Shown: one piece after another, positions 1 through 64,000 of the stretch | Position numbering within the stretch: the stretch's first letter is position 1 | How the letters are laid out: each line of letters starts with the position of its first letter | NCBI RefSeq assembly: GCF_000022485.1 | Contig: NC_012623.1 | Span: forward strand, 1,116,001-1,180,000 | Reading direction: 5' to 3' | Length of the DNA: 64,000 bases | Source: Sulfolobus islandicus Y.N.15.51 | GTDB lineage: Archaea; Thermoproteota; Thermoprotei_A; Sulfolobales; Sulfolobaceae | The notes under the pieces: model-generated | The model's database searches: none | Seen by the model: the letters and a program-made list of their open reading frames with translations, nothing else | Told to the model about the DNA's origin: nothing | Made by a program: the position numbers and the translations under genes

Positions 1-444
1 CTAATGGTTTCAATAAACTCGCCAAATGATGTAAAGGAGATTAAAGGGAAAATAGTAGACGTAATTAAAGGATCATATGAAAAGCTAAAGAATAAGGGAT
101 ACAATTTAGATGAATTAGCATTTAAGGTGATGTTATCCAAGCCTTTAGATGCGTATAAAAAGAACACTCCCCAACATGTAAAAGCAGCTCTACAACTTAG
201 ACCTTTTGGAGTTAACGTCCTACCCAGGGATGTGATATATTATGTTAAGGTTAGATCAAAAGATGGAGTAAAACCAGTGCAACTAGCTAAAGTTACTGAA
301 ATAGATGTGGAGAAATATTTAGAAGCTTTAAGAAGTACATTTGAACAAATCCTAAAAGCATTTGGAGTATCTTGGGATGAAATAGCAGCTACAATGTCGA
401 TAGATTCGTTCTTTTCATTCACAGGAGGAAAAGGGAATAATTAA
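1..444 (+). CDS. polB1: DNA polymerase B1 (PolB1/Dpo1), C-terminal part
   Basis: The reading frame is open from the first base and the gene starts before the window, so only about the last 147 residues are present. They match the end of the thumb domain of the main replicative family B polymerase of Sulfolobales. Recognisable stretches are [28 protein letters not shown] and [20 protein letters not shown]. The catalytic palm motifs lie upstream, outside the window. The ATG at position 4 is internal and not the start. In the cell this enzyme is the leading candidate for bulk chromosome replication. priL lies 2 kb away, so replication genes are loosely grouped. The gene converges on a small acidic-protein operon. 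Confidence 0.88.
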
Positions 445-445
445 C

Positions 446-462
446 AAACCTAGAAGGTTTTT
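446..462 (+). terminator. Short hairpin directly after polB1
   Basis: One base after the polB1 stop codon there is a perfect 6-bp stem, AAACCT / AGGTTT, with a 3-base loop, followed by two more T. It could help transcription end or protect the mRNA 3' end. Archaeal termination depends mainly on T-rich tracts, so this is a weak call. Confidence 0.3.
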
Positions 463-479
463 ACGATAATGCCCTTCTT

Positions 480-504
480 TAACCCTTTAAGGTAGGAAGG
501 GTTA
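480..504. terminator. Inverted repeat between convergent genes, then T-run
   Basis: TAACCCTT at 480-487 pairs perfectly with AAGGGTTA at 497-504 around a 9-base loop. A T-rich tract follows at about 506-530. It sits between polB1 and the convergent acidic-protein gene, where a bidirectional terminator would be expected. Function is inferred from position and symmetry only. Confidence 0.35.
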
Positions 505-524
505 GAAAATTTTAACTCATTTTT

Positions 525-959
525 TTATTCTTCCTCTAAATCTTCCTCTTCTTCTAGTTCTTGTTTCTGCTCACTAGTCATTTGAGCTGCATCGTTTAAT
601 ACACCTTTCGTTATTTCGTCATTAATATAAAATGACACAACATAGATCTTCTTATCTTGAAAATCGCTTTCTTTCCATTCATTCTCATAGCTTATTATGT
701 ACACTGGAATTTTTGCAATGGCTTCTTTTTTATCCTTACCAATAAGAAAAGTCTTTATTGCTTCATAAACGTCAGGTTTTAACGGAAGGGGTAATCTTAC
801 TTCTTGATTATCACGCATAATTATAAAATCTGAAGCTAGTTCATTCCATTCTTCCAATGCCTCTTTAGCAACATCTCGTAATACTTTACTAATTTCCCCT
901 TCAGTTATCTTTTCCGATGTCACCTTTCCATTCTCACTTTTTACTATCAAAATTTTCAT
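525..959 (-). CDS. Uncharacterised protein with strongly acidic C-terminal tail
   Basis: A 144-residue protein of mixed alpha/beta character with no signal peptide or membrane segment. The last ~15 residues are almost all Glu/Asp/Leu/Gln, ending EEEEDLEEE. The ATG overlaps the TGA of the upstream methyltransferase gene (ATGA), so the two are probably translationally coupled. It is the last gene of a three-gene minus-strand operon that converges on polB1. The Sulfolobus PolB1 holoenzyme is known to have small accessory subunits, one of which (PBP1) has an acidic tail. I recall that subunit being encoded elsewhere, so I do not assign it here. No family is recognised. Confidence 0.7.
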   Translation of the reverse strand: MKILIVKSENGKVTSEKITEGEISKVLRDVAKEALEEWNELASDFIIMRDNQEVRLPLPLKPDVYEAIKTFLIGKDKKEAIAKIPVYIISYENEWKESDFQDKKIYVVSFYINDEITKGVLNDAAQMTSEQKQELEEEEDLEEE

Positions 960-1441
960 TTATGTTCACCAATTACATAGAGATACACTGTATGGTTCAT
1001 ATTTCCATCTTCAACTTTTATTACTTCCTTTGGATTCCAACCCCTTATTTCAAATTCGTGGGAAACCACTCTAGTTCCGGGTTTAAGCTCTTTCTCGAGC
1101 TTTGGTTTTAGCATCTCATTAACATTTGTTAAAAGGAACATTGTAACTACAGTAGCCTCCGAAATATCGACCTCGAAGAAATTACCTTTTACTATTGAAG
1201 CTCTTCCCGTTACACCATTTTTCTCAATGTTAGCTAATGCCTCCCTTATTCTCTCATCGTTAATTTCTACACCTACAGCCTTCTTTACGTTAAAATCTTT
1301 TGCTGCTGTTATTATTATCCTTCCATCTCCACATCCTAAATCATATACTATATCGTCTTGAGAGACTTTAGCTATTTCTAGCATTCTTCTTACAACTTTT
1401 TCTGGCGTTGGTACATAAGGAACATGCGGTACGTAACTCAA
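956..1441 (-). CDS. SAM-dependent protein lysine methyltransferase, Dot1-like (aKMT)
   Basis: A 161-residue class I (Rossmann) methyltransferase. Motif I is YDLGCGDGR at about residues 33-41, the acidic ribose-binding residue is in VGVEIND (about 57-63), and a hydrophobic strand TVVTMFLLTNVN stands in for the usual motif IV. The sequence agrees with my memory of the crenarchaeal lysine methyltransferase aKMT from S. islandicus, a distant relative of Dot1 reported to methylate many cellular proteins on lysine; I could not run a search. The start is TTG at 1441 with a GTGAG Shine-Dalgarno-like sequence just upstream. Middle gene of a three-gene operon. Confidence 0.75.
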   Translation of the reverse strand: MSYVPHVPYVPTPEKVVRRMLEIAKVSQDDIVYDLGCGDGRIIITAAKDFNVKKAVGVEINDERIREALANIEKNGVTGRASIVKGNFFEVDISEATVVTMFLLTNVNEMLKPKLEKELKPGTRVVSHEFEIRGWNPKEVIKVEDGNMNHTVYLYVIGEHK

Positions 1442-1468
1442 AACTTCTCACTTCAAAATAATCCTATC

Positions 1469-1780
1469 TCATTCTAGGTTTTTAATTTTTTTAATAGCCT
1501 CTTCTTTTCCTGCTTTCTTATCCGGCTTTAGGCTAGCATCGAATGGCATCTTAGTTAGTATGGGGATTATTTTCCCATCGTCTGTTTGGACTAATAATTG
1601 GGGAAGAAATGGCATATCGAATTCGTCCTTTTCGCCATAATCCGCTAGAAATGCGTAATCTTCCGTTTTAACTTCTTTTTCTAAGTTTAGTTCCTTTGAG
1701 AGCTCATCCAAAGTTTCCATAAATACTTTGTGTAAGGGGTGGGATTCAGAGGTTACCAGAATCAATTTTTTAGCTGTCAT
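1469..1780 (-). CDS. Uncharacterised small protein, possibly thioredoxin-like
   Basis: A 103-residue protein with strand-helix alternation (KLILVTSE, then a helix, then LPQLLVQTDDGKIIPIL). The stretch MPFLPQLLVQTDDG resembles the cis-proline strand and turn of thioredoxin-fold proteins. No CxxC is present, so redox activity is not implied. It is first in the operon with the lysine methyltransferase and the acidic protein. An A-box about 26 nt upstream of the ATG predicts a leaderless mRNA. The fold suggestion is inference. Confidence 0.6.
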   Translation of the reverse strand: MTAKKLILVTSESHPLHKVFMETLDELSKELNLEKEVKTEDYAFLADYGEKDEFDMPFLPQLLVQTDDGKIIPILTKMPFDASLKPDKKAGKEEAIKKIKNLE

Positions 1781-1823
1781 CCCGTATCACTAGTTAAAAG
1801 GGTTTAAAATAGTAGTGGTTACC
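1781..1823. promoter_or_regulatory. Divergent promoter, methyltransferase operon / phosphatidyltransferase
   Basis: A 43-bp gap between divergent start codons contains TTAAAAGG (1794-1801) and GTTTAAAAT (1802-1810). The first is about 26-28 nt before the plus-strand ATG at 1824. The second, read on the minus strand, is about 26 nt before the ATG at 1780. Two overlapping A-boxes would drive leaderless transcripts in both directions. Confidence 0.5.
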
Positions 1824-2402
1824 ATGTTAACCAGAATAAGGAGGCAAATAAAAAGAATAATAGAACCGTTAGCGAAAACATTAGCCAAATTTGGGGTAGG
1901 CGCAAATGTTATTACGTTACTAGGATTAATATTTGCAATCATATACTACTTTGAAATCATGAGAACTAATACTGCATTAGGAATAGTATTTTTGGTAATT
2001 TCAGCAATAATGGACGGAATAGATGGAGAAGTAGCAAGAGTATCAAATACTGCATCTCCCCTAGGGAGTTTCTTAGATTCCACATTAGACAGAATAGAGG
2101 ATATTCTTTACATCTCTGCTTTCATATTCTTGGGATTTACCTCGTATCTTGTTGCGATAACTGTCGGATTATCACTGACAATTTCATATATTAGAGCTAA
2201 GGCTGAATCACTTGGGTTAAAAATGGAGGGTAGAGGAATAATAGAGAGAGGCGAAAGAATAATATTTGTATTTATAATTCTCTTACTTTATCTAATAGTT
2301 AGTAAACAGATCTCCTTATATGTATTTTATCTATTCATGTTACTCACTGCGATCACAGTGATCCAGAGGTTTCACGCTGTCTATTCTTTACTAAGGAAGT
2401 AG
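1824..2402 (+). CDS. CDP-alcohol phosphatidyltransferase, probable archaetidylinositol phosphate synthase
   Basis: About 192 residues with several hydrophobic helices. The family signature D-G-x2-D-G-E-x-A-R-x-S-(x)n-G-x3-D-x3-D-R is seen as [12 protein letters not shown]...[13 protein letters not shown] at about residues 60-92; these Asp residues bind divalent metal and the CDP headgroup. It is an integral membrane enzyme joining a CDP-activated archaeol lipid to a polar alcohol. In crenarchaea of this length that is usually inositol phosphate; substrate choice is inference. ATG 1824 is preferred over GTG 1815 because it fits a leaderless start from the A-box at 1794-1801. The 3' end overlaps convergent priL by 22 nt. 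Confidence 0.8.
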
Positions 2403-3304
2403 AGCTGCAAGGGATTTTTAACGTTACAATTACTTACGCACAAACCTAATTGCTTCATCCTAGCACATGAATAAACGATATACCTCGTCTCCATATCTCC
2501 TCTATATTTCTTGTATAAGTCCTCGATGTTTGTAACGTTCCATTTTTTCATAATTGCTATTATGCTACCTAATCCCTTACCTACGTTAATATAAAATGTA
2601 ATTAAAGTCCTTATCTCCTCTTCGCTTAACTTTTCCTTCCCTAAAATGTTTTCTATACATGGAGGAACTACTCCTTTCTTTTCTATTAAGCTCTTTAATT
2701 TTTCTGGTATTTCTTTAAGATTCAGTGGTCTTATCATTTCAACTATTTTATTCTTAATATTTTCAGCTATCAGATCTGTTAGTTGATTTTTATCCAAATA
2801 TACATATCCCTTATATAAGACTTGTTTACTCAGCTTCCAATCCTCCCTAAGACCTTTTGTATACTTCAGATAGTCTATAAAATTAACACAAAACTCCTTT
2901 TGTACTATCCGTCTCTTTTTCTCCAAAGAAAATTTTATCTGATCACATTTATTTATCTTCAGATCTAATAACTTAGTGATTTCAAGTAAATTCTCCTCAT
3001 TCTCATTTTGAAGTAAGGATTTGAATTGTTTAGCTTCAATGTGTGCATATTTTCTAATAAGCCTAAGATCATTTAATATTGCTAGAGAAAGTAATGTTGT
3101 GTAAAAAACGAGTACCGGTTCATTATAGGAGACGTAATGTGGAAGTTCCTCACCAGATTTAACTTTTTGTATCCTATCTTTAGCCTGGTCTATGAGTGTA
3201 GTGCTATTTAATAGTAAATCCGATAATGTAATTCCCCCTCCATATTTCTTAAGTTCGTCTTCAAGACTTTTAATAAAAGGATACTTCTTAACGTCTAATA
3301 CCAT
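2381..3304 (-). CDS. priL: DNA primase large subunit PriL
   Basis: A 307-residue archaeal PriL, the regulatory partner of the catalytic PriS subunit in RNA/DNA primer synthesis. The N-terminal helical half is followed by the C-terminal Fe-S domain, whose four cysteines are visible: PPC (about 217), [11 protein letters not shown] and SNC (about 283-296). Length is normal for the family. It diverges from metG with a shared A/T-rich promoter, and its 3' end overlaps the phosphatidyltransferase gene. The partner priS is not in the window. Confidence 0.9.
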
Positions 3305-3365
3305 TTCCTTACTTATAGTATGTTTAGTTATGTTTAATAAAGACTTGCTCTTAACACAAAATATA
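3305..3365. promoter_or_regulatory. Divergent promoter priL / metG
   Basis: The 61-bp spacer contains ATGTTTAATAAAGAC around 3328-3342. This A/T-rich core lies about 26-30 nt from both the metG ATG (3366) and the priL ATG (3304). One A-box region could therefore serve leaderless transcripts both ways. Confidence 0.45.
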
Positions 3366-5087
3366 ATGAAAGTACTTGTTACATCTGCATGGCCATATGT
3401 AAATTCAGTACCACATTTAGGGAACTTAATAGGTTCAATACTATCAGCAGACGTCTTTGCCAGATATGCAAGGCTAAAATATGGTAAAGAAAACGTGCTA
3501 TTTGTAAGTGGAAGCGATGAGCATGGAACTCCAATAGAGATTGAAGCTATAAAGAGAAAGGTAAATCCAAAGGAGCTTACTGATCAGGCCCATGAATACG
3601 ATAAGCATCTCTTTCTTAACGTCTGGAAGATAAGTTTTGATAACTACACCAGAACTGAGAGTGAGACACATAAGAAGTTCGTAAGAGAATTTTTACTAAA
3701 ACTTACTAAATATGTCAAAGTATCTGAAGATGAGATACCATTTTGTGAATATGACAAATTATATCTACCTGATAGGTTTGTTAAAGGAACGTGTCCTTAC
3801 TGTGGTTTTGAGGACGCTAGAGGCGATCAGTGTGACAATTGCGGTAAATTACTAACTCCAAGTTTACTTGTAAATCCAAAATGTAGCATCTGTGGAAAAG
3901 CACCCATATTTAAGAAGAGTAAACACTGGTTCTTTGATTTATCAGAATTTAATGAAAAGATAAGAAGTTGGATTAGTAGCTCTAATGAAATGCCAGATAA
4001 TGTTAAGTCGGTTGCGTTAGGATGGGTTAGCGAAGGATTGAAGCCTAGAAGTATCACAAGGGATAATAAATGGGGTATACCAGCACCCTTTATAGGAGCT
4101 GAGGATAAATCAATTTATGTATGGTTTGAGGCTCTTTTGGGCTATATATCAGCTGTAATTGAATATTTTGAAAAGAAGGGTGAAGTAGAAAAGTGGAAAG
4201 AGTACTGGTTTAGCAACGATATAAAAAGTTATTATTTCATAGGAAAAGATAATATCCCATTCCACGTTGTAATCCTTCCAGCTATGCTCATGGCTTCGGG
4301 TGAAGAATATCACTTGCCAGATGTGATAGCAGCTACGGAATATTTGTTATATGAGGGGCAAAAATTCAGTAAAAGTAGAAAAATAGGAGTATGGATTGAC
4401 GAAGCACCAGAGCTAATGGACGTTGAATACTGGAGATTTGTCCTAATTAGATTAAGGCCGGAAGAGAAAGATACTAACTTCACCTGGAGAGAAACTGTTA
4501 GAATAGTAAATACCGAACTTAATGATGATATTGGAAATTACGTAAACAGAATACTTAGTATGTTAAATAGGTATTATAACGGGATTGTACCAGAGTTTAG
4601 GAGTGACGCTCTTGATGATAATGATAAGAAAATCATCAGCCTAATTAACGAGATTCCAAAAATTGTCGGAGATCTATTTGAGAAAGGTAAATTAAAGGCT
4701 GGAACTGAGGAAATGTTGAGATTCGTTAGGGAATGTAACGCGTACTTAAATTTGAAGGCTCCCTGGGATCTATATAAGGCGGGAAAAGAGGTAGAATTGA
4801 ACAACACTCTTTACATAGGTGTTAATTCAGTGAAAACGATAGCGATTTTATTATATCCGCTAATGCCCTCACATGCTCAAGAAATATATGATATGTTAAA
4901 TATGGGAAATATAGAGAATGAGAAATGGGATATTGCTTCAAAGTTATCAATTAACTATGGCCACAAGATAGGGAAAGTTAAAGTACTTTTCAAGAAACTT
5001 GAACCAGAATTTGAGTCTAAGATTAAAGACAAGCTAGAAAAAATAAGAAAGGATATAGAAAAAATGAGACCTACCTTACTCAAGTGA
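3366..5087 (+). CDS. metG: Methionyl-tRNA synthetase
   Basis: A 573-residue class I synthetase that charges tRNA-Met. The HIGH signature appears as PHLGN near residue 15 and KMSKS as KFSKSRK near residue 335. A double zinc knuckle (CPYCG...CDNCG...CSICG, about residues 142-180) is typical of archaeal MetRS. The open frame extends upstream to 3192, but ATG 3366 gives the standard N-terminus [13 protein letters not shown] and fits a leaderless start. The usual C-terminal EMAP-II-like tRNA-binding domain is absent here; a free-standing copy is encoded at 53883-54227. The end overlaps atpI by 12 nt. Confidence 0.93.
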
Positions 5088-7181
5088 GACATAAGCCATA
5101 ACTGGCTCGAATTTTCTTCCTCTACCTTCATAGAACTTACTGAACATCTCGTAGAAATGAAGCCTTAAATCTTGTATGAATACTACCAACCCTTCTAAAC
5201 CTATTGCTAACAAGTTTCCTATAATCAGTATAACTATTGCTATGGGATTTAGTAGGACTCCTATGGTAGTTGTGGATGGTGCAACTAGATAGGCCATATA
5301 GGAGAATGCGTACAGTATATAATAGTGCGATAAAGCGAAAACTAACACTCTTATAAATGAAATGGTATTGGACAGTAATAGTAATGCTCCTTCAAATCCA
5401 CCTTCTATGAAACCCATGGCAATCGCAGAACCCCATGTCGCATTATCATGCCTTTTAACTAAAATTGCATGAGCAACCCAGTTATATAATAGTGCAAATG
5501 ACGTCCACCAAACTATTCCATAACCTATTGTATTTTCGCTAAGGGATTTCATAAGAACAGCGTTAAGTATTTGGCCCAGTATCCTTTGATCAACTATAAA
5601 GAAATTGGCTGGATCTGTTATACCGTACATGAAGATGAATATTGGAACAACGTATAGTAAGAATAGTGGAAGTTTTTCTAAAAATAAGAATTCCGAATCC
5701 TTCTTTCTGATAGCATCTATAATACCTAGTAAGGAGCTTACAAATAGCGCGATAGCACCCAGTAATACTGAGAATATCATGGTATTTTCTATACTAACAC
5801 TAGTACTATACTCACCAAAGGGTAAGAGGAACTTTATCGCTTCAGATACGCTTGCTGGAATTGGCCATAAGTTGTAAAGAGGCCCAGCACTATAGTTCCC
5901 ATTATTTAATATCTCCCTTAATCCACCTACTGGCAATGGACCAAAGAAATCTCTTGCTAACAGACCCGTTATCATTGCAACTATACTCGAGTATATTAGA
6001 ATAATAGATAATTTAGGAATATTCTCACTACCTCTTTTCTTTCCATATCTATAGAACCATATTGAGAATAACAATAGAACTAAAGCGTTTCCAAAATCAG
6101 GGAACATTAGTCCAAATAATATCGGGAAAGTGAAAACAAGAAAGACTATTGGCGAGATTTCCCAATAGGACGGTGAACCATATATTTCTACTAAGGATTC
6201 TAAAACCTTTATTGACTTTGGTAATTCGACTAGTGTTGGTGGTTCGTCCTTTTCACCATATCTCCTAGGTCTTATATAATCCACATGTGCAAGATCCTTC
6301 ATTTCATTTTGTACTCTTTTAACATATTTTTCAGGAAGATAACCTTCTATTTGTAAATAATACTCAGAGATTCTAGCTTTATTCATGATATTTAACGCGT
6401 CTCGAACTGTAAGCAATTTACCGTATACATTTTTAATATAATTCTCCTCAGTCTTTACTTTCTTTGCCAATTCTTCTCTTGTTCTTTCCAAAATAGTATT
6501 TATCTGGTTTATTCTCTCTGAAATCTCATTATAGAGCTGAAAGGGAGACTTTCCTTCTTGCAGCTCATATCTCCTGACTCCAGTCTCTTTTAATTTCTTT
6601 TCTATATCTGCATTCTTCTCAGTAATAATCAGCACAGTATATTTTCCTTCTTCGAATCTCGTGTAATATGCGAAACCGGAATTACCTATTATTTGACTGA
6701 TAAGCCTTAACTTATCCTCGCTAACTTGAGCTAATATTACGTCAAATAACTCTAAGGAGTATAATTTGGATAACTCTACTGTTATTGATTTAATCGGTTC
6801 CAGCTCTTTTAACTGTTGCTGATACAGATCCTTTTCTGCCCTTAGCCTACCTATTTCCTCCAATAGTTCCTTGTATCTTTCTTCTAATTTCGACGCTTCT
6901 TCACTGACATCTTGTGCAGCCTTAATCCAGTTAACTACTTTTATGCTTCCTAATGGCTCTATTACTAATCCTCCTAACTCCATGATTATTTTTAATTTGC
7001 TTACGTGATCTTGGACTGCAGTAATTAGTCTTCTAGCATCTTCTATTCTCTCATTACTTAATGGATAAAGGGGATCCTCTGGTTGAAACATACCAAGCTT
7101 TAGAAGTTTAGTTACAATAGGGTCTACAGCGGACTTATCAGAAATTATTTGTAATCTGACCATATTCTCTGGTAATAGCAC
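5076..7181 (-). CDS. atpI: A-type ATP synthase subunit I (a subunit)
   Basis: A 701-residue membrane subunit of the archaeal A1Ao ATP synthase. The N-terminal half (about 1-330) is soluble with long coiled coils, such as EEASKLEERYKELLEEIGRLR. The C-terminal half has about seven to eight membrane helices and carries the half-channels for protons, including the region near NTISFIRVLVFALSHYY. GTG 7181 is chosen because GAGGT lies 7 nt upstream and MLLPENMVRLQ resembles the usual N-terminus; ATG 7163 is the alternative. It is divergent from the other ATPase genes. Confidence 0.9.
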   Translation of the reverse strand: MLLPENMVRLQIISDKSAVDPIVTKLLKLGMFQPEDPLYPLSNERIEDARRLITAVQDHVSKLKIIMELGGLVIEPLGSIKVVNWIKAAQDVSEEASKLEERYKELLEEIGRLRAEKDLYQQQLKELEPIKSITVELSKLYSLELFDVILAQVSEDKLRLISQIIGNSGFAYYTRFEEGKYTVLIITEKNADIEKKLKETGVRRYELQEGKSPFQLYNEISERINQINTILERTREELAKKVKTEENYIKNVYGKLLTVRDALNIMNKARISEYYLQIEGYLPEKYVKRVQNEMKDLAHVDYIRPRRYGEKDEPPTLVELPKSIKVLESLVEIYGSPSYWEISPIVFLVFTFPILFGLMFPDFGNALVLLLFSIWFYRYGKKRGSENIPKLSIILIYSSIVAMITGLLARDFFGPLPVGGLREILNNGNYSAGPLYNLWPIPASVSEAIKFLLPFGEYSTSVSIENTMIFSVLLGAIALFVSSLLGIIDAIRKKDSEFLFLEKLPLFLLYVVPIFIFMYGITDPANFFIVDQRILGQILNAVLMKSLSENTIGYGIVWWTSFALLYNWVAHAILVKRHDNATWGSAIAMGFIEGGFEGALLLLSNTISFIRVLVFALSHYYILYAFSYMAYLVAPSTTTIGVLLNPIAIVILIIGNLLAIGLEGLVVFIQDLRLHFYEMFSKFYEGRGRKFEPVMAYVSLE

Positions 7182-7255
7182 TTTAATTACCTCGGGATAT
7201 GTATTAGTAGGTCACTTATAAGTATTTAATCTCTGTTATTTAGAATTAATTCGCA
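7182..7255. promoter_or_regulatory. Symmetric divergent promoter of the ATP synthase locus
   Basis: The perfect palindrome ACTTATAAGT (7214-7223) lies exactly midway, about 37 nt from both the atpI GTG (7181) and the atpF ATG (7256). As a TATA box it would place transcription starts near 7193 and 7244, leaving ~12-nt leaders on both sides. This would balance expression of the membrane subunit with the other subunits. An alternative plus-strand A-box is TATTTAAT at 7223-7230. Confidence 0.45.
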
Positions 7256-7558
7256 ATGGGTAAAGTGTTTGTTGTGGGAGACAAATACACGGTTTCTCTC
7301 TTTAGAATGGTTGGAACTGAAGGGGATTTCATAGATGACCCTTACAACTTACCCGATCTCATTTCTAAATTAAAGAAAAGAGAGGATATAGATCTAATAT
7401 TGATAACTAAAGACATGTATGAGCCTATAAAGGAAAAAATTGATCCAATCATTGCAGATCAAAGAAAACCTTTAATAACAATTATTCCTTCTCCGTTTAG
7501 TGAATCCAAGCCATTAGACGTAAGGAAGATGATAATGAAAGCGTTAGGTTTCGGGTGA
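7256..7558 (+). CDS. atpF: A-type ATP synthase subunit F
   Basis: A 100-residue central-stalk subunit. It shows the Rossmann-like start KVFVVGDKYTVSLFRMVG and the middle strand IDLILITKDMYE seen in subunit F/NtpG proteins. It is the first gene of the plus-strand ATPase operon, followed after 5 nt by atpE. In the complex it binds subunit D in the rotor and modulates ATP hydrolysis. Confidence 0.85.
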   Translation: MGKVFVVGDKYTVSLFRMVGTEGDFIDDPYNLPDLISKLKKREDIDLILITKDMYEPIKEKIDPIIADQRKPLITIIPSPFSESKPLDVRKMIMKALGFG

Positions 7559-7563
7559 GATAA

Positions 7564-8148
7564 ATGGATTTTGAACAGTTATTAGATAAATCTCTAAACA
7601 AAGTTAGGGAAGAAATAAAAACGGAATTAAGTAAAAGTTTAGATGAAGCCATAAAGCTACTCAATGAAGGTCATACTAAGATAATACAAGAGTATACGCA
7701 AAGGATAAATGAATTAATTACTAAAACTAAGGAAGAAATTGAAGGAGAAAAAGCTAGATTAGAGGTAGAGAATAAGCGAACATTATTAGTTGAGAAGGAG
7801 TACTGGATAAATAAGGTTTATGAAAGAGTCTTGGAAAAAATTGGAGAAGTAGTTAAAACTAAAGAGTACAAGGATGCAATACAGAGTATACTAAATAAAG
7901 AGATCAAAGAGATAGAAGGAGAGAAAATTACAGTATACTGTTCTCCAAATGATAAATCGACAGTAGAAAAAGTTGTAGGCAATAATAAAAACGTAACCAT
8001 CAAGACTGATGACAAAATGCTTGGTGGAATAAGAATATATTATGAAGGAAGCGGATTAACAAGAGATTTTTCATTAAAGCTTATCTTAGACCAAGTTTTT
8101 GATAGTATGAGGGGAAAGATTTCAGACATGTTGTTTGGAGGTAAGTAA
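7564..8148 (+). CDS. atpE: A-type ATP synthase subunit E
   Basis: A 194-residue peripheral-stalk subunit. The N-terminal ~100 residues form a long charged coiled coil, followed by a globular C-terminal domain with the conserved [20 protein letters not shown] stretch (about 160-180) that contacts the A3B3 head. It lies two bases before atpA and belongs to the same operon. Length and architecture are normal. Confidence 0.85.
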
Positions 8149-8150
8149 AA

Positions 8151-9929
8151 ATGAACAATGGAAGAATTGTTAGGATAAATGGTCCGTTAGTTGTAGCAGA
8201 TAATATGAAAAATGCACAGATGTATGAAGTAGTAGAAGTTGGAGAACCTAGATTAATAGGAGAGATTACTAGAATAGAAGGAGATAGAGCATTCATACAA
8301 GTTTATGAAGATACCAGCGGAATAAAACCAAATGAGCCTGTATATAGGACAGGCGCACCGTTATCAATAGAGCTGGGTCCGGGCTTAATAGGAAAAATAT
8401 TTGATGGGTTACAAAGACCATTAGATTCAATCAAAGAACTTACAAAATCTCCTTTCATAGCTAGAGGTATAAAAGTTCCATCAGTTGACAGAAAAACTAA
8501 ATGGCACTTTATACCCAAAGTTAAAAAAGGAGATAAGATTGAAGGTGGAGATATAATAGGAATTGTAAACGAAACTCCACTAGTAGAGCACAGAATTTTA
8601 GTTCCTCCTTATGTTCACGGCACCCTAAAGGAAATCGTTGCAGAGGGAGATTATACAGTTGAAGATCCCATAGCAGTTGTTGACATGAATGGCGATGAGG
8701 TACCAATAAGGTTAATGCAAAGATGGCCAGTTAGAATTCCTAGACCATTCAGAGAGAAGTTAGAGCCAACTGAGCCACTGTTAACTGGAACCAGAGTACT
8801 GGATACGATATTCCCAATAGCCAAAGGAGGTACAGCAGCGATACCTGGACCTTTCGGAAGTGGAAAAACGGTTACATTGCAGAGTTTGGCTAAGTGGAGT
8901 GCTGCAAAAATAGTGATTTATGTAGGATGTGGAGAGAGAGGAAACGAGATGACAGATGAGTTAAGACAATTCCCAAGTCTTAAGGATCCTTGGACTGGTA
9001 GACCATTGCTAGAAAGAACAATATTAGTTGCTAATACAAGCAATATGCCAGTAGCGGCTAGGGAAGCAAGCATATATGTAGGTATAACTATGGCGGAGTA
9101 TTTCAGAGATCAAGGGTACGATACATTGCTAGTTGCAGATTCAACTTCAAGGTGGGCTGAAGCTCTAAGAGATTTAGGAGGAAGAATGGAGGAAATGCCA
9201 GCAGAAGAGGGGTTCCCAAGTTATTTACCCTCAAGACTTGCGGAATATTATGAGAGAGCTGGAAGAGTCAAAACAGTAGGAAAACCAGAAAGGTTTGGTT
9301 CAGTTACAGTTGCCTCTGCAGTTTCTCCACCTGGCGGAGATTTCACAGAACCAGTTACGAGTCAAACACTGAGATTCGTAAAAGTATTTTGGCCTTTAGA
9401 TGTATCATTAGCACAGGCCAGACACTACCCTGCAATTAACTGGCTTCAAGGATTCTCAGCATATGTTGACTTAGTTGCCAATTGGTGGAATACAAACGTG
9501 GATCCGAAATGGAGAGAAATGAGGGACATGATGGTAAGAACATTAATTAGAGAAGATGAGTTAAGACAGATAGTAAGATTAGTAGGACCAGAATCTCTAG
9601 CAGAAAAGGATAAATTAGTACTCGAGACAGCAAGGTTGATCAAAGAGGCTTTCTTAAAGCAAAACGCCTATGATGATATAGATGCATTCTCATCTCCACA
9701 GAAACAAGCTAGAGTAATGAGATTAATTTACTTATTCAACACACATGCTTCTAGATTAGTTGAAAGAGGAATTCCTACAAAGAAAATAGTAGATAGTATG
9801 GGACAACTCTTACCAGAAATTATCAGATCGAAAGCAGCAATCAAAAATGATGAATTAAATAAGTATGATGAGTTAGAGAGAAAATTAATTAGCGTCTTTG
9901 AGAATTTGGAAAAGGAGGCTGGTACTTAA
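8151..9929 (+). CDS. atpA: A-type ATP synthase catalytic subunit A
   Basis: A 592-residue catalytic subunit. The archaeal/V-type insertion domain precedes the P-loop GPFGSGKT (about residues 230-240), with the catalytic-Glu region [12 protein letters not shown] downstream and the conserved [16 protein letters not shown] further on. Three copies alternate with subunit B in the head and make ATP from the proton gradient, or hydrolyse it. The ATG lies 2 nt after atpE. The stop codon TAATG overlaps the start of atpB. Confidence 0.95.
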
Positions 9930-11320
9930 TGTTAAGCGTAAGGGAATTTTCGAACATATCGATGATTAAAGGCCCTCTAATATATGTTCAAGGAGTAACA
10001 GATGCGTCATATAACGAGCTAGTGGAAATTGAGATGCCGAATGGTGAAAAACGAAGAGGATTAGTTATAGACTCCCAAATGGGTATAGCAATAGTACAAG
10101 TTTTTGAAGGAACAACTGGCGTTTCGCCCACAGGTACTAAGATAAGGATGTTAGGAAGAGGCTTAGAGGTGAAGATCTCAGAGGAAATGCTAGGACGTAT
10201 ATTCAACCCATTAGGTGATTCATTGGACAATGGACCACCAGTGATTAAAGGAGAAAAGAGAGATATAAACGGATCACCTCTAAATCCCGCAGCAAGAGAA
10301 TATCCAGAAGAGTTTATACAAACTGGAATATCGGCAATAGATGGATTAAACGCGTTATTGAGAGGGCAAAAATTGCCAATATTTAGCGGCAGTGGATTAC
10401 CAGCAAATATGTTAGCCGCACAGATAGCTAAACAGGCAACTGTAAGGGGAGAGGAAAGTAACTTCGCAGTAGTCTTTGCCGCAATTGGAGCTAGATACGA
10501 TGACGCATTATTCTTCCGTAAGTTCTTTGAGGAGACTGGCGCTATTAATAGAGTTGCGATGATAGTAAGTTTAGCGAATGAACCACCAGTAATGAAAACG
10601 TTAACGCCAAAGACTGCATTGACGTTGGCGGAGTACTTAGCTTTCGAGCAAGATATGCACGTCTTAGCAATATTAATTGATATGACAAATTACTGTGAAG
10701 CTTTAAGGGAAATTAGCGCTGCAAGAGAGGAAGTACCAGGTAGAGGTGGATATCCCGGTTATATGTATACTGATTTAGCTACTATCTATGAGAGAGCAGG
10801 AAAGGTGCTAGGAAAGAAGGGCTCAATCACGCAAATGCCCATATTGACTATGCCTAACGATGATATAACGCATCCAATTCCAGACTTAACAGGTTATATA
10901 ACCGAAGGACAAATAGTTCTTGATAGAGCTTTATATAACAAGGGTATTTATCCACCTATTAACGTTTTAATGAGTCTATCAAGACTAGCGAAAGATGGAA
11001 TTGGAGAAGGAAAAACTAGGGACGATCATAAGGATGTCTCAAATCAGCTATTTGCCTCATATGCAAGGGCGGTAGATACTAGAGGACTAGCTGCAATAAT
11101 AGGCGAGGATTCATTGTCTGAGGTGGATAGGAAATATTTACTATTTGGTGAACTTTTCGAGAGGAAGTTCGTTAGTCAAGGATTTAACGAAAATAGAGAT
11201 ATAGAAACCACATTGGATATTGGTTGGGAGATTCTATCAGTTTTACCAGAATCCGAGTTAACAAACATAAAGACGCAGTACATAAAGAAATATCATCCAA
11301 ACTATAGGGGTAAGAAATGA
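9929..11320 (+). CDS. atpB: A-type ATP synthase subunit B
   Basis: A 463-residue non-catalytic nucleotide-binding subunit homologous to A. The P-loop is degenerate: the position carries FSGSGLPAN rather than a GxxxxGKT, as in all B subunits. Conserved regions are [17 protein letters not shown] and [20 protein letters not shown]. It starts in the TAATG overlap with atpA and its end overlaps atpD by 4 nt (ATGA). Confidence 0.95.
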
Positions 11321-11958
11321 GTCAAAAAGTTTTACCAACTAAGATAAATTTGATACAATTTAGAAGACAACTAAGACTTATTACAGTTATAAAGAGATTA
11401 TTGGAAAATAAGAGAGAAGTCTTGCTTCTCTACTTAAGAACTTATGCTTCTGAATACGAAAAAATTTACAATGAAGTTAATGAGGAGATGAAGAAAGTAT
11501 ATGAAAGCTATTTACAAGCAGTAGCATCAGAAGGAATTTCTAACATAGAGGAAATAGCTCTTTCACAAAAACCTAGCCTAGAGGTTAGTAGTTCGATAAA
11601 AGTAATTTTTGGAGTAAAGGTTCCGACGATAAAATTAGACAAATCCACAATTCCCTCAAAGCCTTTCAGCGATGTTGAAACATCACCCTATTTATCTGAG
11701 TCTTATGAAGAGATGACTGAAGCCTTTAACAAGATTATTGAATTAGTTGAATTAGAGTCAACGATAAGATCATTAGTTTCTGAGTTAAGAAAAACTCAAA
11801 GACTTATTAACTCGATAGACAATTATATATTACCATTTTATAGAGGATCTATTAAATTCATTAAGCAGATTTTAGAAGATAGACAGAGGGAAGAATTCTC
11901 AAGACTTAAAATTATAAGAAGAATATTACAGAGGAGGAGGGAAAGTGGATCAGGATAA
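11317..11958 (+). CDS. atpD: A-type ATP synthase subunit D
   Basis: A 213-residue rotor-axle subunit with long N- and C-terminal helices predicted to form the coiled-coil shaft. The N-terminal motif [18 protein letters not shown] and the C-terminal [12 protein letters not shown] region match the family. The 4-nt overlap with atpB indicates coupling. Its last 14 nt overlap the next small gene. Confidence 0.87.
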
Positions 11959-12103
11959 ATATTTACAAATTTTAAGAAGCTCCCTTGAGGAGAAGAAAAG
12001 TGAAATTTTAAAGAATGTAAATGCAGAATATGAAAAACTGTTAAAAAATAGGCTTAATCAGTTAGATGAAGTAAAAAGAAAGGTTTTAAAGGAATTATCA
12101 TAA
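11945..12103 (+). CDS. Small coiled-coil subunit of the ATP synthase operon (52 aa)
   Basis: A 52-residue protein beginning [18 protein letters not shown] and ending KRKVLKELS, read from GTG 11945 to TAA 12101-12103. It overlaps the end of atpD by 14 nt in another frame. It is nearly all charged helix with heptad-like Leu/Ile spacing. Its place between subunit D and the proteolipid matches the small epsilon/H-like chain described in the Sulfolobus ATPase operon. A peripheral-stalk partner of subunit E is a reasonable but unproved role. Confidence 0.65.
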
Positions 12104-12123
12104 TAGTTTTCTGGGACTTAACT

Positions 12124-12432
12124 ATGAAGAAAGCAAGTTTGATCCTATCCGTTCTATTACCAATATTAATAAGCGGTGTAATAGCAGGGGCACAAGCACC
12201 ATCAGATACTGCTCAAGGATTTGCTGGCATTAACATAGGTGCTGGATTAGCAGTAGGATTGGCTGCAATAGGTGCTGGAATAGCAGTAGGTATGGCTGCG
12301 GCGGCTGGAGTAGGTGTGCTAACAGAAAGAAGAGATATGTTCGGTACAGTTCTAATTTTCGTAGCTATTGGCGAAGGAATAGCAGTGTACGGAATCTTGT
12401 TCGCTGTGCTAATGCTGTTCGGTAAGTTCTAA
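12124..12432 (+). CDS. atpK: A-type ATP synthase proteolipid subunit K (c ring)
   Basis: A 102-residue proteolipid. A signal-like hydrophobic N-terminus (about 4-24, ending GAQA) is followed by two glycine/alanine-rich membrane helices. The essential proton-carrying Glu is in the second hairpin helix ([12 protein letters not shown], about 85-90). The N-terminal segment may be cleaved, since mature c subunits have two helices. Copies form the rotating ring facing subunit I. It is the last gene of the operon. Confidence 0.92.
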
Positions 12433-12445
12433 AATAAAGGTTAAA

Positions 12446-12455
12446 GTTTTTTATC
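12446..12455 (+). promoter_or_regulatory. A-box for proS
   Basis: GTTTTTTATC is centred about 26 nt before the GTG at 12477, which fits a leaderless proS transcript. The same T-rich tract (12446-12475) could also end the ATPase operon. Confidence 0.45.
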
Positions 12456-12476
12456 TCCTTATGTTTTTTCCTTTTT

Positions 12477-13922
12477 GTGCAGATAACTAGAGATAAGTGG
12501 TCGAAAAACTTTAGTGAGTGGTTTGACTGGGTCTTAAGAGAAGGAGAGTTTTACGATTATGGAAGATATCCAGTAAAGGGTATGGGAGTATGGATGCCAT
12601 ATGGATTTAAGTTAAGACAAAATATAATTAGTATTATTAGAAATCTTCTGGACTCTACTGGTCATGAGGAGGTATTATTTCCACTTTTAATCCCAGAAGA
12701 TTTACTAAGAAGAGAAAGCACACATATTAAAGGATTTGAAGAAGAAGTATTCTGGGTAACTAAAGGAGGAAGCGAGGATTTAGACGTTAAACTCGCGCTA
12801 AGACCAACTAGTGAAGTTGCAATAACTACGATGGAAAACTTATGGTTGAAAAGTTACAAACAATTGCCTAAGAAATATTACCAAATTGTTAGCGTCTTTA
12901 GATATGAGACTAAGGCTACAAGACCAATGATAAGGCTAAGAGAGATTACAACTTTTAAAGAAGCCCACACGGTTCATGAAACGTATGATGACGCACAGAG
13001 ACAAGTAGAAGAAGCAATAGAAATTTATAAGAAGATTTTTAATAACCTCGCAATCCCTTACGTCCTTTCTGAAAGACCAGAGTGGGATAGGTTTGCAGGT
13101 GCCTTACACACTTACGCTTTTGATACAATTATGCCAGATGGTAAAGTAATGCAAATAGGAACAGTACACCACTTAGGTCAAAACTTTAGTAGGGCATTAG
13201 ATTTTAAGATTCAGAAAAAAGATGGTAGTTTGGATTATCCACATCAAACAAGCTATGGTATTTCAGACAGGGCAATAGCCTCAGTAATTGCAATACACGG
13301 AGATGATCACGGACCAATTTTACCTCCTTCAGTAGCTCCAATTAAAGTAGTAGTAGTACCAATTCCTGCAAAAAATGAAGAGGGAACCCAACAAGTAATG
13401 AAGTACTCAATAGAGATCTGTGAAATGTTGAACAAGAATAATATAACTTGTGTAACTGATCAAGACACCGAAAAAACGCCTGGAGAGAAGTTCTATATTT
13501 GGGAAATTAAAGGAGTTCCTATTAGATTAGAAATAGGCCCTAGAGAACTCGCCTCTAGTACAGTATTTATAAAGAGAAGAGATAATCTTAAGTCATATAC
13601 AGTGAAGAAAGAGGAAGTCGTCAATAAAGTTAAGGAAGTTCTAAATGAAATACAAGAGGACTTAAGAAAAAGAGCTTGGGAGAGTCTAAAATCTAGAATT
13701 GAATACGCTAATGATATTGAAAAAGCTAAAAACATTCTGGAAAATAACTCAGGTATTGTAGATGTTCCTTGGTGCGGAAGTAAGGAGTGTGGGCTAAAAA
13801 TTGAGGAACTTACCAATGCAAGAGTACTAGGTTATCCAATAGAGGATAGAAAAGTTAATGACAAGTGTGTAATTTGTAAAATGAACGCAAAAACAGTTCT
13901 AAGGGTTGCAAAAACTTATTAG
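12477..13922 (+). CDS. proS: Prolyl-tRNA synthetase (archaeal/eukaryotic type)
   Basis: A 481-residue class II synthetase of the short type without the bacterial editing insertion. Motif 2 lies around [19 protein letters not shown] (about 140-160), motif 3 around the [19 protein letters not shown] region, and a C-terminal zinc-binding end has CGLKIEEL...CVICKM. GTG start at 12477 gives [15 protein letters not shown], the expected N-terminus, and lies ~26 nt after an A-box. It is followed by rps26e. Confidence 0.92.
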
Positions 13923-13956
13923 AGATTAAATACTGTGAATTAAATAGGGTGTAAAA

Positions 13957-14244
13957 TTGCCAAAGAAGAGAGAGAACAGAGGAAGAAGAAAAGGAGATAA
14001 GGGACATGTTGGTTATATAAGCTGTGATCAATGTGGCGCTAGAGTACCAGAGGATAAGGCAGTATGTGTAACAAAAATGTACAGCCCAGTAGACGCTTCT
14101 CTAGCATCTGAGTTAGAAAAGAAGGGTGCAATAATTGCTAGATATCCTGTAACTAAGTGCTATTGTGTGAATTGTGCAGTATTTCTGGGAATTATTAAAA
14201 TAAGGGCAGAAAATGAGAGAAAACAGAAAGCCCGTTTAAGATAG
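13957..14244 (+). CDS. rps26e: Small ribosomal subunit protein eS26
   Basis: A 95-residue basic zinc-ribbon protein of the 30S subunit found in Crenarchaeota and eukaryotes. The N-terminus is [18 protein letters not shown], and zinc ligands are CDQCG (about 23-26) and CYCVNC (about 71-76). The start codon is TTG at 13957. Length is normal. Confidence 0.92.
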
Positions 14245-14278
14245 TCTTTTAAACCTTTGGATCAAATTATGTGATGAA

Positions 14279-15295
14279 ATGAGACTTTATGAATTATCTT
14301 TCGCACAAATTGAAGATTTTTTCTATAAACTAGCAGAAGTTAAGGATATTATAAAGGATAGTGGTCTAATGGAATTTCTACCAGAATTAAAGAAATTGGA
14401 TTCAACAATCCAAACGGGAACTACTAGAGTAAAGCACGCATTCCCGATCTTTCAAAAAGGAGGAGTTGTAATGGATATTACAAATGTTCAGCAAGCGCAG
14501 ATAGCAGAAGAAGCAGGCGCTGTTGCCGTAATGGTTTTAGACAAATTACCCTATGATGTTAGAAAATCTGGTGGAGTTGCAAGAATGGCGGATCCTAAGA
14601 TAATTGGGGAGGTAATGAATTCAATAACAATACCAGTAATGGCAAAGGTAAGAATAGGTCATTATTATGAGGCTAAGCTGCTAGAAGCGTTAGGCGTTGA
14701 TATGATAGATGAAAGTGAAGTCTTAACACCAGCTGACGAGGAACATCATATAAATAAATGGGAGTTTAGCGTACCATTTGTCAATGGGGCTAGAAACCTA
14801 GGAGAAGCATTAAGAAGAACAGTGGAAGGAGCATCGATGATAAGAACCAAAGGTGAAGCAGGGACTGGAAATGTCAGTGAAGCAGTAAAACACATGAAGA
14901 TAATAAATAGTGAGATAAGAAGCTTGATAAGTATGTCGGAGGAAGATAGAGTCAAAAAGGCAAGGGAATATCAAGTTCCTTATCAGCTAGTTGAGCTTAC
15001 TGCGAAAATTAAGAGACTACCAATTGTTAACTTTGCTGCCGGAGGTATAGCGACACCTGCTGATGCTGCGCTTATGATGTGGTTGGGTGCTGATGGATTA
15101 TTTGTTGGTTCTGGTATATTTAAGAGCCAAGATCCAGATGAAAGAGCTAAAGCAGTAGTACTAGCAGCAGCTTGCTGGGAATATCCAGAAATCGTATTGG
15201 AAGCTCAGAAAATGATAAGTGAGCAGAAGAGTATGATGGGAATTGATATAAAATCTTTAAAACCCGAAGAATTGTTACAAGTGAGAGGATTATGA
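14279..15295 (+). CDS. pdxS: Pyridoxal 5'-phosphate synthase subunit PdxS
   Basis: A 338-residue TIM-barrel enzyme that makes pyridoxal phosphate from a pentose phosphate, a triose phosphate and ammonia. The two active-site lysines lie in MAKVRIGH (K123) and RTKGEAGTG (K191). The protein is ~40 residues longer at the N-terminus than bacterial PdxS. An A-box (CTTTTAAAC, 14246-14254) lies ~29 nt before the ATG. It overlaps pdxT by 4 nt, and the two proteins form one 12+12 complex in known cases. Confidence 0.94.
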
Positions 15296-15894
15296 AGATA
15301 GGTATAATAGCTTATCAAGGGAGCTTTGAAGAACATTACCTACAGTTAAAGAGGGCCTTTGACAAGTGGTCAATAAATGGCGAAATAACTCCAGTAAAGA
15401 TTCCTAAAGATCTAAAGGATATTGACGGAGTAATAATACCTGGAGGAGAAAGCACAACAATAGGCCTAGTAGCTAAAAGGCTAGGGATATTAGATGAATT
15501 GAAAGAGAAGATCACGTCCGGTTTACCAGTTATGGGAACATGTGCCGGTGCCATAATGCTAGCGAAGGAAGTTAGTGACGCTAAAGTAGGTAAGACCTCA
15601 CAACCACTAATTGGCGCAATGAATATTAGTATAATTAGAAATTATTATGGAAGACAAAGAGAAAGTTTTGAAGCAATCATCGACTTGTCTAAAATAGGTA
15701 AGGGCAAAGCAAATGTTGTATTCATTAGAGCTCCTGCAATAACTAAATTATGGGGAAAGACTCAAAGCTTGGCGGAGTTAAACGGTGTAACTGTTTTGGC
15801 TGAAGAAAATAATATCCTAGCTACTACGTTTCACCCAGAATTATCTGATACAACTTCGATACACGAATACTTCTTACATCTAGTTAAAGGGTAA
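15292..15894 (+). CDS. pdxT: Pyridoxal 5'-phosphate synthase glutaminase PdxT
   Basis: A 200-residue class I glutamine amidotransferase that feeds ammonia to PdxS. The oxyanion region is IIPGGESTT (about 48-56), the nucleophile Cys is in MGTCAGA (about 83), and the His/Glu pair is in TTFHPELS near residue 182. The start overlaps the pdxS stop (ATGA), so the subunits are probably made in step. Confidence 0.93.
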
Positions 15895-15930
15895 TCTTTT
15901 ATTTTTTATAATATATACTTCGATTGAAAA

Positions 15931-17463
15931 GTGGGGATAAGGATTTTGAATGATCTGATGTTAGATAAAAGTGCTTTGCTGTTTGGAGTTTCGAAATATC
16001 TTGAGAAGGGAATAATAACTGGCAATGTTCTAATTCACAAATCTCTCTTGGCTGAACTTGAAAGAGAAAGCAATGATGGTTTAGTTAGTGCTGAAATAGC
16101 ACTTGATGAAGTGAAGAAGTTAAAAGATATAACAGAAAGAATCCTAGTTAATTTTGAAATAGTTGGTGATGATTCGAAAAAAGGAGAAGCTAATGAGTTG
16201 TCGCGTGAATATTGTCTAGAGAAAGGTTGTATAATTGTAACTGCGGATGAGACCCAGAAAAAGATTTGCGATGCAATGGGAATACAGTATAACTTTTTAC
16301 AGCCATTGAAGCAAGGTTTATCATTTGAAAGCTTCTTTGACGACGAAACGATGAGTCTACACATAAAAGAGGATACTGTTCCAAGGGCTAAGAAGGGCAA
16401 ACCAGGAAATTGGAAATTTGTAAATCTTTCGGATAAACCCATGTTATCAACTGACGTGAGAATGATAGCTAACGAGATAATAAACGCTGTCAGACTCATA
16501 AAAGGCTCCTTTGTAGAAATTGAGAGAAGAGGCTCTCTTATTATCCAATTAGGCAACTACAGAGTAGTAATAACTAGACCACCCTTAAGTGATGGATGGG
16601 AAATAACTATTACTAGACCAGTAGTTAGGAAAAGATTAGAGGATTATAATTTAGATGAACGATTAATAAAGAGGTTAGAAGAAAGAGCAGAGGGCATAAT
16701 TATAGCAGGAGCGCCTGGTATGGGAAAAACAACATTTGCACAAGCATTAGCTGAATACTATATGAGGTTAGGAAAGATAGTGAAAACCATAGAATCTCCC
16801 AGAGATATGCACTTACCTCCCGAGATAACACAATATTCTAAAAATTACGCTGAAATTGGAGAGCTTCATGATATTTTAATATTGAGTAGGCCTGACTATA
16901 CAGTATATGATGAGATGAGAAATGACGAGGATTTTAAACTTTATGTTGATCTTCGTCTTGCGGGCGTAGGAATGGTAGGCGTTGTTCATGCCACCTCACC
17001 TATTGACGCTATACATAGATTTGTAAACAGAGTAGATATAGGTACAATACCGAATATCTTAGATACTATAATATTCATAAATTCTGGAAATGTAAGCAAA
17101 GTTTACACTTTAGAAATGACAGTTAAAGTACCAGCGGGATTAAAGGAAGCTGATCTTGCAAGACCAGTTGTTGAAATAAAAGACTTGGCTACCGGGAATA
17201 CTGAGTATGAGATCTATGTATTCGGTGAACAGACCATGATAGTACCGGTGAATAGAGGAATAACAATGAATAATATGGAATTTAAAATATCGAAAATTGT
17301 TAATAATATAATACCAAATGCCACAGTGAAGTATGAGGATGGAGAGTACGTTATAGTAATTCCGAAAGAGGAAATAGGAAAATACAATAGGAAACTAGTA
17401 CAGCGACTAAAGAGACTCGAGAAGAAGAACAATATAAAGATAAAGATAAAACTATCCGATTAG
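15931..17463 (+). CDS. pina: PINA: PIN-domain ATPase with C-terminal KH domain, Holliday junction branch migration
   Basis: A 510-residue protein. An N-terminal PIN-like domain (about 1-140; MLDKSALLFG, then VTADETQKKICDAMG) is followed by a PilT/VirB11-type ATPase with P-loop GAPGMGKTT (about 260-268), DYTVYDEMRN as Walker B, and a C-terminal KH-like domain (VPVNRGITMNN onward). This matches PINA, described in S. islandicus as a hexameric branch-migration ATPase that interacts with Hjc and the helicase Hjm. GTG 15931 lies ~24 nt after an A-box (TTTTTATAATA). It converges on hjc with a 4-nt overlap, which supports the assignment. Confidence 0.85.
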   Translation: MGIRILNDLMLDKSALLFGVSKYLEKGIITGNVLIHKSLLAELERESNDGLVSAEIALDEVKKLKDITERILVNFEIVGDDSKKGEANELSREYCLEKGCIIVTADETQKKICDAMGIQYNFLQPLKQGLSFESFFDDETMSLHIKEDTVPRAKKGKPGNWKFVNLSDKPMLSTDVRMIANEIINAVRLIKGSFVEIERRGSLIIQLGNYRVVITRPPLSDGWEITITRPVVRKRLEDYNLDERLIKRLEERAEGIIIAGAPGMGKTTFAQALAEYYMRLGKIVKTIESPRDMHLPPEITQYSKNYAEIGELHDILILSRPDYTVYDEMRNDEDFKLYVDLRLAGVGMVGVVHATSPIDAIHRFVNRVDIGTIPNILDTIIFINSGNVSKVYTLEMTVKVPAGLKEADLARPVVEIKDLATGNTEYEIYVFGEQTMIVPVNRGITMNNMEFKISKIVNNIIPNATVKYEDGEYVIVIPKEEIGKYNRKLVQRLKRLEKKNNIKIKIKLSD

Positions 17464-17891
17464 AGAAAATTATCCAGCGTTTTGCTCACTTTTGCTTCTA
17501 CTAATCTTACCAAGTCTTCTAGATCTAACCCTTCTATCTCAGAGTCTGCAACATAATTCCCAGTTTCAGTCCTTCTTAACTTATCAAATGGTATGAACTT
17601 CAAAACACCAGGCTTCTTAACTCCTAAAAATAAAGTCCCACCACTTTTTCTTGCAAACTCCATAATACCTTCAGCTTGCTCCCTTCTAACGTAAATTTTT
17701 CCTTCTTTATCTTTTCTACTCTTCATTTCAATTAGGATAATAACACCACTCTTTAAGGCGATAATATCCGGTATAGGGTCTTTTCTCTTACTTCCACTCG
17801 CTGGTGCTCTTACCACAGCAAAACCCTTATCCCTTAACTTACCTACGATATTTCTTTCTACTGCAGAACCTTTCCTCTTTTTAGCGTTCAT
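17460..17891 (-). CDS. hjc: Holliday junction resolvase Hjc
   Basis: A 143-residue archaeal resolvase that cleaves four-way DNA junctions symmetrically. The nuclease-fold active site is complete: E12 in GSAVERN, D42 in DPIPDIIAL, and E55-x-K57 in LIEMKSRKD. The basic patch around RAPASGSKRKD contacts DNA. Its neighbour PINA is a known functional partner. The sequence differs from the S. solfataricus P2 protein I remember at a few positions, which favours S. islandicus. Confidence 0.95.
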   Translation of the reverse strand: MNAKKRKGSAVERNIVGKLRDKGFAVVRAPASGSKRKDPIPDIIALKSGVIILIEMKSRKDKEGKIYVRREQAEGIMEFARKSGGTLFLGVKKPGVLKFIPFDKLRRTETGNYVADSEIEGLDLEDLVRLVEAKVSKTLDNFL

Positions 17892-17923
17892 AAGGTATTA
17901 TATAAATAAAAGTTTGTAATATT

Positions 17924-19275
<1,352 letters not shown>

Positions 19276-19298
<23 letters not shown>

Positions 19299-20994
19299 GT
19301 AAGATCACCTGTTTTAATCTTCCACCCGGTGGTAACGTAGGTAAGGCCAGTTCTTCCTTATCTACTGGTACTCTGATTACTGCGGGGATATCTTCCTTTA
19401 TCGCACTCTTAAGTGACTTTTCTATGTCCTCATAGGTCGTTACGTTAAAACCTAAAGCACCAAATGCCTCAGCTAATTTAACGAAGTCTGGTGAAGGACC
19501 GTAATCTACACCTACTATTCTCTTCCCGAAGAACAAATCTTGAACTTGTCTTACTAACCCTAAGGTTCTATTATCAAATATCACTGATATTACCGGAATG
19601 TGCTCATCTACAGCTGTGGCTAGGTTTGTTCCGGTCATTAAGAATGAACCATCACCATCTAGATCCACTACAACTTTATCCGATCTAGCTAATTTAGCTC
19701 CCATTGCAGCAGGAAGACCAAAACCCATTGTACCCATTCCAGATGAGGTTAAAAAAGTTCTAGGTTCCAATACTTCCCAAAACACTTCAGCCCACATCTG
19801 ATGTTGGCCTACACCAGTGGTCACTATTGCATCCCTTGGTAATGCTTGCCTAATGGTCTTCATTATCTTCCAAGGCTTTAATTTTCCGTTCTCCTCAGTA
19901 TAGTAAAATTGAGAATAGTATTCTTTATACTCTTTAACTCTTTTCAGCCATGCGCTTCTATCTCTTTTTTGACCTAGTGTCGTTATTGCCTTTATTAACT
20001 CTCTTAATATTATCTTGGCATTACCGTAAATTCCGACATCTACCTTTATGGACTTTTCTCCATCTGTCGGATCAATATTTACCATTATGAATTTCTTTCT
20101 AGTCTCTACCATTTCATCATATGATGTAAATGTCCTATCGCTAAATCTCGCACCTACAACTAGCATTGCGTCAGATTCTAGGGCAGCCATTGATGCTTCT
20201 GCTCTTCCATAGTATCCCATTGGCCCGAAATATAGGGGATGATCATGTGGTATTGCAGTTTTTCCAGGGAAAGTAGAGACTATTGGAATATGCAATAGTT
20301 CTGCTAACTCTAAAACTTCTGGGGTTGCATTAGCCCATACTACCCCAGTACCTACTAAAATTATTGGTCTCTCTGCATTGATTAGAATCTCAGCAGCCTT
20401 TTTCAATGCTAATCGGTCTATCCTAGTTGGGAAATCTCTATAACCCTTAACAAGCGGTTTCTCTGGCCATTTTATCTCTTCCATTTTTTCATAGAAAATA
20501 TCCCTAGGAATATCAATTACTACTGGCCCAGGTCTTCCAGTAGTTGCAATGTAAAATGCATTCTTAATCCATTGGAGAATTTCATCTATTCTCTTAATAC
20601 CAATAACGTATTTAGTTACATTTTCAAACACTCCCATAGCATCAGCTTCTTGGAATGCCATCTTACCCATAACGCTTCTAGGCACGTTACCGGTTATTGC
20701 AATTACGGGAGAACTATCCCAGTATGCAGTAATAAGTCCTGTAGTTAAATTGGTCGTACCTGGACCAGATGTGGCTGTACACACTCCAGGGACTCCAGAA
20801 GCTCTTGCGTATCCATCTGCAGCATGTGCAGCAGCTTGTTCATGTCTCATCAGAACATGTCTAAGCTCACCATTTGCCAAATCTTCCACGAAAGCATCAT
20901 AAATCTGCATGTTTGATAGTCCAGGTATTCCGAAGATTACCTTAACTCCTTCTCTTTTTAGAGAATCAACTAAAATTCGTGCACCTGTTGGCAA
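19276..20994 (-). CDS. ilvB: Acetolactate synthase large subunit
   Basis: A 572-residue thiamine-diphosphate enzyme that condenses pyruvate to acetolactate, or with 2-oxobutyrate to acetohydroxybutyrate. The catalytic Glu is in MRHEQAAAHAADGYAR (about 47-62) and the ThDP/Mg motif is DLDGDGSFLMT...DNRTLG near residues 435-465. The start is TTG 20994 with a GGTGA Shine-Dalgarno 6 nt upstream. First gene of ilvBNC, with a ~130-nt leader (see the regulatory entry). Confidence 0.94.
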
Positions 20995-21165
20995 TTTATA
21001 TCACCTTCTTGTATATAGATACCTCATAACTAACTCGATCTTCATTTCCTTTATCAAGAAATCTATTGAAAGTTTTGAAATACGTATCAAATTTGGAGGG
21101 AGAACTCACCTATCATCTTTTTCACGTCTATGTCTGTATGTATGTATGTTTTTAAACTTTTTCAT
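20995..21165 (-). promoter_or_regulatory. ilvBNC promoter and long 5' leader
   Basis: This is the largest gap in the window (20995-21202). On the minus strand GTTTAAAAAC (about 21149-21158) is a good A-box, placing transcription start near 21128 and leaving a leader of about 130 nt. That is unusual in a genome where most transcripts look leaderless. Three and a half copies of a TGTA repeat (21135-21149) lie between A-box and start. A 14-codon ORF (ATG 21045 to TGA 21001), reading MKIELVMRYLYTRR, ends 6 nt before the ilvB TTG. Leader-peptide control is possible but unproved. Confidence 0.4.
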
Positions 21166-21202
21166 TATTTTTATTTAGCAATGATAAAGTGTATAATAAA
21201 AA

Positions 21203-21703
21203 CTATTCATTTTCAACGTGACTTACTATGCTAAATATTTCACTATACCTAGTAATATCTTTCCACATCTCTAAACACTTTACATCCCCTAGATACAGCC
21301 AAATATTCCCGAAATGCCCTCTTCTATCATCTAAGAAAAGGATTTCGTTAGGTTTTATTTTTAGGTTAGTTTTGGCATTAATCTCAATAATTATTTGACT
21401 CAACATTAAAAATTTATAGGGATAAGGCCTTGCTACAATTATATCAAAATATTGAAGCAAATCTAGTGTAGCTAATACTTTATTTGCCTTATCTTCAAAA
21501 TTCCACGTAGCTAGACCTAATATGTAACCTCTATTTTTTAATTCCTTAAGAGTCTCTCTAACATCTGGAAATAAATGGAGAACTCTACCTTTAGAATCCT
21601 CTAAAGTGTTTGCATCTACAAGCTTTAAAGGTTCTTCAAACTCCGATATATTATGATGATCCCACAAGGTTTTATCAGCGTCAAACACTATTGCTCTAAT
21701 CAT
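21203..21703 (-). CDS. HAD-superfamily phosphatase, MDP-1-like
   Basis: A 166-residue HAD hydrolase. Motif I is FDADKTLW (nucleophile D8, acid D10), motif II is GLATWN, and the metal-binding end is [14 protein letters not shown]. It has a minimal cap, as in magnesium-dependent phosphatase-1. ATG 21703 is used because upstream codons in the open frame lie in the coding end of the preceding GTPase gene, with an 8-nt overlap. The substrate is unknown. The histidine operon in this window lacks histidinol-phosphate phosphatase, so this is one candidate. Confidence 0.75.
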
Positions 21704-22484
21704 CTCTATATAGACTAGGGGGAAGAGTATAATAAGCAATTTTGCCTTCGTGATAATCCCTTATTATGGCCTTAGCAGCCATATCAATATTGGGCTCTTT
21801 AGTACTCTTATAGAACCATCCTCTCTTTATGGCTATTTTTTCTAATAGTTCATAAGGATTGGAAAAATCCACTTTATAAACGTGAATTAAGCTCTCTTTC
21901 GAAAATTCAATAATTCTATTTATTAGAATTAAAGCGGGTTTTACGGGGTCTTCTAATAAATCTACGTTGGATCCCCTAATTATTTTCTCTAGTTCGTCGC
22001 CATCTGGGGGTATGACGCCAGGTGTATCCCACGCATAGATCTTTTTATCAATTTTAAACAATTGTAGAGATTTGGTATAACCATATTCTAATGGATGGAC
22101 CGAGGTTTGAGCCGAATGCTTACCTTTGAGAGCGTTAATTATCGAAGACTTTCCAGATTTCGGATACCCCACAAACACTACAATCCCTTTATCTCCCTTT
22201 AATATAGACTTCATTGTATCACGTAAAAGTTTAGTACCCAAATGGGAAGTTGCTGACATATAAACACTTTCAATGTTCTCTTCTTCCTTAAAGTAATCCT
22301 TCCAAGCTTTAAGAACCCATAAGGGTACTAAATCTCCTTTGTTTAATATTAATAATATTTTCTTGCCATTTTTTATTGAAATGTCCTCTATTTTCTTCGA
22401 CCTAGTTAGAGAAGGCTCTCTGGCATCCAACACTTCAACTATAAGATCAGATCTCTTGATCAACTTAATGACTTCCCCCAGCAT
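21696..22484 (-). CDS. Circularly permuted GTPase, YlqF/RbgA-type
   Basis: A 262-residue GTPase whose motifs occur in permuted order: G4 NKGD (about 48-51), G5 SATS (about 79), G1 GYPKSGKSS (about 105-113), G3 DTPGV (about 152). This order is diagnostic of YlqF/YawG proteins, which act in large-subunit ribosome assembly. The C-terminal helical domain is short. It overlaps the HAD phosphatase gene by 8 nt. A ribosome role is from family knowledge. Confidence 0.85.
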
Positions 22485-22518
22485 TCATTTTATTTTCTTG
22501 TAATTGCTATTTTTATGC

Positions 22519-23496
22519 ATGCCTAAAGGAGAGTTAGCGATATTTGACGAAGGGTACTTTGAAGGATCGATAGATTATCAGTCCTTTACGAAATCAATCA
22601 AGCTAAGTAATATAAATAAAGAAGCGAGTTTCTCTATAGATATAACATCTAAACCTAATAGGTTTTATCTTATAATTCAAGCTAAACGAGAAAAAACATA
22701 TTTACCTAGATGGAGACTTTGGTTCGATAACTTCTCCTTAACCAAAGAGTTTAAGCCAAATCTTGAAACTGAGGTAAATGATATCCAAGTTATCTCAACT
22801 ATAGTCTATGATATAACTCCTATAACTAAAGAGGGGAAACATCAGATAGCAGTCTACCACCCATCTATTCAAACACTTGAATTGCTGAATCTAAGTCTAA
22901 TTTCGTTCTATAAGATTGAAGGTTTTAGCACTAAGTATAGACTAAGTGCAGGCTCACTAATATTAAATCGAAACGATTCGGTTTCTTTTCAATTAATGAA
23001 AAAGTCATATTTTGTGATAAGGAATGAGAGTAAGGAAGGAATGGTAAAAATAAGTGATACAGACGGGAAAACAATCTACACAGTATTACCTAGCTCTGAT
23101 AGCGATGAGATAGAAATTGAAAACAATGATGTGGTAACAACAACGCTTCAATCAAATAATGAAAAAGATTATGGAGTTATTTTAGCCTCGTACAACTTAC
23201 TTGAAAAAGCTCCTAAAATAAATTTTAGTGTCGACAGCAAGGTGAATAACAACATAATTTACTTATACTTGAAAAATGAGAGCGAGATAAGCTTAGATAA
23301 ACTAATAATAAATGTTATGATAAATGGTGTTCCAGCTCATTTTAAAACGTTTACCAATATAGAGATTGATTCGGCTATAGATCTAAAATTACCAATATCC
23401 ATACCACAAAATAAGAAAGCTCAGGTAATTAACATAAGAGTAGTTGGAATAAAGGGAGGGTATAGAAAGATAATAGATAAGCAAATTAGCCTTTAA
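22519..23496 (+). CDS. Uncharacterised beta-rich protein with Ig/CARDB-like C-terminus
   Basis: A ~325-residue protein of alternating short strands with no signal peptide and no membrane segment. Several repeats of the type strand-turn-strand with Asn/Asp/Lys turns are visible. The last ~90 residues (IIYLYLKNESEISLDKLIINVMIN...) look like a CARDB or fibronectin-type sandwich. ATG 22519 is chosen over TTG 22504, whose N-terminus LFLC is atypical. It diverges from the GTPase gene and overlaps the convergent prenyltransferase gene by 4 nt. I do not recognise the family. Confidence 0.65.
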   Translation: MPKGELAIFDEGYFEGSIDYQSFTKSIKLSNINKEASFSIDITSKPNRFYLIIQAKREKTYLPRWRLWFDNFSLTKEFKPNLETEVNDIQVISTIVYDITPITKEGKHQIAVYHPSIQTLELLNLSLISFYKIEGFSTKYRLSAGSLILNRNDSVSFQLMKKSYFVIRNESKEGMVKISDTDGKTIYTVLPSSDSDEIEIENNDVVTTTLQSNNEKDYGVILASYNLLEKAPKINFSVDSKVNNNIIYLYLKNESEISLDKLIINVMINGVPAHFKTFTNIEIDSAIDLKLPISIPQNKKAQVINIRVVGIKGGYRKIIDKQISL

Positions 23497-24335
23497 AGAA
23501 TTGGCAGACTCCCTAACAAAAACGCGATTATTCCTGCAATTGCTGAGATTTTTAGATATGTTCTAGCTTTAGAGGCCCCTTCTATTGTCTCTTTTTGAAT
23601 TATGGAAAGAATAGTAAAGGGAATAAAAGCGATTATTAAGATTATGATATAAATTAAATTGAAACCTATAAAGAACGGTAAAGGCGAAATTACCAATAGA
23701 AGCGTAAGTAGAATTTTAGCTATTCTCCAAGATTTACTTATCCCCAAGGTTGTGGCTAATGTTTTCACGTTATTAAGTAAATCCCCATTATAGTCTTCAA
23801 TACCCTTTACTATTTCTCTTATTAGCGTGAGAAAGAATGAATAAAATGTGGGAATTATTATTCTTAAAAGCCAATTATCAGAGAAAAATGCAAGTCCACC
23901 ATAGAATATTGAAAGAGCAGTAGTTGTTGCCACTAACAAATTACCATAAAAACCAGTTTTCTTTAGATCTTTAGCGTAATATACCAGACCAATCGTAGTT
24001 AATAACGCTATTACTATCGCGTAAATATTTAGTAGAATTGAAAGAGCAATACCTATTACAAATAGTGTTATTGACAATGCTTTAGCTTTATTGACAGATA
24101 TTCGACCAGATGGAATAGGTCTATACGGTTTATTTATTTTATCTATTTCTACATCATATACGTCATTTATAACGTATCCTCCTGCTGCAATAAGGCCAAC
24201 TACAAGTGCGGATAGTAAAATCCCTTTGAGTTCAAGATACCACTGAGAGGAAACCAAAAAGCCCATAATCGCTCCTAACGCTGCTCCTATAACATTATGC
24301 ATTCTAACAAGTTGCATATAAGATTTTAAACTCAC
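23493..24335 (-). CDS. Digeranylgeranylglyceryl phosphate synthase (UbiA family)
   Basis: A 280-residue integral membrane prenyltransferase with about eight to nine helices. The first Asp-rich motif is NDVYDVEIDKINKPYRP (about 57-73) and the second is REIVKGIEDYNGD (about 169-181). It closely resembles the UbiA-type enzyme of S. solfataricus that adds the second geranylgeranyl chain to geranylgeranylglyceryl phosphate, a core step of archaeal ether-lipid synthesis. The start is GTG 24335. A divergent A-box region is shared with the small winged-helix gene. Confidence 0.88.
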   Translation of the reverse strand: MSLKSYMQLVRMHNVIGAALGAIMGFLVSSQWYLELKGILLSALVVGLIAAGGYVINDVYDVEIDKINKPYRPIPSGRISVNKAKALSITLFVIGIALSILLNIYAIVIALLTTIGLVYYAKDLKKTGFYGNLLVATTTALSIFYGGLAFFSDNWLLRIIIPTFYSFFLTLIREIVKGIEDYNGDLLNNVKTLATTLGISKSWRIAKILLTLLLVISPLPFFIGFNLIYIIILIIAFIPFTILSIIQKETIEGASKARTYLKISAIAGIIAFLLGSLPIL

Positions 24336-24346
24336 GATAACGTTAA

Positions 24347-25464
<1,118 letters not shown>

Positions 25465-25480
<16 letters not shown>

Positions 25481-25836
25481 CTATCAGCCTCATTTATAGT
25501 ATATTTCTTAGCCCCCAGTTTTTCCACTATATAATTAAATGCTTTTAAGGGGCTAGTATGTGGACCACAAGAGTATACATCAACTGTTGCGAATTTGTAC
25601 TCCGGCCACGTATGTATGGTTATATGACTTTCTAATATAATCGCCACTACACTTACACCTTCCCCAATTTTCCATGACTTTATGTCAAGAATGTTCATAT
25701 TACCCACGTCTGCTGCTTCCTTTATTATTTGCTCTAGTCTTTTAGTATCTTTTAAAACGTTTTCATCGCAATCATATAAGCTTCCATATACTTGCTTTCC
25801 TACTACTTTAGGAAAAGCTAACTCTACCCCCATCAT
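25465..25836 (-). CDS. speD: S-adenosylmethionine decarboxylase proenzyme
   Basis: A ~123-residue archaeal pyruvoyl enzyme. Self-cleavage occurs at the Glu-Ser bond in [12 protein letters not shown] (Ser70), turning Ser into the pyruvoyl cofactor; the proton donor Cys is in DVYSCGPH. It provides decarboxylated AdoMet for spermidine synthesis. Crenarchaea also carry a paralogue that decarboxylates arginine. I favour the AdoMet enzyme from my memory of the S. solfataricus gene order. Start is ATG 25836 or 25833, after a GGGGGGTTG stretch. An A-box (TTTATAAAT) lies near 25868-25880. Confidence 0.85.
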
Positions 25837-25950
25837 CAACCCCCCACTTAAACCCCTCTACTTTATCATTTATAAATTTATTTCCGCCTGATAGCGGTTA
25901 AAAGTAAGTTTTTAATGCTAATTGATTAATACTAATGTATCTGATGAGCA

Positions 25951-26238
25951 GTGGCAATTAGAAGACTTGTTTTAGACGTTCTGAAGCCCATTAGGGGAAC
26001 ATCGATAGTTGACTTAGCCGAGAGGATATCAAAATTGGATGGAGTAGAAGGTGTAAATATAAGTGTCACTGATATGGATGTTGAAACTATGGGATTAATG
26101 ATAATAATTGAAGGAACTAGTCTCAATTTTGATGATATAAGAAAAATGCTAGAAGAAGAGGGATGTGCAATCCATAGTATTGACGAAGTAGTGAGTGGGA
26201 ATAGAATAATCGAGGGAAAGGTAAAGGATGATTTGTGA
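25951..26238 (+). CDS. DUF211 family protein
   Basis: A 95-residue ferredoxin-like-fold protein matching DUF211: [11 protein letters not shown] at the start, [15 protein letters not shown] in the middle, and [15 protein letters not shown] at the end. The family is archaeal and its function is unknown; known structures are oligomers. GTG 25951 is preceded by GATGA. Its last 11 nt overlap the start of the tRNA thiolation gene, suggesting coupled expression and perhaps a related job. Confidence 0.85.
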
Positions 26239-27199
26239 TAATTGCAAGACACGAGAAGCGGTAGTTCTACAAACACATACTGGAAGAAAATTATGTAAAG
26301 AATGCTTTATAGAAGACGTTAGGAAAAGAGTTAAATTAGAGGCTCAAAAGCAGGAGTTAGTCAATTCCAATAAAATCCTTTTGGCAGTATCAGGGGGAAA
26401 GGATAGCCTAGTATTAGCCGATACCTTGTCTCAATTTATAAACCCATCTAAACTAATAGCATTCAATATAAATGAGGGTATAAGGGGATATAATAGAAGT
26501 GAAGACGTGAAGAAACTTGAGGAGTACTTAAAAGATCTAGGGATTGAGTTAATAAAGAGCGGATTTAAAGAAGAAGTTGGTTTTTCTCTAGACGAGATGC
26601 TACAAGCTTCGTTAAAGAGGAACCTTAATGTATCCGCTTGTACCTTTTGTGGAGGATTTAGAAGGAAGTTGATTAATGAAGCTGGAATTAAAGTAGACGC
26701 AGATTACGTGGCAACTGGGCACAATTTAGACGATGAGGTGCAAACTATAATTATAAATTTGATAAGAGGAGACTTGTTGAGACTAATAAGATTAGGTGAT
26801 AAGCCATTAATAGTAAGTAGTAAGTTTGTAATGAGAGTAAAGCCATTAAGAAAAATCTACGAGTGGGAGACAACAATCTATGCTCATCTCAAAGGATTTG
26901 AGTTTCAAGAAACTGAATGCCCATATATTTCTCAAAAACCAACTCTAAGGGCTAAGGTCAGAGAACTATTGTACAAGCTAGAGGAGAAAAAACCTGGAAC
27001 ATTACTGAGAATACTAGAACAGTTTGATGAGATTTCAGAGAAACTCAAAAAAGAGCACAGACTTACTAGTGAATTACCTAATTGTATAATATGTGGAGAA
27101 CCCACTACGCCCGGAAGAACGATATGTAAAAATTGTGAATTACTAATCAGATCTGGTTTAATGCCTCAAGAATATCAAAAATACTTGCCTATATCATAA
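26228..27199 (+). CDS. tRNA 2-thiolation protein TtuA/Ncs6 (CTU1) family
   Basis: A 323-residue PP-loop ATPase that activates tRNA uridine or thymine for sulfur transfer. It has an N-terminal zinc finger (CDNC...CKEC, about 3-25), PP-loop AVSGGKDS (about 53-60), catalytic region CTFCGGFRR (about 138-146), [12 protein letters not shown], and a C-terminal zinc finger (CIICG...CKNC). The Cys pair probably holds the Fe-S cluster or active cysteines of this family. The gene starts inside the DUF211 gene and its 3' end overlaps the cobalamin adenosyltransferase gene by 25 nt. Confidence 0.87.
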
Positions 27200-27699
27200 A
27201 GTCTCTCCTTTACGTTTTTCCTCTTATTTGCTACTATGGCCATGGAAAATAGTAAAGAAGATAATCTGTTCAGATAAACAATTATCCATTTATTGAAATT
27301 CAGTTCTTTAGAGTAAGCTACTGCATTTCTTTCAACCCTTCTAGAAACGCTTCTTGCTACATGCAAATATGAAGCCTCCTCAGAACCACCTGGTATTACA
27401 AATAACCTTACAGGACCACTTTCTTTCCTATATTCGACAGTTCTACTCTCTAACCACTTTACAGTCTCCTCATTTATTCTACCTCTATCTTGAATAATCT
27501 CCTCACCTAATACAAACAACTCAGTTTGAATACGCATGAGATCATTTTGCATATCTTCCCATTCTATTTTTGTTAATGCAAGACCTATGAAGGAGTTAAG
27601 CTCATCTATATCCCCTAATAGATTTACTAGAGGTGAATCTTTTCCTACTCTCTTAGATACTACATTGGTATTTCCATCGTCTCCAGTTCTGGTGAACAT
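27175..27699 (-). CDS. Cob(I)alamin adenosyltransferase, PduO/MMAB type
   Basis: A 174-residue trimeric helical enzyme that transfers the adenosyl group of ATP to cob(I)alamin. Conserved parts are the N-terminal TRTGDDG ATP loop (about 3-9), FVIPGG (about 101-106) and [10 protein letters not shown] (about 117-126). Full length. Adenosylcobalamin would serve, for example, methylmalonyl-CoA mutase or ribonucleotide reductase, neither of which is in the window. Confidence 0.9.
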
Positions 27700-27781
27700 T
27701 AGTTAATATTTAAAAAAGACCTAGCTATATCATTTTTGGTGAAGTAAAATAAGCTCACAGTATAGGGACTTTATTGACTTT

Positions 27782-30616
27782 TTGAATAACGTTGCTCACA
27801 AGTGGCAGACTAAATGGGAGGAAGCTAAAGTTTATGAGTCTAACCCAAATTCTAATAGATCTAAATTTTTCACTACAGTTGCATTTCCTTATCCTAACAG
27901 CCCTTGGCATATAGGGCATGGAAGAACCTACGTCACTGGAGATATTTTAGCTAGATATAAACGAATGAGAGGATATAACGTATTATTCCCCATGGCATTT
28001 CACTACACCGGAACGCCTATAATGGCTATGGCTGACGCAATTGCAAAAGGAGATAAAGAGCTCATAGAGACATTTAAGGATATTTATGAAATATCACCAG
28101 ACGTAATCCCTAGAATGTCTGATCCACTATTCATGGCAAACTATTTTAAAGAGGATATAAAGACTTCAATGAGAGAAATAGGATTAGGAATAGACTGGAG
28201 AAGGGAATTTACAACAATTGATCCAGAATTTTCATCATTTGTAACGTGGCAATTTCATAAATTACAGAGCAAGGGATATGTAGTAAAAGATACACACCCT
28301 GTAGGATGGTGCCCAGTTCATCATATACCAGTTGGTATGCATGACACTAAAGGAGATGTAGAACCAGAAATAGGCGAATTTGTATTAATATATTTCAATT
28401 CAGAAAAGGGTATATTTCCAGCAGCTACGCTTAGGCCAGAAACAATATTTGGGGCTACAAGATTATGGATAAATCCTAATGAGATGTATGTAATTGCTAA
28501 TATATTGGACAAAAAGATGATATTGAGCGAGAAATCTGCTACTAAGTTGTCCTTTCAAATAGATAATATAGAAATTGAGGATAAGATAAAGGGGTCAAAA
28601 CTAGTTGGGCTTAAAGTAGAAAACCCAATAACCGGAAAGTATATAGTAGTAATGGGGGCAGACTTCGTTGATGCTAGCTTAGGGACAGGCGTTGTCATGA
28701 GTGTTCCAGCTCATGCTCCTTTTGATTACTACTATTCCAAGAAGATACTTAAAAATAATAATATTGGGATAATACCAGTAATTACAGTTGAAGGTTTAGG
28801 AAATGAGTTAGCTAAAGACGTTGTGGAGAAGAACAACCCAAAGAATGATGAGGATCTAAAGAAATTAACAGAATATGTGTATAGAACAGAGTACAATAAG
28901 GGTATATTAAGGTCTGATCTTGAAAATTTGATTAAGGAAGAGTATAGAAATGAGTTGAAGAATTTAGGTGGACTTCCCGTTCCCAAGGGTAGAGAACTAA
29001 TAACTAACTTCTTAATTTCTAAAGGCTTAGGTAGAAAAATATTCGAAATAATGAATAAACCAGTATATTGTAGGTGTGGCACAGAAATTGTAGTTAAGAT
29101 ACTTAAAGATCAGTGGTTCCTAGATTATTCAAATGAAGAATGGAAGGAACTCGCGAGAAAATCTCTATCTAAAATGCAGATAATCCCTGAGGAATCCAGA
29201 AAGGATTTTGAATTCACTATTGAATGGTTAGAGAAAAGAGCTTGTGCGAGAACTAGAGGGTTAGGTACTCCGCTACCTTGGGATAAGAAATGGATAATAG
29301 AGAGTTTAAGCGATTCGACAATCTATATGGCATTTTACACTATTTCCCACAAAATTAAACAATATAAAATATCACCCTCCAAGTTAACTCAAGAATTTTG
29401 GGATTATGTAATGTTAGGCATAGGTAATTTAGAAGATGTAAGCAAAAATACTGGAATACCCTCTAATATTATAAAGGAGTTAAGAGAAGAATTCTTATAT
29501 TGGTATCCTTTAGACATTAGACATAGTGGAAAAGACTTAATTCCGAACCATTTGACTTTCTTCATCTTTAATCATGCTGCAATCTTCCAAGAGAACTTAT
29601 GGCCAAAAGCAATTGCTGTAAATGGTTTAGTATTATATGAAGGAAAGAAAATGAGCAAATCGCTTAGAAATATTATACCGTTAAGAAAAGGTCTAAAAAT
29701 GTATGGAGTTGATGTAATGCGCATTGCAGTATCATCTACAGCTGATATGGGATCAGATGTAAACTTCTCCGAATCTTTAGTTAAAACCGTAGGAGAAACC
29801 TTAAGAAGAATGTATGAACTCTTCAAGAGCTTAGATAATTATACTGAAGACACCTTTGGATTCCCAGAGAAATGGTTATCATCAAGAATATATGAGATCA
29901 CAACTAATACAACAAAACATATGGAAGCGTTAGAGCTGAGAGATGCCGCCAATGAATTACTATTTGTATTCTCTTCAGATTTAGATGAATACTTCGGTAT
30001 GGTAAACGCTGAGGGGAGAAGGGCAAACAATAAACTCTTACGGGAAGTCCTAACAATATGGCTTAAGCTTATTACACCTTTCGCTCCGCACTTAGCAGAG
30101 GAAATATGGCACGAAATCTTAAAACAAACTACATTTATAGTAAATGAAAAATGGCCTGAAATCGAAGGTTCAAAGATAGACGAACTAATACTATTGAAAC
30201 ATGAATATATGAAAAGAATAGTTGAAGATATAAGGTCTATCTTAAATGTCTTTAAGGGAACACCAAAGCTCATTAAAATTTACGCTTTGAACGATTCTAG
30301 GTACGTGGAATTGCTTAGGGACGCTATAGAGGCTAATGGGCAAATGAAAAAGTTTATGGATGCTCATAAACCTAAAAGTAAAGAGGATGCTAGAGTTTTA
30401 CAGAAAATCTTCAATGAGTCTTTAGAAATTGATGATAAAATGAAGAAATTAATTATGAACTACAATATTAATGAGGTAGATGTGCTTAATGAGTTATCAA
30501 AATACATTAGAAGAAAGTTAAATGTGGAAATTCAAGTAGAGGCTTATAATGAGGAAGTCAAAAAGGCATATAATAAAGAAGCCATGCCCCTAAGACCAGC
30601 TATAATAATTGAGTAA
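27782..30616 (+). CDS. leuS: Leucyl-tRNA synthetase
   Basis: A 944-residue class Ia synthetase of archaeal/eukaryotic type. HIGH is present in [11 protein letters not shown] (about 38-48) and KMSKS in [10 protein letters not shown] (about 622-631). The CP1 editing domain shows [14 protein letters not shown] and [17 protein letters not shown]-terminal archaeal domain ends [12 protein letters not shown]. The start is TTG 27782. Sulfolobaceae have two LeuRS paralogues, one reported unable to charge tRNA. Both class I signatures are intact here, but which paralogue this is cannot be decided without alignment. Confidence 0.92.
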
Positions 30617-31199
30617 GGATAACTTTTCGATCTTTAACTTCTATTATACCTAACTCTTTAAGAAGTGCTAGCTCAACTCTAACATTATCTCTACTTATTT
30701 CATATTTTTTTGAAATTATATTTATTAAATCTTTAATTTCAATTTCTCCTTCATATTCCTTTAAAAAATTAATAATATCCTCATGTATGGGTCTTAATTT
30801 CCTTTCAATTATCTCTCCATTAATTACGCTAAATATAAACAAATCTCCGGCATTATTTTGAGCCTTATATAAATTTGTAGAAACTTTATCTATCTTTAAA
30901 ATGTCGTCAAAATACCTATTTATTTTTACAAAACTCGTTACCAGATTATATCGCATTGGTAAGTCAGGGGGTCCCTCAGCCTCGAAAACGATTACGTATG
31001 AACTCTCATCACATCTCTGATCTATTTCTCTCCCAGACAATTTTAAGAATTTTTCGTAATTAATAATACATATGCTAACTCTATCCCTATATAATCTCTG
31101 TGCAATATCGTAAATTAAAGCGATTTTTACATTCATGTGATATGACTGCAAAAGTACCTTTCCCGTTCTCAGAGATATCAAATAGTCTATCAAATTCAC
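30600..31199 (-). CDS. Uncharacterised protein with C-terminal winged-helix domain
   Basis: A 199-residue protein. The last ~65 residues ([20 protein letters not shown]...[17 protein letters not shown]) fit a winged helix. The N-terminal part alternates helices and strands ([36 protein letters not shown]) like a RecA-type core, but no Walker A is present, so any ATPase domain would be degenerate. GTG 31199 lies ~26 nt from an A/T-rich box shared with hisC. The end overlaps leuS by 17 nt. Family not recognised. Confidence 0.6.
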
Positions 31200-31215
31200 G
31201 ATGAGACTTTCATTA

Positions 31216-31236
31216 AAGCTTATTTATTTATTTTAC
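31216..31236. promoter_or_regulatory. Shared A-box for hisC operon and divergent gene
   Basis: CTTATTTATTTATTTTAC around 31219-31236 is the only strong TATA-like element between the divergent genes. It is ~26-28 nt from the minus-strand GTG (31199) and ~28-30 nt before ATT 31258. It lies downstream of the hisC-frame ATG at 31201, so that ATG would not be on the mRNA it makes. Confidence 0.45.
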
Positions 31237-31257
31237 TTTGCTTATCTAGGGTTTTAT

Positions 31258-32331
31258 ATTGCACCAACCAAGTTAGTTAGAAATAAGATAAAATCTTGGC
31301 TATTAAATGCAAGTGAGTATGATTTTACAGACATAAAAGAAGGAATAAGATTACATCTTAATGAATCTCCATTTGAACCTCCACAATTTATTGTAGATGC
31401 AGTAAAGATGTACTTAAGTAAGGGAAATAGATATCAGCATCCAGAGCTCTTAGAGAGATATAGGGAATTAGCTGCTGAATATTCAAGGGTGGAACCAGAA
31501 AACATTTATCCCTCTGTGGGTGCAGATGGGTCAATTAGAGCAATATTTTACAATCTTATAGAACCTGGTGATACAATAGTAACAAATTATCCGTCTTACA
31601 GTATGTATTCAGTCTACTCATCAGTAAGAGGAACTAAGGTGATTAAGGTAAATCTTAAAGAAGATAATGAATGGTGGAGAGAAAACATTGATGATCTGTT
31701 AGCTCAAGCAGAAAAAGCTGAGTTAGTAATAATTGATGATCCTAATAATCCCACGGGTTCTCCAATGCTTAATGGGAAAAGAGAACTAATAGGCCAATTA
31801 GCGGAGAAGGCGAAAGGTTTTGTTGTAATTGATGAAGCCTATTACGAATTTGGAGGATATACAGTTTCTCCTTACATTTACGATTATCCTAACGTTTTAG
31901 TAGTTAGGACTCTGAGTAAGGCATTTTCATTAGCTTCCTATAGATTAGGCTATACGATTGCCAATGAGGAAATAGTGAAGACTCTCTTGAAGTCATCAAC
32001 ACCTTTTGATATACCTTTACCTTCACTTATTGCGGGAATAACGGCATTAGAAAACTCGTCATATATAAAGGATGTTATAGACACAGTTAGTAGGAATAGG
32101 GAAATATTATATCAAGGACTCAAGAATCTAAATCTGAAAGTTTATAAATCAATAACCAATTTCCTTTTGATAAAAGATAATAGGAACTTACAAGAAATGC
32201 TTATGAGACACGGTATTGCAATAAGAAAGTTATATGACAACTTTTATAGAATAACAGTAGGAACTGAAGAGCAATGCAGAATGGTTATAGATAAACTTGG
32301 TGAGGAACTTGAAAATAGCAATTCCAAATAA
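31258..32331 (+). CDS. hisC: Histidinol-phosphate aminotransferase
   Basis: About 357 residues, a PLP-dependent fold-type I aminotransferase. The PLP lysine is in [14 protein letters not shown], and [16 protein letters not shown] and the N-terminal LHLNESPF substrate loop are typical. The frame has an ATG at 31201, but this adds a hydrophobic 19-residue extension ([14 protein letters not shown]) that spans the probable promoter. No other NTG codon precedes the conserved core, so ATT 31258 is proposed. First gene of hisCGABFDEHI; the end overlaps hisG by 23 nt. Confidence 0.85.
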
Positions 32332-33169
32332 AGGAAGGCTCCAACAACCTACATTACAATTTTTACAATCGGTAGGCATAAAACCATTAGCAAGTGATGA
32401 TAGAGCACTGATAGTGCCGACAAGTTGGGAGGGAGTTCAGTTAGTCATGATCAGAACTGAGGACATACCTAATATTGTGGAAACTGGTGCTACAGAATTA
32501 GGAATTACTGGTCACGATTATGTTATAGAAAGTAGTGCAGATGTTGAGGAGTTAATCAAACTGGACTTTGGAAGATCAAAAATAGTTCTAGCAGTACCTC
32601 AAACCTGGAGCGAAAATTCTGTAGAAGAATTGAAAGTAAGGGAATTTAGAGTAGCTACCAAATACTACAATATAGCAAAAGAATACGTAAGAAAAAAAGA
32701 ACTAAACGCTAAAGTAGTAAAGATAAGTGGAGCTGCTGAAGTAATGCCATCACTAGGTGCTGCTGATGCAATAATTGACGTTATGAGCACTGGTACTACA
32801 CTAAAACTGCATGGGTTAAAAGCAATAGATATTATTATGGACTCCTATGCTGTAGTTATAGGAAATAGGAACTGGATAAAAAACGATGAGGCTGATAGAA
32901 TTAATTTACTTCTTACAATGATGAAAGGAGCAATCGCGGCTAAGGGTAAGAAAATGATATTCATGAATGTACCTGATAATAGGTTAGATGGAGTAATAAA
33001 CTCATTACCTGCAATGTTAGCACCAGCAATAACCAGGCTAAGTAGGTCTGATATTTGGGAAGTGATTACGGTAGCAGATGAGGATATATTACCAGAGGTT
33101 ATAGCCAAAGTAAAAGCCGCTGGAGCTAGGGATATCGTTGTGATTGACATAGAGAAAGTGGTGAAGTAA
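32309..33169 (+). CDS. hisG: ATP phosphoribosyltransferase, long form
   Basis: A ~286-residue HisG of the long type, which catalyses the first step of histidine synthesis. Catalytic core: [30 protein letters not shown] and the PRPP loop [14 protein letters not shown]. The C-terminal ACT-like domain (about 210-286; [15 protein letters not shown]...) gives histidine feedback, so no HisZ is needed. TTG 32309 yields the standard N-terminus and follows GGTGAGG; TTG 32297 and GTG 32300 are alternatives. It ends directly at the hisA start. Confidence 0.92.
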
Positions 33170-33868
33170 TTGAGTAACATAATTCCGAGTATTGATATAA
33201 GCCTTGGAAAAGCAGTAAAAAGAATTAGAGGAGTTAAGGGAACGGGTCTAATTTTAGGCAATCCAATAGAACTAGCAAGCAAACTCTATAATGAAGGGTA
33301 CACAAGAATACACGTAGTTGATTTGGATGCTGCGGAAGGAGTTGGCAATAATGAGATGTACATTAAGGAAATTTCCAAAATAGGATTTGATTGGATTCAA
33401 GTAGGTGGGGGTATAAGGGATATTGAAAAAGCTAAAAGATTAGTTTCGCTAGATGTTAACGCGTTAATCTTCTCCACAATAGTATTCACTAATTTTAACT
33501 TGTTTCATGATATTGTAAGGGAAATTGGAAGCAATAGAGTAATGGTGTCAATAGATTATGATAATACAAAGAGAGTTCTAATAAGGGGATGGAAAGAAAA
33601 ATCAATGGAAGTTATAGATGGTATCAAGAAAGTAAATGAACTTGAATTATTAGGAATAATACTAACCTATATCAGTAATGAGGGCACAACGAAAGGAATA
33701 GATTACAACGTGAAGGATTATGCAAGACTGATACGGGGATTAAAAGAATACGCTGGGGGCGTTTCAAGTGACGCAGATATTGAGTACTTAAAAAACGTTG
33801 GGTTTGACTATATAATAGTTGGAATGGCTTTTTACCTAAACAAAATAAGGGGGATTAACGTTGGCTAG
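33170..33868 (+). CDS. hisA: ProFAR isomerase
   Basis: A 232-residue TIM barrel that isomerises the histidine intermediate ProFAR to PRFAR. Half-barrel repeats have the catalytic Asp in IPSIDISLGKAVK (about residue 8) and the phosphate-binding loops VGGGIRD and GGVSSDADIEYL. The start is TTG immediately after the hisG stop. The sequence is divergent from bacterial HisA but has normal length. The 3' end overlaps hisB by 8 nt. Confidence 0.9.
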   Translation: MSNIIPSIDISLGKAVKRIRGVKGTGLILGNPIELASKLYNEGYTRIHVVDLDAAEGVGNNEMYIKEISKIGFDWIQVGGGIRDIEKAKRLVSLDVNALIFSTIVFTNFNLFHDIVREIGSNRVMVSIDYDNTKRVLIRGWKEKSMEVIDGIKKVNELELLGIILTYISNEGTTKGIDYNVKDYARLIRGLKEYAGGVSSDADIEYLKNVGFDYIIVGMAFYLNKIRGINVG

Positions 33869-34442
33869 AAATGCTAATATTACAAGGGAAACAAAGGAGA
33901 CTAAAATAGAGGTATTCTTAGATATAGATAGAAAAGGCGAAATTAAGGTATCCACTCCAGTTCCATTCTTTAACCATATGCTTATAACATTACTAACTTA
34001 CATGAACTCTACTGCAACAGTATCTGCTACTGATAAGTTACCCTATGATGATCATCATATTATAGAAGATGTTGCAATAACGCTTGGATTAGCGATAAAG
34101 GAGGCATTAGGCGATAAGAGAGGTATAAAAAGATTCTCTCACCAAATTATACCAATGGATGAAGCGCTAGTTTTAGTTTCACTAGATATATCAAATAGGG
34201 GAATGGCTTTCGTAAGCCTTAATTTGAAGAGAAGTGAAATTGGTGGATTAGCTACGGAAAATATTCCACATTTCTTCCAATCCTTCGCTTACAATAGTGG
34301 AGTTACCTTACATATTTCTCAATTAAGTGGATATAATACACATCATATCATTGAGGCTAGTTTTAAGGCCTTAGGATTAGCACTATACGAGGCAACGAGA
34401 ATAGTTGACAATGAAATAAGAAGCACGAAGGGGGTCATATGA
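33861..34442 (+). CDS. hisB: Imidazoleglycerol-phosphate dehydratase
   Basis: A 193-residue monofunctional IGPD. The two metal-binding motifs DDHHIIEDVAI (about 65-75) and THHIIEASFKALG (about 155-167) bind Mn. There is no histidinol-phosphate phosphatase domain, unlike the fused bacterial HisB. The start is TTG 33861, preceded by a GGGGG stretch within hisA. It overlaps hisF by 4 nt. Confidence 0.94.
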   Translation: MARNANITRETKETKIEVFLDIDRKGEIKVSTPVPFFNHMLITLLTYMNSTATVSATDKLPYDDHHIIEDVAITLGLAIKEALGDKRGIKRFSHQIIPMDEALVLVSLDISNRGMAFVSLNLKRSEIGGLATENIPHFFQSFAYNSGVTLHISQLSGYNTHHIIEASFKALGLALYEATRIVDNEIRSTKGVI

Positions 34443-35194
34443 CGACGAAGAGAATAATAGCTTGTCTGGATGTAAAGGGCGCTAACGTAGTTAAAGGAGT
34501 AAATTTCCTTAATCTTCAATTTAAAGGAGATCCAGTCAGTCTAGCCAGTCTATATGAGGAGGAAGGTGCTGATGAGATAGTCTTCTTAGATATAACTGCA
34601 ACCATAGAAGCCAGAAGAGCATTATATAGTGTAATCAAGGATACTGCGAGTGTATTGTCTATTCCCCTAACAGTTGGTGGTGGTATTAGAACGCTTGATG
34701 ACGTGTCAATGGCGTTAAGTTCGGGAGCGGATAAGGTTAGTATAAATACTGCCGCAGTTGAAAATAGCCAAATAGTGAAAAAATCCGCGGAAGAGTTTGG
34801 TTCACAAGCAGTAGTAGTAGCCATAGACGCCAAGAAGATAAATGGAAATTGGATAGTCTTCATAAAATCCGGAACTTACAATACTGGACTTGATGCTATA
34901 AAGTGGGCTAAAAAAGTGGAAGAACTTGGTGCGGGTGAAATACTGCTTACTAGTATTGACAGAGATGGTACTAGACTTGGCTATGACTTAGAATTAACTA
35001 AGAAAATAGTAGATTCTGTTAACATACTTGTGATAGCTAGTGGAGGGGCTGGTAAAATGGAGCATTTTTACGATGTTTTTTCCCTCGCAAAAGCCGACGC
35101 AGCGTTAGCTGCTGGCATATTCCATGATGGGATAATTAAAATAAAAGACTTGAAGTCGTATTTAAGCCAGAAAGGCATTGAGGTGAGAATATGA
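34439..35194 (+). CDS. hisF: Imidazole glycerol phosphate synthase cyclase subunit HisF
   Basis: A 251-residue TIM barrel. Catalytic Asp residues lie in IIACLDVKGANVVKGVNF (about D11) and AIDAKKINGNW (about D130). Phosphate-binding loops are VGGGIRT and ASGGAGK. It uses ammonia from HisH to close the imidazole ring and releases AICAR, which links to purine synthesis. It overlaps hisB and hisD by 4 nt each. Confidence 0.94.
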   Translation: MTTKRIIACLDVKGANVVKGVNFLNLQFKGDPVSLASLYEEEGADEIVFLDITATIEARRALYSVIKDTASVLSIPLTVGGGIRTLDDVSMALSSGADKVSINTAAVENSQIVKKSAEEFGSQAVVVAIDAKKINGNWIVFIKSGTYNTGLDAIKWAKKVEELGAGEILLTSIDRDGTRLGYDLELTKKIVDSVNILVIASGGAGKMEHFYDVFSLAKADAALAAGIFHDGIIKIKDLKSYLSQKGIEVRI

Positions 35195-36387
35195 TTTCCT
35201 ATAGTTTACCAAATGAGAGACCTAACGATTTTAGCAGAGTGATTCCAGTAGTTAGAGATATTATTGAATCTGTTAAGGCTAGGGGAGATAACGCGTTATA
35301 TCAGCTAACTGAAAAATTGGATAAGGTGAAGATAAATAACATCAAGGTAAGTGAAGAAGAATTAAAAACGCAAGCTTCTAAGTTAGATCCTAAAGTTAAG
35401 CAAGCTATAGATGTGGCTTATGAGCAATTAAAAGCATTTCACGAAATGCTAGTTCCTCCAAATATTGGAGGGGGTTATCAAGGAATATCATTTGGAGTAG
35501 TTTGGAGAAGTATAGAAAAGATTGGAATATATGTTCCTTCCGGTAAATATTCCTATCCATCAACCTTACTAATGGCTGGAATACCAGCAAAAGTAGCTAA
35601 GGTAAAGGAAATTTACGTAGCCTCTCCTCCTAATCAAGAAGGATCAGTAAATCCGGCTTTAGCTTATGTTGCAATTAAGCTAGGAGTAAATGACGTTTAT
35701 AAGGTAGGTGGTGCACAAGCAATAGCTGCTTTAGCTTATGGTACTGAGAGTGTAAGGAAAGTTTACAAGATTGTAGGACCGGGTAATGTTTATGTCCAAG
35801 CTGCGAAGTTCCTAGTGAGTAACGTTGTCGGAATTGATGGAATTGAAGGACCAACTGAATTAGTAATAATAGCAGATGAGACTGCAAAGGCTGAACATGT
35901 TGTATTAGATATGAAGGCACAGGCTGAACATGGCCCTGATACGTATATAGTACTCTTATCTAATGATGACGAACTTCTAAAGAAGGTTGAAGAGAAAATA
36001 ATGGATGATAAAAAAATATATTACATAATAAAAACTAAAAATATAGATGAGGCTATAGAAATTGCAAATAAAATTGCCCCAGAGCATCTATCCTTATATG
36101 TTAAAGACGCATATACCTTAATGGATAAAATAGTAAATGCAGGAGCAATAAGCCTAGGAAACACACCTCCAGCAATAATAGATTATGTAGCTGGTCCTAA
36201 TCATATTTTACCTACTAATGGCTGGGCTAGAATTAGAGGAGGCGTTACTGTTTACGATTTTATAAAGCCAACAATGTACGCTAATGTCCGTGATATAAAT
36301 AAACAATTACTTGAAGCATCTATTTCTTTAGCAAACTATGAAGGATTCGTAATTCATGGTAAAAGTATAGGTGTCCGATATGAGTAA
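35191..36387 (+). CDS. hisD: Histidinol dehydrogenase
   Basis: A 398-residue zinc enzyme that oxidises histidinol to histidine. Conserved regions are PSGKYSYPSTLLMAGIPAKVA, IVGPGNVYVQAAK, the zinc-ligand stretch DMKAQAEHGPD (about 245-255), APEHLSLYV and the C-terminal NYEGFVIHGKS. The ATG overlaps the hisF stop. It acts after the missing phosphatase step. Confidence 0.94.
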   Translation: MISYSLPNERPNDFSRVIPVVRDIIESVKARGDNALYQLTEKLDKVKINNIKVSEEELKTQASKLDPKVKQAIDVAYEQLKAFHEMLVPPNIGGGYQGISFGVVWRSIEKIGIYVPSGKYSYPSTLLMAGIPAKVAKVKEIYVASPPNQEGSVNPALAYVAIKLGVNDVYKVGGAQAIAALAYGTESVRKVYKIVGPGNVYVQAAKFLVSNVVGIDGIEGPTELVIIADETAKAEHVVLDMKAQAEHGPDTYIVLLSNDDELLKKVEEKIMDDKKIYYIIKTKNIDEAIEIANKIAPEHLSLYVKDAYTLMDKIVNAGAISLGNTPPAIIDYVAGPNHILPTNGWARIRGGVTVYDFIKPTMYANVRDINKQLLEASISLANYEGFVIHGKSIGVRYE

Positions 36388-36664
36388 TGAAATAGTAGAT
36401 AAATTGTACAAAGTTATACTCGATAGGATAGAAAAGAGGCCAACTGGTAGTTATACTGCTGAAATTGTAAATAAGGGAAAGGCCTACGTAGCGAGGAAAG
36501 TTGGTGAGGAATCTGTAGAAACAATAGTAGCATCTTTAGCGGAGAATAAGGAGAGATTTATAAGTGAAGTTGCAGATTTAATTTATCATTTATTAGTGTT
36601 AATGGCATTAGAAGGCGTAACACCAGACGATATTTATAGAGAGTTAGAGAGGAGGAGAAAATGA
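36380..36664 (+). CDS. hisE: Phosphoribosyl-ATP pyrophosphatase
   Basis: A 94-residue all-helical MazG-like enzyme that hydrolyses PR-ATP to PR-AMP. The signature is KVGEESVETIVAS (about 38-50) and EVADLIYHLLVLMALEG, with Glu/Asp metal ligands. ATG 36380 follows GGTG and overlaps the hisD stop; GTG 36371 is less likely. In many bacteria this is fused to HisI; here the two are separate genes flanking hisH. Confidence 0.92.
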   Translation: MSNEIVDKLYKVILDRIEKRPTGSYTAEIVNKGKAYVARKVGEESVETIVASLAENKERFISEVADLIYHLLVLMALEGVTPDDIYRELERRRK

Positions 36665-37260
36665 AAGCGTTAGTAATTAATTACGGAGTAGGGAATTTAT
36701 ATAGTATCTCGTCAGCTCTAAAAAGAGTAGGATTCGAAGTAATAATTGATAATAAACCAAGGAAAGATTACGATCTAATTGTATTTCCTGGTGTTGGAGC
36801 ATTTTCAGCTGTAGCCGAATTTATCTCACAATATAAGGACCTATTCAATGATCTAAGAAGGAGTGGGACTAGCTTTTTAGGAGTTTGTCTAGGTATGCAG
36901 ATAATGTTTGAAAAGGGAACTGAGGGAAAAGAGAGTAATGGATTGGGATGGTTCAAGGGTATAGTAGATAAGATAAATGCTAATGTGAAACTTCCTCACA
37001 TAGGTTGGGATTTAGTATTTGAAGTAAAAGATTCTTGTGGATTAACTTATGGATTAGATAAGAAATATGTCTACTATGTTCATAGCTATATAGCATATCC
37101 TACTAGTGAAGATTATGTTTACATGAAAAGTCAGTATGGAATAGAATATCCTGCATTAGTGTGTGAAAAGAATGTTGTAGGAACGCAGTTTCACCCAGAG
37201 AAGAGTTCAAGTACTGGTAAAATATTTCTAGAGAATCTTAAGGGGTGGATTAAACGTTAA
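36661..37260 (+). CDS. hisH: Imidazole glycerol phosphate synthase glutaminase subunit HisH
   Basis: A 199-residue class I glutaminase. Motifs: FPGVGAFS (about 43-50), nucleophile Cys in GVCLGMQ (about 75-81), and His/Glu in GTQFHPEKSS (about 176-185). It supplies ammonia to HisF through a tunnel. ATG overlaps the hisE stop (ATGA). Confidence 0.93.
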   Translation: MKALVINYGVGNLYSISSALKRVGFEVIIDNKPRKDYDLIVFPGVGAFSAVAEFISQYKDLFNDLRRSGTSFLGVCLGMQIMFEKGTEGKESNGLGWFKGIVDKINANVKLPHIGWDLVFEVKDSCGLTYGLDKKYVYYVHSYIAYPTSEDYVYMKSQYGIEYPALVCEKNVVGTQFHPEKSSSTGKIFLENLKGWIKR

Positions 37261-37262
37261 AA

Positions 37263-37625
37263 TTGAATGAAGAGGAAGCGCAGAAGATTACATCATTATT
37301 GAACTTTAGACATGAGGAAAATACAATAATTGCCGTAATTCAAGACTATAAAAGTAAGGAAATACTAATGGTGGGAAATATGAATAAGGAAGCGTTGTTC
37401 AAGACATTAACCACTGGCTATCTTCATTTTTGGTCTCTAAGTAAAAAGAAATTATGGTTAAAGGGGGAAACTAGTGGAAATTTTCAAATTATCGAAGAAT
37501 TTAAAGTGGATTGTGATGCAGATGCTGTACTTTTTAAAGTAAGATCATTAGGACCTATTTGTCATACTGGTAGCTATACTTGTTTTTACAGAAGTTATGA
37601 TGAGCTAATTAATAGTAAGAGTTAA
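37263..37625 (+). CDS. hisI: Phosphoribosyl-AMP cyclohydrolase
   Basis: A 120-residue enzyme that opens the adenine ring of PR-AMP. Metal-binding Asp residues are in VDCDADAV (about 84-91) and zinc Cys residues in CHTGSYTCFY (about 101-110). VGNMNKEAL and HFWSLSKKKLWLKGETSGN are typical. TTG start 2 nt after hisH. It is the last his gene. Together the nine genes cover every step except histidinol-phosphate phosphatase. Confidence 0.93.
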   Translation: MNEEEAQKITSLLNFRHEENTIIAVIQDYKSKEILMVGNMNKEALFKTLTTGYLHFWSLSKKKLWLKGETSGNFQIIEEFKVDCDADAVLFKVRSLGPICHTGSYTCFYRSYDELINSKS

Positions 37626-37651
37626 AATTTACTTTAACAGAGTTAAAGAAT

Positions 37652-38050
37652 ATGAGTTCACAACAGCAAAAAGTAGACAGGGAAGAATGGAAGAAAAAAA
37701 TAATGGAGGCATTAAAAGACGTTTATGATCCAGAAATTCCAGTTGATATAGTAAATTTAGGACTTATTTATGATCTGAAAATAAATGATGAGGGTGATGT
37801 TTACCTTAAATTAGGATTAACAGCACCTGGATGTCCAGTTATTGATGATTTAGTATATACTGTAGAGCAAGTAATAAAGGAAAGTGTACCAGCTAAGAGT
37901 GTAGAAGTTGACATAGATTTAGATACACAATGGACTCCATTAAAAATGACAGCTGAGGGTAGAGAGAAGTTTAAACAATTATATGGTTACGATATAGTTG
38001 AGATGTGGGTACAGACTTATGGATTACCAGCTGATGAACAGAAGTCATAA
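37652..38050 (+). CDS. MIP18/DUF59 family Fe-S assembly protein
   Basis: A 132-residue protein with the DUF59 core: ALKDVYDPEIPVDIVNLGLIYD (about 21-42), LTAPGCPVIDDL with the conserved Cys (about 66-77), and VDIDLDTQWTP. Relatives (MIP18, SufT, PaaD) help mature iron-sulfur proteins. It has a C-terminal extension of ~30 residues. It lies between hisI and serS with short gaps, and may have its own promoter. Confidence 0.85.
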   Translation: MSSQQQKVDREEWKKKIMEALKDVYDPEIPVDIVNLGLIYDLKINDEGDVYLKLGLTAPGCPVIDDLVYTVEQVIKESVPAKSVEVDIDLDTQWTPLKMTAEGREKFKQLYGYDIVEMWVQTYGLPADEQKS

Positions 38051-38075
38051 AATTGCTTAATAACTATGTTATTCA

Positions 38076-39449
38076 ATGTCCTGGAGTATCCTAGAGTTTT
38101 TGCGAAAAAATCCGGAGGAACTAAAAAATAATTTGAAAAGACGGGCTATAGATGTTTCTTTAGTAGACAAAGCTGTCGAACTAGATAAAAAGTGGAGACA
38201 AGTTTTGCAAGAAGTTGAAAGATTAAGGCATCAACACAATGTTTTAAGCTCTCAGATTCCTAAGCTCTCTGGAGAAGAAAGAAAGAAGAAAATTGAGGAA
38301 AGCAAAAATTTATTGAAAATCTTAGAGGATAAAGAAAAGGAATTGGAGAAAATAGAGGTTGAAAGAGATAGATTACTATCTTCTCTACCAAACCTTGTAG
38401 CTGATGATGTCCCAAATGGTCCAGACGATAGCTATAATATTCCTATCAAGTTTTGGGGAAAGTTTAAAGTGTATGAGGGAGATGTTGAAGAATTTCTGAG
38501 GCAAACTAAAGATGCTAATGTAAACTATGAAATAATTAAATGGAAACCTAAAGGGCATGCAGAAATGCTAGAGGACGTATTGCATTTAGGGAACACACTC
38601 AAAGCTGCTGAAATAGCGGGGTCTAGATTTTACTATTTATTTAATGATATAGTTTGGCTAGATTTCGCGTTGTTACTTTTCGCGATAGATTATATCACTC
38701 AACAAGGGTACACTTTAGTTCTTCCTCCTTATATGCTAAGGGGAGAAGTTATACAATCAGTTATCGACCTAGATACATTTAAGGATGCAATATACAAGAT
38801 AGAAAACGAGGATTTATATCTAATTGCAACTGCAGAACATTCAATAGCCGCCATGTTCTTTAAAGAGGAAATTGAGAAAGATAAATTACCCCTAAAATTT
38901 GCTGGAATCAGTCCCGCTTTTAGAAAAGAGGCTGGTGCTGCAAACAAGGATTTAAAGGGAATTTTCAGAGTTCATCAATTTCACAAGGTTGAGCAATTCA
39001 TATTTTCAACCCCAGAAGATAGTTGGAAGTACCATGCTGAACTAATAACAAATGCGGAGAGTATATTTCAACAACTTGAATTACCATATAGAATTGTAAA
39101 TATAGCATCAGGTGATTTAGGTGCATGCGCTGCAAAGAAATTTGACTTAGAAGTATGGATGCCAGCTCAAGCCAAATTTAGAGAAATGGTAAGTTGTAGT
39201 AATTGTACAGATTGGCAAGCTTTCAGAATGAAGATAAGATATGTGGATAGGAAGAATAATAAGAGAGGTTATGTGCATACGTTAAATAGTACTGCAATCG
39301 CTAGTACAAGAACCATAACGGCTATTTTAGAGAATTATCAAAGAGAAGATGGAGTAGTCGAGGTACCAAAGGTATTAAGAAAATATCTTGAAATATTTCC
39401 GAAAGCTCCTAAAGATTACATATATCCATTAAAAAATAAGATAATTTAA
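38076..39449 (+). CDS. serS: Seryl-tRNA synthetase
   Basis: A 457-residue class II synthetase of the common type, not the rare methanogen type. The N-terminal ~110 residues form the antiparallel coiled coil that holds the tRNA long arm. Motif 2 is [21 protein letters not shown] (read about residues 284-304) and motif 3 is [17 protein letters not shown] near 405-422. ATG 38076 is 25 nt after the DUF59 gene. The 3' end abuts the convergent radical SAM gene. Confidence 0.93.
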
Positions 39450-40970
<1,521 letters not shown>

Positions 40971-41011
40971 CTACTTACTTTCTCTCCTCTAATCGTATAT
41001 AAAAACCCTTT

Positions 41012-41251
41012 TTATAAAAGTTGTACTACTTTTCTAAAATTCTTCTTAAAATCTTCTGTTACATTGTTTCTATCTAAGTCTTTTGCATCATCAGTTTTGG
41101 GTGTCCATTTTTCTCCATTGGGTAAGCTAATCCCTTTTACTGATGTGAAAATATATATTGATTCTCCTTTCTCATTTTTTGCTTCTTCTATAAGAATTTC
41201 ATTACTACCAATCTTGGCTTTATACTTAGCCGTTACTCCAGTTACCTTCAT
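41012..41251 (-). CDS. Small uncharacterised protein (79 aa)
   Basis: A 79-residue protein, mostly beta strands in the first half (VTGVTAKYKAKIGSNEILIEEA) and a charged helix at the end (NNVTEDFKKNFRKVVQLL). No cysteines or membrane segment. The ATG lies ~26 nt after CTTTTATAATTA, which predicts a leaderless mRNA and supports a real gene. Probably lineage-specific. Confidence 0.6.
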   Translation of the reverse strand: MKVTGVTAKYKAKIGSNEILIEEAKNEKGESIYIFTSVKGISLPNGEKWTPKTDDAKDLDRNNVTEDFKKNFRKVVQLL

Positions 41252-41299
41252 ACCTTAAAAACTACTACATATAATTATAAAAGATTTCCTACTATTACG

Positions 41300-41608
41300 C
41301 TAATCTTCTCTACCCTCTTCCTCTTCATTTCCCTCGAATTCCTCTCTTAGTAATTCTAACCCTATTTCCTTATAGTACTCTTCCCTCTCATGCTCTAGCT
41401 CTTCACTTAAGTTTCTTCCCTCTTTATCGCTGACTATCGACGTTGTTAATACCTTACTACTCTTATCCTTACTTTCCTTTACACTGTATTCTTTCTTCTC
41501 TTTTTCACTTAACGTCATCTCATATCCACACTTACTGCACTTTAGGATCTCTTTCCCATCTTTCTTTGATGGAACCATTAATCCTCCGCACTTAGGACAG
41601 AACTTCAT
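41300..41608 (-). CDS. TFS/RPB9-like zinc-ribbon protein with acidic tail
   Basis: A 102-residue protein starting [18 protein letters not shown]. The ribbon is CPKC...CSKCGYE, as at the N-terminus of TFS and RNA polymerase subunit M. TFS proteins carry a second C-terminal ribbon with an Asp-Glu pair that stimulates RNA cleavage. Here it is replaced by a charged helix and a Glu-rich end ([13 protein letters not shown]). It cannot therefore act as a normal cleavage factor. ATG 41608 is ~26 nt after GTTTTTATAC. It may bind RNA polymerase; this is inference. Confidence 0.7.
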
Positions 41609-41649
41609 AAGTGAAAATAAAGCGATGGAATAGTATAAAAACTTTTGCA

Positions 41650-42123
41650 TTAAAATATTCGTATTCTTGGATCCTCTTTGACAACATTTAAAACTATACT
41701 TGTATACGTTCTTTCAATCTTAGGATTTTTAAGCAGCTGTTTTAAGAAACTATCTAGCTCCTCAACGCTTCTAAATTTAGCTATTATTACAACATCATAC
41801 TCTCCTACTACATCATAAACAGCTATAACATTATCAGCGTTTGCTATCTCTTTTTCGAATTCGACTAGGTGTTTTCCATCCACTTTAGCCATAATTATAC
41901 CAGTTAGAGCAAAACCCAATTTAGAATAGTCTAGTAAAGCTACGAAGCTCTTTATCATTCCTTCTTGTACCATTCTGGTCATCCTATTATGGAGCGTAGC
42001 TGGAGATACGTTCATCTCTTCCGCAAGTCTTCTTAAACTTGTTCTGGCATCCCTAGTGAGTTCTATTAATAACCTCCTATCTATTGCATCCAAATCTACC
42101 GTACGTTTTTTACTATCTGACAT
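41650..42123 (-). CDS. Lrp/AsnC family transcription regulator
   Basis: A ~157-residue regulator with an N-terminal winged HTH ([41 protein letters not shown], split across residues ~11-51) and a C-terminal ligand-binding RAM domain ([11 protein letters not shown]..., [18 protein letters not shown]). It likely forms octamers and responds to an amino acid. I believe it corresponds to Ss-Lrp of S. solfataricus, recalled from gene order. ATG 42123 fits a leaderless start from TTTTTTAA; ATG 42135 is the alternative. Confidence 0.88.
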
Positions 42124-42177
42124 GCTAATAAACATATAGAGATCGTGTTAAAAAATTTTCATCTTAAACAGAATTCT

Positions 42178-42786
42178 TCATATCAACTTTATTTGTGATA
42201 TACCATCTATTATAAGCTGAACGCCAAATGCTGCTATTATAATTGCCATAAATCTACCTACTGCTACTGTGCCTGTATTACCTAGTACTCTAATTATGAT
42301 AGGACCTAATAGTAAAGATAGATAAACCAGTAGTGCAGCCAGTAAACTACCGAGAATTAAAATTATTAAATTATTACTGACCGATAAGGTGATTAATCCA
42401 GTCATTGTACCTGGACCTACGATAAGAGGCGTAGCAATAGGCGTGATTATGGCTTCCTCTATCTTGCTTGATAAGAACTTCAACTGCTGGAATCCTCCAA
42501 GAGTATCCACACCTAAGTAAACTAGTATTATACCTCCACCTATCTCTAAAGCAGAAACACTTATGCCTAAAAAAGCTAAAAGTGGTCCACCAAGTATGGA
42601 GAAAAATAAAAGCAATACAGCAACTGCTATGGATAATTTGTTTACCAAAAATCCCCAACTTATCTTATTTTGAGAATTGCGATTGAATTCTTCATACAAC
42701 GCAATGAGATAAGGAAGTATTGATAGGGGATCCATAATTGCATATAGTTTAAAGGCTATTTCTGGGATTGAAACTAATTCGCTCAT
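42178..42786 (-). CDS. MarC/UPF0056 family membrane protein
   Basis: A 202-residue integral membrane protein with about six helices. Family marks are [14 protein letters not shown] at the start (DP in the first helix) and [19 protein letters not shown] in the middle. Function is unsettled; early links to antibiotic resistance were not upheld. Its start overlaps the end of the coiled-coil gene by 4 nt, so it is probably the last gene of the pyrBIKCD transcript. Confidence 0.85.
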
Positions 42787-43094
42787 TCTAGCAAATTAAG
42801 AACTTCTTTAAGATTTTTAATCTTCTCATCATTATCGTTCGTAGTTAATACTATTAGTAGCTTACCGAGAACAAGATATATTTTAGAAATTTCCCTTTTA
42901 CAGTCATCATTTGACCTATTCAATTCCTCTACCTTGCTCTGGAGGCTCTGAACATTTAGATATATTTCGCCAAGCAGTTCCTCAATACTATGTTCGTGCT
43001 CATGTTCGTGATGGTGAGATTCTTCTATTTCTCTTTGTATTTCCTCTATATCTTGTTCATTTTTAGGAATTTTATCAATCCTAAATTTGCTCAT
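42783..43094 (-). CDS. Coiled-coil protein with His/Glu-rich segment
   Basis: A 103-residue protein. Residues ~26-36 read [10 protein letters not shown], a likely metal-binding patch. It is followed by a helical coiled coil ([19 protein letters not shown]..., then [16 protein letters not shown]). No membrane segment is certain. It overlaps both neighbours (14 nt upstream, 4 nt downstream) and so is part of the pyr-MarC operon. No family is recognised. Confidence 0.6.
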
Positions 43095-43389
43095 TCTTGT
43101 TTTCCTCCTCTTCTACTTGTGTGTCAACATTGGCTACATTGCTCATATCGCTTTCCGTTATAATATAGTTTCCTACACCTAACCTAATATAATGCTTAAG
43201 AACTGTAGAGATCTTACCAGCAGCCCTTAATGGTATACACTCAGTCTCTACTTCCTCTTTGGTATCAGTAACCCCTACTACTTTAGCCATCTTCTTTTCT
43301 TCATCACAATACTCTACTTTTACCTCTTTTAATCTCCCTAGGAATACTAACGTTTCTAAATCTCGTCCTTTCATTACCGGCCTAACCAT
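43081..43389 (-). CDS. Uncharacterised protein in pyr operon (102 aa)
   Basis: A 102-residue protein with an N-terminal beta-rich part (LETLVFLGRLKEVKVEYCDEEKKMAKVVGV) and an acidic Asn/Glu tail ([10 protein letters not shown]). The ATG follows the pyrD stop by one base, which places it in the same transcript. The acidic tail resembles that of the protein at 525-959, but the cores do not look alike. Role unknown. Confidence 0.6.
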   Translation of the reverse strand: MVRPVMKGRDLETLVFLGRLKEVKVEYCDEEKKMAKVVGVTDTKEEVETECIPLRAAGKISTVLKHYIRLGVGNYIITESDMSNVANVDTQVEEEENKNEQI

Positions 43390-43390
43390 T

Positions 43391-44263
43391 TTATCTTCTC
43401 ACTGAAATACCTATAATATCTTCAAATTTTAAACCCTTTTCAAATAAATAGGATTGCAAACCTTTCCGAATTTCCTCAATAATGCTAAATCCTTTCTCAA
43501 TTAATACAGTACCTAAACCTACTAGTTTAGCACCAACCGCTAACATTCCAATAACGTCAGTCCAATCGTATACACCGCCAACTCCTATAATGTCAACTCC
43601 ATACTCTTCATAAACGTCTCTTATTATCCTAAGAGCAACAGGGTAAAGGCACCTACCAGAAACTCCACCCGTACCGTAGTAGAGAATTGGCTTAAAAGTC
43701 TCTATATCAACAATTAATCCCCTTATAGTATTTATAAGAGTAAATCCATCCGCACCTTTTTCTAAAGCCCTTCCCGCAAGTTCAACAACGTTATCCCAAG
43801 GACCTAATTTAACAAATACCGGTAATCTGGTCACACTTTTGACGTTTTCGACTATATCCCCAATTAACGTAGATAATGATTCTCCATAACCTTTTCTGTT
43901 AGGACTACTCACGTTTATTTCTATTATCTTCGCCTTACTCTCAATAACTTTTACCACTTCTTTTATTTCATTTATGGAAGCACCACCAACGCTTACTATA
44001 AGGGGACATGAAACGTTTATTTCATTTATGGCTTTTGCACCTGGATTTCCTAAACCTATGGCGTTCATATAGATACCATCGTGAAGTTTTATGACTGTAG
44101 GAGGTTTATGAGGTCCTAAGGGATTAAGTGTCACTGTTTTCGTGGTAATTGCAGATGGCTTATATCTCTCACAAACTGTCGTTACATAATTTGGAACATC
44201 TGGTATAATTCCTGAAGCTATCGTTAAAGGATCGTTAAATGTAATATCTTTTATCTTAATCAT
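43391..44263 (-). CDS. pyrD: Dihydroorotate dehydrogenase catalytic subunit
   Basis: A 290-residue FMN TIM-barrel enzyme that oxidises dihydroorotate to orotate. Marks: [31 protein letters not shown] and [10 protein letters not shown]. In class 1 enzymes the catalytic base is Cys in the pattern NxSCPN; here it is Ser (S120 in NVSSPN). This agrees with the separate type 1S reported for S. solfataricus, which pairs with a PyrK. The start overlaps pyrC by 4 nt. Confidence 0.92.
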
Positions 44264-45429
44264 TTATCTTCACCAAATGGATTTATTCCCTTCACTGGAA
44301 ATACCTCTCCCTCTAAATTACTCGCCTTTCCTTGAACGATAGTCATGTAAACTGAAGCCTTTAGCGGAAATCCGTCTAGAGGAGTTTCAATAACCTTAGA
44401 GTATTTAGTCGAATATCTCCAATCGTTAAATTGTATTATGGTAAAATTTGCATAATTGTTTTCTTTAATCTCACCATAAGGAATATTCAATATTCTAGCT
44501 GGATTTGTAGAAATGAGTTCTACCGCTCTGTCAATACTAATTATACCTTTACTGACTAACGTTAAGATAAAAGGAACTGTAAACGAGACAGCAGCTATAC
44601 CGGGTGGACATACCTCGTAAGGTTGCAGTTTTTCGAAACTTGCATGAGGAGCGTGATCACTTACAATTGTATCTACTTCACTTATAGCTTGTAATAACCA
44701 AAGCCTTTCATTTATATCTCTTATTGGTGGATTAGCCTTGGTTAAGCAATCCTTCTCACCATTAACTAATAGATGATGAGGTGTTATATCTACAGTAAAA
44801 CCTAACTCTTTAGCAAATCTTACAGTACGTATATTAGTCGCATGAGTTATATGAACATTTTGATAGTCCTTTACATAATATAATGCTCCTATCTCGTACC
44901 ATATGTTCAACCTTAGTTTTCTATTACTCTTTAATGCTAACGGAACTTCCGGGTGAAGAATTTTCAGTTTTCTAGACTTTAAAACCTCAAATGTCTCTTC
45001 CTTCTCTAGATCTTCGGGAAATATCTTGTAACCAGCTATAGGCAATTTATCAACTTTCTCAAGATCCTTAGTAACGCCAGAATAAACGAAGTAATCAACT
45101 CTAGAGTAATATTCAAACTCTTTTAACTTAGTAGTTATCGTCTCCACCGTGTTTACAAATGGTATAGTATTTGGCATATCTCCTATTAATGTAACCCCAC
45201 CGTAAGAAGCTTCACTAGTCCCTGATACTACATCTTCTTTATATGACAATTTTAATCCTCTTATGTGAGTATGAAGATCTATTGCCCCAGGTAGTATTAA
45301 TGTACCTTGTGGTAAATCAATATCTGGTTTACAAATCGATTTGATTTCCTTTATTCGTCTATCAAAATTTATACAAACTTCCTTAATCTCCTTATTTAAG
45401 TACGCTTTTCCCTTAATCCACAAGATCAT
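44260..45429 (-). CDS. pyrC: Dihydroorotase
   Basis: A ~389-residue amidohydrolase that cyclises carbamoyl-aspartate. Zinc ligands are in IDLHTHIRG (about 53-61), histidines follow in ILHPE and VHITHATN, and the catalytic Asp is in VSDHAPH. Pattern and size fit the class I DHOase. ATG 45429 follows a possible TTG at 45432, and the start lies inside the end of pyrK. The C-terminal metal-dependent hydrolase beta-domain is complete. Confidence 0.92.
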
Positions 45430-46015
45430 CAAGCCTCATGAAAGGACCATCTATACAAGTTAATTTACCTTTTACTTCACATACTCCGCAAACTCCTAGA
45501 TTACAATTCATCTTAACCCATCTATTGAAGACTAAGGTTTTCTTTCTAGGTACTTTTAATCCATATAAGAGTTGTAACGGCGCTGAAACTAAAATAAGAT
45601 CAACATCCTCAATACTTCTAGGTTCATCATAATTTAATTTACAGTCTATACACTTTGCAAAGGTCTCTATCTTATTCTGATAAGCAATCTTTAAAGGATA
45701 TAACAAGTCGTGGTAAAGTTTACCATATGCAATACCAACAATAGTTCTTACATTAGTAAAGTCTAGGGGTTTACCCAAAGGACCCTTTAAGATTACTCTT
45801 TTGCCTATTTCGTTAGCTAACTTTTCTGACTCAACATAAAGTTTAAGTTTGTTATTACCTTCATCATAGTCTCCAACACCTAATGGTATTTCAGCCTTAC
45901 TAGGCAGTATTAGACTCACGTATTGGCCTGCTTTTGGTTTAACGTTAAAGTTGGCTATTTTTATTTCGTACACATTATCTATAATTTTCTTTTCAATAAC
46001 TTCATAATATATCAT
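45413..46015 (-). CDS. pyrK: Dihydroorotate dehydrogenase electron-transfer subunit
   Basis: A 200-residue ferredoxin-reductase-like protein. The C-terminus holds the 2Fe-2S ligands CNLGVCGVC...C (about 170-188). The N-terminal beta barrel ([11 protein letters not shown]) corresponds to the FAD domain, and [17 protein letters not shown] to the nucleotide domain, both shortened relative to bacterial PyrK (~260 residues). It carries electrons away from PyrD. The ATG overlaps the pyrI stop by 4 nt. Confidence 0.87.
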
Positions 46016-46491
46016 AATATCTGCCTTATGACATCTTCTTCTGTAATATATATCTCACAATATTCACACTTTAGCTTAAGAGGTTTAATTGAAATTGTTG
46101 TAAATCTACTTTCAGCCTCAACGTCATTATTTGTTATACACTGTGGATTAGGACATTTTATTAATCCTCTAATCTGCTTTGGAACCTCTAAATGCCTTTT
46201 CTCTGTCACTACGTAATCTCTTATAATATTTATGGTAGCAGATGGAGCTATTAGTGTTATTAGGCTAGCTTCTTTCTCGTCAATCACCCTATCCTCAATT
46301 TTCACTATATCTTTCCTTCCTATTTTTTTACTTTCTACATTCATAACTAACGCTACTCTATAGCCTTCACTTCCTCTTATCCCTAGAATTCTCAATACTG
46401 CCAATGCTCTACCAGCTGGAATATGATCAATTACTGTACCTTTCCTTATTTTACTTACGATTAATTCATCCCTTTTTGAAGAGCTAATCAT
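46012..46491 (-). CDS. pyrI: Aspartate carbamoyltransferase regulatory chain
   Basis: A 159-residue allosteric subunit. The nucleotide-binding domain ([24 protein letters not shown]) precedes the zinc domain with CPNPQC and CEYC (about 110-143). It binds CTP/ATP and holds PyrB trimers together. ATG 46491 has GGTGA 8 nt upstream and overlaps the pyrB stop by 8 nt; the longer frame to 46515 lacks a better signal. Confidence 0.92.
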
Positions 46492-47395
46492 CTTTCCTTT
46501 CACCCAAAACCTCATAAAATAAAGCCATTCTAACTGGAACGGCTAATGATGCTTGATAGAAGTATTTAGCGTTTGTAGTTTTATCGACTTTCCTATCTAT
46601 TTCGGTAACCCTAGGTAATGGATGCAATATAATTCCATCTTTCTTCATCATATTAACTAACTTGAGATCAACCACATAACTCTCCTTAACTTTCTCGTAT
46701 TCTACTTCATCAACAAATCTTTCTTTTTGAATTCGAGTCACATATAACACGTCGATATCTTGTATCACGTCATAGGGATTTTCAGTTTCTATAACTGGAT
46801 AGTTTAATCCATCTAAAATCTCTCTTCTTACCTTTAACTGAGAAGGAGAAATTAGAAATACCTTCTTTGGTTTGAATCTAGTTAATGCTCTTAGCAAACT
46901 GTTTACGGTCCTTGCGTATTTCAGATCCCCTAATAATCCGAAAGTTCTCCCATCTATTTCGCCAAACACCTTATAAATAGTATATAAATCTATGAGTGCT
47001 TGTGTGGGATGCTCGTGCTTTCCATCTCCGGCATTGATTATAGGTATATCACTTATCTCACTAGCAAATAACGCTGCTCCATCAAACTTATGTCTCATTA
47101 CAATACAATTTGAGTAATTGTTCAACATCCTAATGGTATCAGCTAGATTTTCACCCTTAGCTATCGAAGTAGATTCTTCTGAGGCAAATCCTATTACATC
47201 AGCACCCAATTTTATTGCTGCGGTATGAAAGCTTTGAGCAGTTCTAGTACTTGGCTCAAAGAAAGCTAATGAAACTACTTTCCCTGATAGATAATTTAGT
47301 TTTTTCACATTAGAGAACTTGTCTGCAAGTTCGAATATTCGAAAATAGTCATCTCTGGTCAGGTCTAGGGAAGAAACTACGTGTCTTAATCTCAC
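46484..47395 (-). CDS. pyrB: Aspartate carbamoyltransferase catalytic chain
   Basis: A 303-residue enzyme of the first committed pyrimidine step. The carbamoyl-phosphate loop is FFEPSTRT (about 48-55); other marks are [16 protein letters not shown] (about 120-135), [12 protein letters not shown] and [11 protein letters not shown]. The start is GTG 47395. It heads the minus arm of the bipolar pyrimidine locus: pyrBIKCD followed by three further genes. Confidence 0.95.
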
Positions 47396-47458
47396 AAAGC
47401 CCTTATAACTGGTTATGATAGAAGTATATTTAAATTCTTTTTCACAGACTCTCTACGT
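47396..47458. promoter_or_regulatory. Divergent promoter of the bipolar pyr operon
   Basis: The palindromic core ATTTAAAT (47428-47435) lies 27 nt before the pyrE ATG and ~36 nt from the pyrB GTG. It could act as A-box both ways: leaderless pyrE, and a ~10-13-nt leader for pyrB. A bipolar pyr operon has been reported in S. acidocaldarius. A second possible minus-strand element is the CTTATAAC stretch at 47402-47409. Confidence 0.5.
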
Positions 47459-48046
47459 ATGAGTTTCGCAGAAGTATTACTCGAAAGGAAATTATTATTA
47501 ATAGGAAGTTTCGTTTTAACGTCAGGTAAGGTTAGCCCGTATTACTTAGATTTAAGACCTTTACCAAATTATCCAGAATTTTACGATATAGTTAATCAAG
47601 CTATAAAGAAGGTAAAAGATATACCCCATGATATAATAGTAGGAATAGCTACCGGAGGAGTTCCCTTATCGTCTTTCATGGCTTGTAACCTTAGAGAGCC
47701 TATGGGATATATTAGGATAGAAAAGAAAGGCCATGGAACCAATCGTACATTAGAACTCGATGTAAAAGGAAAGAGAGTATTATTAGTAGACGATGTTGCA
47801 ACTACTGGAGTATCCATAGAGAAAGCAACATTGGAGATTCTTAATGGTGGGGGTAAAGTTTCAGACGCATTAGTAATCATAGATAGACAAGAAGGGGCTT
47901 CACAAAGATTGGAAAAATTAGGAGTCAAATTACACTCTTTATTTAAAATTTCAGAAATTCTAGATGAATTATTGAAGAGTGATAAGCTTAAAGATAATGA
48001 AAAGAAATCAATTCTAGATTATTTGGTGAAGAATGTTGAAAAGTAG
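47459..48046 (+). CDS. pyrE: Orotate phosphoribosyltransferase
   Basis: A 195-residue type I phosphoribosyltransferase that joins orotate and PRPP to give OMP. The PRPP loop is [13 protein letters not shown] (about 103-115), and the N-terminal part has [16 protein letters not shown]. Probably leaderless from the A-box at 47428-47435. Overlaps pyrF by 14 nt. Confidence 0.94.
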
Positions 48047-48701
48047 AGTAATATTAGCAATGGATAAACCTCTCTCATATCAGATTCTTAAAGAAATGGA
48101 AAATGAGTTATATGGGATAAAAATTGGTTTACCGTTGGTATTAGATCTAGGAGTACATAAAACTAGAGAGCTCCTAAATGATTTAAACGTTGAGGAAATT
48201 ATCGTTGATTTTAAGCTTGCAGATATCGGATTCATAATGAAAAGCGTAGTTGAAAAATTGTCTTTCGCCAGCTCGTTCATAGCACATTCTTTTATAGGCG
48301 TTAAAGGATCTCTAGATGAATTAAAAAAATATCTTGATGCAAACTCCAAAAATCTATACCTAGTTGCAGTAATGTCACATGAAGGATGGAGTACGTTATT
48401 CACAGACTATATTAAGAACGTTATAAGAGAGATAAGCCCTAAAGGAATAGTGGTTGGGGGGACTAAATTGGATTCCATAACGGAGTATAGGAAAGACTTC
48501 GGAAAAATGACTATAATCTCTCCGGGTATGGGTAGCCAAGGTGGAAGTTATGGCGATGCAGTATGTGCTGGAGCAAATTATGAAATCATTGGAAGAAGTA
48601 TCTATAATGCAGAGAATCCATTTGCAGCATTAAGAACTATAAATAAGATTATTGAGGATAAGGTGATGAATTGTAAAGGAGCAATTTTTAGGGAAAAATG
48701 A
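48033..48701 (+). CDS. pyrF: Orotidine 5'-phosphate decarboxylase
   Basis: A 222-residue TIM barrel that makes UMP. The catalytic Asp-x-Lys-x-x-Asp appears as DFKLADIG (about 69-76), and [14 protein letters not shown] and [10 protein letters not shown] form the phosphate-binding loop. Its start lies inside pyrE. Its last 32 nt overlap, in the +1 frame, an open frame leading into the JAMM-like gene. Confidence 0.93.
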
Positions 48702-49335
48702 AGTTAGCGAAAAAATAGCCGATCTTTATAAACTAACAATAATAGGGGAAAATCTTCACGAGGAGTATAGTATAGTTCCAACAACAGATTTAACTTATAT
48801 TTATATAGATAGAGACTACGAAATTGATATCAACGATGACTTAGTCAAAAAGGGCAAAAGCGTCTATGAATATTTTGCAATTTATGATGAAATATTAAGG
48901 ATTTATATGGATTTCTTACGAAACCTCATGTTAAACTATGCAAGTAGAACTATCAATTCAGATGTGGAATTTACGAACATAGTACTTAGTGATGGATCAT
49001 ATATAATACTCGAGGGAGACGAGAGAAAAGTTTCTATACCATTTCCAAAGGGTATAGCTACTACACATACCCATCCGGGAATTTGCTTGTTTTCTCATAA
49101 GGATTTGGAAACAGCTGATCATTTATTTAGCATTGGTTATGCAGTAGTTTCAGTTATGAATACCAGATGCATTTCCTCTTTATATAGACGTGGTGTATAT
49201 ACATTAGATGATAAGCTAGTTTTAAAAAATTTAGTTAATAAGGTAAAAAAAGCAAAAAATTTAGAGGAATTGATGAATATATATAGAAACCTAACTTTTC
49301 CTAATTACTTAAAATTCGTTACCTATTCGATTTAG
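48670..49335 (+). CDS. JAMM/MPN-like protein with extended N-terminus; start codon unclear
   Basis: The frame is open from ATT 48670 (just after a TGA at 48667-48669) to 49335, about 221 residues. The first ATG is at 48907 and would discard 79 sensible codons; no GTG or TTG occurs in between. The region downstream of ATG 48907 has HTHPGICLFSHKDLETAD, close to the zinc motif HxHPx(5-6)SxxD of JAMM proteases, and an upstream Glu (ILEGDER) as possible catalytic acid. GGTGAT lies just before ATT. The N-terminal part (LYKLTIIGENLHEEY...) is mixed alpha/beta. Protease activity is unproved. Confidence 0.55.
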   Translation: MVKEQFLGKNEVSEKIADLYKLTIIGENLHEEYSIVPTTDLTYIYIDRDYEIDINDDLVKKGKSVYEYFAIYDEILRIYMDFLRNLMLNYASRTINSDVEFTNIVLSDGSYIILEGDERKVSIPFPKGIATTHTHPGICLFSHKDLETADHLFSIGYAVVSVMNTRCISSLYRRGVYTLDDKLVLKNLVNKVKKAKNLEELMNIYRNLTFPNYLKFVTYSI

Positions 49336-50329
49336 CTAACATATCTATTGTAGCCTCTGCTATATCAGCTAAATATCTTGCAACCCTCCTTAGAGATTCA
49401 ACTACCATTGAAGTTGAAGTTATAATTTTTGGATTATCATTGCTTTTAATTGCTATTTCTTGTAATTCTCTTAATTTTTCAAATATTTCAGTATTTGAAA
49501 TTAAATTATGTGCAACGTCTTTCTTTTCATTTAAAAACGCATTTATGGCCGACTTATAGCTTTCCAAAATCATAAGACCTAAATTAACTAGATCTTCTTT
49601 ATTACTAAACTTACTTACATCCTCTGCTAGACTTGCTATTCTGTTTGCATGATCACCTACTCTTTCAATTGTTTTAGCTACTGAATATATATCGACAGTT
49701 TGTGTAAGATTATAGCCCTCAGAATCCAAGACGTTTATTGCTTTTACTGAAATGGTTAATTGCCTTGCAATATAGAAGAAAAACCTGTCTACCTCATCAT
49801 CTCTTCCCGAGATTTCTTTAGCCAGCTCGATATCAGACTTACTTATGGCCTCTAAGGAATCTCTAAGCATATTGTATGATATTGTAAATGCTCTAGATAT
49901 TGCCCTTTTAATTGATAACTCTTTTTCATCGACAAGAAATTGGATAGAAATCGTACTAACATCTTCTTCTATTACCTCAGCCCCTAATAATCTTTTCCTT
50001 ACTATGTCCTTAATATAAGCCCTTGTAGAGCTAGACATCCTAGGGCATGTTATTGATACAGAAGAGAATCCAGCTATGTAATACGCTATAAATTCCCTAA
50101 CGATGGCATCTGGAGAAACATTATCACAATGTATAATCTTCTTGATTTCTTTCTGATCTGTGGTATTCGCAGATTTGGGGACTATAAATAACTTCATATC
50201 AGTATCTTGATAAATCTCAACTTCGTCGCCAGCAGATAATGATAACGCTTTTATCCATTCCTTTGGTAAAGAGACTATATAGGTGGATCCTCCAGTTAAC
50301 TGAATTTTCCTTGTTATTGATTTGCTCAA
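49319..50329 (-). CDS. PhoU-domain protein with N-terminal SpoVT/AbrB domain
   Basis: A 336-residue protein. Residues 1-50 (ITRKIQLTGGSTYIVSLPKEWIKALSLSAGDEVEI, read in parts) form a swapped-hairpin AbrB DNA-binding domain. The rest is helical, with PhoU marks such as ERVGDHANRIASLAEDV (about 218-234) and DDEVDRFFFYIARQL. Archaeal members are thought to regulate phosphate or other transport. The start is TTG 50329, 17 nt after cdvB3, so they may share a transcript. It overlaps the JAMM-like gene by 17 nt. Confidence 0.82.
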   Translation of the reverse strand: MSKSITRKIQLTGGSTYIVSLPKEWIKALSLSAGDEVEIYQDTDMKLFIVPKSANTTDQKEIKKIIHCDNVSPDAIVREFIAYYIAGFSSVSITCPRMSSSTRAYIKDIVRKRLLGAEVIEEDVSTISIQFLVDEKELSIKRAISRAFTISYNMLRDSLEAISKSDIELAKEISGRDDEVDRFFFYIARQLTISVKAINVLDSEGYNLTQTVDIYSVAKTIERVGDHANRIASLAEDVSKFSNKEDLVNLGLMILESYKSAINAFLNEKKDVAHNLISNTEIFEKLRELQEIAIKSNDNPKIITSTSMVVESLRRVARYLADIAEATIDMLAKSNR

Positions 50330-50346
50330 CTTAAATCTATATAGAT

Positions 50347-50853
50347 CTATGTATTAACTTGATAATAAGCTTCACTTTTTCTTTTTTCTACTATTTTCTC
50401 TGCATTCGCTAATACATTTCTTGCCTCTTCTTTTACATTAATCTTTATCTCTTTAGGTAGATCAACATTAACATAGAAATTACTATATATATCATCAAGT
50501 AATACTGAGATATCGGGCGTTAAATTAAAACTGTCTTTAAGCAACTTTATTGCTTCTACTACTGATGCAGCGCTAGTAACTATATTGCCTATATAGATAA
50601 TAGTCTCAATTTTTATCTCAAGTATTTCTAAAACCACCTCTAGTGTCAGTAAATGGTCCATCACGTTCTCGAGAAGCTCAGACTCTCTAGCAACCATTTT
50701 CGATAAATGAGGAAATGAAGAAACATTTCTCATAAAGACATAATTATAAGTGCCTAACTTATTCTGCATTCTATTAATTATGCTTTGCACCTTATTTCTT
50801 GCAATTCTTACGTCTATTAGCAGCTCAGCTAAACTCTTTCCTCTCTTTTTCAC
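50347..50853 (-). CDS. cdvB3: CdvB paralogue (ESCRT-III-like, probably CdvB3)
   Basis: A 168-residue helical protein. The basic first helix (LAELLIDVRIARNKVQSIINRMQNK, read in parts), long second helix (ESELLENVMDHLLTLEVVLEILEIKIETII) and later amphipathic segments follow the ESCRT-III core. It lacks the C-terminal winged-helix of CdvB itself, as do the short Sulfolobus paralogues. I recall this position (after pyrF and PhoU) for the S. solfataricus CdvB3. It probably forms or remodels membrane-constricting polymers in division. GTG 50853 is ~27 nt after CCTTTTAAACC. Confidence 0.72.
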   Translation of the reverse strand: MKKRGKSLAELLIDVRIARNKVQSIINRMQNKLGTYNYVFMRNVSSFPHLSKMVARESELLENVMDHLLTLEVVLEILEIKIETIIYIGNIVTSAASVVEAIKLLKDSFNLTPDISVLLDDIYSNFYVNVDLPKEIKINVKEEARNVLANAEKIVEKRKSEAYYQVNT

Positions 50854-50892
50854 GGAAATAGATATTAACTAGAAAGGTTTAAAAGGCAAAAG

Positions 50893-51213
50893 TTAAGTTA
50901 GCTTATTAGCTTTTTGTCCAAACTCCCTTTCTAATTCGTCTAAAACGTCCTTATACGTCTTATAAAAGGTTGTAAGTTTATATGGCAAACCATATCCATC
51001 AGCCTCCTTATATACTATATTGTTTTCCATTAGAACTTCTAAGTGATGTATAACAGTTTTATAATCAAGTTTCAACGTTGAGGCTATTTGGTTAGGATTT
51101 AGGGGCTTCTCTTCTAATGTTCTTACTATTTTCAGCCTAGTTATACCTCCCCTTGAAGTGAAAAAAAGGAACTTGAAAAACTTTTTAACTTGCTTTCGTT
51201 CCTTTTCACTCAT
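50893..51213 (-). CDS. Winged-helix transcription regulator, ArsR-like
   Basis: A 106-residue protein. [40 protein letters not shown] (read in parts, about 25-64) is a clear winged HTH with recognition helix [11 protein letters not shown]. The C-terminal helix ([13 protein letters not shown]) probably dimerises. It lacks metal-binding Cys of true ArsR sensors. It lies 39 nt upstream of cdvB3, so control of that gene is conceivable. Confidence 0.8.
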
Positions 51214-51288
51214 TATACATTTAGAGATATAATTATAACTTGTTAAAATGTTTCATCACTATATGTACAAACAGAATCCTATAGTTTG

Positions 51289-51681
51289 TCAGCTGGATGG
51301 GCTTCTTTTCTCTGATGCAGATTTAACCCTAGACAATACATATTTCAAATCCAAATCGTTAATCAACTTAACGCACTCATCATTAATTGCAAGATATTCC
51401 AATTCTGTATATGCACGATATTTGGCATATATATCCCTTAATGTAAATTTCATGTCCAGATAATCTCTAATGAAATCTAAGTGCCCACATTTGACAATGA
51501 TTTGTAATAATCCCAAATCTACTAATCTCCTCCTTCTATTTTTACCAATAATTATCACTCTTATTCCTATACTTATCTCATCAACATTTTTGAATTCTTC
51601 CGCATTTATCTCATTCTCATTTATTTCTATAATAGGTTCTTCACTTAGCAAATACCTCAGTATCACATCACTGAGTGTCAC
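51289..51681 (-). CDS. Uncharacterised protein (130 aa)
   Basis: A 130-residue protein rich in Ile/Leu/Glu/Arg with a basic RRRR cluster (about 49-53) and a Ser-rich C-terminus. Secondary-structure pattern is strands first (ISIGIRVIIIGKN), then helices (LDFIRDYLDMKFTLRDIYAKY). GTG 51681 is ~26 nt from TTAATTAA on the minus strand. Divergent from TYW3. Nothing in it is recognised. Confidence 0.55.
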   Translation of the reverse strand: MTLSDVILRYLLSEEPIIEINENEINAEEFKNVDEISIGIRVIIIGKNRRRRLVDLGLLQIIVKCGHLDFIRDYLDMKFTLRDIYAKYRAYTELEYLAINDECVKLINDLDLKYVLSRVKSASEKRSPSS

Positions 51682-51716
51682 AAACTTTTATTGAACACAA
51701 TAGATTAATTAAGTAT

Positions 51717-52346
51717 ATGCTAACATGGGAGGAGCTTAGAGAAAAGGCGCTCAGTAAGATATACCATGACAAAGAAATAGGTTACTTAGATCCAGATATT
51801 CTAGATTTTCTATTAGCTTTCTATAGAAATAGAAATGATGTATATACACAAAGTAGCTGTAGCGGAAGAATAACCATTGTCGATGCTGAAATGCCTTGGG
51901 ATAGAAAAAATTCAACTATTGTGTTTAAAAACCATTTGAGAATTACGGAACAAGATCTAGAGGGAGTTCTAAGGAAGGATCAAGTTAAAAGATTATGGTT
52001 AATAGTACAAGGGCCAATTATACACATTTACGTTAAAAACATTGAAACAGCTTGGGAAATCTTAAAAGTTGCTAGAGAAGCTGGATTCAAACATAGTGGG
52101 ATTTTAGCTACAAATCAAAAGGGAGTCTTGGTAGAACTAAGAACCGGAATAAGAATGGTTCATCTCTTAAGAGAGACTAATACGGAAATGGTTGATAAGG
52201 AGAAAATAAAAACATTAGTAAATGTAAGTAACGAAGTGTTAGCAAGAGGGAAACAAAAGATGAATCTATTGAAAGACTTACTATCATCTAACTCCAATAA
52301 TTCTATGGAGCTGGGGAAGGACTCTAAACTGAAGACCCCTATCTAA
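51717..52346 (+). CDS. taw3: tRNA wybutosine-synthesis methyltransferase TYW3 (Taw3)
   Basis: A ~209-residue protein matching TYW3, which methylates the N4 of the wyosine-type base at position 37 of tRNA-Phe. Marks are DPDILDFLLAFYRNRNDVYTQSSCSGRI (read in parts, about 24-52), then FKHSGILATNQKG and LVELRTGIRMVHLL. ATG 51717 fits a leaderless mRNA from ACTTTTATT (51685-51693). Its final 63 nt overlap convergent queE. Confidence 0.88.
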   Translation: MLTWEELREKALSKIYHDKEIGYLDPDILDFLLAFYRNRNDVYTQSSCSGRITIVDAEMPWDRKNSTIVFKNHLRITEQDLEGVLRKDQVKRLWLIVQGPIIHIYVKNIETAWEILKVAREAGFKHSGILATNQKGVLVELRTGIRMVHLLRETNTEMVDKEKIKTLVNVSNEVLARGKQKMNLLKDLLSSNSNNSMELGKDSKLKTPI

Positions 52347-52910
52347 CACAATTTGCACTATTTCATTTATTGCATTTATATAATCACTTCTATTCCCATC
52401 AGGTTGTAGGATAACTTTACGTGGGTTAATATTCTGAGATTCAACGAATTTAATGACCTCATCTATATCCTTGTTTGGATAAACTATAACAAACTTATAG
52501 TATGTAGCCCAATCGTCTGAGAAGTCGTATTTTAGTTTATGCCCAGAATTACTAAGCTTAGGAGAAACTGAAAATACATCAATAATCTTCCTTAATTCCT
52601 CTGAAGGCTTTATTGTACCGTTTGTTTCAATCACAATCTTATGCCCAATACTCTTAAGTTCCTTAGCAAGTGGCACTACGTTTTGGAGTAAAGGCTCTCC
52701 CCCAGTTATAGTGGTAGTTCTAATTTTCTTATCTATTTTTGCAATAATCTCATCTATGGTCATCTCAGTGCCAATTTCCCACGAGTACTTTGTATCACAC
52801 CATACACATCTTAAATTGCACGTGGCGAGTCTAATGAAATTTGAAGGAGTCCCGATGACCTCCCCTTCACCTTGAACAGAGGTAAAGATTTCAATTACGC
52901 GATACTTCAT
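52284..52910 (-). CDS. queE: 7-carboxy-7-deazaguanine synthase
   Basis: A ~208-residue radical SAM enzyme that forms the deazaguanine ring for preQ0, the precursor of archaeosine in archaeal tRNA. N-terminus IFTSVQGEGEVIGTPSNFIRL, cluster motif CNLRCVWC (about 31-38; CxxxCxxC), and TITGGEPLLQ (about 66-75). ATG 52910 is preferred over GTG 52919. The start overlaps the NOG1 gene by 20 nt. Confidence 0.92.
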   Translation of the reverse strand: MKYRVIEIFTSVQGEGEVIGTPSNFIRLATCNLRCVWCDTKYSWEIGTEMTIDEIIAKIDKKIRTTTITGGEPLLQNVVPLAKELKSIGHKIVIETNGTIKPSEELRKIIDVFSVSPKLSNSGHKLKYDFSDDWATYYKFVIVYPNKDIDEVIKFVESQNINPRKVILQPDGNRSDYINAINEIVQIVLDRGLQFRVLPQLHRIIGVR

Positions 52911-53889
52911 TTGTACCACTACTCTTTATCAAGCTAAAAAGCTCTTCTTTTAACTTGTCTAAACCTATTCCCTTTTCAGCACTTATTTCATACCATTTAC
53001 TTCCTTCTTTAGAAAGAAAATCTACAATCTTCTTATAATATTCATCGTCTTTCTCATCAATTTTATTGATAACAGGGATTATAACCTTTTTTAATAATTT
53101 TACTTCTCTAAATAATTCTATTTGACTTTCAACAGAAAGAATTGAGGAGATCGAGGAGTCAAACATGAATATGATTATACCGTTTAAATTTCTTATCGCA
53201 TTAGTAGCCTTTCTCTCTATATTATTTCTCTCAATTTCTGGCCTATCTAAAATGCCTGGCGTATCTATAATCTGGATACGAAAATCATCTAAAATAACGT
53301 GGCCTACGTGAACTTCTTTTGTAGTAAAGGGATAACTGGCAATTTCTGGTTTAGCTGTGGAGATTTTTGAAACCAAAGTAGACTTGCCTACATTTGGAGG
53401 ACCTGCAACTACAATAGTTGGCAATATAGGATCTATACCTTGAATTTTCTTTAACTCTTTGGCTACATCTATTACTTTATCTATGCATTCACTAGATTTT
53501 CTTAGTATGGAACTTACTCTTCCAAAAGCTTGCCGCATTATTCGATTAGCTTCATTTTCAGGGCTTTTCCTTATCTGGTTGATGTATTCTTTCAATATCT
53601 TCATAGATATTGCACTTGCTTTCTTAGTGACTGATAAACAAATTCTCAGTTTATCAATGTCAGTTACAATTCTAGTTGCCTCTAAATAAAAAGGATGTAA
53701 TTCATCAATTCTAGGGAATTGCACTACAAAGTCATGGTATTTCTTAATTCTTTCATAATATTCTTTTAACCTTCTTATCTCCCTATCTCTAACTGTGGTA
53801 CCACCTATCTTTGGCAGCCTTTTTAGCATAGTATCGATAGTGTAACTAGCCTTTGGTGGGATCTGTAACTTTTCAAATGGATTTAACAT
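52891..53889 (-). CDS. NOG1-type GTPase
   Basis: A 332-residue GTPase of the Obg/NOG1 group. The N-terminal ~155 residues form the helical NOG1 domain (TMLKRLPKIGGTTVRDREI...). The G domain follows: G1 GPPNVGKST (about 161-169), G3 DTPGILDRP, G4 NKIDEKD, G5 EISAEKG. NOG1 acts in large ribosomal subunit assembly; two such GTPases are in this window (see 21696). It overlaps the neighbouring tRNA-binding gene by 7 nt. Confidence 0.9.
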   Translation of the reverse strand: MLNPFEKLQIPPKASYTIDTMLKRLPKIGGTTVRDREIRRLKEYYERIKKYHDFVVQFPRIDELHPFYLEATRIVTDIDKLRICLSVTKKASAISMKILKEYINQIRKSPENEANRIMRQAFGRVSSILRKSSECIDKVIDVAKELKKIQGIDPILPTIVVAGPPNVGKSTLVSKISTAKPEIASYPFTTKEVHVGHVILDDFRIQIIDTPGILDRPEIERNNIERKATNAIRNLNGIIIFMFDSSISSILSVESQIELFREVKLLKKVIIPVINKIDEKDDEYYKKIVDFLSKEGSKWYEISAEKGIGLDKLKEELFSLIKSSGTNEVSRN

Positions 53890-54227
53890 ATCTTAGTTCC
53901 TGGAGGGACTTCTCCATCTACAGTTATTATCCTAGGTTTTATTCCTTTCGCTTCGTCCTCCTTACATCCGGCAGCTAATAACATACCTTGGCTCTCAAAA
54001 CCTCTAATCACTCTAGGCTTTAAATTGACTATAATTATTATCCTCTTGTTTAATAACTCATCTGGAGTGTAATATTCTCCTAAGCCAGCAATTATTTGCC
54101 TTTGTTCTGAACCCAGGTCAACCATGAGTTTTAGGAGTCTTGTTCCTTCAATTCTTTCAGCTTGTCTTACAATTCCTACCCTAAGGTCTAATTTTGCAAA
54201 ATCGTCTATTGTAATTTGACTGCTCAT
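53883..54227 (-). CDS. Free-standing MetRS tRNA-binding domain (EMAP-II/CsaA-like)
   Basis: A 114-residue OB-fold protein: ITIDDFAKLDLRVGIVRQAE at the start, LLKLMVDLG, IAGLGEYYTP and ESQGMLLAA are typical of the C-terminal tRNA-binding domain of MetRS. The MetRS at 3366-5087 lacks this domain, so it may act in trans. ATG 54227 lies ~27 nt after CTTATAAT, supporting a leaderless start; the open frame further upstream is not used. Confidence 0.87.
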   Translation of the reverse strand: MSSQITIDDFAKLDLRVGIVRQAERIEGTRLLKLMVDLGSEQRQIIAGLGEYYTPDELLNKRIIIIVNLKPRVIRGFESQGMLLAAGCKEDEAKGIKPRIITVDGEVPPGTKIC

Positions 54228-54305
54228 GAGCTTAAGCATAATTGAAGAATTATAAGGATTTTGATTTACATAATAAAGTAAAAGTTTATACTCGTTGTAA
54301 GCTAA

Positions 54306-54315
54306 CTTTTTATAT
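54306..54315 (+). promoter_or_regulatory. A-box for the purine operon
   Basis: CTTTTTATAT is centred 26 nt before the purC ATG (54337), so the purCSQLF-F2-DM mRNA is likely leaderless. No clear operator symmetry is seen around it. Confidence 0.5.
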
Positions 54316-54336
54316 CGGCTATGTAAAATAGTCGTA

Positions 54337-55038
54337 ATGGAAGTTAACAAGATTTCTGAGGGAAAGACCAAGATAGTTTATGATTTTGATAAAGATCATG
54401 TATTACTCAGGTTTAAAGACGATATAACCGCTGGTGATGGTCAAAAAAGGGATGTAATGGAGGGTAAGGGCGTTTTAAACGCTCAAACATCAGCATTCTT
54501 CTTTAGATTATTGGAAAGAAATGGTATAGAAACACATTACGTAGGGATGAAAGATGAAAGAACAATGATAGTAAAGAAATTAAAGATGATACCAGTAGAA
54601 GTTGTACTAAGAAACATCGCAACGGGCAGCATAGTCAAGCGATTACCAATAAAAGAGGGCGAGGTTTTCGAACCGCCAATAGTAGAATTTTTCTTAAAGG
54701 ACGACTTGCGTCATGATCCTTTACTTAACTATTACCACATGGAACATCTTAAATTAATGAGTAGAAAGGAGGCTCAGTATATAGAAGACATAATGATGAA
54801 GACAAATGATGTATTATTCAATTTTATTAAAAATAAAGGCTTAATATTATATGACTTTAAGTTAGAATTTGGCCGTTTAGGCGATAAATTAGTGATAGGA
54901 GATGAAATATCACTAGATAGTATGAGGATTAGGGATCCTAATTCAAGAATATACGATAAGGATTTATATAGAAAAGGTTACGATTTGAAAACAGTAAAAG
55001 CCTCATATGAAGAATTTCTAAAAAGAATTGCCTCATGA
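54337..55038 (+). CDS. purC: SAICAR synthetase
   Basis: A 233-residue enzyme that adds aspartate to CAIR. Marks: [13 protein letters not shown] (about 5-17), [26 protein letters not shown] and EISLDSMRI. First gene of the purine operon; overlaps purS region by 4 nt of its open frame. Full length. Confidence 0.94.
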
Positions 55039-55049
55039 GGTTCCCTTGT

Positions 55050-55304
55050 ATGAAATACTATGTAGAATTGATAATAATCAATAAAGACTCCGTTAGAGAC
55101 CCTGAAGGAGAAACAATACAAAGGTATGTTATTGAAAAATACGCAAACAACATAATCGAGACAAGAGTAGGAAAGTACATTCAGTTTAAAATTGAGGCTA
55201 ATAATGAAGAAGATGCTAAGAATTTAATTGAGAAAATTGCACGTGAGGGAAGATTATACAATCCAATAGTTCATAAAATTTTCGCCAGAGTGAGAAAAGA
55301 ATGA
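55050..55304 (+). CDS. purS: FGAM synthase subunit PurS
   Basis: An 84-residue beta-alpha-beta protein bridging PurQ and PurL: YYVELIIINKDSVRDPEGETI at the start and AREGRLYNPIVHKIF near the end. ATG 55050 is preferred to ATG 55035 because GAGGT lies 8 nt upstream and the length matches the family. Overlaps purQ by 4 nt. Confidence 0.9.
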   Translation: MKYYVELIIINKDSVRDPEGETIQRYVIEKYANNIIETRVGKYIQFKIEANNEEDAKNLIEKIAREGRLYNPIVHKIFARVRKE

Positions 55305-55975
55305 TTGCAATAGTTAAGTTCCCTGGTACTACTTGTGAAGCTGATGTCTATAAGGCGTTAATGGAGGCCGGAGTCCCCACAGTGATAGTAAAATATAAGG
55401 AATTCGATCCAGATAAATATAATGGAGTAATTTTACCTGGAGGATTTAGCTTTGGGGATTATTTAAGAGCTGGAAGTATTGCAGCTAGTACAGAAACTAT
55501 AAAGAAAGTTAAGCAAATGGCAGAAGAAGGAAAAATAGTAATTGGAATATGTAATGGGTTCCAAATCCTTGTTGAAAGCGGACTATTAAAAGGGGCCTTG
55601 TTACCAAATTTAAAATTAAGATTTATCTCGAAGTGGGTTTCCCTTAAGGTAATTAGAACCGATACAGTCCTAACTAAAGGACTAGACAAGAAAATAATAA
55701 GAATGCCCATAGCTCATGCAGAAGGTCGCTATTATGTAGATGATGTAGATTATGCAAAAACAAACATGGTTCTTCAATATTGTGATGAGAACGGGAATGT
55801 AAGTGAGGATACAAATCCCAACGGATCATTGCTTAATATAGCATCAATAGCCAATGAAGAAGGGAATGTAATAGGAATGATGCCACATCCGGAGAGGGCT
55901 TCCTTTAAACTGACCTCAGTTGATGGAACAGTGGATGGGTTAATTCTTTTGAGGAGGTTAGGAAAATGGGCTTAA
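55301..55975 (+). CDS. purQ: FGAM synthase glutaminase subunit PurQ
   Basis: A 224-residue class I glutaminase: FPGTTCEADV at the N-terminus, LPGGFSFGDYLRAG (about 46-59), nucleophile Cys in GICNGFQIL (about 86), and MMPHPERAS with the His/Glu pair. It supplies ammonia to PurL. ATG overlaps purS; the end overlaps purL by 10 nt. Confidence 0.94.
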   Translation: MIAIVKFPGTTCEADVYKALMEAGVPTVIVKYKEFDPDKYNGVILPGGFSFGDYLRAGSIAASTETIKKVKQMAEEGKIVIGICNGFQILVESGLLKGALLPNLKLRFISKWVSLKVIRTDTVLTKGLDKKIIRMPIAHAEGRYYVDDVDYAKTNMVLQYCDENGNVSEDTNPNGSLLNIASIANEEGNVIGMMPHPERASFKLTSVDGTVDGLILLRRLGKWA

Positions 55976-58095
55976 ATCTTCTCCCGATAGAAATGGACGA
56001 CATTCGAAAAAGGTTAGATAGAGAACCTAATGAGATTGAGTGGAGGGTGATTGACGCTGTATGGTCAGAACATTGTTCTTATAAGTCATCTAAAATCTTC
56101 TTGAAGAGCTTTTCCATAGATAGCCCCAATGTCATAATGGGCATAAAAGACTGGCAAGATGCTGGAGCAGTGGACATAGGAGATGGATGGGCTATAGTAA
56201 TAAAGGTTGAAAGCCATAACCATCCGTCCGCAATTGATCCATTTAATGGTGCCGCAACAGGTGTAGGAGGAATAATAAGGGACATTATCAGCAAGGGGGC
56301 TAAACCAATTGCACTCATGGACATGATAAGGGTTGGAAATCTAAAAATAAGGAAAAACGTATGGTTACTTAAGAACATAATTGCGGGAATTGCGGCATAT
56401 GGAAATAGTATTGGAGTTCCAGTAGTTGGTGGAGAATTATCATTCGATGATACATATAATGATAATCCGCTAGTAGATGTAGCAGCAATTGGAATAGTTA
56501 GAAAAGATAAGATAAAACCAAGTATAGTAGATAAAGCAGGACTTAAATTAGTGTTAGCAGGACTTACTGGAATTGATGGTTTAGGTGGGGCTTCATTCGC
56601 GTCCAGAAAGTTAAGTGGTGAAGACGAAATTGGAGCAGTACAGATAGCTGATCCTTTCGCTGGGAAAATTATACTAGATGTAACATTAGAGATTGCTGAT
56701 AAGGTAGAGGCTATTAAGGACTTAGGGGGCGGAGGGCTAGCAGTTGCTGTAACTGAGATGGCAAATGGACTTGGTGCTATAGTAGATATAGAGAAAATTC
56801 CGTTACGTGTAAAAAATATGGATCCTGCAGACGTAATCATATCTGAAACACAAGAGAGAATGTTATACGCAGTGGAGGAGAAAAACGTTGAGGAAGTATG
56901 TAAAGCTTTTGAAGAGTACGAATATCCTTGCAGTGTAATAGGTGAGATAACTAGTGAACCAATAATTAAGTTTAGATATTTTGGTAAAGATCTCGTTTCC
57001 CTGCCCACAAACGCGTTACTGGAGCCACCGAAGTTTTTATGGCCAATAAAAAACGTTAGGAAGAACGTTGAAGAGAAAAATGTTGATTTATCGTTAGAAA
57101 GCACAATATACACTGTATTATCACATCCAGATTTGGTAAGTAAAGAATGGGTTTATTCGCAGTTCGATTATGAAGTAAATACCTCAACAGTAGTCAAACC
57201 CGGTGATGCTAATGGCGCAGTAGTTTCGCTTCCTAACGGCAAGTTATTAGCGATAAAGGCCGATGGAAACCCTGACTTGTGCTCTGAGGATGCATATGAG
57301 TGTGGAAAAGGAATCGTGGCAGAGGCTTATAGAAATTTGGCTACAGTAGGAGCTAGAGGAATGGTTGCAGTTGACCATTTACAGTTTGGGGATCCAAAGA
57401 AGCCAGAAGTTTACTATACTTTCGTAGAAGCAATAAGAGGTATAGGGGAGGCTACTAGATTCTTTAACATACCTATTGTTGGCGGGAAAGTATCATTTTA
57501 TAATGAAAATAGTCAAGGAAAACCAATAAAGCCAACACCTTTAATAGTAATGGCAGGGTTAGTTCAAGGTAAATTACTTAAAAATAGAGTGGAAGATAGT
57601 TCATACGTTGTATTACTGGGGTACACACGAAAAGAATTAGGAGGATCACTATTATCAAAGATATTTAAGGTTCCTAGCCAAGCTCCTAAAGTAAGGTTAC
57701 AAGAGGATCTATTATCTTCTGAGGTAGTAATTGATGCTATAAATGAGGAGAAAATTACATTTGCGAAGGATATAAGTAGAGGTGGCCTAGCGGCTTCTCT
57801 TTTCAACATAATAGTTCATGGATACGGAGTAGAAATAAGTACTAAGAGTATTTTGAGCGATACTGACAATGTTGTAGAGAATTTATTCTCTGAAAGTAGT
57901 GGACGTTTCGTTATCTTAACTAATGAACCAGAATGGATAGTTGAAAAGAGCAGGAGTAAAGGTATTGTAGCATCTATAATAGGAAAAGTTAATAAAAAAA
58001 CAAGTATATTAACCATTGACAATACAGATTATGATCTTAAAACTATAGTTAATAATTACTTTAATTTTCTTGAGGAGGTGATAGGTAATGGGTAA
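55966..58095 (+). CDS. purL: FGAM synthase subunit PurL (small type)
   Basis: A 709-residue ATP-dependent synthase of the short type, which needs separate PurS and PurQ; both are directly upstream. Marks: VWSEHCSYKSSK (about 30-41), VESHNHPSAIDPFNGAATGVGG (read in parts, about 82-103), GGGGLAVAVTEMANGLG and the second AIR-synthase-like half with GDANGAVVSLPNG. Overlaps purF by 8 nt. Confidence 0.94.
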   Translation: MGLNLLPIEMDDIRKRLDREPNEIEWRVIDAVWSEHCSYKSSKIFLKSFSIDSPNVIMGIKDWQDAGAVDIGDGWAIVIKVESHNHPSAIDPFNGAATGVGGIIRDIISKGAKPIALMDMIRVGNLKIRKNVWLLKNIIAGIAAYGNSIGVPVVGGELSFDDTYNDNPLVDVAAIGIVRKDKIKPSIVDKAGLKLVLAGLTGIDGLGGASFASRKLSGEDEIGAVQIADPFAGKIILDVTLEIADKVEAIKDLGGGGLAVAVTEMANGLGAIVDIEKIPLRVKNMDPADVIISETQERMLYAVEEKNVEEVCKAFEEYEYPCSVIGEITSEPIIKFRYFGKDLVSLPTNALLEPPKFLWPIKNVRKNVEEKNVDLSLESTIYTVLSHPDLVSKEWVYSQFDYEVNTSTVVKPGDANGAVVSLPNGKLLAIKADGNPDLCSEDAYECGKGIVAEAYRNLATVGARGMVAVDHLQFGDPKKPEVYYTFVEAIRGIGEATRFFNIPIVGGKVSFYNENSQGKPIKPTPLIVMAGLVQGKLLKNRVEDSSYVVLLGYTRKELGGSLLSKIFKVPSQAPKVRLQEDLLSSEVVIDAINEEKITFAKDISRGGLAASLFNIIVHGYGVEISTKSILSDTDNVVENLFSESSGRFVILTNEPEWIVEKSRSKGIVASIIGKVNKKTSILTIDNTDYDLKTIVNNYFNFLEEVIGNG

Positions 58096-59443
58096 CATAC
58101 ATGATAAATGTGGTATCTTTGCTGTATCTAGTCCTAAAGAAGTAAATATTCAACTACTAGTAGAGGGAATTAGACTACTTCAGCATAGAGGTCAAGAATC
58201 GGCAGGTATCGCATATGCTGAGAATGGGGAAATATTGACAATTAAGGGACTTGGACTTGTAGATGAAGTATTTAAGGAAAATCTTAATAAATTTATAAAA
58301 AATGGAATAGGTCATGTAAGATATTCAACAAGTGGAAAAAGCTCAATTGAAGAAGCACAACCTTTAGGTGACTCAAGCGTAGTTGTGACATTTAATGGGA
58401 CTATAAGTAACTATTATCAATTTGGTTCATTTAAAGTAGATACTGAATTTATATATAGGTTCTTTAAGCAAAAATTAACCTTTCACTCTATTCCCGATAC
58501 CGTAAAGGAATTTATGAAAGTTGTTGATGGTGGATACTCTGTAGCTATTCTTTTGAATGATGAAGAGATTGTGATATTTAGAGATCCTAGAGGATTTCAT
58601 CCAGTTGTATTAGGATTTTTAGAAGGATCATTAGTAGTTTCCTCGGAGGATTCCGTTATTAGACAGCTAGGTGGGAGCGTTTTGAAACACATTCTACCAG
58701 GGGAGGTGATAACAATGAAAAATGGCAAAATATTATATGACAAAGTGATCTATGAAGAGGAGAAGAATTATGCTACTTGTTCCTTCGAATATATATACTT
58801 TGCAAGACCGGATTCTAATATAGATGGACATTCAGTCTACTCAGCTAGGATAAGGTTAGGTGAGTTATTGGCAGAGAAACATCCAGCTAATGGAGATATT
58901 GTAGTTCCAGTGCCGGACTCATCAAGACCGATAGCGTTGGGCTTTTCTAGAAAAAGTCGTATACCTCTGGAGGAACCTCTAGTTAGAACAATTTCCTCCG
59001 TAAGATCATTCATAATGCCAACTCAAGATAAGAGAAATGAGGTATTAGAAGAGAAATTTGGAGTGGTTGTTGATGCGGTAAGGGATAAAAGAATAGTTTT
59101 GATAGACGACTCAATAGTTAGGGGAAATACTATGAAGAGAATAATAAGTATGCTACGTAATGCTGGTGCCAAAGAGATTCATGTACGTATAGGATCACCC
59201 ATGATAAAATACCCTTGCTATATGGGAATAGACTTTCCTAAAAGAGAAGAGTTAATTGCCCATAATAAATCTGAAAGAGAAATAGGAAATGAGTTGAATG
59301 CAGATTCTATTGAATTTCTAAGTGTTGAAGAGATGGTACAAGCAATAGGTAGAAGGGATTTATGCAACGCGTGTTTTTCTGGGGTTTATCCTCTCAAATT
59401 TAAATATAATTCGACAGAGTTAGAAAGAGTATTTGGGAAGTGA
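58088..59443 (+). CDS. purF: Amidophosphoribosyltransferase (active form)
   Basis: A 451-residue enzyme of the first committed purine step. After a short propeptide MGNIHDK comes the nucleophile in CGIFAV (C8), then LQHRGQESAG, RYSTSG, FNGTISN (oxyanion Asn-Gly), and the PRPP loop VLIDDSIVRGNTM (about 338-350). Four cysteines at the expected Fe-S positions are present (TCSFEY, PCYMG, LCNAC). The next gene is a paralogue that lacks the nucleophile. Start ATG overlaps purL. Confidence 0.93.
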   Translation: MGNIHDKCGIFAVSSPKEVNIQLLVEGIRLLQHRGQESAGIAYAENGEILTIKGLGLVDEVFKENLNKFIKNGIGHVRYSTSGKSSIEEAQPLGDSSVVVTFNGTISNYYQFGSFKVDTEFIYRFFKQKLTFHSIPDTVKEFMKVVDGGYSVAILLNDEEIVIFRDPRGFHPVVLGFLEGSLVVSSEDSVIRQLGGSVLKHILPGEVITMKNGKILYDKVIYEEEKNYATCSFEYIYFARPDSNIDGHSVYSARIRLGELLAEKHPANGDIVVPVPDSSRPIALGFSRKSRIPLEEPLVRTISSVRSFIMPTQDKRNEVLEEKFGVVVDAVRDKRIVLIDDSIVRGNTMKRIISMLRNAGAKEIHVRIGSPMIKYPCYMGIDFPKREELIAHNKSEREIGNELNADSIEFLSVEEMVQAIGRRDLCNACFSGVYPLKFKYNSTELERVFGK

Positions 59444-59448
59444 TATTA

Positions 59449-60654
59449 ATGGCTGGAATACTAGGTATATTGGCATTCGATGACGTATGGAACGTATCTA
59501 GGTTTTTATATTATGGCCTAATAGGCTTACAACATAGAGGATACTCTAGAAGTGGAATAGCAATATTAAACAAGCAGAGAAATATATTTACTAAATTAGA
59601 GAACGTAGCACCTGAGGATCTTGAAATTAAAGACCTAAACGGATGGGCTGGAATAGGTTATGCTGGAATCAGAAATAAATATCCAATGACATTAGATAAC
59701 GGCGCCATAGTCGTTGATGGAATAATAGATGATACAAATATTCTTAACCGGGTCATAAAGGAGCCAGAAAAGACAATAGATGAGATTAAAAAACCAATCT
59801 CGTTCATAGCGATAAGTAAAGAAGGCCAGTTAATAGCCTATAGAGATGAATTAGGACTTAAGCCACTTAGCATAGGTGGATTTGGATTTGATTTAGCGGT
59901 TATTTCCTCTGAGCCAACATCAATGCTTGTAATAGGAGCTGAGTTCAAAAGGGAAATTAATCCAGGAGAGTTGGTAATTGTTGACAAATACCATATTGAA
60001 TCAAAACAAGTAAGGATGTCTAGAAAATCATATTGCACTATAGAGTACGTATACCAAGCGAGAATAGACAGTATAGTCAACGAAAAAGATATCTATGACT
60101 TAAGAGTGAAAATAGGGGAAGAGTTAGCTTTAGAATACCCAATAAGGACTGACTCAGTTATAGGAGTTCCAGAGACCGCATTACCTTTCGCAATAGGTTA
60201 CTCTAGGAAATTAAACATACCACTAGACTTGGGTTTTACTAGAACTGGAAGTCCAATAAGGACAATGTTATCATCTGATGCTTTCCTAAAGGTGGTTGGG
60301 GTTCAACTTAAACTAAACCCAATAAAAAGTGCGGTAAAAGGAAAGAGAATAATTCTTATAGATGATTCAATGGTTACAGGAACTACACTTAAAAATACCA
60401 TATTTAACTTGAGAAAACTGGGTGCAAAGGAAATCCATGTACTAATAGGAAGTCCTAAATTAATCTCGCAATGTCCATATGGGGTTGAGGTTCCTGAGGA
60501 AAAGGAATTAATCTCAGCTAATCTCGATGATGAAAAAATAGCTAGAGTTTTAGGTGCAGATTCTATACATTGGTTGAGTTTAGAAGGTCTATTCAGAGTT
60601 ATTGGACATAGGAACCTCTGCTTAGGGTGTATGACTAAAAAATACCCATGGTGA
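59449..60654 (+). CDS. PurF paralogue with inactivated glutaminase domain
   Basis: A 401-residue protein aligned along its whole length with PurF. The N-terminus is MAGILGILAF, so the nucleophile Cys is Ala. The oxyanion FNG is VDG, and RYST is replaced. The phosphoribosyltransferase half is kept: ILIDDSMVTGTTL PRPP loop and all four Fe-S cysteines (SYCTIEY, QCPYG, LCLGC). It may be a regulatory or scaffold partner of PurF, or may use free ammonia. ATG 59449 follows GTGAT. It sits between purF and purD in the operon, so it is probably made with them. Confidence 0.88.
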   Translation: MAGILGILAFDDVWNVSRFLYYGLIGLQHRGYSRSGIAILNKQRNIFTKLENVAPEDLEIKDLNGWAGIGYAGIRNKYPMTLDNGAIVVDGIIDDTNILNRVIKEPEKTIDEIKKPISFIAISKEGQLIAYRDELGLKPLSIGGFGFDLAVISSEPTSMLVIGAEFKREINPGELVIVDKYHIESKQVRMSRKSYCTIEYVYQARIDSIVNEKDIYDLRVKIGEELALEYPIRTDSVIGVPETALPFAIGYSRKLNIPLDLGFTRTGSPIRTMLSSDAFLKVVGVQLKLNPIKSAVKGKRIILIDDSMVTGTTLKNTIFNLRKLGAKEIHVLIGSPKLISQCPYGVEVPEEKELISANLDDEKIARVLGADSIHWLSLEGLFRVIGHRNLCLGCMTKKYPW

Positions 60655-60659
60655 GAAAA

Positions 60660-62099
60660 ATGAAAGTATTATTAGTCGGGGATGGAGCAAGAGAAAACGT
60701 CCTAGCTCATTCACTAGAAAAATCCACTAAAGGTTACAAGGTCTACGGGCTGTCGACATACATTAATCCTGGAATTAATTCAGTAGTGAAAGCAACTGGT
60801 GGAGAGTATTTTATAGGTAACACAAACCAACCAGAAATTGTTAAGGAAGTAATTAAGAAAGTAAACCCAGATTTTGGAGTAGTTGGGCCAGAGGACCCAT
60901 TATTCCGTGGAATTGCAGACGTTCTTAGACAAGAGGGAATACCAGTATTTGGAGCTAGTAAAAAGTGCGCTAGAATAGAGGAATCCAAAGCATGGGCAAG
61001 AGAGTTAATGTGGAAGTATTCTATTCCGGGGAGGTTAAGGTATAAGGTATTTTATACAATAGAAGACGCCGCAAAGTTCATATTAGAATATGGAGGTTCT
61101 GTTGCAGTTAAACCCGCTGGCCAAGCTGGAGGAAAAGGTGTTAAGGTAATAGCTGACTTAGAGGCTTACTTAACACAAGATAAAAGAGAGGCACTGACAA
61201 AAAGCGTAAACGATATAGGGAGTCTATACAATAAGGAAGGTGAGCCAAGAATTATAATAGAGGAGAAAGTGGATGGACCAGAATATACACTTCATGTTTT
61301 AACTGACGGAAAAACAACTATTCCTCTACCTTTGGCTCAAGATTATAAGAACGCATATCAGGATGGGATAGGCCCTGAGACTGGAGGGATGGGGTCAATT
61401 TCTGGACCTACTGAATTACTCCCATTTATCAATAACGAGGAGTACCAAACAACTTATGACATAGTTAAAAGGACTATAGATGCAATATATAAAGAGACTG
61501 GAGAGAATTACGTAGGAGTCATAGCAGGGCAAATGATGTTAACTGAACTTTGGGGGCCTACGGTAATTGAATATTACTCAAGATTCGGTGATCCAGAGGC
61601 TTCGGCCATAATTCCAAGAATAGAGTCTGATTTTGGAGAAATAATTGAGTTTACTGCTACTGGACATTTGAGTAAAGCTCGTATAAAATTAAATGACCAA
61701 CCTTCTATAGTAAAAGCTGTTGCTACTTTAGGATATCCTATCTCGAAACAAATGGCATCTGGACGTAAGATTGTTTTGGATTTAGATAAGATGAAAGAGC
61801 ATGGATGTATGGTATTTTTTGGATCTGTGGCGTTAGAGGGAATGCAGCTTATAACCAAAGGCTCCAGAGCTTTAGAAATAGTTGCAATAGGAGATTTCAG
61901 AGAAGCTTCTGAGAATTTGGATAAGTGTATTCAATACGTTAGTAGCGATACTAAATTAATATATAGAACTGACATTGGAAGGACAGTTGAATATCAGATC
62001 GAGAAGGCTGAAATTATAAGATATTCTTATAAAAATAGAGAAAAAAGAGGAATTCTTGGAGTTTCTGCAGATTGGTCTCCCAATGGTGGGTTGTGGTGA
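60660..62099 (+). CDS. purD: Phosphoribosylamine-glycine ligase
   Basis: A ~479-residue ATP-grasp enzyme that makes GAR. Marks: VLLVGDGARENVLAHSL, VVGPEDPLFRGIADVL, KPAGQAGGKGVKV (about 142-154) and the metal site RFGDPEASAIIPR. It is ~50 residues longer than bacterial PurD. ATG 60660 follows GGTGAG; ATG 60648 is less likely. The end overlaps purM by 4 nt. Confidence 0.93.
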   Translation: MKVLLVGDGARENVLAHSLEKSTKGYKVYGLSTYINPGINSVVKATGGEYFIGNTNQPEIVKEVIKKVNPDFGVVGPEDPLFRGIADVLRQEGIPVFGASKKCARIEESKAWARELMWKYSIPGRLRYKVFYTIEDAAKFILEYGGSVAVKPAGQAGGKGVKVIADLEAYLTQDKREALTKSVNDIGSLYNKEGEPRIIIEEKVDGPEYTLHVLTDGKTTIPLPLAQDYKNAYQDGIGPETGGMGSISGPTELLPFINNEEYQTTYDIVKRTIDAIYKETGENYVGVIAGQMMLTELWGPTVIEYYSRFGDPEASAIIPRIESDFGEIIEFTATGHLSKARIKLNDQPSIVKAVATLGYPISKQMASGRKIVLDLDKMKEHGCMVFFGSVALEGMQLITKGSRALEIVAIGDFREASENLDKCIQYVSSDTKLIYRTDIGRTVEYQIEKAEIIRYSYKNREKRGILGVSADWSPNGGLW

Positions 62100-63064
62100 G
62101 TGAAGAATATAAGAAAGCAGGAGTTGATTTGGAAAGATTACGTAATTATCATAATGCAATTTCTCAAATAATCTCGTCTACTTATAAAAATACTATTGTA
62201 GGAGCAGGGCATTATTCTGGAGTAATTAAGATAGGTAATCTTAACATAGCAATGCATACTGATGGTGTAGGAACAAAGACTTCACTAGCCTTACAAACTG
62301 GAATAATAAAACCTGTAGGAATAGACTGCGTTGCTATGAATGTTAATGACCTCATATGCGTTGGAGCAAAGCCAGTTGCCTTAGTAGATTATATTGCCTT
62401 AGAAAAGCCTATGGATAATGTGATAAATGAGATTATTAATGGTATTGTTCAAGGTGCCAAAGATGCTGATGTTGAAGTTATTGGGGGAGAGACCGCTATT
62501 ATGCCAGATGTGATTAGAGGATTTGATCTTTCTTGTACTGCGATAGGAGTTGTAGATAATCTAAAAACTGGAGTTGACATAAAGCCTGGAGACTACATAT
62601 TGGGATTAGAGAGCAATGGCATACATTCTAATGGGTACTCCTTAGTTAGGAAATTAATAGAAGAAGGTAAGATTTCACTTGATGAGTATAAAAGGGAATT
62701 ATTAAAACCAACTAGAATTTATGCCAAACAAGTTTTGGAAGTTATGAATATGATAAAGGGAGCAGCACATATAACTGGCGGTGCATTTACTAAGCTTAAA
62801 AGGCTTACTAGTTATAAGATTGTCTTAAATATGCCTGAACCCCCAGAGATTTTTAAAATTATCGAAAAAGCAGGAGTGCCTCATGAGGAAATGTATAAAG
62901 TTTTCAATATGGGCATAGGTATTGTCTTATTTATTTCAGAAGAATTAATGAAAGAAGTAAAAACAAAACTAGAAAGATATGGAACTGTATATGAACTTGG
63001 CAGAGTATATAATGGAAATGGGATCACTATAAAGACTTATAAGAACGAGATTCTCAGAGTATAG
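62096..63064 (+). CDS. purM: Phosphoribosylaminoimidazole synthetase
   Basis: A ~322-residue AIR synthetase. Marks: YKKAGVDLERLRNYH, MHTDGVGTKTSLA (about 54-66), MNVNDLICVGAKP, VIGGETAIMPDV and AHITGGAFTKLKRL. GTG 62096 gives a GTGA overlap with the purD stop. Last recognisable purine enzyme in the cluster. PurN/PurT and PurE are not in the window. Confidence 0.92.
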   Translation: MSEEYKKAGVDLERLRNYHNAISQIISSTYKNTIVGAGHYSGVIKIGNLNIAMHTDGVGTKTSLALQTGIIKPVGIDCVAMNVNDLICVGAKPVALVDYIALEKPMDNVINEIINGIVQGAKDADVEVIGGETAIMPDVIRGFDLSCTAIGVVDNLKTGVDIKPGDYILGLESNGIHSNGYSLVRKLIEEGKISLDEYKRELLKPTRIYAKQVLEVMNMIKGAAHITGGAFTKLKRLTSYKIVLNMPEPPEIFKIIEKAGVPHEEMYKVFNMGIGIVLFISEELMKEVKTKLERYGTVYELGRVYNGNGITIKTYKNEILRV

Positions 63065-63095
63065 AATTATGTATATACCTTTTAAACTCTAAAGA

Positions 63096-63123
63096 ATATA
63101 GAGGGTTCCAGTGGCCTCTATAT
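63096..63123. repeat. Perfect 9-bp inverted repeat over start of HTH/zinc-finger gene
   Basis: ATATAGAGG (63096-63104) and CCTCTATAT (63115-63123) are exact inverse complements around a 10-bp spacer. The repeat covers the expected transcription start (A-box CCTTTTAAAC at about 63078-63087) and touches the ATG at 63122. Half-site centres are 19 bp apart, about two helical turns. This is the classic position for an autorepressor operator; an mRNA hairpin hiding the start is an alternative. Confidence 0.5.
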
Positions 63124-63577
63124 GAAACAAACTGATATAAAGTCTTTAGTAAATTACGTAGCTTTAAAGATACTAGGTGGAAGCGACTATCTATTAGAAG
63201 CATTAGAAGAATACTTAGTTAAGGGAGAAGGACCAGCTACAGTAGCCTATAAATATAATATTTCAAAACATCAACTCCGCGGCTATGCCCAAAGAATTAT
63301 TGAGAAGAGCGGAAGTGAAGGAAAAGCTAAGAAACTCGTGCCAATACTTAAAGCCATTTCAGAGGGAATTACACCAATAGTCAAAAAGGAAAACGACGGA
63401 TCATACGAGTGCTCATTATGTAATATTATTGTGGCTAAAGAAGATAGTGAAGAGCATATTAGGAAGTACCATAAAGAGATTCTCAATGAAAATATTAATA
63501 TCATGATGCAAAGATTAGAGAAAATAAAGAAAGACATACAACAAAATAAAGCCGTAATATTTACTTCTGTAAGTTAA
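63122..63577 (+). CDS. HTH protein with C2H2-type zinc finger
   Basis: A 151-residue protein. GPATVAYKYNISKHQLRGYAQRIIEK (read in parts, about 37-62) reads as a helix-turn-helix. A single C2H2-like finger follows: CSLCNIIVAKEDSEEHIRKYH (Cys ~98/101, His ~113/118). A charged coiled helix ends the protein. It probably binds DNA and may dimerise through the tail. The inverted repeat at its start suggests self-regulation. Its place after purM makes the pur operon another possible target. No named family is recognised. Confidence 0.75.
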   Translation: MKQTDIKSLVNYVALKILGGSDYLLEALEEYLVKGEGPATVAYKYNISKHQLRGYAQRIIEKSGSEGKAKKLVPILKAISEGITPIVKKENDGSYECSLCNIIVAKEDSEEHIRKYHKEILNENINIMMQRLEKIKKDIQQNKAVIFTSVS

Positions 63578-63669
63578 TGATTTTTTACGTAATATTCAAC
63601 TTCTTTTTAACTGTTTCCTATTGGGAGTCACCACTTAGGTTTTTAAAAACTGACAACATTCTATTATAT

Positions 63670-63807
63670 ATGCGAAAAGTAGTAAGTGTAAGACTAAAGG
63701 AAGATGTACTGAGAGATATTGATATATATACTAGAAAACTTGGCCTAAATAGTAGAACTGAGTTCATAAAGCAAGCAATTGAATTCTATATAAAGAGTAA
63801 GAGCTAA
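63670..63807 (+). CDS. Ribbon-helix-helix (CopG-like) DNA-binding protein
   Basis: A 45-residue protein, RKVVSVRLKEDVLRDIDIY then NSRTEFIKQAIEFYI: one beta strand and two helices, the minimal RHH fold, which binds DNA as a dimer through the strand. ATG 63670 is ~27 nt after GGTTTTTAAAAA, so it is probably leaderless. Its stop codon overlaps the first of two identical palindromes flanking argG, a candidate target. Confidence 0.78.
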   Translation: MRKVVSVRLKEDVLRDIDIYTRKLGLNSRTEFIKQAIEFYIKSKS

Positions 63808-63820
63808 AGGAAACCTTTAA
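63803..63820. repeat. Palindromic 18-mer, copy 1, upstream of argG
   Basis: GCTAAAGGAAACCTTTAA contains the palindrome TAAAGG-AAA-CCTTTA (63805-63819). An identical 18-mer occurs at 63952-63969 inside argG. Copy 1 starts at the stop codon of the RHH gene and lies ~50 bp upstream of the argG A-box (TTGTTTTTAA, 63861-63870). Confidence 0.5.
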
Positions 63821-63895
63821 CATGCTATTCATCAAGAATCCCTTATTTTCATGATATCAATTGTTTTTAAGCTACTTCTTTACCCTTTTTGTGAA

Positions 63896-64000
63896 ATGAA
63901 AATAGTCCTTGCATACTCTGGTGGACTTGATACCACAGTATCGATTAGATGGCTAAAGGAAACCTTTAAGGCCGAAGTTATAACAGTTACTGTAGATGTT
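63896..64000 (+). CDS. argG: Argininosuccinate synthase, N-terminal part
   Basis: The first 35 residues of ArgG are present; the gene runs past the window end. [19 protein letters not shown] holds the PP-loop SGGLDT that binds ATP, and VITVTVDV is the following strand. The enzyme condenses citrulline and aspartate in arginine synthesis. A-box TTGTTTTTAA is ~28-30 nt before the ATG. Two copies of a palindrome flank the promoter. Confidence 0.93.
63952..63969. repeat. Palindromic 18-mer, copy 2, inside argG
   Basis: An exact second copy of the 18-mer at 63803-63820, 149 bp downstream, within codons 19-25 of argG. Two sites either side of a promoter would allow looping by a dimeric regulator. 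Part of the match may be forced by ArgG coding, so chance cannot be excluded. Confidence 0.4.

Follow-up and report, generated by a model that had tools for sequence, protein, structure and literature searches.

Why does a purine biosynthesis operon carry two adjacent genes for PurF-like proteins, one of which encodes a protein deprived of the catalytic cysteine? This question is raised by the window, that is, the whole stretch of 64,000 nucleotides of the Sulfolobus islandicus Y.N.15.51 genome that was analyzed. The window contains the co-directional run purC-purS-purQ-purL-purF-purF'-purD-purM (54337 to 63064), in which the ATG of purF' lies 5 bases past the purF stop (59443) and purD begins (60648) before purF' has ended, the two genes overlapping at the purF' stop codon. 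The purS gene was assigned using NCBIfam, and purC, purQ and purL were named from their own sequences and not by a family search. Pairwise alignment of PurF' with the PurF encoded upstream showed an identity of 35%. No further full-length PurF-like genes were found in the genome; three other matches were glutaminase-domain matches inside longer proteins. Positions of the features are given in the table.

Two PurF-like proteins per studied crenarchaeon, forming two clusters, have been described previously, and the cluster without the N-terminal cysteine was named PurF' (Brown et al. 2011, PMC3261824). In that work, PurF' was clustered with purine genes, an ammonia-dependent enzyme was proposed and tests were called for. 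Likewise, the window protein has no Cys1, is a second copy beside a Cys1-bearing PurF, is encoded among pur genes and is placed separately in the tree. It matches the published description; thus, the gene is the PurF' of Brown et al. and the finding is a rediscovery of what was already known. No later functional work on crenarchaeal PurF' was found in the open literature, and the pur genes are not discussed in the main text of the S. islandicus essential-genome paper (PMC6249222).

Features of the purF' locus (positions in the window)
Feature	Position	Strand	Basis
purC, purS, purQ, purL, upstream in the same run	54337..58095	+	gene order common to Sulfolobales relatives
purF, canonical glutamine PRPP amidotransferase, partner gene	58088..59443	+	TIGR01134, 384 bits, over cut-off
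purF', PurF paralogue with dead glutaminase, 401 aa	59449..60654	+	ORF from ATG 59449 to TGA 60654; alignment to PurF
Degenerate Ntn (glutaminase) domain without RYST and FNG; Cys1 replaced by Ala	59449..60018	+	
Ala codon replacing catalytic Cys1	59452..59454	+	
Trp14 (B. subtilis column 10), PurF'-specific, 124/132 PurF'	59488..59490	+	
Type I phosphoribosyltransferase domain	60025..60651	+	Pfam PF00156, 41.4 bits
Fe-S ligand Cys196	60034..60036	+	alignment
Lys288 (E. coli Lys349), flexible-loop PRPP contact, 132/132 PurF'	60310..60312	+	role: PMC7953260
PRPP loop LIDDSMVTGTT	60355..60387	+	
Fe-S ligand Cys342	60472..60474	+	alignment
Fe-S ligands Cys391 and Cys394	60619..60630	+	alignment
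purD (GAR synthetase), immediately 3' of purF', overlapping	60648..62099	+	TIGR00877, 345 bits, over cut-off
purM (AIR synthetase)	62072..63064	+	PF00586/PF02769

The alignment of the two neighbors confirmed what the earlier note had read from the sequence, namely that the second PurF is without its glutaminase nucleophile and retains the PRPP loop together with the full set of four Fe-S cysteines. PurF' begins with MAGILGI where PurF has CGIFAV, residue 1 after Met removal being Ala; RYST is absent, and FNG of PurF is replaced by VDG, with which the Asn-Gly oxyanion pair is gone. In E. coli PurF, Arg73 salt-bridges glutamine, and Tyr74 and Ile335 wall the ammonia channel (PMC7953260). The cysteine residues C196, C342, C391 and C394 are equivalent to B. 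subtilis C236, C382, C437 and C440. PurF' scored 207 bits against the NCBIfam PurF equivalog model, under the cut-off of 350; the Pfam search found the phosphoribosyltransferase domain, and the two glutamine amidotransferase models that match PurF remained sub-threshold. In terms of the features of the PurF family, the window protein has the PRPP loop, the flexible-loop Lys, the four Fe-S cysteines and a predicted two-domain fold, and it lacks Cys1, the RYST and Asn-Gly residues and an equivalog-level score.

PurF' and PurF relatives were sampled with particular search patterns and score cut-offs, and residues were counted in 132 non-redundant PurF' and 139 PurF sequences using B. subtilis numbering. 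Arg72, which corresponds to the glutamine-bridging Arg73 of E. coli, was found in 0/132 PurF' versus 139/139 PurF. Tyr73 (E. coli Tyr74) and Thr75 (E. coli Thr76) were each kept in a single PurF', and Asn102 in 10 of the 132. Beyond Cys1, these residues strongly support the earlier claim of a dead glutaminase half. This state is shared by 132 non-redundant relatives and is not a matter of chance. Cys1 itself was kept in seven PurF', all of which are Asgard records; these seven also lack Arg72, Tyr73 and Thr75, and thus the shared trait is the loss of the glutamine site, whereas the loss of Cys1 is not universal. The seven records (L104:5983-7323, L105, L106, L107, L116, L120 and L124; Jordarchaeia, Freyarchaeota and Sigynarchaeota) have a short leader before Cys1 and keep the Asn of FNG. 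It is possible that these proteins, with Cys1 and this Asn but without Arg, Tyr and Thr, represent an intermediate state of loss.

A replacement nucleophile was also considered, as Ser (18 of 132) and Thr (20 of 132) occur at the Cys1 position. This is unlikely: Ala, Pro and Gly often occupy the position too, and no PurF' retains the Arg that binds glutamine. One further candidate for a Cys1-bearing PurF', L090, was rejected, being a true PurF misassigned by the pairwise score. Marks peculiar to the PurF' clade include Trp10 and Pro383 (130/132), and the pair Arg26-Gly27 in the dead domain was found in 132/132 sequences.

The PRPP site presents the opposite picture. R245, D247, R259, P281, T283, R311, K328, D345, D346 and G351 were each found in 132/132 PurF'; in the numbering of the window protein, the invariant residues of this site include R205, D207, R219, R271, K288, D305, D306 and G311. 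The Fe-S ligands were present in 128-132 of the 132 sequences. PurF was less strict than PurF' at positions 245, 247, 328, 345 and 351. According to the alignments, PurF' cannot bind glutamine in the known way, and its set of PRPP-binding residues is complete. A division of labor, in which PurF loses the PRPP site and PurF' keeps it, was rejected as a general rule, since the changes of PurF at 245, 247 and 328 occur whether or not PurF' is present as a partner, while 139/139 PurF keep D346, R350 and R311. PurF sequences with an altered PRPP site (K328 to Trp, Glu or Asn; R245 to His or Asn; D247 to Ser) came from Nitrososphaeria-type and related genomes (L052-L056, L073, L084, L085, L088, L089, L126, L128 and L135).

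In the region of the channel and flexible loop, Phe313 was found in 139/139 PurF and is replaced by Ala or Met in nearly all PurF'. Other channel-facing changes of PurF' are Tyr308 to Arg, Ser or Gly and Arg307 to Gly, with Thr283 fixed. These clade-specific residues could fit a transfer of phosphoribose to a different amine acceptor, which would be a novel reaction within the purine pathway or next to it. However, purF' almost always lies in pur runs, adjoining purF and purD (as mapped with pur-gene profiles only), and we regard such a reaction as quite improbable.

Modeling of PurF' using AlphaFold led to a model that was confident throughout except around the flexible loop (pLDDT 93.2, pTM 0.90). 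The model was aligned with Arabidopsis PurF 6lbp over 393 residues at 2.0 A (VIA Z 45.6) and also matched B. subtilis PurF 1ao0 (Z 43.8), and its Ntn domain matched the GlmS glutaminase domain 1xff (VIA Z 23.5). The dead domain is therefore predicted to keep its fold. The dN/dS values of this domain in close pairs were mostly 0.03-0.15, the same range as for the live glutaminase of PurF; pairs with saturated dS were uninformative. Such values indicate that the dead Ntn domain is under purifying selection and is maintained. The loss of the glutaminase site might by itself suggest a decaying, functionless duplicate, but this explanation is refuted by the 132 intact relatives in several archaeal lineages with the above dN/dS range and an invariant PRPP site.

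The distribution of PurF' was evaluated in two genome samples, in which PurF and PurF' were counted by hand from the search tables. In the order of the window's organism (117 genomes), PurF' was found in 49 of the 51 PurF-positive genomes and in none of the genomes without PurF; the completeness of the two PurF-positive genomes that lacked it was 56% and 77%. Neither absence of the gene from close relatives nor erosion of its PRPP loop there, two of the signs that the earlier note had named against its reading, was found. In the phylum-wide sample (151 genomes), PurF' was present in 56/105 PurF-positive and 0/46 PurF-negative genomes. PurF without PurF' was found in 47 of these 105, which belong to ten families including the ammonia oxidizers; two further PurF-positive genomes carry PurF at a contig end. 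Thus, no genome with PurF' and without PurF was found in either sample. A scan of named genomes, which are mostly metagenome bins, so that single lineage assignments may be wrong, revealed PurF' in the Asgard groups Jordarchaeia, Freyarchaeota, Sigynarchaeota, Baldrarchaeum and Njordarchaeota, as well as in Bathyarchaeota, Methanomethylicota, Brockarchaeota, Nezhaarchaeota, Theionarchaea and Methanofastidiosia. In a tree of the phosphoribosyltransferase domain (36 PurF' and 47 PurF rows), all of these diverse PurF' were placed on one side of a branch with an SH-aLRT of 100; a single origin of PurF' is thus the simplest reading.

Several single records deserve mention. L103 (JAFMDM010000015.1), titled Euryarchaeota, has its pur genes in a run of the Sulfolobales type and a PurF' that clusters with those of Sulfolobaceae; it is probably a mislabeled or contaminated bin. 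This record and four named Sulfolobales records share with the window the place after purM of a 151-aa protein (63122-63577 in the window) that has a zinc-finger-like C-x2-C...H-x4-H pattern and no Pfam match. In L102 (Vulcanisaeta sp. JCM 14467), purF, purF', purD and purM are each apparently split into two open frames, which points to sequencing errors in the draft. Among the matches listed, none had an open frame of the length that a purF-purF' fusion would need.

The dependence on PurF bears on the main rival explanation, the role proposed by Brown et al. (PMC3261824): when ammonia is plentiful, PurF' would form PRA by itself as an ammonia-dependent PRPP amidotransferase (PRA synthase), corresponding in nature to the C1A mutant of E. 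coli PurF. The intact PRPP site and the loss of channel-wall residues (the Tyr74 position and the equivalent of Phe334, now Ala or Met) are consistent with this role, PurF with a replaced Cys1 keeps ammonia-dependent activity, and purF' adjoins purD, whose enzyme uses PRA. Nevertheless, PurF' never replaces PurF, the ammonia-oxidizing archaea (AmoA in 7/7 tested of the family) have PurF without PurF', and the Ntn domain, which should be dispensable in such an enzyme, is under selection. This role is consequently rated as unlikely, and a partner role of PurF' is favored over a stand-alone enzyme by the strict dependence on PurF together with the purD linkage. The earlier note had offered a regulatory heteromer, an ammonia-dependent enzyme and a new phosphoribosyl reaction as possible functions.

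The same samples were used to assess whether PurF' could be the missing crenarchaeal IMP cyclohydrolase, its dead Ntn domain acting like PurO. PurO has an Ntn fold without the nucleophile, Crenarchaeota have no known IMP cyclohydrolases (PMC6797443), and 55 of the 56 PurF'-positive genomes lack both PurH2 and PurO. The search with the PurO profile (TIGR01922) gave no matches in any of the 151 genomes, and the controls matched. The phyletic test with the PurO and PurH models did not support this function, since both are likewise missing from 40 of the 47 genomes with PurF and without PurF', among them all 23 genomes of the ammonia-oxidizer family. In addition, one genome of the phylum sample (G142, family f16) has PurF' and a full-length PurH match, the only such PurF'-positive genome; Pyrococcus has no known IMP cyclohydrolase either (PMC6797443), and two PurF-like genes were reported in one euryarchaeon only, M. 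labreanum (Brown et al., PMC3261824). Few residues of the Ntn domain of PurF' are conserved outside Sulfolobaceae. All this makes an IMP cyclohydrolase very improbable.

Among the 80 relatives from the named-genome scan, purF' adjoined both purF and purD in 66 with usable flanks and purD only in 4; purF' beside purF only was not found except on 2 cut contigs. The statement of the earlier note, a conserved pseudo-glutaminase beside the active enzyme, is supported; most purF' lie in the order purF-purF'-purD. In genomes without PurF', purF often adjoins purD, and therefore the purF-purD pairing is probably ancestral, with purF' inserted within it. When the trio is broken, purF' mostly stays with purD and purF with purL: in 20 genomes chosen for purF' away from purF, 11 had purF' beside purD and 5 had it in a purD-S-Q-purF' run. 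This association is suggestive of, though not proof for, a role at the point of PRA use. PurF' may even be a handover subunit that links PurF to PurD and passes phosphoribosylamine within a stable PurF-PurF'-PurD complex in Asgard and TACK archaea, which we consider rather doubtful; in bacteria, PurF-PurD channeling was seen kinetically and no stable complex was found (PMC10912719).

Taken together, the absence of the glutamine site, the full PRPP site, the maintained Ntn domain, the lack of PurF' in genomes without PurF and a gene placed between purF and purD allow us to assume, tentatively and at just under an even chance, that PurF' is a PRPP-binding pseudo-amidotransferase that assists PurF as an obligate partner in the opening steps of purine synthesis (PRPP to PRA to GAR). 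PurF' would join PurF in a hetero-oligomer that replaces the usual homotetramer, and its dead Ntn domain would be retained for assembly. Its phosphoribosyltransferase site could bind PRPP and perhaps purine nucleotides, and through this site PurF' might set the activity of PurF and/or present the labile phosphoribosylamine to PurD. Whether PRPP is turned over with ammonia at the PurF' site inside such a complex is about an even matter. Against the partner role, adjacency and co-occurrence would fit any enzyme of the same pathway as well. Furthermore, PurF with a full active site occurs without PurF' in the 47 genomes noted above, so that PurF does not, as a rule, require PurF' in order to function.

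The function of PurF' would tell whether the committed step of purine synthesis is carried out by a hetero-oligomer, with ammonia, or with a subunit that hands over PRA. Over much of the Archaea, Asgard lineages among them, the PRPP site is conserved more strictly in PurF' than in PurF. Given the reliance of PurF' on PurF and its linkage to purD, the question of two PurFs becomes one of options that can be separated experimentally.

Among the known systems compared with PurF' is PurF (TIGR01134; 1ao0, 6lbp), with which it shares the whole fold, the PRPP loop, the flexible-loop Lys and the Fe-S ligands, and from which it differs in the shortened Ntn domain and in the lost Cys1, RYST and Asn-Gly pair. 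PurO is likewise an Ntn-fold protein of the purine pathway without the nucleophile, but the window's genome has no match to its model. The human NUDT5-PPAT pair, in which a partner protein controls PRPP amidotransferase (PMC13421311), may be similar by analogy in partner control only, NUDT5 being an unrelated protein and a nucleotide-glued inhibitor. Like the Cys1 mutants of E. coli PurF, PurF' appears to be incapable of glutamine use while its phosphoribosyltransferase domain is intact; however, these mutants keep Arg73 and the channel, and PurF' has lost both. Compared with the PurF' of Brown et al. 2011, the clade is extended here to Asgard, Bathyarchaeota, Methanomethylicota, Theionarchaea and Methanofastidiosia, Cys1 is found to be retained in some Asgard members, and the loss of the glutamine-binding Arg, the PRPP site kept in 132/132 sequences and the purD linkage are documented.
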